A stretch of DNA of 64,000 nucleotides from Paramecium sonneborni (lineage: Eukaryota; Ciliophora; Oligohymenophorea; Peniculida; Parameciidae), in contig CAJJDN010000074.1 of NCBI GenBank assembly GCA_905182985.1, positions 300,104-364,103 of the forward strand, given 5' to 3'. The notes below the pieces were generated by a model that had not been told where the DNA came from, did no database searches, and was given only the letters and a program-made list of their open reading frames with translations. This document shows, piece by piece, positions 1-64,000 of this stretch. The first letter of the stretch is position 1; every line of letters begins with the position of its first letter. A program made the translations under genes and the position numbers.

Positions 1-3000
1 TATCAATAAAGAAATAATTGAAAAGATAAAGGAGAGATTAAATAGGTAGGATTAAAGCGAGAGTAATTAAAGGCAAAAGAGTAAATCTTAAGTTGAAAAA
101 AATTCTTAAGTTAAAAAAATGGAATATTAATAAAATTAGAAAAAAGGAACTATAGTTTGTAAATTATGAAATTAAATTTAAGCTAATGTCTCAATTCCAT
201 TTTAAAATATATCATATAAATAATAATAGAGCAATAAAAATATTCGCAGTGATAATGCCAATAAATATAATTAAATGAGTCCATTAATATATAAAGATAT
301 GGCTCTAAAATTAAAGTAAATTTAAATAATGGAAGATGATCCATTGATAATAGAATTCAAAAAGAAAGTACCAAGTATGTTTTTCAAAGATGTCACCCCA
401 ACTGCATAGAAAATACCGTTAAATGAAAAATTGAAGAAAATGGAAAAAGATAAAATGAATCTTATTAAAATCTAGTGTGTTTAAAATATAATGATAGGAG
501 ATGTAATTATATTAGAAAGAAACCAAAGAGCACCTTGTGACATTTTAGTTTTACACTGTAATGATGAAAATTTTAGTGTCCAACATTAATTATGTGATTA
601 TTCATCTACAACAGTCAGAAAACCAGTAGTATAAAATAGATGTATATATTTTATTTATTATATATAAGCTGATTCTTAGAACTTAGCCTAATTTAAAAAA
701 TCTTTGACTGGTAACATCGTAAGTTATGAACATAATTTTAATATAAAGGGATTTTTTTAATTAAAAAAAGATCCTTAATCACGAATATTTGGATTTGAAA
801 ATTTTATCTTTTGTTAAGAGAGATTATTAGCTACTCCATGGATATTAGGAATTGTAGTAAAAGTAGGAAATAGTTGTTAATGTTACACAAGATATTTAGG
901 TTAATTAAGATTTGAAAATTTTCACTTTGTTCCTCAATATATCATCATTTTAGTCATTATCATAGTAATATTTAAAATAATTTAAAGGTACAGATAATTG
1001 TCTTTAATCAAAATGATTTTTTAAAAGATTTGCGATCGATTACTCAAGTTGTAATTGATAATAGTATATATTTGATTTTGATGATTCCTCATTTCTATAA
1101 AATCTATTATAAGTTATGTAGCATTATCCAATTAAAAGGAATAGGAACAGTGGATTAAAAATAGATAATGTCTTGTCATATTGATAAATATATAGATAAA
1201 TAATTTCTAACGATTAGTGTAGATGCTTTTATTGATCAATCTTTTTAACTTCAATGCATAATTTACAATAATAAATTCTGTGAATTTGAAGAATAAAGGT
1301 TTCTTTAATTTTTAGTACAAACTTGTAAAGGTTTGAATGTATAAAGTGAAGTTCGAAATGCAGAAAAAGATGGTAATTTTTAAATTGTATAATAAAAGAA
1401 TAAGAAGAAATACAACAAGGATCCCAAGTAATAAACTACTTATTGTAAAGTTCATGTTCTGATGAACTTATGAGTCAAAGAGATTGCAACATTAATTAGG
1501 TTCCAAAATCTGTTTAAGGCAGATTTATTTTCTTTTAATAATAAGAATCAAAAGATGATTTTAATATAAATTAAATGGCTTTAATTTAAAAAGAGTAAGC
1601 TTCTAAAGACAAAACCATAATTGAAAATGATGGTTACAATGAAACATTTTAACGACCATCTAATCCTGTAAGAATTTCTAAAGGTTATTAATCATCAAAA
1701 GATCAATTTAGATAAGAAGATTATTTAATAGATGAGTAAGAACTATGTAAAAATATGTTTTAAAATAATGAACCAGATGAATTGAATCCTTTATTGCTTT
1801 AATTAGCATTAAATCACTTAGCTTTTTCTAAATTATTGATTACTGAAAAAAAGGAATAAAAGGTTAAAAATAAATTCCTCGGATAATTGGATTAAAAACA
1901 AGTAAATCTTGCAAAAGCTATGGGTTATGAATTTATATGCGTAAATAATGTTTAGTAATTTATTTATATAATAATAATTAGAAATGTTTAACATTATATT
2001 ATTTAAATTAATGAAGATTTACATTCATTCAAACTAGTAATAACAAAATTAGATATTTAGAGATAAAGATTATTTATGTTATTTGAAGTGGCTGAATTCT
2101 ATTAGGATAATGATTAATAGTTTATTCTTTTTTTAAGAGAAGGAAATGTAAAGAAGAGTGAAGGTATTGATGATAAAGTATGGAAACATCAATATGATTA
2201 ACTTCATTACATTTATTATTCATATTGTTATTTAACTTAAGAAAGTGCTAATGTTTTTTTATAATCAGTAGAAGGTAACACTCCAGATAATTAATTATAT
2301 ACTTTAATGGAATAAGTATTCAAATTAAATATTATTTTGGGACTAAAATATAATTTAAAAAATGATTGTTAAGATTTTATGAAAAATATCAGAAAATCTG
2401 ATTATCAAATGTTTGTTTACACTTAAAATTAAGAAATATTTTCAACCTCCATTTTATATTAATCTGAACTACTCTTGTAAAATGATTTAGTTTTACATTT
2501 CAATTAATAAAATGAAGAAGATTTACGTGCTTATTTTAAATAAAGCTTATAAGATTTTTCAAATACATTTGGGCATGCAAGTATCAATTCATCTCAATTT
2601 ATTAAAATTTAAGCTCTTAATTCTCAAAAGTAATTAACTATTGATTAAGTTGATGAAAAACCTAGAACTAAAAAAATTGTTGTAATGATGAATAATCAAT
2701 CATTGTAATATATAATGGAAAATCATTATTTTAAAAATAATCTCAAATTAATTCTTAGCTTTACGAAAGTGCTGTTTCTTTATTAAGCTACTTAAGATTA
2801 ACTAAATATTATCTAAGATATCTGGTGTACTTCAGATAAAACTATTAATTTACTATATGAAAATTAAAGCTTATTACGATGCTTTCATGGGTGTTAATTA
2901 TAAATTTTACAATTATAATAATTTAGCCTATTTAAAAATTAAAAAATTGAAAAAGTTGAGAAAAAAAACTTCTTTTCAAAGCTAATTACATCCTTATAAT

Positions 3001-6000
3001 AAAGATTGATATTTGAAAAATGTTATTTTAACGAAATGCAAATCAATTCCAATACCGATGTTATTTTACAAGGTTATAAAGAATTAGATAGAATCCTATT
3101 TTTTTAGAGTCCTCTTTTAAAAATATTCTTTAGAGCCTTGTATTAACAAACTTTATACAAAACAACAACTTTTATTTCTTCCTTCACTTTTGTTACAATT
3201 ATTTATACCTGGAATACATTAGATTAAATAGATTATTTAATGGAAATCATATTTTACTTTTACATATACTAGTTAGTTTTATTTCCCTTATAACATTATT
3301 CTTTTGTAGATCAATCCAAAAGATTATAACATACTAAAGATTAATCAATATTACTATAAAAATATTCATAGCATAATTAATCAATGGAAAATATCATTAT
3401 TATGATTGTAAAACATATCCTCTAAGGAGTTCTTATTTCATGTGTTTTTATTTATAGAATGAATGATATGGAGTACTATCTTTATATTTTTATGTCTATC
3501 AGTATCAATGATTGGCTTTATTTAATGGTAAATTTGAATATCATTGAAGCAATAATTCTAGCTGGTGTTTTTCCAATCTTATTTTATATCTATATATTAT
3601 TTGACAATATATAAAATGATGAATGGGATAAATCATTTGATATTTAGGATGTGTTTTCAATTATTTTAGGAGCAACCTTCATTTTAATAACAAACCTTCT
3701 CTTTGATTATTTGGAAAATTAACATAGCATCACCATACCTATTGTTAATGATGATTTTATTTCATATTTAAATTACATCTAATTAACCGCATCACAAAAA
3801 TAAAAAAAGAAAACATTGACTATTTTATAAAATAGAGTAAATGAACTTTTTGAAAATATTGAATAAGTAGATTTGAGTATATAAAAATGTATAACATAAA
3901 ATTTATTGATTAGTGCTTTTAAATTAATAAAATACTTAGAGCAAATTTGGATAATGGCGTTAATAAATATTTAAGAAGGCTCAAACAATACTGATGTGGA
4001 AAAAGAAATAAATTATTCAAAGTTTTTAATTGCTTTTCTATCATAGTACATTTATTATAATCATATACTTTTATTAAGATAGAAACGATTTTTTTTTGGT
4101 TGATTATTTAATAAGTTTCTGTCTACAAGCAATATATTTTTTGATCCAACTTTTAATTTAATTACCAACAAATTAATCAGAATACTTAGAATATGCAAGA
4201 TTTATTTTATCTACAGCGACGACAATTTCAATATTGTTTGTAATGAAATCTGTAGACAACATCAATTCTATTTTGACGATTTAGTTTTTTGTAGTGTATG
4301 AATTGTCAATAAAATTCCACCCTATATATGATTTTAGAGTCTATATCATAACAGCTATAGCAACTATGATTGGATATATAACTTGGTATGTTGTTGAAAA
4401 TAATTCAATAATTTCAAATTAAATTGCTGTAGTGCAATTTATAATTCTATTTTCTGTTTTACAATATTTTGTAAAAAGTTATGTAAATATTATAAGATTA
4501 TTCTTTAAGTTTATTTAATTAGAAGAAGATCAAGCATAGAATAAATTGAATTTCATTGAATAGAATAATAAGATTAATGATATTTTAGGAATCTTATTAC
4601 CAAAGTTTATTCGAGATAGATTAAATGAAAGTAAATAATTGAAATAAAGTTTTAGCTGATCAATATAATATTCATTAAAATTAAGGTTTGGTAGCAATAG
4701 TATTTTGTGACATATGTAATTTTGATTAAATGGTAATAGAAGAAAAAGATAAAATAATTACATTTTTGGATGATATATTTAGAACATTTGATAAATATTG
4801 TTAAATATATGGAGTTCAAAAGATAGAAACAGTAGGCAAAACTTATTTAGCATCTGCTGGTTTGAAAGCATGTGAATAAGAATTGACTTATTTATCTTAG
4901 GTTGATCCAGTTTAAAGAGCCTTAAATTTAGCAGAATAAATGATGATATATATAAGATCAAAAATGTAATTATTTTAGATGAAAGTAGGTGGGGATATAA
5001 AGGATAATAGTTAGTTGGTAAAATTGGAATTCATTATGGAGGAGCTATAAGTGGAGTAATTGGTTTTCATAAACCTCAGTTTTCTTTGATTGGTGATACA
5101 GTAAATACTACTAGTAGAGTTTGTTCAACTGGTTTGGAAGATGCTATTACATTATCAGAGTAAGCATTTGATTAATTAAAAAATGAAAACATAGAGTTTG
5201 AAATTAGAAATGTTGAAATGAAAGGATTAGGTATAAGACCTACATATATTTATAAATGTAAGATCTAAAATAAAGATAATCCATTATCTATGTAAATTGA
5301 ATAGGATGTATAGAGTAAAGATGCTAGAAGTTAAAATTATGTTAGGAAGAATCCTGAAATTTTTAAGAAAGATTTAAAAAAAAGGAAAACTATCTTAACT
5401 ATGATTGATCCTACTAAATAAAAAATGGATTCAATGTAGGAATTAGGAGCACAAAATGTTTTTGGTATCAAACCTATAGATCCAACTTATTATTAACCAT
5501 ATGAAGATAAATCAAGACCTTCTATTAAATTATTATCAAAAGATGGAACTCCAATTAAACAATCATAAAATAAACCTAGTACTTTCAAAAGATTAGTTAC
5601 TATGTTTTAAAATAAATTTTAACTTGAAAATTATGAACCAGAAATTGATGAATAGATTGATTACGAATAATTATTGGTAAAAATTCATAAATTAATTTGA
5701 GAATGTCATTCTACTGAAGAATGAATATACACTAGAACACAATATTATTAAAGAAACATCTTTTTTATAATTATTGTAGATATCATATTATAAAAAATAA
5801 ATGAATCAGTTTGTTAGTTACGAATAATATATAGAATTTGTAAAGATTCAATCAAAAAATTAAACAGTACAAAATTTAAGAATATATGTCCTTTATTACA
5901 TTATTAAATAGTTTTGTTTAATTCAATTTTATGATAATATTAATTTAGGTTTTATAGTTTTATAATGGATATGTTGTTTGCTTAATTTGATATAATTTTT

Positions 6001-7060
6001 AGTGAATAGTAAATAATATTTTGATAAATGGAAAATGTTAATAAAATTACTTTTATGTTTTGAAGCTTTATTGAGTGGATTGGTGATAATTTTAGACGAA
6101 GATGAAGATTTAAAAAATCTTCACATTTTTGAAATAATATTTATATAATCATTATTTTGTAGCATTTAAATACTTAGCTTTTGGATAATGGTTTTATTTT
6201 GTTTAGCAATAGCATTTTATTCGTCAATAATATTAGCAATTGATGGAACGTAAGTAATTTCAATTTATTTTATTATAATCAGTTCGATGTATAACATAAT
6301 GCTGATTTTATTGATTGAATAATAATAGGTTGGTTGTTTTAATTAGAAAATTATCTTTAAAACTTAATAATAAAAAGAATCATAATTGCTTTAATATTTA
6401 TTGCCAAAACATATATTAAATAAATTTTTAGATGATAGAATAGGTAATGTAGGTATTTGTGATAAAATAGATAATCTAACAATTTTATTTGCAGACATAG
6501 CTGGTTTTACTGAATATTCAAGTAAAGTAAAGCCAGAAGAAGTATTAGTAATGTTAAAAAATTTGTTTGTAGAATTTGATAGGAAGTGTTGTGATTTGAA
6601 TGTATATAAGCTATATACAATTGGTGATTGTTATGTTGCAATAGGAATGATAGACTATAATAATAGAAATCCTCATTAAGAGGCTAAGAATATTATTGAT
6701 TTAGCATTTGAGATGATTAATATTATAGCTTAGGTAAGAAAATAAATAAATTTTGATGGACTTAATATGAGAATAGGAGTTCATACAGGATCTGTATTTG
6801 GAGGTGTTATGGGTACAGATATTGTGAGATACGATATATATGGACCAGATGTATTAATAGCTAATAAAATGGAATCAAATGGAATGAAAGGATTTGTACA
6901 GGTTAGTTAATAAACTAAGAAATATTTAGAGGAAGATTATTCGCATTTGTTTAAATTTGAATTAAATGTTACCTTAGAATTGAAATCAATAGGAAGAGAA
7001 ATTGAAGGTTATTTAGTGAGAAAGTAAGAAGAAGAAAACTAACATGATCGTTCATTTTGA
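1..7060 (+). CDS. P4-ATPase-like / guanylyl cyclase fusion, 5' partial
   Basis: About 2290 codons are visible; the N-terminus lies before base 1. The first half resembles a P4-type (phospholipid flippase) ATPase: GDVIILERNQ then CDILVL (near 500-550), FGFENFILC (near 790), membrane segments, and a C-terminal membrane bundle (near 3100-3800). The second half has the adenylyl-cyclase layout: six-helix block, C1 domain (4690-5270; FCDICNFD, GDTVNTTSR), a second membrane block (5880-6330), and C2 domain (6470-7020; FADIAGFTEYS, TIGDCYVA). C1 carries Glu in KIETVGK and Ser in FSLIGDTVN where adenylyl cyclases have Lys and Asp, so cGMP is the expected product. This architecture is established for ciliate and apicomplexan guanylyl cyclases. 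Introns that keep one frame: 159-182, 965-987, 1373-1398, 4099-4129, 4631-4655, 4985-5010, 5677-5701. Many acceptors are AAG/GAG rather than TAG. The ATPase active-site motifs are missing (see findings). Confidence 0.92.
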
Positions 7061-7115
7061 ATTTGTGATATTACTATTATGTTTTCAATAATTAAATATT
7101 GTTATTAAATTTTAC

Positions 7116-9308
7116 TCATTTTTTAATTGTTGTTATTGGTACATATTACTGAGCAGATACAATTAAAGGACGTTATTATGTAAACATAGTAGGTCTTTGT
7201 ACAGTTATAGCTCTTGATTTAAAATATGATGTGACTCTTTATGGAGACAAAGATTAATTAATTTAAACAGGTTGGACTATACTTTATTTAGAATTAAGTA
7301 GATTTTGGGAATACATAATAGGTTAATATCTTGTTTGAGGATTTATTAATTTTGGAGTATTAACAGTTGAAATAGCTTATGTAGGAAATGCATTTGTTTT
7401 AATTTATTTTAGTTATTATTATTATTATTATTATGACATTGTTTAATGTTATATTGATAATCTAGGATTAAATACTTAACTCTAATGAATTGGATTCTCT
7501 TAGACTAAAATATTTTTAGAGTTTTAAGGTGTTGATTGATAAGGGTAATAATTTGGTTACAATATCGAAGGATGCGTTGAATTTATTAATGATGAATAAA
7601 CTACTTAGGGATATATTTATTAATTAGCAATCCCTGATTTTTATTATTATTTCTATGTTTATTTTGACTATTATTATTATAAGGGTTGTTATAATGATTA
7701 TTATTTTGGTGAAGGTTAATTAACTAATTGTGGAGATTTTTGAAGTGATTATATATCATTTGTTATTATAAGTGGATTTTATTTATTACCCAAATATTTC
7801 AATAATATATTCTCAAGGCCTTCACCAAAATATGTGATCTTGGCAGATATTTCAACTTATTAAGGGAATAAAAAACCATAATTCTGAATCCATTTTTAAT
7901 CTCTATCCAAATATAACCTTTTAGCAGTTTCTGGTGTATCACTCTTTTCTCCAGGAGCATTTTTTACAGGACCAAATTCATCTTCCCTTTTAACTTCAAT
8001 CAACCCAAATTATTCTTTTGGGCAAAGAGGAAAACAATCAAAAAAAAATAATTCAAATTTTAAAGCATTTATTTATTATGGCTTAAATACCTATCTCTAA
8101 ATTAGATCATAATAATCATACTTTTTTTATGCTACATGATAACTATATTAAATTATATGAAATACTTAGCAGCTAATTAATTACTTGTCTAAGGATCTTC
8201 AATTATTTTATGAGCAAATTCAACTGTACAAATCATTTAAGCTATACCACCTGCATCATATAATAAATCTCCTTAAATATTTTTCTTATGTAAATCTTCC
8301 TATGTCATTTCACTATATTCTAATCTAAATTTATATATTAACCTATTACACAAGGTTTATCATTTATTAAAGCATGAATTCCTACCTTTTCCTCAGCATG
8401 TGCTTTCTTTACAAATTTACTACAAATTGTTAAATTTTTAGCTTCAACATATCCAATCCAAATTGGATCACATAATTTACAAAGTACATTGTCAACTGGG
8501 CATATATGAATATATTTAATTCCCAAATATTTCATATAATCCAAATAACCTTGGTTGTAAAGACTACTAAAAATTCCTCCATTTCCTTTTTAAGAATAAT
8601 AACAATATTCTACCATCAGGTCCTTCTAAAATTGATGTACTATCACTTAACATGATTTATCCATCTATTGATAAAATAGGAAGAGAATCCTATTAAAAAA
8701 ATGTAATTTAATCTGATTAAAGATTGAAGTAGTTATTCTCAATAAAAAACTGTGTTGTTTCTTCATGATTTACATCAGAAGTCATTACAAAAAATTAAAT
8801 GGGTAAACATTATCCAATTTTTTATTGAATCATATTCTGCAAACTCAAAATACGTTCACAAAATATTTGAAATAAAGTTTTATGAGATGGTAATCCAATA
8901 TCATACATTCCTTTAGCCTTATTAAAACCTAATCTAGTTCCTTATCCTCCTGCCATCATAGCCACACAAACTTAAATAATTATTAAATTGTAAGAATACC
9001 CTTTCCTTCTGAAATTAATTTTTCTCCTAATTTTTAATACTGTGATAAGGTTTCTTTGGGAGTAGAGGCTACTCTCAAAACATTTTAGATAGGATTCAAT
9101 TAACGATTTGAATTAGGCTCTACTTTATAATGACTATAGACCTATATTAGCAATATTAATTTACATCAATTAGATTTCTAATGTTAATCGATTCCAATTT
9201 TTCTATTAATTTTTCTTGTTCCTTCTCCTCCAAAGTGCTGAGGTAATTTAAAAGATGTTATTATTTGCATTCTTAATAATCCTAAATGGATGAGACTTTC
9301 TTTCTCAT
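7116..9308 (-). CDS. UAP1: UDP-N-acetylglucosamine pyrophosphorylase with Q-rich C-terminal tail
   Basis: Makes UDP-GlcNAc from GlcNAc-1-phosphate and UTP in the cytosol, supplying GPI anchors and glycoproteins. The nucleotide-binding signature AGGQGTRLG followed by [10 protein letters not shown] is clear (near 8890-8970). It is followed by [22 protein letters not shown] (8495-8530), [13 protein letters not shown] and a terminal FGEGLE block. Five introns (23, 29, 28, 23 and 23 nt) sum to a multiple of three. Start ATG is at 9308 and the TGA at 7116-7118. The frame then runs with no TGA from the usual UAP1 end (about 7760) for another 200 or so residues rich in Gln, Ser, Pro and Asn. Total is about 688 aa, against 480-520 for typical UAP1. 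The end lies 55 bp from the convergent guanylyl cyclase. The tail could be a genuine extension; I see no separate start or stop forcing two genes. Confidence 0.9.
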
Positions 9309-9484
9309 TTTGGATATTAATTAATATAAATTAAAAGTAGTTTAATAAAAAAAATGATTAGTAATCTCTATAAGTTTATATTAGTATATAGAAATGAAAA
9401 TAATATATATATGTGCTAATAATGAAATTAAACTTGATATATCAATTGATCTATGGATAAATTGATTAAATTTTAATATTGATT

Positions 9485-10691
9485 ATGAGTGAGAAAAAAA
9501 CTAAAATCCAAGAGTACATAAAAACAAAAGTGAAACCAGTTTTTGATTAATTAATAGCTAAGATAGTCATTGAAAGACCAGATGATGTGTACGCTTGGTC
9601 TATAAATTGGTTACAAAAATAATGTAAATATAAATCATAATGTTTAAGAAAGTGGAGTATAAGTGTAATAATTGGTTCATCATGATTTGAGTGAAGAAGA
9701 AGAAGATGAGGAAGAAGTTATTTTAGAGATAAAACAATAATAAAAGTAATAAACTAGAGTAGCAGTTTCTGCTGAAGTTTATGGAGATTACAATAAGAAG
9801 GAAGACTTTAAGCCAAGATTTATATAGAAATCAGAAGCATAAATAGAAAGAATAAAGAAAAGAATACTAAACTCATTTATGTTTTAAGCCTTAGATGAAA
9901 AGGATTTGAATATAGTATTAGGAGCCATGGAAGAGAAAAAGTTTTAGTAAAATTTATGATTAACTTAATAAAGAGTAGGAGACGTAGTAATAAAATAAGG
10001 AGATGATGGAAATGAATTATATGTCATTGATGAAGGAAAATTAGAATGTTATAAAAAATTTACAGGATTAGAAGAAGAGAAACTCTTAAAAACATATATT
10101 CCAGGAGAGTCTTTTGGTGAATTGGCTTTATTATACAATGCTCCAAGAGCAGCTACAATTAAAGCTATAGAAGAAGTTACTACTTTTGCTTTAGATAGAG
10201 AGACTTTTAATAATATAGTCAAATTTTCAGCTATCAAGAAGAGGGAATAGATGGAAGAAATACTCAATAAAATAGAATTATTATAATCAATGGATAATTA
10301 TGAAAGAGTTTAATTATGTGATGTTCTAAGAGAAGAAAAACATAAGGCAGGAGAAACGATTATTAATGAAGTAAAAAAAATTAAATTTAATCAAGGGTGA
10401 AATTGGAGATAAAATTTATTTAATTATAGATGGATAATTGGAAGCCTATTGGAAAGGCTCAACTGAAAAAGTTTATGATTACAAACCTGGAGATTACTTT
10501 GGAGAATTAGCTTTATTAAATAATGCACCAAGGTAAGCAACTGTTATTGCTAAAGTATTTTTTAATATAATATCTAGACTGATGTTATTTTGTTATATTG
10601 TGATTTCAACTCATTTAGAAGACTTATGGGTCCATTAGAAGAAGTTCTCAAAAGAAATATGGAGAGATATGAAAAATATTTACAATAATGA
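9485..10691 (+). CDS. cAMP-dependent protein kinase regulatory subunit
   Basis: Binds and inhibits the PKA catalytic subunit until cAMP binds. About 368 aa after removing introns of 25 (9624-9648), 27, 25 and 23 nt. The inhibitor segment is TRVAVSAEVYG (9753-9785), matching the type-I pattern RRGA[IV]SAEVY apart from Thr in place of the first Arg. Two cyclic-nucleotide-binding domains follow, each with a complete phosphate-binding cassette: FGELALLYNAPRAATI (about 10110-10160) and FGELALLNNAPRQATV (about 10500-10545). The docking/dimerisation domain is short and not clearly of the mammalian type, as the N-terminus goes almost straight into an acidic stretch (SEEEEDEEE). It is divergent from UAP1 across 176 bp, which must hold both promoters. 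Confidence 0.93.
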
Positions 10692-10725
10692 TTTTAATTA
10701 TAAATATATATTCATTTATTTATTA

Positions 10726-12027
10726 ATGGATTAAATACATCCAAAAAATTAAAACTTATACATATATCCAACCTTGTCAAATTAATAAAAATATTATTTA
10801 GATGAATTGAAATCTAAAAAAGATGAAGAATAAGCAATTCTAATTATTTAATCATTAAATGGAAAACCTAAAAAAGGATTAATGGCTTTATAAAGTGTTA
10901 TTAAAGCATTAAATAAACAAGACCGAAATTAATTTTTTGAGAATACTATTCCAAAAATGGCTAAATATTCTATAGAATTATTAAAAAATTCTCTAAAAAA
11001 AGAATTAATAGTATCAGAAGGAATTTTTCAATTTACAAGAAAAGAGATTTATCAATTTTTATCATTAGCATTTTTTGGTTTATTAAAAAATCAACTTGGT
11101 AGATTTCCTTCTCCATGTAATTTAACTTATATACTTGAGGAGAGAACTGAAAAGGTCAAATGTTATCTTCATTATTTTATGAAGGCAAATGAAGAATAAG
11201 AAAATGAAATAGTTACAATTGAGAGAATAACTTTTAATTAAAATTATCATATCCATTAATTCTTTCCAAAATATTAAGAGAATACAAGTTTAGATTTATA
11301 ATAGTGGTCAAATTGTAATAAAAATCTTAAAAATATTGAATTTGTTGATTAATACATAGAAGAATAATAAGATAGTTTATTAGTAGATTTTGCAAATAAA
11401 TATATAGGAGGTGGTGTATTATATTCAGGATGTGTTTAAGAAGAGATTTTATTTACAATTATGCCTGAAAACATAATAGCAGTATTATTTTGTGAAGTCT
11501 TAAAGAATAATGAAGTAGTAATAGTAAAGAATACTATTAGATATTCAGATTATAATGGATATCATTATACATTTTAGTTTGTAAAAAGAGCGCCTAAAAA
11601 TTTGAACCAAAATATTTTAGTTTTAGATGCTTAAAATTATAAGTATAATCCTATGAGACAATATTAACCAGATGAGATTTTAAGAGAGATTAACAAAGCA
11701 TTTATAGGATTTTCATTATAGTAATAAGCAGAAGAAAAAGAGTTCTTGATGCCTATTTCAACAGGGAAATGGGGATGTGGAGCATTTAAAGGAGATTGTG
11801 AATTAAAAACATTAATTTAATTGATAGCCTTTAGTGCATCTATAAAGAGAGAAGATCAATAAAGAAAGATGATATTTTCTACATTTAAAGATAAGAAAAT
11901 GTAGTCATTTAAAAGAGATCTTGATGATATCATTTAAAAATACAAAAATATAGGGAATCTATTTTAATAATTATTGAAAATAAATAAAAATTAAGGATTG
12001 TTTGAATTGTTACTAAGTTAATAATGA
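10726..12027 (+). CDS. PARG: Poly(ADP-ribose) glycohydrolase
   Basis: Intron-free, 433 aa. Cleaves the ribose-ribose bonds of poly(ADP-ribose) chains, nuclear or cytosolic. The PARG signature is intact: GGGVLYSGCVQEEILF (about 11407-11455), with the GGG loop and the two catalytic glutamates (QEE). It is preceded by LLVDFANKYIGG and followed by MPENIIAVLFCE. The later WGCGAFKGD (about 11769-11795) is the conserved C-terminal macrodomain motif. The N-terminal helical accessory region is present but short, making the protein close to the compact catalytic core of metazoan PARG. The start ATG lies 35 bp after the PKA-R stop, so the two genes sit in tandem. Its TGA is 71 bp from the convergent L22 gene. 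Confidence 0.93.
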
Positions 12028-12097
12028 TAAAGAGATAGAAAACATAATTAAATATTATTTGATTTATGATTAATGTACTAATAAAATGTGATATTGA

Positions 12098-12498
12098 TCA
12101 TTTTTATTCTTCTTCGTCTTAACCTACATTGAAATACTTCAATTAATATGTAGCTTTGTCATGTGAATGTACATACAAATATTCTCTCAAGGTTTCTTAT
12201 TTCAAATATTTCTTTGTTAAATATTTGAGGTATCTCTTGGAGAATGGAATTGTGGATGTTACAACAACTTTCTCTTATTCAGCAGTAACAATGACATCGT
12301 TACCAAGATTTCCTGTCTTTCCTTATACTTTGATTCTGGATTAAAGATAGCTCACAAATTCATCTAAGTTTAAAACCTATCATAGGGAATTATGCCACTA
12401 TGAATTACTTTATCTTCTTTTGGTTCTGTGCAATCAATTACGAATCTCAAGTTTAGGTTTTTGGCTTTCTATTGATCTTTTCTTCTCAAAATAGGCAT
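12098..12498 (-). CDS. RPL22: 60S ribosomal protein L22 (eL22)
   Basis: 122 aa after one 32-nt intron (GTAATT..GATAG, about 12377-12408). The sequence carries FVIDCTEPKED, GKTGNLGNDV, then PFSKRYLKYLTKKYL, the diagnostic eL22 core, and an acidic end (GQDEEEQK). Length matches the family (about 125-130 aa). Component of the large ribosomal subunit surface near the exit tunnel. It is expressed in the same direction as the sAC-like gene just upstream (58 bp away) and converges on PARG. Confidence 0.96.
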
Positions 12499-12555
12499 AC
12501 TTAATAAAAGATATTAAATTTATTTAAAAATATCACTTTCTTTTTTTATAAATAT

Positions 12556-15500
12556 TCACTAAATATCGAATTCAACTATTGAAGGAAAGTTAGGTATTCT
12601 CTACATTATATTATTTTTATGTTTTCTACTTTTCTTTAACCTTCTCATATTTCTACCTTCTTATCCAAGAATTATATAATTAGGTTCAAATGTATGAGTT
12701 AGAAAATGGTATGCTAAAACTGCAAATGATCCAAAAAAGAATTTTCTTATCTTTTCTTTTAATGGAGTGTCATCAGATTTCTCTTCTTATTCACTTATTG
12801 CACTAAATCTTACAGATAATCGTTTAGAATTATTATTTGGTGAATGAAAATTAGTACTAACATTCTAAATTATCTGAAGTTATTATTATTTTAAATGTGT
12901 TGATTTTCTATTTTTATTACTTAATTAATCTGTTACATTTTATTATCTAAACCTTTTAATTGAACCTTTAAACATCTCCTATAAATATATTGTTAATTAA
13001 GGATCGAAAGATTCATTTATTAAATTTATTGGTAATTATATTCTTCCGAAATTCTCAACAAAATCATTATATATTGATTTAGCCTTTACAAATTCTAAAA
13101 ATATAGTCCATTCTTCTAATGAATCCTCATTTTCAAAAGCAAATAAAAATCCTCTCTTATTTCCTTTTACTTTCCCCTTCTTCACCCAATTACTAACATC
13201 AACTTTTAAACGAAATTACTATTAATCATCAGATTTATCCAAAATTGGAATTATTGTCGAAATTAATTTTAATGGCAATATCCCTGTTTACTCATTCATT
13301 TAACTATTTAAATATAAACTAAAGAAATACAATTATATTACATATTTACATCATATTTTCACTATCAATTACACAATATCTAAATTGCCATGATACTTTT
13401 TTATCAGATCTTTTGTATATGTAACCTTTTTTTAAAGGGGCTTTGACATTATTCTCTGTTTTTAATATTATTTAAATCTATTTCACAATTAGAGATTTCT
13501 TTGCTTTATGTGAAAACTTAATCAAAGTATTACAACTTTTAATACTAATTCTTTATTCTGCCATACTCCAATGGTATTCTAATCTTTTAAGTTCTTTATA
13601 ATCTTCATAAGGTTAAGGTATAATTTATAAGGCTTCAGCAACCAAAGAATGTATTGATCTTCTTTGAGAATAAGTCATACTTTAATATAAGCATTCTCTC
13701 ATAAATGGAGTCACAAACCTATAATATCGATTCTCATTATCATCATGCATATATTCGATAATATCCTATTAAACAAGTTACTTTAAAGCCATCAATAACT
13801 TATTTTAATTTATTTATTTGAATGGTATTATTTTAAATAAAGTTTAAATATCAAAAATATCTCCTATTACACATGCAAATTTTAAAAGCAATAAATTAAC
13901 ACAAGATAGAGAATCAATAATTGGACCATTTATTTATTAGCAAATTTATGGAATTTCAATCTAGAGCCATTCTTCATGCTAAAATAATGTTTGTAATTGT
14001 TAAGAAGCATAAACACAATCGTTTTCTTTAATGAGATACTTATTATTTAATAATGTTCTAACTAAATGAATTAATAGTAAGGGCTATCTACAACTTTTCA
14101 AATGCAAAACTTCATGAATTTTAGGATCAGAAAAATTTTCAAATCCAAAATATAACAATAATAATTGTTTTTATTCTTGAATGTTTTTAATTCCTTTTAT
14201 GATGACTTCATTAGGAGTAACATTATATAAGTTTATAATAGATTCAACTCCTCTGTCATAAATTAATTCTTAATTTCTATTTGGATTTCTAGAATTTCCC
14301 TTTCTACTAATAATTGGAATCTCCCAAAATTAATCTCTTGTAATTCCAATAACCAAAATTCTATTAAATTTTTTGATTATTGTTTTGATTAACTAGATAT
14401 AATAATTGACTTTACATAAAACGATAATTGATCATAATATTACATATCATCTAATACTATAATAATTGGAGGTACATCAATTTTATCAGATGATAAATCA
14501 TTTGAGTTAATATCATCAATCTCATCATCTAAAATTTATGAATAAAGTCTTTTTTTCTTTTCTGGTAATTATTATTCAAAATAGATTTCAAATAGTTTCA
14601 CAATAGCTTAACCTATAGATTTCATCATCTAATCTTCATTAGTATTTGATGAAGATTGAAAGTTTGGAAAGTTATTAACATAATCATTCATCCATTCATT
14701 TATATCTAATAATTCTTCTAATATTTTTTATACTAATTAATTTCCATTACTAATTGAAATTAATAGTTCTATTTGATTATAAGTAGTTTTAGATAGTGCT
14801 ATATCAAATATTTATTTAATGATAGTTTTAAATCCATTTCCTTTAAATATTTTTTCAAATGAATTAATTGATGATTCTAGAATCAAAACCTTTTGATTAT
14901 CGGTTTTGATTTAATATTCCAAAATTTTCATAACAAATGTTTTTCCTATACCATAACTTCCTTTTAACAAAATAAAGTCTCTCTCTATATCCATATCAAC
15001 TAAAGAAATTTTACCATCTCTATCCATGATTAAAAATGTATTAACAATATTTAAAATATATTAAATTTTATCTTAATCACCAACAAAACCTTTTTAGTTA
15101 AATCCCATTTTACTTTGATAATAATGAATTTTTAAAATAGATTTCTATTATGTAATATGATAAACAGGAATAAGTCCACTCTTACCTTTTAATTAAACCA
15201 TTTTAAATAATTCACAATCAATTTTACGTTCACAATCTTCTGCTGTTTTTTAACATAATAATATAGATTTATTTTCTGTCATCGCTAATTACATTAATCT
15301 AGCAGCTAAATTAACAGCATCTCCAAGAATTGAATATTCTCTTCTTGACCCACTTGTTCCTACAACTCCTGTAAATACTACTCCAGTTGCAACTCCAATA
15401 TAACATTTACAATTAATTAAACTAAGCTATTTTACTAATAATTAGGCTGCTAATAATGCACGAATTGGATCATCTTAATGCTTTAAAGGAGGTAATCCAA

Positions 15501-16513
15501 AACCTACTATTAAAGTTGAACCTTTATCATCCATTAATAATTTATTAAGAGATCCTTCATTTATGTAAATACATTTCTATACAACTTCTATCACCTTTTA
15601 GATGTGCTATAATCTAGAATCAGCATCACTTAAATCTATTCCTAAATTTATAAACAAAGTCGTTATTCTTCGTAATTCACTGCTCCATTTCTCCTACTCA
15701 ATCTCTATATAAGGTATTAATGCTGCTGGTATAAATGTCATTATTTACTACTTATTTATTCCACTTAATCTATTTTTTATTAATTAAGCTCCAGCTTTCA
15801 ATTAAACTTTATTATTAATTAATTTTACAACCATATAAAAGCTACAATCGGCTTATAATTTCTAAAACACAAAAAAGTCAGAAACCATTTCAAAAACTTC
15901 CTGTGAAACTATGATCTATCCTCCACTCGTAGCATGATGTTCACTCTTAAATGCCTATGTTAAAGGATCACCTGTTGCCAAATACTCACTTCTACCAAAA
16001 ACCCCTCCCACATATATTATATTTATATCTCCTATCCCAAATCCAATTTTAACTGAAAGCTTTATATCTTCTAAAATCGTAGTATTATTCAACTTTGATT
16101 AAATGTCTAAAGCTGATTGTACAGCTAATCTACATATTACTTTTAATTCTTCATGGTTTTCTAATACATTTTCTTTTATTGAAGGAGGCCATACTACAAT
16201 CATTGCATCTAAAATTACTTCATTACATACCCCCAGCAAACTTAAAAATATCTCCTCCACTCTTACTTATTGCTGATACTAGTAATTCCATATATCGATT
16301 TATAGCAAAAGCAATCAGCTCAGAACCTTCATTTCCTAATTTCGATAATGTTTCTGTCAAATTCGTAAATCCAGATATATCAGCAAACATCACTACAGAT
16401 CTTAAATTTTGTTTTTCTGGTAGTTAAGCTATTTATTGTTAATTGGCCAAATATTGAACAACCAATGCTGGGACAAAACCTAACAAACTCATATTGTCAT
16501 TTTTTGTAAGCAT
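12556..16513 (-). CDS. Soluble-adenylyl-cyclase-like protein (two cyclase domains, NTPase, PH domain)
   Basis: About 1293 aa after introns of 22, 23 and 31 nt. Order from the N-terminus: cyclase C1 (VMFADISGFTNLTE; FAGGDAMIVVW, both metal Asp present), cyclase C2 (NKLLMDDKGS; GVVGTSGSRREYSILGDAVN), P-loop NTPase (Walker A KGSYGIGKTF near 14960; Walker B-like IIIVLDDMQ near 14450), a helical region, then a PH domain (KKGYIYKRS near 13430; FLFAFENEDSLEEW) and a basic tail. The first three modules match ADCY10-type soluble adenylyl cyclase. The PH domain is not part of that family's usual layout. I infer a cAMP-forming enzyme that can be tethered to membrane lipids. The ATG at 16513 gives MLTKNDN; an in-frame ATG at 16492 is the alternative. 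Confidence 0.85.
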
Positions 16514-17132
16514 TCTATACTATTCAATGTTATAAAAATATTTTAATTTCTTAAATACGTATAATTTTCATAATAGAAATTATGTAATAATCTAATTATT
16601 TTTTGGTCAAATTTTATTAAAAGAAATATGTTATTCTCTTTGAGTTATTTATAATATTAATTTAATTAAGTATGTTTTTTATTTATTGTAAAAGAATTGT
16701 ACACACTTTCTTAATTTCATTCTTCAGAATAATTATGAATATTTGAAGTATTAGTTAAGATTTACTATTTTATTCGATTATTTAAAAATTATCATATAAT
16801 TAAAATATTTATATATAGGTAGAAATCAGTAAGAAATATTAATATACTGAATAATTTAAAGTCTTGTTTACTATTGATTAATAATTTATTTAGCAGAGTT
16901 TTCTTATCTTGATGAAAAATTCTCAAAAATATTGTATTTTGGGATAATTTTTAGAGAATAGTCATTTTATGCCATCTCTAAACTCTTTTAATAGCAAAGT
17001 AAACTTGAAAACTTAACTAATAACTATAAGAGAAAGTGAAGATATTAAAAAAGTACAGAAAAATTAAATAAGCGGCAAATAATAAGAAGTTATATAAGAT
17101 AATGTATGAATATTGAATTATAGTATAAGAGA
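16514..17132. other. Divergent intergenic region
   Basis: 619 bp between the sAC-like gene (minus) and the coiled-coil gene (plus). Very AT-rich, with no recognisable coding sequence or RNA gene. It must contain two outward promoters, but no motif could be singled out. Confidence 0.5.
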
Positions 17133-17759
17133 ATGTTTAAAAAATATGAAGGAAGCATCCATTCTTATAGAAGTCCTTAGAACTGTGTTATAAAAGGTAA
17201 TACATAAATAAAAGAGACAGATTTAATAAACAAGGTAAGTTCTCGGTTGTTATCACCTAAATAATAGAAGGAAGTAATTGAATATTTACAAAAAAAAAAT
17301 GAGTAATTGGTTGAAGAGAACATATAGAAATAACAAATAATAAACAGATTGATGGGAACTGATGATAATTAAAAGAGAATCAAATAATTTAAATTATGCA
17401 AAGGGAATCAAATTTTACCTTAGATTCCAAAATCAGTAGAATCTAAAAGAAATAAAGGGGAGGAGATTAGATTTCGTTAAATAAAGACTCCAGAATAATA
17501 AATAGATGATAGAAAGAGTAGAATAGATATTTTAAAGGAATAGATAAGAAATGAACAATAAAATATATTCAATGTGAGTTTTGGTAATAAGATGGAATAG
17601 AATGAAGGTACTTATTTATAAATAAAATAAAGCTCCTTGTAAAATTAAAAGAGTAAATTTTTTGGATAAAAGATAGTCTCATCCAATTCAATCAGCTAAA
17701 AAGTTACACTTTTAGAAATTGTTATAAAAGTTACCATAAGAATTTCATTTAGAAATTGA
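17133..17759 (+). CDS. Uncharacterised charged, partly coiled-coil protein
   Basis: Single open frame of 208 aa from ATG 17133 to TGA 17757-17759. The middle (EVIEYLQKKNEQLVEEN then KQQIINRLM) has heptad-like spacing of a short coiled coil. Flanking parts are Lys/Arg/Gln/Ser-rich with no known domain. A 20-nt GT..AG stretch (17721-17740) could be an intron; splicing it moves the end to 17806 (217 aa) and replaces the hydrophobic last residues by polar ones. I cannot decide between the two ends. Function unknown. It converges on alpha-tubulin. Confidence 0.65.
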
Positions 17760-17933
17760 ATATCATGAACAGATTTAAATCTGAAATTTCAATTGAGTAA
17801 AATTGATTATAAATTAAAATAAGAAATAATTTGATTAAAAGATATGTATTTATTTAGAGTGATTCTAGATGTGGATGATATATAATAATTTAGGAATGTT
17901 TGAATATTATTTATATATATGTAAATAGATTAA

Positions 17934-19283
<1,350 letters not shown>

Positions 19284-20245
19284 TTTTAAAGTGTTATTTG
19301 ATGAAAACTCTCTAAAATAATTATTTGAATTTCATTACTTATTCCCAACTTTTGAATATACCAAACATTTAAGCACCGGGGTACTTTCAAATTTGAATTA
19401 TTTTCTTTTATAAATATTTCATATTCATTATTACAACTTAATTAATGTCATTTATCAAAAACACATTAACTTCAAAATAATAATATTATGAAATATAAAA
19501 TGCTTGAATTTCAAGTGAATCAATTAAATTTAATATAATATAAAATTTTAAATTTTATTTATCAGACATCCTTAATTTTAACGAAAGAATATAAATTTTA
19601 AAAAATCAAGAAGTTTTTTAAGTTTATTACTAAAATTTTAGATTATCTTTTTATTGTTATATTTCTTTTATTTTTATAAAGCTTAGATCTCTAAATATTG
19701 CAAGCTTATTTTTTTTCTTAATTAATAATTAAACTCAAACACTTATTATTCTACGTCTTTATTAATTATTCTTATTGATTAATTTTAAAGTTCTATCACT
19801 TGTAATTAAAATTTAATTATAAATTAATGTTTTGTAATTAGAATTTGTTCAATTTGTAAAATATATTTATTCAAATTCTCTTTTTCTTCATAAAATTGTA
19901 GTTGTAAAGTAATTTAGATTGATTTTTTTCTTAAATTCTTGTACTCATTAGATTGAATCACTTAATATTTGAACATTTCATCAACTTATCATTTCTCTAC
20001 TGAGTAATTTAATCTCTCTAATAAAAGTTTGATCTTAAAAATTACTAAATCTGAATTTAGAATTTATATATATATAATTCAATAATTATTAATCACTATT
20101 CTAATTAGTAATCTTAAAATAAATATTCTTTGACTTTTATTTGAAAGTCAAGAATGATATCTCTAATGTTTAATGTTTTTTTTATTTTTTTTTTGAGAGT
20201 AATCATATAAAAATAATTAATATATTTTTAAATCTTTATTTTAAA
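19284..20245. other. Divergent intergenic region between alpha-tubulin and RPS15A
   Basis: 962 bp, among the longest non-coding stretches here, serving two genes that are normally highly expressed. Mostly A/T tracts, with one small GC-richer patch (about 19374-19386, CACCGGGGTACT). No open frame, tRNA or snRNA could be supported. Confidence 0.5.
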
Positions 20246-20688
20246 ATGGTCAAGATGAACGTTCTAAATGATTGCCTTCGTTCAATAGTGAATGCTGAAA
20301 GGTAAAATTAATAGTTTTATTTGAAAAGATAAGGAAGAAAGTAAGTGTTAATAAGACCAACATCCAAATTAGTTGTGAAATTCTTATAAGTCATGTAGAG
20401 ACATGGATATATTGGGGAATTTGAAATTGTCGATGATCACAGAAGTGGTAAAATTGTTGTAGAATTATTGGGTAAATAATGTAGAATATGAAAGGACGCA
20501 TAAATAAATGTGGAGTCATTTCACCTAGATATGATGTTACTCTTGGTGAATTCGAGAGATGGGCTAACAATATTTTACCAGCCAGACAATTTGGATGTGT
20601 TGTTTTAACTACAAATGTTGGCATTCTTACTCATGAGGAAGCTAGATAAAGACACATTGGTGGTAAAATCCTTGGTTTCTTTTATTGA
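20246..20688 (+). CDS. RPS15A: 40S ribosomal protein S15A (uS8)
   Basis: 130 aa, exactly the family length, after introns 20302-20328 (27 nt) and 20472-20494 (23 nt). Begins [18 protein letters not shown], continues [33 protein letters not shown], and ends GGKILGFFY, all hallmarks of S15A/uS8. It binds 18S rRNA in the small-subunit body. Splicing is needed to keep frame, which supports the intron calls. Confidence 0.97.
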
Positions 20689-20802
20689 GTTTATTACAAA
20701 GTACATTCATACACATACAATATAAATAACTAAAAAAGAGTCTTTATTCTAACAAAATTGCATAATCTATTATATATTTTAAATATCAAATAAGTTTAAT
20801 AA

Positions 20803-22535
20803 TCATTTTAATTGACCACCATTTGTATTTGTTATTCTTGTCGAACTACTCTTTACTTTTTTTTTGAATAATTTTTCTTCCTCATCTAATTTATCATCAT
20901 CCATTCCTTGAGCATAAACCATTTGATCCATATCAGCTATCTCCATGATGTCATTGACTTTTTCTTTGAAATATTAATGCTAATAATATAATGTACTTGT
21001 TAATTGTTAATCTTGATAACTCTCCCAATAAGCCCCATTCTTTCTTTCTAAACAACTATCCTTCCTAACCTTATATACAATATCATTTCCTTCAATTTAC
21101 ATCAAAGAAAATGGAAATATACTTTTTGAATTCACTTATTATTGAGCATTCTAAATTTTATAGATGGGAAATGAATCTGATAAAACTTAATCAAAATTTA
21201 ATTGATATTTTCTAGCTTCTAAATATAAAGTAGCTAGGAATTTAGCTACACTTTCCATTTTTTCATCAGGAGGTTCTTATGTAATCTATGGTATTGGAGG
21301 TGGAGGAGGTTGAATAGGTTAGGTAAATTCTATTGGAGGAATAATAGGTGGTTTTTCTTCAAATTTAGATTTATCAGCAATAAGATCTTCAATTTATTTT
21401 TCAAATTTAAGAATTTAATCTTCTTTTCTTTGTTTTTCTCTCTTTTGCTATTCATTTAATTCTCTCCATTAAAGTATTTCTTTTGAAATACTATCAAACA
21501 TTTCATCAGCTCTTTCTATAATATTAATTGAACATTTATCTAAACATTCTCTAACAAAACAATCTTTAGACCATAATCTTATTTCTGCATTATTATCTTT
21601 TTCTTTTTTAGATGAATCGAAAAACTCTTTTATAAATTTGCAAAAATTAAATCTTCTTTCAATCTCCATTGCCTTTTCTCTCTAAATGCTCTAATCAATT
21701 ATATTTGAAACAATCAAAAGATCTTTTTTTAACAAGACTATCTTTTAACCTAAACATTCCATTTCATTAACACCTCTTGTATTTTAAGGATTTACTCTCC
21801 TTAATTTCATTGTTCTATCAATAGGCTAAGTTCTAGGCCGAAATGCTAAATGAGGATTACTATCTTCATAATATGGATGCATGAGGAATCTTGTAAGTGA
21901 CCGAGAGAAATGTTGTCTCTACTTTTTAAAATAGTTGTATAGTTATTCCTGGGCAACAATTTATTAGCTAATGGTTTTTGGTAAATTTGGTTTAAGTTTT
22001 AAAAACTCACAAAAATCAATTTCAACATCTTTTCCACTCTTAGTATCAAGTAATGCAAGATATAACTCAAAGTCTTCAATAGTAATAGGTATTTAGAGTT
22101 TCTCATTGATGGTTGAGAGGAAATGTAAATCTTCCTCAGTCAATTCATAAGTAGTAGCATCTGGATATACAGGTGCCTTGTATTAAATATAATCTTCACG
22201 ACATCTTGATGGAAGTTGTGATTTTAGTGAGGGCTCTTCATATTATTTAGGTCTAAATAATAATGAGTATAATATAAAATAAATAAGGCGGGTAAGGAGG
22301 AGCAAGAAAAGAAATTTCACATTAAAGAAAAGTGAATTCCACTCTCTTGTACCCCTCTTTTGGTAATAAAATAAATATGTGCAATTTACTTTTCTTTCAT
22401 GAGCTAATCAGGTGTAATGATTTATTCTGTGTTTTTGATTTCTACTTCTTGCCCTTCAGCATTGTTAAATGCTTCTAAAGTACTTATAGTAAGCACTGGC
22501 TTTGATGCATCGATCTGTCTTGGTCTTTATTTCAT
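20803..22535 (-). CDS. Enhancer of polycomb-like (EPL1) protein
   Basis: The start MKQRPRQIDASKPV matches the RxRxLDxxKPLP opening of EPL1/EPC proteins, which scaffold the NuA4/Tip60 histone acetyltransferase. A second EPL-like block follows: HLAFRPRTQPIDRTMKLRR (near 21800-21860). Next are a charged helical part (21469-21669), a Pro-rich PPPPP stretch (near 21300) and a basic C-terminus ending NGGQLK. At most about 565 aa. An intron near 22355-22389 (33-35 nt) is clear, but the exon pattern between 22230 and 22355 is unresolved because the conceptual translation there is oddly hydrophobic; a further intron is likely. Confidence 0.72.
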
Positions 22536-22800
22536 TTTTTGAGCTGGGGACCAATCGATTAATAATTAAAGAAACTTGAATAATATGGGAAGATACTATC
22601 CCAAGCAAAAAGAACACAAATACAATACTAATCAAACAAATAACATAACAAAACTCTTCTTAAAATACACTTCTCATATACATTCTCTAACAAATTCTCA
22701 GATTCTATCATCTAGTCTTCCTTCTCTTAATCTTTTTAATTATTATCTAATCTCTTTCACCTCATCCATTCATTCCTCCATCTATTAATTATAATTATTA

Positions 22801-25800
22801 ATGAACTATATTGAAATTGTTGATAAATTAGATGATTCCTTCAAAAAATTCAACTCACGCATTCTTGAAGTTGATTAAGGTCGCATTAAATATTATTCTA
22901 AACCTCCATTAGATTTCTAATCTGATAATCCAAAATTGAATGACAAACCTAAAGCTGGGTTTAAATTTCAAATTATTCTATATTAGACTACTTTTCAGCA
23001 GTATTGTTGACATCATTGAAGCTGATCCTAGAATAAGTAATGATCTATTACCTAGAGTTATTGCTTTCACTTTTTATTCAAATCAATTACTTAAAGGAAA
23101 TGAACTCAATAAACCAGAACCTAATCTTCCTAAACCCAAACCACCATTATAAACTTGGATCTTTCTATTTCGAGATATTGAATCTAGAGAAAGATGGTGT
23201 GAAATCTTTGTACTAAATTTACAAAGACAATAAGCACCTACACCTTCTGTCAAATAATTTGTAGAAAATCAATAGAAATAATTAGAAAGATTAAGGTAAC
23301 CTTTCTTTCTCTTCTTTCTAGTCCAGATCAAATCAAAGAATAAATTCCTTTTGAAAGTATAGACGAAGAAGAAAAACTAAGAAATGAAGATAAAATATAA
23401 TCTGGAAAAATTGAAAAAATGAGAACAAATTTAAAATTAGAAGGAATTAACAGAAAAAAAAAAGAAGAAGAAAGTAATCGATTAAGAAAATAATAATATG
23501 AAGAAGAATAAAAAAGACTCAATCTTTAAAGAGAAGAAGAAGAAAAAAAGAGAAGGGAAGAAGAACAAAGAAATCTGAGAAGAGAATAAGAAAGATAAAT
23601 GAAATTAAAAATACAAACAGCTTGGGAATTTAGATTTTATTAAGCTTTAGAAGATTGCATTGAATCATGTGATAATTTTGATAATAGCATGAAAGCTGGT
23701 CTTCGATTAATTAAATATCTTGAAACTTTTAAAGAATAAGCATTTATTACTACAAAACAGTTAATTTGTGATCTTTTAGATAAGAAAATCACTGTAGTAA
23801 ATTAAAATCAGAGTATTAATTTCATTGAAGAGGATAATCAAAAAAAAGTAATCATTTTATTTATCATTTTAGACAATATTCTCAAAACCTAAAAAAAAAC
23901 AATCAAGTACAGAAGAAATTAATTATACTGGTCAATTTCAGGATTGTTATTATGGAACATTCTAATTCAAAAGCAATAATATGCTTATCTACATTGCAAC
24001 ATCTGAAACTGTTGAAAGAACACTCTTAATACCTAATAAATCAGTTATGATTTAAAGTCTTAATCTAAATCTACTCGAATTACCTTTCTGGTATGGAATA
24101 GTTCATTCAAATTCTAAGAAACGATAATTGTCAGATGAATTCAAAGCCTTTAATTATTTGAATGATATTTGCTTCTCATAAAGATCTATGAATAAATATT
24201 TCAAATTAAAAGCACCACTGGCATGTTAAATTGAATATCTTGGATTTAAGGCTTTAGTTTTAGCATGTCCTCCTTCTCCTTTAGATGATTCTTCTCTAAT
24301 CTATGGAGTACCAAATGATTAATACTATTATAAAACATCATAAAAACTAGAATTAGAAATTGAATCCTTAGGAAGAAGTTTAGCAATTAAACCTCATTTC
24401 TTTATGTGGAAAATTGAAAGATTTGATCCAAAAAAAGTATAATTGGATACCAAAAGATCTGCTATTTAATTATCTGTTAATACTCAAATCCACAGCGGTA
24501 ATATGGCTGAATTTGAATAACTAAAAGCTTAGATTAAAATTTATGCAGAATAGGAATTAGAATAAGAAGTCAAAAGATAAGGCTTGTTTTACTTATATAG
24601 AGTCAAGGAAATACTTCCTTACATTATTGAAGAAAACTACTCAGAACTTGTTGAATAATCAAATAAAACTATACCTTCCAATTATAATTTTGATCATTTG
24701 CTATAAAATTATGAATTCAGAAGAGCAAGACCAGAATTTCTATCTGTCTATTTTGATACTGGAGTCTCTGGTTAATTAAGAGCTTAATAAAATAATCTTT
24801 AAAATAGAAAAGTTTATAATCCTGATGCTTATGATACTGTTGAAGAATCTAATGATGTTGCTATTGATTAAATGGCTTTAGCTGAAATGAGTAAGAATTT
24901 CATCAGAGGATACATTTAAGAATTTGTTAATAAAATTGATTAACTGGAGATATGTCCTATTGATAGCTACTCTCTAAGAGAAAGTTTTAGACTTTTTGGT
25001 ATCAACATGAGATTCCTCAGTCTTGTTGCTGCATAAACTAAGTAGTTATTTATTAAAACTAGAATTCCTCATGTATAATAGCTTTGTGAAGTTGAAATGA
25101 TGGCAAGATCTATTAAAAATATTTTTAATTAATAATTTACAGAATATTTGTAAACTATTACTGAGAGTTAAATTCCATTTAAGCAATTTGATCCTAAAAA
25201 AATGATAAGAGAACCATTTTCTGATTAAGAAGAAATTGAATCTAAGAGGACTTTTCCAAAAAAGTAATCAATTCTTTTACCACGAACAATTATTTAGGAA
25301 AGGGAGACTATATCAGAGTATATAGAAATGTAATACAAAGAACAATTAGCAGATCTTTTAAATTTACTTTTTTCTAAAAGCAATGTTTTTTACGAATAAA
25401 TTCTTTTTAAATAGGTTTTTTTTGATTTTAATTATGATCTTAATTTAAAATTAAAAGGAATTTGTCCTGGTAGTTTACTGAGTGCTTTACAATATAATCT
25501 AAAATTTGAATCAAAATTTGAACCTAAGGATATAATTTTTGGAACTCCATATGCATAAGTAGATGAAAGTGTCATAAATAAATTCAATTTGAAATAGTTC
25601 TTGCATTAAAAAACGTATTAACAATTATATAAAACACCTATTATTTCAGCATCATCATAAATGACCCCATTAACAACTCCTCCAACAAAAGGAGCTCATT
25701 CAATTAAGTAAATCAATAAATAGATTTTTTTTGATTCTTCTTCAATTATACAATTGAGATTTGATGTTCAAAGTTTTTCAATGTAAGAAATAGAAATCTG

Positions 25801-27214
25801 TAAATTGGTGAATAAATTTAATATCTTCAAACTTTAGTAAAACTACTAATTGGCAATAAAAGTTCTTCATATGTAAATTAAATTTTGACAAATCAGACGC
25901 CTAAACCTTCTAGATGGACTTGAACATTCCAGTAACATATCATTGGCCAGAACCATAGTATTGACAGACCTAGCAGAATTACATTTTAAATAAAAGCAGT
26001 ATTAACAAACGATGGTTCGATTAGCAGAAGCATTAAAATAATAAAATCCAAGCATTTATATTGACAGTGATAATTTACTCAATCAACTTTCCAATATGAA
26101 TTAAAGATTGATTCCTAAAGTAGGAATGATTCGACCATTAATGTTATTATTAGAAATAGTAACTGAATTGTATTAGGAATATGTATTGATAGTTTTTGAT
26201 TTGTTGATATTCAATCTGGAATTTTGTCTTGGTTCATAACATCATTACTATGCCAAAGTATTCAATATTATGGGTACCTTTTTCAAGAATAAAGGTTAAA
26301 TAGAGGATATGCTTTAAATGAACACGATGTAAATCATTTGTTTAATCAAAACAATTGGTCATCAACACTAATTGACTGCTGAAGCCTATATTGAAATTGG
26401 AGAATAAAAATAAAGTCCCGAATAATAAATACTTTTTTATGAAAAGGCATTTTACATTTTTGAAACACTCTATTCAGACAATAGTCTATAAACAGCTTAT
26501 GTGGCTTGTAAATTGACTAAGGCTTACACAGATTGTGGTAAAATTAATGAAGCTTTAAAGATAAGTTAATTAGCTTGTAAAATATTAAAAACTAAAGCTC
26601 AAGATAATTTGGCTCATCTTTTAGAATTGAGTTATTATAGAGCTTATAATTTTTACAAGAATTCTTAAAAAGAGTCAGCTAGAAAAGAATGTGAAGAGTA
26701 TTTTAATGTTTTACTATTATATTGGGATCAGATATAAGCATATGATTAGCAAGATTAAAGTCATTTAGATTTAAATAATAATAAGGATTTATAATCGTTT
26801 CCAGTTTAATTAATTGAAATGACTCGCAAGACTTTGATTATTTTTACTGAAATATTTTTAGCAGAGGCTTCAAAAGAACATAGAAATTTTTTATATTAAA
26901 TGTTTGATTTGATTATAGAGAATCATGCAAGATCTAATTTATTAGAACAGTTTGATTCTCAATTTAATATTCAATTTATTCATGTATTAAAGAAAATTAA
27001 AACTTTGGGTAGTTTATAGGCTTATTTTGAATGGTCATTAATATAATTTGTAGATAGAACTGGAGGTGATACTAATTGGCTTACATTTAATTTTAAGGTT
27101 TAAAATTTTCAATAGTTAAAAGAGCCATATGAAAATTATGAATGCATAGTAATTACAATAGGAAGAAAAACTTTAGGATAAATTTTTGAAAAGATAATGA
27201 TAAATAATCCATGA
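22801..27214 (+). CDS. Large PH / CLU-like / TPR protein
   Basis: 1436 aa after introns of 28 (22959-22986), 26, 25 and 24 nt; the frame closes exactly. The N-terminal ~150 aa look like a PH domain (GRIKYYSKPPLDF; WIFLFRDIESRERW). A highly charged coiled coil (about 23340-23620, strings of EEE/RRE) follows. The central part has LACQIEYLGFKALVLACPP then SSLIYG (near 24215-24310), resembling the CLU-type domain found in clustered-mitochondria proteins. The C-terminal third (26200-26750) is made of helical pairs consistent with TPR. I infer a scaffold, possibly in mitochondrial or mRNA organisation. The family call for the centre rests on a short motif and should be treated as tentative. Confidence 0.72.
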
Positions 27215-27709
27215 GATTTACATTTTGTTTAGATTTTATTTATTATATATTGTTCAATAAATATATTTGAATTATTAATAATGATTACCCGCAATAAAAA
27301 AAAATATGAAAAGAGATCATAATGAATTAAATTAATTAGTATACATTGAGTTTTTGGTTGAAGCTTAAAATATTTAAATAAAATATTGTATAGATAAAAA
27401 TGATATTTAGAAAGTAAATATTGGAATACGGTTAATCTAAAATTAATATATGCTTCAACAACTTAAGAAGAAAAGAAATGTTGAGAAAAATTCAATATAT
27501 ATTTGGAGAATTTTTTAATTAAAAATGAGTAGAAGAGAGGAAAAGTGGAAAAAGTATTGTTTTATTGAGTTTAAAAGGATTGAGAACAAGAAATGAGGAT
27601 ATAAGAAAATTGGATGTATGGAGAAAGGAAAGGAATGTTAGACATGTTAGAATATAGGATTGGATAATGAATATAATATTGATAAAGATGATTGAATTTA
27701 ATTTATTTA
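27215..27709. other. Intergenic region with one small open frame
   Basis: 495 bp. Holds only a 96-codon TGA-free frame from ATG 27306 to 27596 (+) coding a basic, feature-poor peptide. In this AT-rich genome such a frame can occur by chance, so it is not called as a gene. Confidence 0.4.
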
Positions 27710-29342
27710 ATGGGGGAGAAAAGAATTGACAAATATCTGTTCAATCCTAAAGATCTTATTGGAGAAGGTTCATATGCTTAAGTGTATAGAGGACGAGATG
27801 AAAAGACAGGAGTAAAAGTAGCGATAAAAGTATTAAACAAATCAGTCATAAATGCGTATTAAAGATTAATCGAAATTTAGAGATGATTATTTAAGGGAAG
27901 GTTTAATCTCAGAGATAAAAGTGATGTAGAAATTGAAGAGTCCAAACATTGTGTAATTAATGGATGTGATGGAGACCAATAATAACTATTATATAATTTA
28001 GGAATATTGTGATAGTGGAGATTTAGATAAATTGATTGAAAAGTATTTATAATAATTATGATTAGCTATGGGGCTTAAAAGAAAACAATGCCTGAGAAAG
28101 ATGCAGTAAAATTTATGATTGATATTTTAAATGGATTTATTTAACTAATAAAGAATGGTATTATTCATAGAGATTTAAAACCAGCCAACATTTTAATAGA
28201 CAAAGGAGTATAAATATTAATTTTATTCTAGACTTTTAAATTAGCAGATTTTGGATTTGCAAAATGTGTTGACAATTTCAAAAAGGATATGTTAGCTTCA
28301 TTAGTAGGTACACCTCTATATATGTCACCATAAATATTGGATAATAAAAAATACACATCCAAAACTGATATTTGGAGTATAGCATTTATCTTTTATGAAG
28401 CACTCTATGGTAAAAGTAAAATATTCTCTTTTTTATTATCTTTTAGCTCCTTGGACTGCTAGATCACCTTAAGAACTCTTAAAAAATATTAGAAATTAAC
28501 CTCTATAATTTAAAGGACCTTAAATATCAAAAGAAGCCTAAGAATTTCTAACAGGTTGTTTATAAGCTGAAGAAAAAGATAGATTATCTTGGGATGAAAT
28601 ATATAGACATCCTTTATTTAAAGGACATTTCACCGATTTTGTTAAAAATGTAAGCATTTTAGAGGACAAAGCTACCTATTTAATTAATGATATAAGACAG
28701 ATGATTATTAAAGAATAAATTGACATTGGAGAATTATTTGCTGAACTTGATATGACTAAAGATAAAGCATTAAATGTTAATGAATTGGGTAAATTCTTAT
28801 AAAGAGTTGATAAAAATCTTACAAGAGAAGAAATTGAATATATATTCAATAAATTTGATGATGATGGAAATAATCTAATTGAATTTAATGAATTCAAAAA
28901 ATGGTTAGAAGAAAATGATGTAAAATATTATTCAGCTTTCTCTTTAGTGTAGAATGACAGCATCTGAAGTAAGCAGAACTAAAAAGAAAGTTAGTATTCT
29001 CATGAAACCATAATAAGATATTTAAGCAGGATCTCTTGATGATAGAGTAAGAGTTGTAATTGAAAAACTTAAGATATCCATTGTTAAATATAATATCAAT
29101 CTTTTAGATTTGTTTAACAAAGTAAACTTATTTATTATTTCTAGTATGATAAATCAGCTAATCATGAATTAGATGTCTAAGAATTAGGTAAACTATTAAA
29201 GAGAATTGATTAAACTGTCACAGATGAAGAAGCAAAAGCCATCTTTACCTTTTTTGATCACAATAAAGATGGATCCGTTTCATTTAATGAATTTGAGTTT
29301 GTTTTGAAAGAATGCTTAGTTAAATAAAAAATCAAATAGTGA
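27710..29342 (+). CDS. Serine/threonine protein kinase with C-terminal EF-hands
   Basis: 492 aa after six introns (25, 23, 24, 31, 28 and 23 nt). Complete kinase domain: glycine loop GEGSYAQVYRG, VAIK lysine, catalytic loop HRDLKPANIL, DFG in LADFGFAK, activation end GTPLYMSPQIL, and DIWSIAFIFYE. The core resembles the ULK/ATG1 branch. Beyond about residue 300 lie EF-hand-like units: DKNLTREEIEYIF with FDDDGNNLIEFNEF, and a second pair ending FFDHNKDGSVSFNEF (about 29250-29300). This suggests calcium regulation as in CDPKs, although the kinase core is not the classical CDPK type. A direct Ca2+ switch is inferred, not shown. Confidence 0.88.
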
Positions 29343-29560
29343 CCATGATTTATCTAAATATCATTAAAAATTTAAAATATATTTTTTTTATACTTTATAA
29401 ATCATTATTTTGCTTATCATCTATATTTCAATCAAATATTCCTTATTTATTTATAAGAGATTATAAGTTTAAAATCAAACTTATAATAATAGAAAAATAA
29501 ATAAAAATTTAATCTTTGATAATCATTATTTTATTTATCAATCAAAAAAAATTTTATTTA

Positions 29561-30617
29561 TCAAGCAATTCCTATCAAAGAATTGTATACCTTCATAAAT
29601 AGAATAATCGCTTTATTCAATGGATTTATAACATATGGTCTTAATCCTCTAGCTAGTGTGAACCATCCAATAGTTTTTCTTAATTTAGTCTTATATAATT
29701 TATCATTCTCTGCCATTTTCAAATGCTGTTCATATGATATTCTAGGAATACCCTCTTCTCCTAAAAAATTCTTTATCAATATATCAATATCTAAAATAGA
29801 TTAATTGTATACTTTCGCTAAAAGACTTCTCTTCTATTTCTGTAATTAAGGGAGCATCTATCTAAAATTCTCTTAATAAACATATTGGAGATAAAATTGA
29901 AAAAACTATACCGAGTTTTGGAAAACTGAAATAAACATTTAAAAAATAGGATAATATAACTGAATAGCCTATTAAATATCCTATATAAATATGTAAATAA
30001 TAAGGCAAATGATCTTAGTATGGAATCTTTAATGATATATAACCTGTTGTTATATACACTGCATAAAGTAAATAATCGACGTGTTTAATTATTAATGAGA
30101 TTATTGTATTTTCAGGCAAAATTATTACTAAAATGTCAAATAATGAAGTTTGAAGTAATAATAATAAACTGAAAAGTAAAGCTTACAAGGTTAATTTAAT
30201 TTGATCAATTATAGTAGAGAATCCTACATTATTGTCTCTTTTTAAATTGTAAATAAAAAATTGTCTATTCTATTTCACATTTGTTTCATATTATATTGCT
30301 GTTTAAGTAATCTTTCCAACATAAACCAATTATCGAATATTATTTTCTAGGTACAATAGTACAGGTATAATTTAAATCAACAATAATATCAGTTTGGGAA
30401 AAGATAATAATGACAAAAAATATACAAGCAAGTCAATTAGAAAAATGATAGCTAATTTTATGCTTGCAAATTCTATAGCTTGTTTTAAATATCTTTTAAT
30501 TTCAATACAACATTTCTCCTAAGGATCTAAAGCATACCATCTTATTCCTTTCATGAATTTAATGCTATCAAATAATCCATAAAGGAATAATATAGACTAT
30601 GTTTTTATATATTTCAT
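29561..30617 (-). CDS. Multi-pass membrane protein, unknown function
   Basis: 344 aa with one 22-nt intron. At least four long hydrophobic segments are visible (for example LAIIFLIDLLVYFLSLL, LLLIQIIPVLLYL and LLFSLLLLLQTSLF), joined by short polar loops, with an amphipathic basic C-terminal region (FTLARGLRPYVINPLNKA). No family recognised. The first 12 codons are repeated at 31849-31883 because of the duplicated block. Confidence 0.75.
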
Positions 30618-31445
30618 TTTAATTATATAAATGATTTTTTTTAATATTATGAATTCAGCATATTTTTTATTATATTTATAATAATATCTTAAATCTAACA
30701 TTCTTATTTCCCTTTTAATTTTATATTGTTGTTCATTTTCATATTTAATTGAAAAGTATATAATTTACTCAAAATAATTTTCAATCCAAAATTGATATAA
30801 AGAAATAAAACTCATTGGTTTATTAAATTTCGAGAAATAAAAAATTTGTTAAATAAAGACTTGAAATCCTAATATTTTTAAGAAAAAAAATATAGTAGAG
30901 ATTTTAAAATGAAATAATTCAAATATTTTCAAAACAGAATGAATTTAGTAAAAATGTTTGGCTATTTTAATGTAAAATTATTATTATTAACACTTAATAA
31001 AATAAAATAATTAACAAAATAAGTCAATCGAATGCAAAGAACCTAAGAGATTTGTTCATAAAATAATAATTTAATAGTAAAATAAAATTTAACCAAATAG
31101 AAAATAATTAAGTAATTGAAATAAAAAAGTAGATATTTCTTAATGTTATTATAATCTAAAGAATTGTAATGTATGCAATAAAATGAGAGTTGCAATTAAT
31201 GGTTCATTTTTCCTAAAAGTTAAGGTAAGTACAAAAAACTTAAGGGAATAAGTTAGTAGAAGGCAATTTAAATTTTTGAATATAATTGGAAAAGGTAGAT
31301 TTGGAAGAATTTGAAGAGTAAGAATAAAGAAGAATAAGAAATTATTTTCATTAAAAGAAATGTCAAAAAAAAAGTGTTATTTCAATTTTAAATGAGAATA
31401 TTTCTTAGAATATATGCATCATCCTTTTTTTGTTAATATGTGGTA
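30583..31445. repeat. Direct repeat copy A, 863 bp
   Basis: Apparently identical to 31849-32711 (constant offset 1266). It contains the first codons of the membrane-protein gene, the divergent intergenic region, and the 5' part of a kinase pseudogene. Copy B starts immediately after an N, so the repeat is most likely two unmerged overlapping contigs. The copies diverge right after a TA dinucleotide (31444-31445 versus 32710-32711). Confidence 0.93.
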
Positions 31446-31847
31446 AGCATTTTAGGATAGAGATAATTTATTTTTGATTATAGATTTATTGATTTGTGGT
31501 GATTAAGATTTCATTTAAGAAAGATGAGAAGATTTAGTGAAGCAACTAGTAAATAAGAATAATTATTAAGATAAAGTTTTTTTATTGCTTTTATATTATT
31601 GGCTTTAACTTATTAAAATTAAAATGGGATTATTTAGAGAGATTTAAAACCACAAAATTTAGTTTAAGAGGAAAATGAATACATGAGATTAATAGATTTG
31701 TGTATAGCCAGGATAAATAAAGGAAATAAGATGTGTAGATAATACTTCAGGAACACTTGGATATATGGGAATACCAGAAGTTATGTGTAGAATGGATCAT
31801 AGTTGTGGCTAAGCGTTAGCAAATTAATTAACGCCTTGTCAGTGATA
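31183..31847 (+). pseudogene. Broken STK32/YANK-like kinase, contig-1 version (N-terminus and core)
   Basis: Recognisable pieces in order: RRQFKFLNIIGKGRFGRI, SLKEMSKKK, HHPFFVNMW, FQDRDNLFLIIDLL, LLALTYQN, RDLKPQNLV, then LIDLCIAR and YMGIPEVMCR (across two frames). These match STK32/YANK-type AGC kinases. It is not functional as written: TGA follows GRI where the family has Trp, there are frameshifts around 31395 and later, and the catalytic HRD appears as QRD. The copy stops at the N (31848). The last 40 bases (31808-31847) no longer match the kinase and look compositionally different. Confidence 0.82.
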
Positions 31848-31848
31848 N
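31848..31848. other. Assembly gap (single N)
   Basis: An ambiguous base joining two contigs whose sequences overlap by 863 bp; the join is not a true adjacency. Confidence 0.95.
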
Positions 31849-32711
31849 AGGAATAATATAGACTATGTTTTTATATATTTCATTTTAATTATATAAATGA
31901 TTTTTTTTAATATTATGAATTCAGCATATTTTTTATTATATTTATAATAATATCTTAAATCTAACATTCTTATTTCCCTTTTAATTTTATATTGTTGTTC
32001 ATTTTCATATTTAATTGAAAAGTATATAATTTACTCAAAATAATTTTCAATCCAAAATTGATATAAAGAAATAAAACTCATTGGTTTATTAAATTTCGAG
32101 AAATAAAAAATTTGTTAAATAAAGACTTGAAATCCTAATATTTTTAAGAAAAAAAATATAGTAGAGATTTTAAAATGAAATAATTCAAATATTTTCAAAA
32201 CAGAATGAATTTAGTAAAAATGTTTGGCTATTTTAATGTAAAATTATTATTATTAACACTTAATAAAATAAAATAATTAACAAAATAAGTCAATCGAATG
32301 CAAAGAACCTAAGAGATTTGTTCATAAAATAATAATTTAATAGTAAAATAAAATTTAACCAAATAGAAAATAATTAAGTAATTGAAATAAAAAAGTAGAT
32401 ATTTCTTAATGTTATTATAATCTAAAGAATTGTAATGTATGCAATAAAATGAGAGTTGCAATTAATGGTTCATTTTTCCTAAAAGTTAAGGTAAGTACAA
32501 AAAACTTAAGGGAATAAGTTAGTAGAAGGCAATTTAAATTTTTGAATATAATTGGAAAAGGTAGATTTGGAAGAATTTGAAGAGTAAGAATAAAGAAGAA
32601 TAAGAAATTATTTTCATTAAAAGAAATGTCAAAAAAAAAGTGTTATTTCAATTTTAAATGAGAATATTTCTTAGAATATATGCATCATCCTTTTTTTGTT
32701 AATATGTGGTA
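31849..32711. repeat. Direct repeat copy B, 863 bp
   Basis: Second copy of 30583-31445, beginning just after the N. After position 32711 the sequence leaves copy A and continues into the C-terminal part of the same kinase family, skipping the catalytic core. Confidence 0.93.
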
Positions 32712-33140
32712 CTAGAATAAATTTCATCTTAATAGATTTAAGTAAAAGAGAGGAATTACCTTTAAAGAGAATGCTCTTGATTTTGTTAATTAGGTATAAT
32801 CTTATTCAATTATTCTAGTATTAAGAAAACCAGGAATAGGTAGTAATGGAATGATAGAGATATTGCATCACTCTTGATTGAAAGTATATCCTTGTGACAA
32901 TTTGTTAAAAAAGAAAATTTAAGTTCTTTATGTTCCAGGGTATTTAAATCAAATAGGATTCTTAGCTGTTGATGATTATTTTCAGTTTTAAAATCAAATT
33001 TAAGAAGATGTATAATTAGATTATGAATAAGTTTTTGAGAATTAAGGAGTTTTATTAAGAAATACTGTTTAAAATAATAAATTTATATTCATTTAGCTTT
33101 GTTTGATGGATAAAATTTGGATGTTGGATGAAAAACCATT
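32449..33140 (+). pseudogene. Broken STK32/YANK-like kinase, contig-2 version with core deleted
   Basis: Starts with the same N-terminal lobe as 31183 onward up to VNMW. It then jumps directly to the C-terminal lobe and tail: ITFKENALDFVNQ, RKPGIGSNGMIE, GYLNQIGFLAVDDYF, GVLLRNTVQN. The catalytic loop, DFG and activation segment are absent. A TGA replaces the Trp expected in the HPWLK motif (32873-32875). A 25-nt intron (GTATAA..TCTAG, near 32790-32815) remains recognisable. Non-functional as written; see findings for the TA junction. Confidence 0.82.
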
Positions 33141-33241
33141 TAACATTAATAAAAATAAAAGAATTAATGTTAAAAAAAAAATCATAACCTTTTTCTCCAG
33201 TGACATAAAAATGTTATTAATTATATAATTATAAAAGATAG

Positions 33242-34077
33242 TCAATTTTTTTTTATTTTAAATTTCTGTGAATCATCTAAGATTTCTTCTTCATACAGTT
33301 TTTATGACATTTGCCTTTTTAGATTTTCGTATCTTTCATCTAATTCTCCATATTTGATAAGTAAATCATCTATATAATTATTTTTTTAATCAATGCCTTG
33401 CAATAATTCCTCACATTTTTTTTGTAATAATCGAATGACTTCTTAATTTTGAACTACTTTTTCTTATTCAAAGATTTTTGCCTTTAACAGTTGGATTTCC
33501 TATAGGCTTGACTAAGACTCATACCCTTAGGTATTTATTGTGGATCTCTTTGATATCGTTTTCAATACGAGCCTTCAATGTATTTTCAAATTATTTGTTA
33601 AAGTCATTAATAATAAGTTAATTATTAGAAGTGAGCTCCTCTAATTCTTATTTTTTATCATTATATAACAAAATTAATTGTTAATTCTCTGATTTTAAGG
33701 AAGAGACTAATTGATTAAGTTATCTGAGTTCTTTATCATAGTTTTCCTTAATAGACAATTATTCTTCTAATTATTATTTAAAATGAATCAAACTGATTTG
33801 ACAATCTGAAATAAATTGCCTATATTAAAATAATATATTAGTACTTCATTTCATTAATTTATAACTATTGATTTTGAATAATCTTATCTTATTCATAACA
33901 TTTTTATTTGAATATTTTTAATTCTTCAAATTGATTATAGATTTAAGGTTAGATAGTTGGATGAATACTATTGTTGTATTTAGATGTAGAATATTTTTGA
34001 TCATCTGGTATAAAAGTTGCAACTGAATGAGATTGAGTTCGTAAAGGAGATTTACTCATAATTCGTTAAAATGACAT
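33242..34077 (-). CDS. Coiled-coil protein, unknown function
   Basis: 261 aa after two 25-nt introns; frame closes. The N-terminal ~50 aa are Ser/Thr/Pro/Gln-rich. The rest is one long helical, heptad-rich region (for example QQLEEQLSIKENYDKELRQL and KIFEQEKVVQNQEVIRLL), ending in a basic stretch. In-frame ATGs at 34077 and 34059; the upstream one is used. Such proteins are common in ciliate cortex and basal bodies, but nothing here proves that. Divergent from CDC48 by 110 bp. Confidence 0.8.
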
Positions 34078-34187
34078 AATAATAATTTGTAATTAATTTC
34101 TAAATAGCTCTGGAATATTAAATTAATTATATTTAAACAAAATCATCCTAATGTGAAAATATTAATATTTATTTTAAAAGTTTAGGA

Positions 34188-36771
<2,584 letters not shown>

Positions 36772-36867
36772 TTAATATATATTATATTAAAGAAAGTAAT
36801 AATTAAATTATTAATACCTTTTAGAATAATAAGTTTTATTGCTATAAATTAAATGTAGAAAATAAAC

Positions 36868-37109
36868 TCATTTTTTAGCTACGCCCTTCTTTTTTGCTAA
36901 ATATTTTAATCAATTGTAATAATACCATCTTTTTTTTATTCCTCCTCATATTTTTTTTGATGATCCAATGCTTATTATTTCAATTGTTCTATTGCCAAAC
37001 GTAATGCTGTTATTTATGCTTACTTTAACTTATCAGCTTCTTCTAATTAAGCTAATTATATTAAATAGGGCTTTAACATTTCTTTAGCTTCATACTCTGA
37101 TTGATCCAT
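36868..37109 (-). CDS. Small basic, helical protein
   Basis: 70 aa after a 29-nt intron (GTATTA..TTTAG). Sequence is Gln/Lys/Glu-rich with a continuous predicted helix (LAQLEEADKLKQAQITALRL) and a KKKGVAKK end. No family recognised. Lies between the convergent CDC48 stop (97 bp away) and the next minus-strand gene. Confidence 0.65.
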
Positions 37110-37174
37110 TATAATTTATTTAAATATATATTATTAAAAATATTAAGATATAATTTATAAAAGATAAAAAGAAT

Positions 37175-38265
37175 TCAATTTCTTTTTCGTTATTTTTAAT
37201 TTTTTTAATTGTTCATTCCTTAGATTGATTTTAAGCTCCAATAACCTCCTCCAAAAATAGCAATAATTAACAACAAAAAAAAAGCATAATTGAAATAATT
37301 TGGCTTTTATAATAAGTTAGATTCTTATGATGATTCTTTCCATGCATTTTACCATTCTGATTCAATCTTTTAAGTTTTCTAATATGATTATTTAAGTTTA
37401 TTTTTCTTATCTAAGTCACCTAAATCCTTTTCTAATTTCTTAATTATTTTCAATAAAGACTCTTCTTCCTTTGTTAAAGTTGAATCTATTCCAATAAATT
37501 GTTTATAATTAAAATCTTTCACAACTTCCTTGTAACCCATACTAGATAAGATCTAATACTATTTTTATATTATTTACCTCGTTATTGATATCAATAACTT
37601 AAACACAAGATAAAATCATTTACATTTATACTTTATGAAATATTGATGTTTTGTTTCCATTCTCAATACTCTCAATAATTTGATTCATGTTTTCTTTCTC
37701 ATTATTAATATCCTTTATTGTCTTTATCCAGCAAGCTCCAATTTTTCTCGATAGGCTTTTATATCATAAAAAGTAATACATTTCTTCCTCAGCCTCTTCC
37801 TATGCAAAAATTGAAACAACCATAAACAATAGAATTTTTAGCATCAACGTGTTTAATTAAAATATTTAATAAATCAATAAGCATATTGTCTGCAAAAGTT
37901 TTAAAAGGATTTAATGTATAAATGCAATAAACTATATATCATTCATCTAACAAATTATTAAAATCTTAATCTGAAAGTACTTTATCCTTTGATTTAGCTC
38001 TGAGTAAATCTATTTCAACTAATTTCTTTTTCTCTTTTTATTTAGCTTCCTCTATCTGTTATAATACTTTATCAAGTTCTTTTTATCTTGCCTAATACTA
38101 AGATTTAGTTATTGTTCCTGTTCTTCCTTTTGATGATTCTATATCATCTATTGGATTATAGGGTGCATCAACTTTTGGTTGAAAATCAATGGAATATCTA
38201 TATCCAATATAAAAACTTGCTCCAGCAAATCCAATCAATAATAGTATTTCAAATAATATTGCCAT
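37175..38265 (-). CDS. Putative single-pass or two-pass membrane protein with in-frame TGA
   Basis: Begins with a membrane segment (FEILLLIGFAGASFYIGY), followed by a charged helical region. It ends with a second hydrophobic segment (YAFFLLLIIAIFGGGYW) and a basic tail. Introns of 28, 24 and 25 nt keep one frame, but that frame contains a TGA at 37939-37941 that no GT..AG splice removes. Either the gene is broken, TGA is a variant of TGG (giving DEWYIVY), or these are two genes: a 108-aa protein ending at 37939 and a second starting at an ATG near 37884. Function unknown. Confidence 0.55.
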
Positions 38266-38318
38266 ATTTACTTATGAAAATAATAATTAATATTAAATAA
38301 TAATAATAACAAAATTTT

Positions 38319-41300
38319 TCAATAATTAATAGTTTTTTACAAAATATTATCCTTATATAATAAATGAGGACCAACCTTCTTCCCATTTAAGTATTCTCCT
38401 TCCTCAAAAATTAATTAAGTATGATAAAATTATCCTTTACCATGATATTTATTATTGAAAAATGTTCCTGAATACTTCAAAATAAATTCATCATTCTAAT
38501 TTTATACAAAATACTTTCCCTACCCACATCTTTTTGATTATTTCCACTCACCAATATAAAACCATCTTTCTTTTGTATTCCATCTCTTACCTTCACCATG
38601 CAATAATCCAAAAATTATCCAACCAATATGTTCTTCGTATATTTCAAATTATCTATTTTTAATTTCATCATACCAAATCAATTTACATTAACCATGTTTA
38701 ATTGAATGATCAATATTATAATATCCTATATACTTTTATATACGACTTTCATTATTCAACTCCAATACTATTCCATAAATAAATTACCCTTTATTAAAAA
38801 TACCTTCATATATTGCTCCTTTTGGCTTTTTCATCATTATTCCAAAACCATGAGCTTAATTATTTAATGTAAAACCTCCATATTCAAATTAAATATTTTC
38901 TATTTTTTTTCTATTTTATTAAAATTCACCATATACCCTTAAATCAATTGGAATCTCAATATTTGGCTAGGAGTATATTTTCCACTTTTAAAATTTTTTA
39001 ATTTTAGGATTTATTGACCAAATTTCAAAATCCTTTAGATTTTCGATCTATATCTTAAAATTATATTTATCGTTGTACTAAATTCTTGAATTCGGAGGAG
39101 GAGAATTCTACTTATTTATCTGATATTATTATGATTAAGATTCAAAATCATGTATCAAAAAAGGAACTATTTCATCTGTTATTGATGATTACCTTATAGG
39201 ATTCACAAACTGTTTTTAATTATTTTTTTCATTATTATCAAATTATTTACTCAATTCTAAACCATTAAAGTTTATTAGAGATTTAGTAAGTATCATATCT
39301 TACTATTTTTAAAAATTATCAATTAAAATTTATTATTATTAAAATTATTAAGTTAGATATCCCTTTTAAATTTTTAATTCTAAATTTATTAATTGTTTAA
39401 TTATATTACAATATTAAATTTATTCTGGATAAGAAAGATCCTCAAATTCAAACTTTGTCAAAAAATTTTCTGATTTTGGTTTTGCAAGAAGGTTTTAAAA
39501 TTTCTCATATACAAAATTTATTTATTTATATTAACCATCTTATTGCTTTACTATAGCTTTTTTTATTTTTAAAGCATTTTATACCCATATTATTATATCT
39601 CTTTATGAAGGATAATTATCCTTTTAAGTTTGATCATTATTTTCCAATAAATTTTGTAGGCCAATAAGATATTGATCTAATTGTTATTCATTCATTTAAT
39701 TTAATTCATCTTCATTTAAATATATTATTTCTTATTCTCTTGTATAATTTAATTTCTCTTTTAATTTTGAAATTTAATCAATAGTTTTTAACTATTTATT
39801 TATCTCATCTTCATCAGCTTATTTATTTTCTTTAATTTTTAATAAAAACTCTTAGTATTTAAATAATTATTGACTGTTTAACATTTTAAGTTATTCAATC
39901 TTTAATAATGTATCAGTTTTCTAATCTTCTAACTTTCTTGAATTATTTGAAAAAATATCATCTAAATTACAAGATGAATCTTTCACTATTGAAAGTGCTT
40001 ACTATTACTACTACTCTTAAGAAACTTCTTAATTTTCTATAAAATTACTCTCATTTATTTGCATTTCTTCTATTTAGATTATTTAAATCTAATCATTAAC
40101 TGATTATCCTTATTATATATTCTATTTTTCAAATTCAGTTGACTCAATTTTCTTTGCCTAATTGTTAATTATTTAATCGTCTACTTTTATGATTTTAAGG
40201 TCATTTTAATATTAATTATTTTCTTGAAAATTTTAATTATGGGTCTCATCATTTATAACAGCAATATGTTAGCTTTCATTTAATTAAATTAATTCCTTAT
40301 TATTAACTTGAAAATTCTAATTTGTTTCTGAGTCTTCTATTTACAATTTAGAACTAGAATTACATTATTATTCTTATTATTAAATTTAATTTAATGATAA
40401 AAATTAAGGATCTTTGTTAAAATCAATAATAGATTAAGTAAATTATTCTTAACTTTTTTATGTTTGAAATTGAAATTCTTATGGATATAATATAAGATTT
40501 GATTAAAACACTTATGTTAATTCTTATTAATTTTTTTGTTGTTAAATTTGATTAGTTGAGATTGAATTATGTCTTTTAATTATTTATGTAGAGGGAGAAA
40601 AAGGAGATATTTCTATCTAAAAAGCATTTTATGAATTTGGTAATATTTCTACTTAATTATTAGGAACTATTTTTTTTATCACTTAGGATTAGTCAATTTC
40701 AGGATTAATATTAATTATTGTTTATTAATTATCATATTAAATATTTAAATTTAATTTAGGATCATTATTTTGAAATTATTATTCGTCTTTTAAGTTATTA
40801 AATAATTAAGGTTATTAAATAGGAATTTCAAATTATTATTTTGATTCTAAAATTATACCTTATCTAATTTACTTGTCTACTATTTGATTTAGAACATAAT
40901 TTCTTTATGATTTTTACAAAAGACTGGATATAGTTTGAATTGGCTCTTTTTTTTAAGTTACATTCTTATCATCATTCAATACTTAAAGTTAAGATATTGT
41001 TTGCTGATTATAATCATTTATTTTAGGCTTTTTATCTTTGTTTTAGTTATTAATTAAATTATCATCATGAATTTATGTAAGTAATAAAATTTATTCATTG
41101 TTATTAAATGAATTGACTTAAATATGCTTTATTTTCATTAGCTTCTATTCTTCAAAAGAAGCACTTTCATAATCACATAATTATTTTAAATTAGCTTTAC
41201 CAAATTATTCTTCTTCATTATTTTTTGGAGAAAAAATTTAAAATGAATTTTCATCTGAAAAATGAGATTTACTATCATTTATTTATTCATGTAATTAATT

Positions 41301-42437
41301 ATTCTGATTTTTTATTTCATATTTTTCAATGTTATTATTATTCTATTTTTATTATGTTGAAACAGTTTTTTATGATTTTTAATCATTAATTTATTATAAT
41401 TATTTTATTTAAGCTGATGATAAATATTAGTAATCAACTTTAGTATTAATTTAAACATATTTTTTTAACTAAATATTTATAAAATTCTAATCTTCTTTGA
41501 AATTTTATTTTTGTTAATTATCCTCTAAACCTCTTTAAGGAATTTATTTTTTTAATTCTTCAAGACAATTTATAGCTGACATTTTACCAAATGATAACTT
41601 TTTAATTATTTCTGTAATTATCCTAAATTATGGATTATTTGCTTATTTTTTAATATCTTAATCAAATTTAGCAATATCATATCCATAAAATTATTTTATA
41701 TCATCTGGTATTTAAGTTTGAAATGCCAATAATTATAATAAAATAATACTGATACTCCAATTGTCATTTCTTTTTAGAATTACTTTTTTATATTAATCAT
41801 TTCCGAATATTTATGCCCATTCACTTTCTTAAAAATCAATATTGTCTTAATTAATTATCTCAATAATTTCAGGAGAGTTATAAAACAATGTTTCATTTTA
41901 TTTTTATCTTTCTTCAGAATTCGAACATTGTTTTGTATAATGATTATAATGGGTTCTTGCACTCCCAAAATCAGTTAAGTATGTTTGATTGTCAATTAAT
42001 ATAAAATTATTAAGTTTTATATTTCTATGTTAAATTTCTGATAATTCAAGAATTGAAGCAATCTCAATAATTTATTCTGCAATTTATAATTTCTATTATT
42101 CAGATATGATAGATGTTTAAAGAAAACTATTTAAAGAATTTGCGTTAGTCTTGCAATTATATGTTATATAAACATATACAGAAACTGATTGAATTTCAGC
42201 TGACCAATCAATTATTTACAATATATGTTTAGGAAATTGATGATTTAAACTAACTTGATATTGAATTTCTAATTAAAAGTTTTATTTCCATATATTCCAA
42301 TTACTTTTGAGTTAAAAATATATTGTCTTAATTAGATTGCCATCTCTTGATGATTTAATATTAGGATATTTCTTACTTAAATCATTCGATTTTAAAGGGA
42401 AATACTTTTTTTGATACTCTCTAAATTCTATTTACAT
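38319..42437 (-). CDS. Pseudokinase-MORN repeat protein
   Basis: One uninterrupted frame of 1372 codons; every TCA on the plus strand over 39294-42437 was checked and lies in another phase. The N-terminal third is a kinase fold: HRNIKLNN (catalytic Asp replaced by Asn, 42021-42029), DFG in LTDFGSAR (41964-41972), and ETLFYNSPEI. A glycine-rich loop is not recognisable. The middle ~700 aa is low-complexity Gln/Asn/Ser-rich with charged helices. The C-terminal ~250 aa has MORN-like units: YGGFTLNNQAHGFGIM, YEGIFNKGQFIYGI, HGEGKRWNTKERWFYIGEW, KYHGKGQF. MORN repeats usually tether proteins to membranes or the cortex. Kinase activity is doubtful. The first ATG in frame is 42437. Confidence 0.82.
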
Positions 42438-42848
42438 TAATAATTATTAGATATTTTTATTTAGGGTTCTCTTGAACAGAATAGGATGACATTTTCTATT
42501 TGAAAAAAACATTTGTTCTTATGAGTAGAGCCAATCATATTTTGATTAATAATATAACCGTAAGATAATTCTAAATATCCTGTGGTAAAGTTAAGTTTTA
42601 AGTATATTATATGATTTTTTTAATTATATGAATGAAACAAATTACAATATAGGTAATAACTACTATTGATATATATATTTTATATGTAATAAAAAGATAA
42701 TTATTCTATTATTATGTAATTTGATACAAAAGAATTGAATTAAAGATTTAGATAGTTGATAATAGAGTACAGGATTATTAAGAAGGAATATTTGATTGTT
42801 CTATAATAATTTATTATTTGATTTAATTATAAATATATATTACAGTTA
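42438..42848. other. Divergent intergenic region
   Basis: 411 bp between the pseudokinase-MORN gene and the zinc-finger gene. A minus-strand ATG at 42492 lies in a different frame and adds nothing recognisable. No other feature seen. Confidence 0.45.
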
Positions 42849-43574
42849 ATGAATAAGTCGAGGGATTGGAATATTGTAGATGATGAGTTAAATAGAAAGT
42901 TGAAACAGTTATAAGAGTTAAAGTCATCACTTGATGATTAATCTGCTGAATTATTACTTCAAAATAAGGATTAAAATTAAGGTATACAAATGTTTTTTTC
43001 AAAATTAGAATATAATAATGACATCAATTATTATAAGGAATTCTGGAGATACTATATTCTGAATGAAATGACAATAAAAAAAGTGAATGAATTACACTCT
43101 TCAAATTAAAAATTACATGAATTAATTGGTGATATTGATGTAATTCATTCTAGAGATAGTATAGAAATTATAACAAGAATTGCATTAAGCTTTAAGTTAT
43201 AGATATAAAAAGAAAAATAGACGTACATCTTAAGAGATAGAGAAATCTTTTGTCTGTCCCTATGAAAAATGTAATAAATAATATGGAAGTGATGTTTCTT
43301 TAAATTTACATATTAAATTAAAACATGATGGAGGGAACAAAACTGATAGAGAAAAATTCGCTGTAAGAAATTCTTTTATATTGATTTACTTTAGAAAATG
43401 ATCATTGAAGCCTAATAAAATGGAGAAACCATTACTGATCTTAATATCAATATCAAATTTCCTCCAGGATACTTGGATGTACTATTTATTTAATTATAGC
43501 AATTCAAAACTCAATTTATATTAAATTAATAAAATTAGTTAAGCTAAGAAAGATAGTCAATCGAATAAGATTGA
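42849..43574 (+). CDS. C2H2 zinc-finger protein
   Basis: 206 aa after introns of 27, 25, 32 and 21 nt. An N-terminal helical part (DDELNRKLKQLQELKSSL) is followed by one C2H2 finger, FVCPYEKCNKQY..LHIKLKH (about 43248-43330). The finger runs on into DGGNKTDREK, an extension seen in a eukaryotic family of single-finger nuclear proteins. Probable DNA- or RNA-binding regulator; target unknown. Confidence 0.82.
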
Positions 43575-43708
43575 AAATAACATTGAATTCAATATAATAT
43601 AATTTTTGTTTTTGCTAATCATTTTTTAAATCATTCAACTTTCTTTCATTTAAACATTCCTAAAAATGTAGCCAATTTAACTTTTATAAATTAATATTAA
43701 AATATAAT

Positions 43709-46084
43709 ATGAATTTAGGAATAGATTAAATAATTCCAAATATTTATAGCACCATTGGAAACTCAACTTAATCATTTATTTTAGATGATTGTGTATTGGA
43801 ATTTCAATAATATTTGGAGAAAGTAATTCCAATTTCATTTTAAGACTCAAAACCTAAGAAATTTATATTTAAAGACTAAATAACAATTAATGTCATAAGT
43901 ATCATCTATTATTAAACATTATAGCATCACTTTTAAATCTCATAAATCAATCAGATTTTATAAAACCTTATGATAAAGAAATTACTACTACCACTCTTAA
44001 TAAATTAAACAAAATTGTTTAAGAAATATCACAAAATTAATAAATTCGAATTTTAATTAATTAAACTATATTAAATATAGAAAGAGATACCAATCGATTA
44101 TTATTAGATTTATAAGATTTATTTTAATTACTAATCTCTTCTAAATCTTGTGGTAAAATGATACTGTTTAAATAATTTGATTAATACGTAAGAAAATTAC
44201 AATAACATATGTTTTTTTGGGAAAATTTGATATTATTAGAAAATTAGTAAACAATCATCAAAATTTAAAAGGAATCATTAATAAAGGAAACTGATTTAAT
44301 CAATAAAATTGAATAATGGAAAATTGTTATAAATTAAGAAAGAAATCGAGAATCAACTTCAAAAGCCTCTTCTCTAATATTAGAACAAAAGAAAATCAAT
44401 CAAACTTAATTTATTTAATAAACTAAAATCCTTAAAGCTTTACAATAATATTGTGGATTGGGTCTTTAGAAGAATTAACTATAATCTATTTAATTATTTG
44501 AAGATTTAGCAAAATAGGGCAATCCATTAGCAAAAGCTATTTTAGGTTAATTAATTTTGGAAGGCTAAATTTTTGAGCGGAATTATGAAAAAGTATATTC
44601 TTATGATTGAATATTTAGGCATATGAATATTTTTCAGAAAGTGCAGATTAAAATTGTCCAATCGGAATTTATTTTATGTCAAAACTAATATTAGTAATTA
44701 TAATTATGTAATTTCTTTATTTAGGATGGAAAAGTTTAAAATAAAGTATTTGCAGAATCATAATAATCAACTAGTAAATTCCATAATACAAACAATTCTA
44801 GGATTGATGAATTCCAATTTGCAATTTCAATGTTGAAAATAGCTTCAGAATCAGGACATACTGAATCTATGATCTATTTGGGAGATTTATATTTTTTAGG
44901 ATTCAAATTAGATGATTGTACATAAATATTATAATATAAAAGTTAATCTTGAAAGTGATTATTCTACATCTGAGATTTATTACAAAGAGGCTTAAAAATA
45001 AGACAATGTTGAGGCCAAATATAAACTTGCTAAACTTTATTAAAAAATGTGCAAAATTTCTATATATAAAGTATAATCATCTTATATACATTTTTAGAAT
45101 AGGATATCTTTTGTTTATCCTTTGTTATTAGAAGCTAAAAATATGGATTATTTACCTGCTTATTATGATTTGGCTAAAATATTGATTGAAGGTATAAAGG
45201 ATGAATTGTAACCTAATTAAATTATGGCTGAATTAATTTTAGAATAAGGAGCTATGAAAGGCAATTAAGATTGTGCAAAACTTATTTTAGAAAACAAATA
45301 TAATAATTTAATTAATGATAAAATCAAATTATAAGAATTTCTATAATTATTAGATTAATTAGATTAAATGCAGAATAATTCTGAAAATTTAACTTTCTAT
45401 TATAGAGGAAAAATTGCATAAAATGGATTTCAAACAGAAAATAATAATTAATTTGCAATATAACTTTTTAAGTAAACTATAAGATTTTTCAAATAGTTTG
45501 GGAGCAAATTTGGGTTGTTAAAAGTGTAAGTTTGAGCTGAGTTAATAATCTTCAAAAAAAGATTTAAATAAAAAGAAAGAATTAATTGAAAAATATGAAG
45601 AATCAGAAAAACCAGAAAAATTTAAACCAAATCTTGGATTTGTATAATTAGTTAAGTAAAGTGATTGGAGATTAAGATTTAAAAAATAAAGCATATTTTC
45701 AAATCCATTTAATGCTTCATAAAATGAAAATGAACAATCAACAAAGTATTATTAAAAAAATTAAATTTTAGATAAGCTAGAATGACAGCTAGTATTATTA
45801 AAACAATTGATATAAATGATCCAGATAATAAGAGAAAGAGAGTTATATCTGATTATACTGGATTTTCTTAGTAATAATCTCCAGATTAAAGCATTTTGTT
45901 GTCAAATTTAAAATTTAATTCAAACGATTAAAATTAAATTAATCTAAATGAACAAATTTAAAACTAAAAACAAAAAAAAATATCATAATTTACAAAAAAT
46001 GAAAAATCAAAAATTTTAAGACACTTATCTTAACATTCAATTCATTCATAATCTTAAAATGTCTTAAATTTATAAAATGATTGA
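43709..46084 (+). CDS. Sel1-like repeat protein
   Basis: 738 aa after six introns (26, 26, 31, 25, 25 and 26 nt); frame closes. The N-terminal half is helical and Gln/Asn-rich. The middle carries Sel1-type units: LFEDLAKQGNPLAKAILGQL (44500-44550), MLKIASESGHTESMIYLGDL, YYKEAQKQDNVEAKYKLAKL, and PLLLEAKNMDYLPAYYDLAK. The C-terminal ~200 aa is basic and disordered. Sel1 repeats form protein-protein interaction solenoids. Partner unknown. Confidence 0.82.
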
Positions 46085-46232
46085 AAATAGTTTGTATTAA
46101 ATCTCTTTTTATTAATCTAAAATGTTTTTTTATTTTTCAAAAAAAAGTATAATAAATTGACAAATAAATATAATTTATAACAAATATGTTATTTATTCAT
46201 AAAAATAATCTATTTAAAATATTGATAAATTT

Positions 46233-48233
46233 TCAAAGTGTTAACATTTTCTCTCCTTTCTTAAAAATTCTTTCTTAAGATTATTAACTTTAAAGACCTA
46301 AAATCTCATTCATTTCCTCTTCTGATAATTTTGTTTTATTATAAATAGATGTATATTTTTATTTTTATTTTGCTTATTTAATGATTGGTTTAGTAGAAAT
46401 TGATTTTTTTTTCTTGAAATCTTAATTTCTTTTTGTTTCCAATATCTATTATCTTTTTCTTGTTCTAATTGCATATGTCTAAAGATTTGGAGGTTCATCA
46501 AGAACTTATATTATTTCATTATTTTTGTTTACACCTGATTCAATCTATTAAATTTATTAAATTTGTGTTTATATTTTTTTTTTGTTAAATTTTACTTTAT
46601 TAATTTTAGACATATTAAAATTGATTTATTAAATTGAATTTTTTGATTAATCTTAAACAATAATAGATTTTTGATTTAATTTTAGATCTTATTTATTATT
46701 TAATTATTATTCATTTGCTTCTTTTTCTTCTTCTTAAATGTAAGTTTTTTACTTGAGTACATTTTCTATATTGGATGTAGAACTTTCTTTAATTGATTAA
46801 GGACTAGTAGGTTTTTTATTTTTTGATTATTTAATTTTAGCAATACATTTATTATTTTATAATTCTGATTAGGAACAATAATGATAGGAACAATTAATTT
46901 TTTATTAAGAGGATAGAATAAGTTATAAAATGTTAATATTATATTTACATTAGACTTAATAGTATTTAATTTTGTCACATTTTAAACAAAAGACTTTTTA
47001 TTAATATTTATAACAACATAAAAATAGTTCTTCTTTACATTCATTACAAAAGCAATAATTTCTAATTGAATAATTTATATCAATAGAGTATATTTTCTTT
47101 TTATCCTAAAATTCTTAAATTGCTTCTAATTCTTATGTAAGAAATTCTTAAAGATAAATCTTTAATTGTTCATTAGGGTGATGAATAAAAATATCTAAAA
47201 ATAGATTTTTAAAAGGAAGTTGTGATTTAATTTAATATTAAATGTTAATTTTTTATCTCTTTATGATTTATTAATATGAATATGAATTCATAGCTAAAAA
47301 ACTCCAACCAGTAGTAATAGTAGTAGATAATGATTCAATTTAATAAAAAGATCCTGCTCCTAAAATAATAAGATCTCCTGGTTTTTAAATAAATCTCTTA
47401 TAAGGTATATCATATTTCTTTAAAAGTTCTCTTTTTAAATAATGATTACCTTCTTATAGAATAAATTAATTTTCATTTTAAAATAACTTTTCTATATTTT
47501 CAGAATCTATAACAATCCATAAACAATTTCCAGGTCCATGATTTAAACTAAGTAAATTAACTGCTCCAGATTCTTACTTTAATCCTTTCCAACTTCCTGG
47601 AGAAAGAATATTAAGTTAAAGTTAATTAATATTTTAAATTTTGGTTCTTAAATAACTTAATCCATCTTCTTTTAGAAAAGATTAAGGTAAATTTTCATAT
47701 AATTTAAATGACTCTTCTTCCCAATTTTCAATTGATAAATCAAATAAACATAATAATTTATTTGGATTATATTACTTATTTTTATAAAAGAAATCGATTG
47801 GATTCGATATATATTCAATATATTTGGATAAATTCATTGAAAAACTTGATTTTTCTGTATTCTCTTAATTTATTTTTAGTTACTAAGTTAATATTACTGA
47901 TTCCTAACCATGATTATGTTTTATATTTTATAATCTAAAGTATCCTCTATTTAATTGGTCCAACACATCTTATGGGAATTCCCATAAAAATACAGATTGA
48001 TCTACCCATTCTGATATAGGTAAATGAAATCTCTCAAGAGGGTCATTAATTTTTTAAGGTTAAGTGTTATTATACAAATCTAAATAAGAATCTAAAACCT
48101 CTTTAAATTTAGGTTGATTTTCTTATTTGTCATATTATTACAATAAGTTCTCAATATTAATTTACTCCAAAAGTTCTTTTTCTTAAGAAGTTACTTAATA
48201 ATGAAGATTAACAAATTCCGCAAAAAGGTTCAT
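46233..48233 (-). CDS. JmjC-domain protein, KDM6/UTX-like, with altered iron ligands
   Basis: Intron-free, 666 aa. After an N-terminal helical region (DPLERFHLPISEW) the JmjC fold shows SLNHGPGNCLWIV, YKRFIQKPGDLI and TGWSFLAMN, aligning best with the KDM6 group (NINIGPGDCEWF, YRFIQRPGDLVW). A Cys-rich C-terminal module follows (CFCNECKEELFLCC..CLKC), as in KDM6 proteins, then a basic Gln-rich tail. The HxE..H iron ligands appear as Lys (47577-47579), Glu (47571-47573) and Tyr (47343-47345), so demethylase activity is doubtful. The first 38 codons are duplicated at 49085-49199. Confidence 0.8.
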
Positions 48234-49083
48234 GTTATATTTTATTTTGTTTTGTTAATCAATTTTTATGATCATATTAAAATAAAAAACAAAAAAAAAA
48301 GAACTCTTAAATTTAGGCAAATCCTATCAAATAATCAGTCTTTTCCAATACTTCATTTCTCTATTTGTCTATTATTGAAATGAAACAATTCAATATAATT
48401 AGATAAACTAATTCACTTAATGTATAATATTAGATAATATTTACTTTCATTATCATCTTAATAAATTACATTATATACTTTAAGATTTAGTCAGGAAATC
48501 ATTATAACAGATTTAAACAATATCAAAATAATTTTTTAAATTGTTCTTACAACTAAAACAGAACAAAAAAAGAAACACACATTTTCTTCTCATATCTTTA
48601 CCTGTTTAAAATGAAATTTATTCTTTCATAGAACATAATATTGGTTTTATAAATTTTCTTTATAGGTGGAATCTCTTGCACTCATTTTTAAATAAACAAG
48701 TTAGGTTCTTTTCATATTGGGGTAATCAATTATTTTTTATATTTGCAAAAACTAATGTTTGCCCTTAATAATTTTAATTTTATTTTTATTTTTCAATAAA
48801 TTAAGAGAATTGTTTCATAATTGTGTTATCCATTAAATTAAGTAACAAGTTTCAAATCTCATGAATAATCCATATATATTTGTAACTTAATGGATGGTAT
48901 TGGTAATACTTTTATAATTTAAATTAAATATTATCAGAATTGAATTGAATTATTTTTCTAATAAAAATTTATTTATATTTGGAATTTTTTCTATCAAATG
49001 TTAATATGTTAAAGCACTTTAATTAGAATTCTAATTAGAAAATAATTTGAACTGGAAATTAATTATCTTATGAAAACTTGTAT
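48119..49083. repeat. Direct repeat copy A, 965 bp (insertion-free version)
   Basis: Matches 49085-50106 at offset 966 except for a 57-bp insertion in the second copy. Holds the 5' end of the JmjC gene and the non-coding region upstream of it. It ends at an N, so this is the end of one contig. Confidence 0.93.
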
Positions 49084-49084
49084 N
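49084..49084. other. Assembly gap (single N)
   Basis: Joins two contigs that overlap by about 1 kb and probably failed to merge because of the 57-bp difference. Confidence 0.95.
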
Positions 49085-50106
49085 TTTCTTATTTGTCATA
49101 TTATTACAATAAGTTCTCAATATTAATTTACTCCAAAAGTTCTTTTTCTTAAGAAGTTACTTAATAATGAAGATTAACAAATTCCGCAAAAAGGTTCATG
49201 TTATATTTTATTTTGTTTTGTTAATCAATTTTTATGATCATATTAAAATAAAAAACAAAAAAAAAAGAACTCTTAAATTTAGGCAAATCCTATCAAATAA
49301 TCAGTCTTTTCCAATACTTCATTTCTCTATTTGTCTATTATTGAAATGAAACAATTCAATATAATTAGATAAACTAATTCACTTAATGTATAATATTAGA
49401 TAATATTTACTTTCATTATCATCTTAATAAATTACATTATATACTTTAAGATTTAGTCAGGAAATCATTATAACAGATTTAAACAATATCAAAATAATTT
49501 TTTAAATTGTTCTTACAACTAAAACAGAACAAAAAAAGAAACACACATTTTCTTCTCATATCTTTACCTGTTTAAAATGAAATTTATTCTTTCATAGAAC
49601 ATAATATTGGTTTTATAAATTTTCTTTATAGGTGGAATCTCTTGCACTCATTTTTAAATAAACAAGTTAGGTTCTTTTCATATTGGGGTAATCAATTATT
49701 TTTTATATTTGCAAAAACTAATGTTTGCCCTTAATAATTTTAATTTTATTTTTATTTTTCAATAAATTAAGAGAATTGTTTCATAATTGTGTTATCCATT
49801 AAATTAAGTAACAAGTTTCAAATCTCATGAATAATCCATATATATTTGTAACTTAATGGATGGTATTGGTAATACTTTTATAATTTAAATTAAATATTAT
49901 CAGAATTGAATTGAATTATTTTTCTAATAAAAATTTATTTATATTTGGAATTTTTTCTATCAAATGTTAATATACACTATGTAAAATATTATTAAAGTTT
50001 TATATTTTAATTTTATATTAATGACAATATGTTAAAGCACTTTAATTAGAATTCTAATTAGAAAATAATTTGAACTGGAAATTAATTATCTTATGAAAAC
50101 TTGTAT
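49085..50106. repeat. Direct repeat copy B, 1022 bp (insertion-containing version)
   Basis: Second copy of 48119-49083. It includes an artefactual fragment of the JmjC gene start (49085-49199, minus strand) and continues naturally into the CK1 gene. The true locus is inferred to be JmjC gene (minus) and CK1 gene (plus), divergent across about 0.95 kb. Confidence 0.93.
49973..50029. mobile_element. Candidate retained internal eliminated sequence (IES), 57 bp
   Basis: Present only in copy B. Copy A reads GTTAATATGTTAAAG; copy B reads GTTAATA, then 57 extra bases, then TGTTAAAG. The insertion is flanked by a TA at each side with one TA left in copy A, exactly as after Paramecium IES excision. 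The ends read inward TATACACT and TATTGTCA, both partial matches to the TAYAGYNR consensus. 57 bp fits one of the ~10-bp-spaced length classes of Paramecium IESs. Non-coding and AT-rich. Confidence 0.75.
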
Positions 50107-50166
50107 ATGATATAATAATATTGAGATATTAAATAAAACATATATAATAATTAAAAAAAGCATTTA

Positions 50167-51106
50167 ATGCAAAAAATTGGATAAAACTTTGAGTTAAAAA
50201 AAAAGTTAGGTTCAGGTGCTTTTGGGGATATCTATTTAGGAGTGAATACAAAGAATAATATAGAAGTAGCTATAAAATTAGAACCTATATCTTCTTAATG
50301 TCCGTAATTGAGATATGAACATGAGATTTATAAAAGATTGTTAGCTGATAATTAAAGTATAGATAGAGGGATACCACATGTTTATTACACATCAGAAGAA
50401 GGTGGTTATACGTTTATGGTTATGGATTTATTGGGAGCATCTTTAGAAGAAATATTTGTTTCGAAGAAAAAGAAATTTTCTTTAAAAACCGTTGTTATGA
50501 TTGGATTACAATTTTTAGAGAGGATAGAATTCATTCATTCTAAAGGTATAATACATAGAGATATCAAACCTGATAATTTTTTGATTGGAAAACTTAATAA
50601 ATAAAATAAAATATATATTCTAGACTTTGGATTAGCTAAACGATTTGTAAAAGAGAATGGTCATATTCCATATAGAGAATCAAAGACTCTGACTGGAACA
50701 GCTAGATATTGTAGTTTAAATACTCATTTAGGTGTAGGTAAGATAATTTAAGAAATATAAATTAGAATAAAGTAGAAGAGATGATATTGAATGTATGGCA
50801 TATGTACTATTTTATTTTTTAAAATCGACTTTACCTTGGTAAAATATGAGAGCAAAAAATAAAAGAGAAAAGTACTTTCATATTATTTTTATTTTTAGAT
50901 ATGAAAGAATTATGGAAAAGAAGATGACAACTACTTATGATGAATTATGCAAAGGTGTTCCAAAAGAATTTGGTTTGATTTTAAAACATGCAAGAAACTT
51001 AGAATTTGAAGAAGAACCTAATTATAAATATTTGAGAGGCTTATTTGAAAATATATGTTCATAGGAAAGAATTAATGTTGATTATTAGTTTGATTGGTGT
51101 AAATGA
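50167..51106 (+). CDS. Casein kinase 1 family protein kinase
   Basis: 294 aa after introns of 28 and 27 nt, essentially a bare kinase domain. CK1 hallmarks: [12 protein letters not shown] glycine loop, [29 protein letters not shown] (50560-50595), DFGLAKRF, and the CK1-specific [15 protein letters not shown] in place of APE. The C-terminal lobe has [17 protein letters not shown] and LPWQ. No long regulatory tail, so probably constitutively active and controlled by localisation. Confidence 0.96.
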
Positions 51107-51167
51107 GATTTATTAAAAATAATTTTTATTAATAATTTTTGTTTGTTATAACTAATTTTTGTAAAAC

Positions 51168-52156
51168 ATGCGTTCACCTTCACTTTTTTCACCTTAAAAA
51201 CAATCCAGATATGAAAAATCAAATGGTCCAAATGGATTTGCATTCTAAACAACTACTTAATTGAATAATACTAAACAATTAACTGATTATAGAAAAGATG
51301 TTAGAACAAATGTCTAATCTAGAGAACCTTTTGTTTAACCATAAGAAAAGTCTTCATTATTATTTGCTTCATGGAGTAAAGCAGAAAAAACAGTATTGTA
51401 TTTATTTATGTTAACATCATTCTAGAGAATAATAAAAAGTAAATAGGAAATCACCAAAAAAGTAAAAATTACTTGGAGGATTAAATTATGAAGAAATATT
51501 TACTAATAAAGGACCTTAAACTAAATATAATAATAAAGAAAAGGTTGAATAATTATTCAAGAAATCACCATCAAATGATTATTTTGATAATTCATTCACA
51601 TCCTTTCCTAAACCAGCTAAACAAAATACTCTTGGATCTGGATATAAAGATTCACCTTAAAAATCAAAAGAAAAATTAGAAAGATTCAAAAATTGGGATA
51701 ATAGATTAGATGTCTAATTAATACTACAAAATAAATCTATAACCAATAAAATATCACCAACTGGAGATAAACCAGGGTTTTATAAATATGTCAATGAAAC
51801 TTAAAAAGGATTGTTTGATAATAATCAATCTAATTTTCTATATTCTAAGAATAATAGAAATAATTTATTTGATAATCCTAAATAAGCCTTCTCTTTTAAA
51901 GATACATTCAATCCTCCTAAATAAACTACTTATTAAAAAAATCACTCTCCATAATTATCTAATAGATATGTTGAAAAGTTCCCTTTGACTGATATAGTCA
52001 GAATGACCTCCCATTTCTAATCACTATCAACATAAGAAGTCACTTCTATTCCCAGAGGGTATATTTATAAAATTATTTTTTAGATACATATCAGAACTAA
52101 ATAATTTGGCTGATATTCTACAAAGAATTGTCAAAAGATCAAATAATATTAGTTGA
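51168..52156 (+). CDS. Uncharacterised low-complexity protein
   Basis: 311 aa after introns of 28 and 25 nt; frame closes. Starts MRSPSLFSPQKQ and is rich in Asn, Ser, Lys, Phe, Pro and Gln throughout, with short repeats of the type SPQ/SPK and LFDN (LFDNNQSNF, LFDNPKQAF). Ends with a short helix (LNNLADILQRIVKRS). No known domain. Only 61 bp after the CK1 stop. Function unknown. Confidence 0.72.
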
Positions 52157-52750
52157 AATTTATTATTTCATACTTACTTCCTTATAAAATTTTATATATT
52201 TTAATATCAATCAATATATTCATATCCTTATCAATTATTACAATGTTTAATATACTTAAACCATTTTCTTAATTAATAATATTATTATGAGATTTATTTT
52301 TTCAATTCTTTTTGTTTTAAAATAATTTCTTTTTCTTGTTACTATTAAATAATTAAGTTAAATAAAAAAAAGTGAAAATAATTTAGAAGGATTTTGAATT
52401 AAAATTTTATATTTATTGGGAATATTTATTTGATTAGAGAAGCATATAGATTGTTATTAGATGAAAATAGAAATAATAGATAATAAAATTTTATGTCTAA
52501 AAATATTATAAATAAATTTATTTAGAACTGAAATCAAAGAATCATATCTTTGAAGGTGTGTTTATTAATTTTAAGATTTTAGAGATTTTACTTAAGATCA
52601 ATATCTAATTGAAATATTTATTAATAAATTTTTTGATTTAGAAATTTATTTGAGACAGAAATAATAATAATCATATTTAATATTAAATAAAATAATCATT
52701 ATATAAATTATCTAATAAAGTGATGTGAATGAAGACTCATTGAATTATTT
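52157..52750. other. Intergenic region
   Basis: 594 bp, extremely AT-rich. Three loosely similar segments (about 52430, 52515 and 52640: AAATTTATTT followed some 20-25 bases on by ATCATAT or GCATAT) may be a decayed local repeat. No gene supported. Confidence 0.4.
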
Positions 52751-53212
52751 ATGATTAACGAATTCTTAGATTTCTGTTAAAAGAATGATGGACATGAAAG
52801 AAATAGATAATTACCAACAAGAAAGAAATGGAAGGAAGTAGAAGATGAGTTATTATTAAAAGCAATAAGAAAATATGGAACATAATGGAGTAAGATTTAA
52901 GATGAGATTCCATCAAAAGATTCAAGATAATGTTAAGCAAGATGGAAAATATTAAAACATGTAAAAAAGAATATAATATTAAATAGAAAGAGGAAACTTT
53001 AATGAGATTGGAAGCATTAGCAAGAGAAGAGTTTTCAGATAAAGACAATCAATTAAATAAGATGAAGAAATAAATGAAATAGAGAAAAGAAATACCTAGA
53101 AAATATAATCCAAAATTTGATTACAATGAGGAATCTTCAAGTGAATCTATGCATTTATAATAATTTTAAGAAGCATTAGCAAAATAACCAAATAAAATAA
53201 TATAATAACAAA

Positions 53213-53243
<31 letters not shown>

Positions 53244-53783
53244 GTAGTAGTAACAATAGTAATAGAAAAGAGAATAATATTAGAAATAAGTTTAAAATTA
53301 ATATTAGAATGTTTGGAATGCAATGGATGATAAGATGTTATGGATAGCTTATAAAATATATAAAGGAGCATGGAATCAAATAACACCTAGATTTTAAGAG
53401 AAGAATCCATAGAGTTGTATAGATAGATATCAATATGTAAGTATTTATTAATAATATTCAAATAGTTATTGTAATAAAAAAAAGTGAAATTATAAGAAGA
53501 GGTATCTTCAGTGGATATAATATCATCACCAAATATTTTGGATAGTTCACAAGAAGGATCTGAATAGTTTGATATTTCAGTAAGTGAAGATGAAGATTCA
53601 ACAGATTTATAAAGATCTGATTGCAAAACATTATAAACAAAATAATAATAAAATAAAGGAGTTTATAGTGTTTAATAATGTCATACAAATATTGAAAGAA
53701 TTTTAAAATCTTTTTCAAATCATAATTTAGATACTCTACCTGGTATACGTGAATAGATAGTCAAATTAATATTGACAGATTGA
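52751..53783 (+). CDS. Myb/SANT-domain protein with polyglutamine tract
   Basis: 325 aa after introns 52961-52986 and 53437-53465. The first Myb/SANT repeat is WKEVEDELLLKAIRKYG with W..IQDEIPSKDSRQCQARW (52825-52955). A second is VWNAMDDKMLWIAYKIYKG with W..ITPRFQEKNPQSCIDRY (53310-53430). Between them is a poly-Gln run encoded almost only by TAA/TAG (53210-53262). The C-terminus is acidic and Ser-rich. Likely a sequence-specific DNA-binding or chromatin protein; SNAPc- or DMTF-like spacing cannot be judged. Confidence 0.85.
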
Positions 53784-53813
53784 TACATATTGTTTTTATA
53801 TATATTTATTATC

Positions 53814-55159
53814 TCATCTAAAATAGATTAAACTTTTAGCTGTTAATCCTTCAACAACAGATACATCTTCTTCTTATTTAATCCAATAATCAACAAATAA
53901 TTATTTTTGTTCTGCATTGTTAACATCAACTTTTATAAATTGATGGTAATCATAAGCAATATGATCTTTCTAATTAAATCATAATATATTTATATACCCA
54001 TTCTTTAGGAACTTCTGTTCCTCTCCATAACCATGCACCTCTTAATTCTAAATTTGGTTCCTCTCCATAAACACCATGAATGGCAAATGCATACTTTCTA
54101 AAATTTTAATCAAGTCTTTAATTTATAAATCCTTTCATCAAGTTGTTTGTTAATATTAATTTCTTACCTTCATTCTCTGATTTATTATATTTTACTAACC
54201 ACAATGACCATCCATTTAAATCTATTGTACTAAATAAAGTTTCCATATTTTTTTAAATATCTTTCTCAGCAAAGAATATTCTTTTATAATCATCAATATT
54301 AAATGTTGAAGGTGGTAATAAATCAAGTGGATTTTGTTCCTTTTTTTATGGTTAATCATCATCATCACCTTATTCCTTTTATTTTCCTTATTCCTTTTAT
54401 TTTCCTTATTCTTTTTATTTAGGTTCTTTCTATTCTTATTTCTTCTCTTTTTTTTCTTCTTTTACTACTTCTACCTATGGAAAAGGATTCTTCAAAAATC
54501 TTGGTCTACCAAATACCTTTATATTAATATAATTTATATATACTTATTTCCATTCTGGAAGAGAGTTCACATCATTTAACCATTTTTATAAATTTACATA
54601 TTTATTTCTCTCCACTTCCCCTAATATGTATGTAAATATAAATGTTGACACTTATCCTAAAGCAATATCAGCTATTGTTAGTGTATCTCCTGTTATATAT
54701 TTACTCTTTCCCAATTAAGTATCAACAATCCTTAAAGTATTACTTATTTATTTTAAAGAATTCTTTTATTGTCCTTAGTTTACAGGTACATATCCTAATA
54801 CTTATAATGCAACAACAATTGCATCAGTTTCTAATTCATTTGTAATAGCATCTAACCATTAATCTACTAGTCCTGATTAATATTAAGATGAACTAAAAAT
54901 TTAATTTAATTCATTACCCATATAAACCTTAAGATTATCTACCTAAATATCTAAGAATAGCATTGCTTTCAAATATTGATCCTTCTGTGGTTTCTAAAAC
55001 TGGAACCTTTCCAAATGGATTCTTCTACAAAAACTCCTTTATATTATTTTCATTCAATTAAGTATCCACCAAATCTACTTACACTTTAGCTAATGCTGCT
55101 GTAACCAAGATTTTATTTGTTCTGCCGTGACCTAATGGAGAATGCAATTTTATAGACAT
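53814..55159 (-). CDS. Elongation factor 1-gamma (eEF1B gamma)
   Basis: 430 aa after introns of 25 and 28 nt. An N-terminal GST-like domain (NPFGKVPVLETTEGSIFESN, DQWLDA) is followed by a charged linker with a GKQKEQ tandem repeat and DDDD (near 54360-54420). Next comes the conserved eEF1G C-terminal domain: PLDLLPPSTFNIDDYKR, MKGFINQRLD, FAIHGVYGEEPNLELRGAWL, ending VVEGLTAKSLIYFR. It anchors the eEF1B nucleotide-exchange complex during translation elongation. Confidence 0.96.
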
Positions 55160-55833
55160 AAATTAAAGATTTAATTTTAATTTTTACTTTTTACAAACTT
55201 AACATATATATTTATTAAAGAAAGAATTATTTTTCAAAACCGTTATTCACTTCTGATTAATTATTTAATAATCACTTTTTTACTATTCTATCATTTATTA
55301 AAAATCTGATAACAAATACCCATTTATTTAATTTAAAATATCAGCAACAATTATATTAAATGATTATTATGACTATTTCAATTTAAAAAATTACTATTTA
55401 AATATCTTATATTTATTACTCTCAGTGATTCAATTTGTACAAAAAAAATAGCTATGTATATAAATATATAATAATTAATGGGAAAGTAAAAAAAGACACA
55501 GCTTAATTTGCAGTTTCTACATATATATTGTTATTATTATACTTTTTCAACTTTAACCCAATAGTAACACATCTTTAGAATTTAATTGTAAAATATGATA
55601 AAAATTCATATTAATATATTTTAAAATTTTTTATACAACTAAAAAGCTTTTTCATAATCCTTTTACTGAAAGTAGATTTTGTTCAGATTAGCAGTGATTA
55701 TAAAATTCCTTCACCTGAGTTGATTGAGCATGATTCTCTTTAATAATATTTGATTATTTCATATAAATTAATGTATACCAAATATCTATTCAAAATCTGG
55801 TTTTAATAATATTATTGCATATTATTAAAAATA
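55160..55833. other. Divergent intergenic region
   Basis: 674 bp between eEF1-gamma and the lipase-like gene. AT-rich; no open frame or RNA recognised. Confidence 0.45.
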
Positions 55834-57672
55834 ATGAGTGACAATGTTATTTGCAATACACTTTATTTTCTATAAAAATGTTAGCTTCTGCTAAGTCAAA
55901 TAGAAGGTCGATAGGAATGGATTAATGAAATAAATGAATGTTAGAAAGAATTGGAAATTTATAAAATAAATCATCCTCTGTATGAATATTGTTTGAGCTT
56001 CATTACAGATAAGATCATACATCCTTTTTTATAAGAGTTAGACATTATATTCAATTCCTAAGACGTCGTTAGAGAATTATAAAAATATGAATTGAATTTT
56101 AACTACGTAATCAAGAGACTTTCATTGGTACATTTTGGTTCTATAGATTAGATAAGAGAGTTCATACCAAATGTGGTTAAAGTACCTTTAGATGATTTAT
56201 TTTGTAAACCTTAGACAGATGAGGAATGGATTTAATTAAACCGATATATCGAATATGTTAATGTATTATTAATTATAATTAAAAATAAGCTAGATGATCC
56301 CCTATCATTATCAAAATAATTTGATCAATTTTATGATTACATAGCCATGGGAGCAGCCTATTGTACTCTTGGTTCAAAATATTAAAACTAATTGATAAGT
56401 TTGATTGTTTAAAATGTAGGTGGAGCAGTGATGTTAGTAAAAAAATAAACAGCTAGAAATATAAAAACAAAAGAAATTACTAATCCATCTTTATCTTTTG
56501 TAAAAGGATTATGGAGTATTTAAAATAATTCAACATTTTTTAAGAATTTTATGAAATTAACAAATTGTAGGGTGAAATCACATTTAAAAATTCATGTTCC
56601 ATTTTTATTTAGAGAAAATTAATTTAAATATCATCATGATAATAATAATACATATGTTTAAGAGAAGTTTAAGGGTTTTAGAATGGTAGATGATCTTTAC
56701 AATAAACTTTAAGGGAAGGAGTTATTATTGAAATAAAAGTAATAGAAAATAAAAGTGAGAATTCTTTCAGCAAATAAGATAGTATTATATAAAGATGTTG
56801 ATTATGTTTAATTGGTTTAGAGAATAACAGAATTAAGTTCAGAACATCATTAAATAAGTTAGATAAATTAATAATAAGAGAACAGAAATATAAAAATAAA
56901 AAAAGTAGTTTTACATATTCATGGTGGAGGATGGATAGCTATGTCTTCATTTAGTCATTAATCTTATACAAGAAAATGGGCAAATTATTTAGGAGAAGAT
57001 ACTATAGTATTCTCAATAGATTATAGATTGGCTCCTGAATATAGATATCCATATGCTTTAGAAGATGTTTGGCAATTATATTTATGGATTATCAATTTTA
57101 GTTAATTCTATTTGAATATATCAATAGAATAGATAGTTTTAGCAGGAGATTCTGCAGGAGGGAATATGGCTTTAGGTGTTTGTTTTAGAGCTATCAAATA
57201 TGGAATAAGAATTCCTGATGGATTATTAATGGCTTATCCAGCTGTAAATTTAGATTTTACAAAATTTAATCCCTATTTATTATAAGGATTAATTGATTAA
57301 GTGGCTCCTGCTACAGTATTAAAATTAGCTTTACATGAATATTTAAAAGATACAAATGCAAAACCAAATGTTGATCCTTACTTAAGTCCATTAATAGCTG
57401 ATGATTCATTTCTATTAAAGTAAAAAAAGTATCATTAAGTTAATAGATTGCCTAAGATGACAATAATGTGTGGTTAATTAGATAGTTTGACTGGGGATAC
57501 AATTAAATTTGTAAATAGATTAAGAAAATTAGAAAAATAATTTAGAATGCTTATATACAATGGAATAAATCATGGATTTTTAAATTTTGAAGTTCCTATT
57601 TTTGCAGTACCTGCTATAAAACCATTAATCGAAAATAGTTGTGATTTATTGAAATAGCTATTTAATTAATGA
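55834..57672 (+). CDS. Hormone-sensitive-lipase-like alpha/beta hydrolase
   Basis: Intron-free, 612 aa. The oxyanion motif HIHGGGWIAMSS (about 56915-56950) is followed by the nucleophile elbow LAGDSAGGNMALG (about 57140-57178). The acid is Asp in MCGQLDSLTGD and the His lies in NGINHGFLNF, so the triad is complete. The ~350-aa N-terminal region (FITDKIIHPFLQELD; VVKVPLDDLF) resembles the N-terminal domain of hormone-sensitive lipase rather than short bacterial homologues. Predicted cytosolic or lipid-droplet ester hydrolase. Start ATG chosen as the first in the frame. Confidence 0.88.
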
Positions 57673-57866
57673 TAATAAAGTAGTTGTACAACTATCTTCA
57701 GAACATCTTTTATTCTATTATTTTAATTCAGTTTTAAATAAAAGTGTAGGATTATTATCTAATGTTTTTTTCTCAGATTATATCTCATCTATTACAATTG
57801 GTAAAATTGGCATATCTTCATCCAATTTAGTTATTATTTGGATTCATATATTTCTAATTATCAATT

Positions 57867-58494
57867 TCAATATAATATACTCCTTATAAATTATTCAAAA
57901 TATTCCATCACACTTATTCCTTCCTTAGCCCACGTTTCATTATAAAGCATATTATATTATTAACAGAAATGTTCAATTTCTTGTTCAGAAACACATCTAC
58001 TCTAGCGATTTTCTTTTAATAAATCTAATTTGTTTCCAATTAACATGATTATTATTTTATCATTTATATGTTATATTATCTAGAATTTAATAATTAAATA
58101 ATAATACTTTTTAACGCCAATTTAAAATATTATCAAATGAATTTTCTTATCACATAAATCATAAAATAATAAAGCTCCTTCAGATATCCTATAATGAGCT
58201 GTATATATTTTTCAGCAACGGCAGTATCCCAAATTACTGATTTTACAATAATAATTATATCTGCAAGTAAAATTGATTAAGCTGACCAATAGACTGAGTA
58301 TTCTCCACCAATAGTAGATTGCAATTACCTCCTTAAAACATGTTTTGTTAATCTAATATTCGAATTGAAATAATTACCTAATTAGAAAAATAGTCTTTCC
58401 AACACTTGAAATCTTCAACTAATATGACTATAATATAATATAAAAATAGACTACTTTTATATAATTCATCATATTATGCTTTGGGTTCTGTCAT
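57867..58494 (-). pseudogene. Rab-type small GTPase pseudogene
   Basis: Order of motifs is Rab-like: MTEPKAQYDELYK, a damaged P-loop (58391-58420) with VGKT kept but the leading GDSG changed, STIGGEY (switch I), IWDTA (switch II, then VAEKY for GQERY), ALLFYDLCDKK, MLIGNKLDLL (NKxD), and a final helix. Small introns of 27 and 25 nt survive. At least two further frame breaks (near 58190 and 58150) are needed to join the pieces, and no C-terminal Cys pair is seen. Dead copy or badly sequenced gene; the substitutions at invariant glycines favour a pseudogene. Confidence 0.75.
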
Positions 58495-58527
58495 ATATTA
58501 ATAAATTTATAACAATAAAATAATTGA

Positions 58528-60111
<1,584 letters not shown>

Positions 60112-60636
60112 TATTTTATTTATTTAATATATTTAATCATTTATAAAGTGCATATATATCTATTTATTATATACACTATTTTCCTTATATTTCTGCTCAT
60201 TTTAATTCTTTCTACTAAACTTCATTTATTCAATCTCATCGGTAGAGTTACCATTTATTAAATCTAAATTATTTTAGGCCTCTTCAAATGACTCATTAAA
60301 TTTTTTTATTAATATCAATATTATAATATAAAGTATAAATATGCTTTAATTAAAAAAAAACTTCTAAATTATTATTTGTCAGAATTTTTATTCATTTTGT
60401 AAATTACTAAACACCTAAAAATTATATAAATAACTTCTTTATCCTTTTTAATGACTTATCTAAGAGAAACCATGTCTATGAATTTATTCTTAAAATAATT
60501 TAAAGAGTAATAAGACATTTTCTTAAATAATTATAAAAATTAATTGATCTTTTGATTTATTGGAATCATCAACAAAATTGTGCAAATAAGAATAATTTAA
60601 AGATTGTATTAAATGATTTAAATGAATATTAATTAA
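60112..60636. other. Intergenic region
   Basis: 525 bp. The only frame with an early ATG (60451-60555, +) encodes 34 residues and is too short to call. No RNA gene seen. Confidence 0.4.
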
Positions 60637-61032
60637 TCATAACTTTTTAAGTATTTCGTTAATAGGAATCACTTTTTTATTGTTTTAAGAACCATATAAA
60701 ATAGACGGATCATACCTAGGTTTAGGAATGGAAAATATTGTTATGAATTGGCCTTCATGCTATACATTTGATAAACACTGTCTGGATTTTTTGTATTCAA
60801 AATCAACAATTTATGCGATTGAAAGTTTCATCTTATCTTCATATTCTCTATAATTTTTGCAAAGCTCAGCCTTAGAATTAATTGATTTAACTCTTGTTCT
60901 AATATTAAATTTCTTTTCTCGTATAGATTTACTGATAATAGACTTTTCTTATTCTGTTAATTCACTTTTAGAAAGGTCTTCCTCAATTTTATCATAATCT
61001 AACAGTGTTTTAGTTCTCTTTCTTTTATACAT
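60637..61032 (-). CDS. Small uncharacterised basic protein
   Basis: 131 aa, no intron needed. Starts MYKRKRTKTLLDYDKIEEDL and is highly charged and helical for two thirds (EQEKSIISKSIREKKFN). A less charged C-terminal part follows (FITIFSIPKPRYDPSILYG). The basic start could be a nuclear signal. No family recognised. Confidence 0.65.
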
Positions 61033-61256
61033 AATTTTATTAGAAAATAAAATAATTTAACTAATCTTAAATTCTCATAATTTTTCCATAGATGACAATT
61101 CTTAATTAAAGATCTATTAAAAGTCACACAAAATGAACATAGAATAAATTTCAATAAATTTCTATAAATATAAAATAAATAAAAAGTTATATGAGATAGA
61201 GTTATTAAAATAATGTTAAAAAATATAAGAAAAGATATATCATGAGGAATTATCTT

Positions 61257-63743
61257 TCAAAATTCTTGATCCCATTCTACTTATTGAGTGCAAACCATAT
61301 CAGGGGAAGTATCTCTTTTGATCATTTCTAAAAAAGGCATGTTTTCATAAAGGAATTACTTTAATTTTGGAATGTAAGTTGGCTTAATTTGCATAGTTTC
61401 TAGTTCTTCCTAAAAATATTTGATAAATAATATACCCATTAGAAGTTGTCAAACCAAGGATGAACTTTTAAGGCATCATAGGAACCTCCTAATCTTAATT
61501 CTGGTGTTCTATTCATTAATTAATCCATTAATTTCATCGCCTTAAAATCTTTTAGGATTGATGGATACTCTAGTTTGCCATTTAAGATAGCTTCCTCTAT
61601 AATATATCTAAATAAATAAAATAAATACGGATCATCCTCTTCATCCCCAGCAAAAGGAACTTCTCCACACATAAGTTCATAAAAACAGATTCCTAGAGAC
61701 CATAAATCTGTGGAGAAACTGTAACTCTTACCTTTTAATATCTCAGGTGACATATAATGTGGAGTTCCTACTATTGTTGAAGTCTTAGAGGCTTTTGACT
61801 TTAAGACTTTGGCGGTTCCCATATCAATCAACTTTAAATAACCACTTTCCATCACTATAAAATTTTCAGGCTTCACATCCCTATAAATTATATATTAAGA
61901 ATGCATTTTCTCTAAAATGTTTATCATTTAAGCAATATAGAATTATGTTTCATAAGAATTCAGCAATCCTATTTCTCTTATTACATGAAACAATTCTTTA
62001 CCCTTAATATACTCAGTTAAGAAATAAATGTAATTTTAATCCTTAAATGAACGATGAAAACAAACTATATTTGGATGATTAAGTAATTCTAACACTTATT
62101 TTTCATTTTTGATATGTCTTACAGTATTATTAGCAATGACATTGATCTTAGGAACACATTTCATGACATGCATATTTTATTATGGAATATCCTTAACTAG
62201 ATATGCATTTCCAAAGGTTCCTTCTCCTAATAACTTTAATGCTATGAAATCATCTAAAGTTAATAAAGAGTAGTTTATTCTTTGTTTCTTCTCTAATAAA
62301 TTTGATGGACCTGCTCGATCCTTATTTTTCTTAACAACTGTTTCTAATTCTCCTCCTATAAATTCAAAGAATTATTTAAAAGGGAGCTCTGATAAAGTAG
62401 TTTTGCAAGTGGTTTTAATATCATGATTGATTTTTCTACTTTATTAATCTATTTAAAGATATTTATCTCCGAATAATTAACCATTATTATATAATTGACC
62501 TTCGAATTCTAATTGGCCATCGAGAATAATAATTAACTTATCCACCATTTAATTGATCTTATAGATACAATCATTAATTTCATAAGTCTTTATCTTGAAA
62601 TTCGAGACAATCTTTTAAATTTACATTTTAGTTAAATCTCTTAATTTAGGATGCTTTTCAAATGTCCATTTTTGCATATTTGTATAGATGATTAACTGTG
62701 TGACTAAATAATATAAATTTTGTACCTGAATTTTTTCTCCCAAAATAGTTGTAATATCTTCTCTACTTAAAGATAATAGATTGACATCTAAATCATGGGC
62801 TTTTACAGTGGCTCCTCTAACACAATTCCCAAATAATGCTTATTCACCAAATGAATCTCCTTTAATCATATATCTTAAAAATTGTCCTAACTTAGTTACT
62901 TCAACTATGCCCTTTTAAATTATATAAAATGAATTTGCCATATCTCCTTCATTTACTATTGTTTATCCTTATTTAAATTTTAATGTTATTAAAACATTAG
63001 CTATACTATCTCTCTACTCTTCAGTCATGAAATCTTTTATTAATTAACAATTTTACCAAAGAATTTTACTTATGACAAGAATTCTCTATTTGTTTCATAT
63101 GCCTTTTATTAAATATCTTCTACTGCTTTTCGAAATTTATTCCTTTCCAAAACCCAAAAACCACAATCTCCTAAACTACTTACAGAAGCTGATCTAGGTG
63201 CATGATACATCAAAGCCAATTCTCCAAAATATTCAGATTATTTCAATATCCTCTTTTTATCATCATTTATTATTATCTGACATTAACCTCTTTCTTTATG
63301 AATAATTTATCAAATCTACCAATTATGAAAAATAATGTCGCTTTATCACCCTACTTAAATATGAACTCTTAATCTTTTGATGTTACATAATACATTTCCT
63401 CTATTAATTTTGTTCTATATTATCATTATCATTACTTATCATTATTTTCAAGTTAAGCAAACATAAAATGATTTCCAAATGCATTCAAAATCATCTAAAA
63501 GTCAAAAGGACTTTTTTCTTTCTCTTATCTTATTACATTCTCATGAATTTATTCCACAATCACTTCTATTTTTGCTTAACGTTTTCTATCTCCTCTCCTT
63601 GGCTATTATAGTTCTCACATTTTATCTACTTCCACTGCCAAACTTTAAAATGATTCAATAGGTATATTCAACTATCCAGCTGTCATCTCATCTATTGTAA
63701 TCTCTGGTTAAGCTGGTTAATTATTACTTATACAAACTCCCAT
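61257..63743 (-). CDS. cGMP-dependent protein kinase (PKG)
   Basis: 787 aa after introns of 27, 21, 26, 23 and 26 nt. The N-terminus is MGVCISNN: Gly2 with Cys4 is a likely myristoyl/palmitoyl anchor. Two cyclic-nucleotide-binding domains have clear cassettes, FGELALMYHAPRSASV (near 63200) and FGEQALFGNCVRGATV (near 62830). A third, degenerate one follows (IIILDGQLEFEGQLYNNG, near 62480). The AGC kinase core has LLGEGTFGNAYLV, VMKCVPK, YRDVKPENFI, the PKG-type LIDMGTAK, and GTPHYMSPEI. It ends FDNFQW and a short tail. Effector of the guanylyl cyclase pathway; ciliate PKGs control motility and secretion. Confidence 0.95.
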
Positions 63744-64000
63744 TTTATAAATAATTATTAAACATTTTTTTTCATATTTATATATAATCTATCCTCTAAT
63801 CATTCTATCTTTATTCTGTTAAAAATTACACTCTTTTTATTTCCACATACACTGTTTACTCAGATATCTAATTTATGCATTCATTAAGCAAGTAAATTTT
63901 AGAGTCTAATTTTGGATGTTTCAAATTATAAAAATAATTTTTAGTTCATAAATCATTTAAAATAAAAAAATAACTAAATATTGGAATATATGATAAAATA

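What the first reader, a model, noticed from the sequence alone, without database searches (positions are those of the whole stretch)
49973..50029. 57-bp TA-bounded insertion that behaves like a retained IES
Two near-identical copies of one locus (48119-49083 and 49085-50106) differ only by this insertion. The empty site has one TA and the filled site has a TA on each side. Terminal octamers (TATACACT, TATTGTCA) partly match the Paramecium IES consensus, and 57 bp fits the known periodic size classes. The sequence therefore captures both retained and excised states of one germline element in the JmjC/CK1 intergenic region.
Basis: partly seen in the sequence, partly recalled or inferred. Interest (0 to 1): 0.85.

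Follow-up and report, generated by a model that had tools for sequence, protein, structure and literature searches.

The report
Partly excised DNA element, doubly assembled
A 57-letter piece of ciliate DNA is present in one assembled version of a locus and cleanly absent in the other, most likely because this single-celled organism cuts it out of only some copies of its working genome; the apparent duplication around it is an assembly artefact, and the phenomenon is already known.

Summary
In detail: 48119-49083 and 49085-50106 are identical except for one 57-bp insertion that can be read as TA-bounded (49971-50027 plus TA; the finder's coordinates are an equivalent placement). But they are not two genomic copies. 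A single N at 49084 lies exactly between them, and in the 273.9 kb examined 9 of 9 single-N junctions are flanked by an exact overlap of 863-1290 bp, against 0 of 113 control splits. These are two contig ends of one locus, one with the insertion and one without. The genome is Paramecium sonneborni. The likeliest reading is an IES incompletely excised in the polyploid macronucleus. Sequence support is modest: 470 of 63306 57-bp deletions placed in the window (0.74%) are TA-bounded with ends at least as good. A 5-bp microhomology would let a repair deletion look the same, and no germline DNA or reads could be checked. Such TA-indels and weak intergenic IESs are documented (PMC3464196, PMC8354472, PMC4132734). 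Probably an ordinary retained IES inside an assembly artefact; low interest.

The parts
49971..50027 (.). 57-bp insertion in its TA-bounded placement (one TA included); candidate retained IES
   Evidence: Exact comparison of the two contig ends; TA-bounded placement and end scores; the only match in the own genome is itself (that search skips very common words)
50028..50029 (.). second flanking TA
49084..49084 (.). single N: scaffold join between two overlapping contig ends
48119..49083 (.). end of the left contig: the locus without the insertion (empty site)
   Evidence: 965 bp identical to the right contig apart from the insertion
49085..50106 (.). start of the right contig: the same locus with the insertion
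46236..48233 (-). JmjC-domain gene (666 aa, ciliate code); its 5' end falls inside the overlap, so its first 36 codons appear again at 49092-49199
   Evidence: tblastn, Pfam PF02373
50167..50706 (+). first part of a protein kinase gene (casein-kinase-1-like by appearance); its start codon is about 138 bp downstream of the insertion
   Evidence: translation, Pfam PF00069 8.7e-26; the CK1 label was not tested by a call

Best explanation
One macronuclear locus was assembled into two contig ends that overlap by about 1 kb and were joined with a single N instead of being merged (shown by the pattern of such joins). The two ends were built from molecules in two states: with and without a 57-bp TA-bounded segment in the intergenic region between the start of a JmjC gene and the start of a protein kinase gene (that both states are real molecules is inferred). 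The segment is most likely an IES that the domesticated PiggyMac transposase machinery removes precisely, leaving one TA, from only some of the many macronuclear copies (inferred).
For: Overlap artefact: 9 of 9 single-N junctions in 273.9 kb have a 100%-identical overlap starting at base 1 or 2 after the N, and in 7 of 9 ending at the last base before it; 0 of 113 control splits do. Overlap extents up to the left contig end are 965-1290 bp (figures taken). The ohnologous region on C88 is single-copy, and the 'second copy' of the JmjC gene is only 36 codons. Two states of one allele: no substitution in 965 bp. IES-like: TA-bounded, 57 bp against published peaks at 55-56 (PMC3464196, passages), combined chance 0.74%, more A+T-rich than the rest of the intergenic stretch (10.5% against 18.2% GC). 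Prior: P. sonneborni has about 60,000 IESs (an estimate; PMC8354472, passages), and on average 5.4% of intergenic IESs are retained at more than 10% across the species studied (section 10 read).
Against: The left end fits the consensus poorly (2 of 5). The 5-bp AATAT repeat at the ends is also what a microhomology-mediated deletion would show. No germline sequence, no read counts and no orthologous DNA were available; the ohnologue is too diverged at the site to say which state is ancestral. The form with the insertion has long flanks on both sides while the empty form ends 76 bp past the site, so the assembly does not show that the retained form is the minor one. 7 of the 9 overlaps show no such difference, so the join itself does not need an IES to explain it.
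Confidence: 0.78

Rival explanations
1. Cryptic excision: the 57 bp is normal macronucleus-destined DNA that the IES machinery removes by mistake from some copies (a 'low-frequency TA-indel').
For: This class is documented (PMC3464196 section 12; PMC4132734 passages). The filled form has the longer contig context. One of the two ends (TATTG) fits the TATNR preference reported for such errors.
Against: Cryptic events are reported as rare and scattered over the polyploid genome, so one frequent enough to be assembled is unlikely. 57 bp is not in their prominent 26-30 nt peak.
Confidence: 0.1
2. Ordinary 57-bp deletion or insertion that segregates in the sequenced culture (or arose somatically) through the 5-bp AATAT microhomology.
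For: The ends share AATAT. 6.6% of 57-bp deletions placed in the window would look TA-bounded by chance.
Against: There is no other difference in 965 bp. Only 1.2-1.9% of random 57-bp deletions have 5 bp or more of microhomology, though a microhomology mechanism would select for them. Aurelia species become homozygous at autogamy (recalled), so segregating alleles are not expected.
Confidence: 0.07
3. A real tandem duplication in which only one copy carries the element.
For: Two copies lie side by side in the scaffold.
Against: The boundary is exactly the single N, and 9 of 9 sampled single-N joins show the same kind of overlap. The ohnologue is single-copy. The second JmjC copy is a 36-codon stub.
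Confidence: 0.02
4. Pure misassembly: one of the two states does not exist in any molecule.
For: Both states sit at contig ends, where assembly is weakest.
Against: A clean TA-bounded 57-bp difference with perfect flanks is not a usual assembly error (judgement, no call).
Confidence: 0.03

Closest known systems
Residual TA-indels / weak (partly retained) IESs of Paramecium
   Same: TA-bounded segment present in one and absent from the other version of a macronuclear locus; intergenic; length near the 55-56 bp size peak
   Different: Nothing shown to differ; germline presence and read counts were not tested here
Low-frequency TA-indels (cryptic or alternative-boundary excision)
   Same: TA-bounded presence/absence in macronuclear DNA, weak end consensus
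   Different: Reported as rare, scattered events with a prominent 26-30 nt peak; here the state was assembled and is 57 bp
Unmerged overlapping contig ends at scaffold joins
   Same: Single N between directly repeated, otherwise identical sequence; same at 9 of 9 sampled joins
   Different: Here the two ends also differ by an indel; 1 other of the 9 joins (window 31848) is discordant

Membership tests
Paramecium IES | Bounded by TA on both sides, one TA left after excision | tested here: met
   the placement is ambiguous because of the 5-bp AATAT repeat, one placement is TA-bounded
Paramecium IES | Weak end consensus TAYAGYNR at both ends | tested here: inconclusive
   4 of 5 at one end, 2 of 5 at the other; the sum is reached by 122 of 1065 (11.5%) TA..TA 57-bp intervals in the window
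Paramecium IES | Length at a ~10-bp periodic peak | tested here: met
   57 bp against peaks centred at about 55-56 bp in P. tetraurelia (PMC3464196); weak evidence, about 4 in 10 lengths lie as near to a peak (estimate, no call)
Paramecium IES | Present in micronuclear (germline) DNA, precisely absent from macronuclear DNA | not testable with these tools
   No micronuclear reads or germline assembly were found among the tools; only both states in one assembly
Paramecium IES | Excision depends on PiggyMac | not testable with these tools
   needs silencing data
Overlapping contig ends (assembly artefact) | Direct repeat abuts the gap character on both sides and recurs at other gaps of the same type | tested here: met
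   9 of 9 single-N joins have an overlap that abuts the N on the right (base 1 or 2), 7 of 9 exactly on the left in the ungapped alignment, this one too once the 57-bp gap is allowed; 0 of 113 controls

The most novel reading that the evidence does not exclude
The 57-bp segment is a conditionally retained IES in the divergent promoter region of a chromatin-type (JmjC) gene and a kinase gene, so that its retention level tunes expression of one of them.
Probability: 0.02. Interest if true: 0.6.

Novelty: new member of a known kind. Interest (0 to 1): 0.15.

Why it matters
Taken alone it is one more probable weak IES in a species with tens of thousands. The practical point is that unmerged overlapping contig ends in this assembly create false duplications (9 in 273.9 kb sampled), including a false partial gene copy here, and 2 of these 9 overlaps hold two different states of one locus. 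Anyone who counts tandem duplicates or retained IESs in this assembly should screen single-N joins first.

Tried and rejected
Tandem duplication was rejected. I tried to place the insertion on the ohnologue on C88 to decide which state is ancestral: the intergenic DNA is too diverged at the site, so this led nowhere. I looked for other copies of the element (a mobile IES family): only itself was found (that search skips common words). For a printed statement that a single n marks a possible overlap in SSPACE output I made one paper search (listing) and looked for passages in two papers of that list: none found; that meaning is recalled. Whether the scaffolder or the gap closer made the overlaps was not resolved.

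The count of junctions used every N in the window and in L006 to L026. Of the 12 N runs, 9 are single Ns. The 3 longer runs were kept out of the 9 of 9; 2 of these 3 also show an overlap and 1 (L025:787) does not, with only 786 bases of left flank at hand. The sample is not random: 5 of the 9 lie in the 94 kb around the window on C74, 4 in the other 179.9 kb. Loci L001-L005 repeat parts of other stretches and were left out. In the control, 113 of 150 drawn split points were used; those with an N within 3 kb were dropped.

Full report
What is there. The window holds two stretches, 48119-49083 and 49085-50106, that are identical in 965 bp apart from one 57-bp block in the second. The block can be slid over a 5-bp repeat (AATAT). 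In one placement it is bounded by TA on both sides (49971-50027, then TA at 50028-50029), and the empty site has one TA. The finder's coordinates are an equivalent placement.

The two copies are one locus. Base 49084 is a single N and lies exactly between the two stretches. I fetched 21 further stretches of the same assembly and listed every N. In 273.9 kb there are 9 single Ns, 5 of them in the 94 kb around the window and 4 in the other 179.9 kb. At 9 of 9, the sequence after the N repeats the sequence before it at 100% identity over 863-1290 bp, starting at the first or second base after the N. In 7 of 9 the ungapped match also ends at the last base before the N; the exceptions are the two discordant ones, 49084 and 31848. 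None of 113 split points away from Ns shows a direct repeat of 60 bp or more at over 95% identity. The overlap extents up to the left contig end are similar (965-1290 bp). Two of the three longer N runs show overlaps too; the third does not. The ohnologous region on contig C88 has one copy, and the apparent second JmjC gene is only its first 36 codons. The duplication is therefore best read as an assembly artefact: unmerged contig ends.

Which genome. A database protein named Paramecium sonneborni is 100% identical over 658 residues to the JmjC protein encoded by C88 of this assembly, so the genome is taken as P. sonneborni. The contig lengths given with the database proteins (442,535 and 488,023) exceed those of C88 (440,616) and C74 (486,193) by 1.8-1.9 kb, which I did not explain. 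PMC8354472 (passages) describes the making of new macronuclear assemblies of aurelia species, P. sonneborni among the four with initial assemblies described there: Newbler contigs, SSPACE scaffolding, GapCloser; the passage seen does not list species assembly by assembly. That SSPACE writes a single n where contigs may overlap is recalled, not seen in a call.

What the insertion is. Since the two ends are the same locus and the same allele (no substitution), the 57-bp difference most likely reflects two kinds of molecule in the polyploid macronucleus. In Paramecium the standing cause is incomplete excision of an IES. P. sonneborni has about 60,000 IESs by estimate, and on average 5.4% of intergenic IESs are retained at more than 10%, against 0.7% of genic ones (section 10 of PMC8354472). 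The site is intergenic, between the starts of a JmjC gene and a divergently oriented protein kinase gene. The length, 57 bp, is close to the 55-56 bp peak (PMC3464196 passages).

How strong the sequence evidence is. Of 63306 placements of a 57-bp deletion in the window, 4169 (6.6%) are TA-bounded and 470 (0.74%) also match the end consensus as well as this one. The ends themselves are mediocre: 4 of 5 and 2 of 5 informative positions. Random 57-bp deletions show 5 bp or more of microhomology in 1.2-1.9%, but a repair mechanism that uses microhomology would favour just these, so that route stays open. Arnaiz et al. state that TA-indels cannot be called IESs without further experimental support (PMC3464196 section 12). 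The assembly does not tell which state is more frequent, and the ohnologue is too diverged at this place to tell which state is older.

A second discordant join. At 31848 the overlap is exact for 863 bp. Then the left contig end continues with 402 bp that are absent from the right contig. This stretch looks kinase-like by eye (no family search of it ran); it belongs to a large repeated gene family (40 scored matches in the genome). In the ohnologue on C88 the two parts are in line, and about 442 bp are missing from the right version. The divergence follows a TA, but the other boundary is not seen. This may be a cryptic excision, or an assembly collapse.

Conclusion. But the duplication is an artefact, germline status is untested, and partly retained IESs are a well-described, ordinary phenomenon.

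Noticed in passing
window 31446-31848 and 32712: A second single-N join whose overlapping ends disagree: the left end carries 402 bp (kinase-like by eye) that the right version lacks (about 442 bp missing relative to the ohnologue), with the divergence right after a TA.
   Followed up: partly
L007:6161, L007:8102, L008:2947, L011:106, L017:5495, L021:3738, L023:8289: The seven other single Ns sampled are also flanked by an exact overlap of about 1.0-1.3 kb, so the assembly holds false duplications (9 in 273.9 kb sampled, window included).
   Followed up: yes
L015:7516-9351 and L017:1561-2179: Longer N runs can also have overlapping flanks (576 and 687 bp), so their gap length is probably wrong.
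   Followed up: no
window 49092-49199: First 36 codons of the JmjC gene repeated by the overlap; a gene caller could report a false partial paralogue.
   Followed up: yes
C74 and C88 of the assembly: Contigs that carry the same proteins in the protein database are 1.8-1.9 kb longer than the contigs held here.
   Followed up: no
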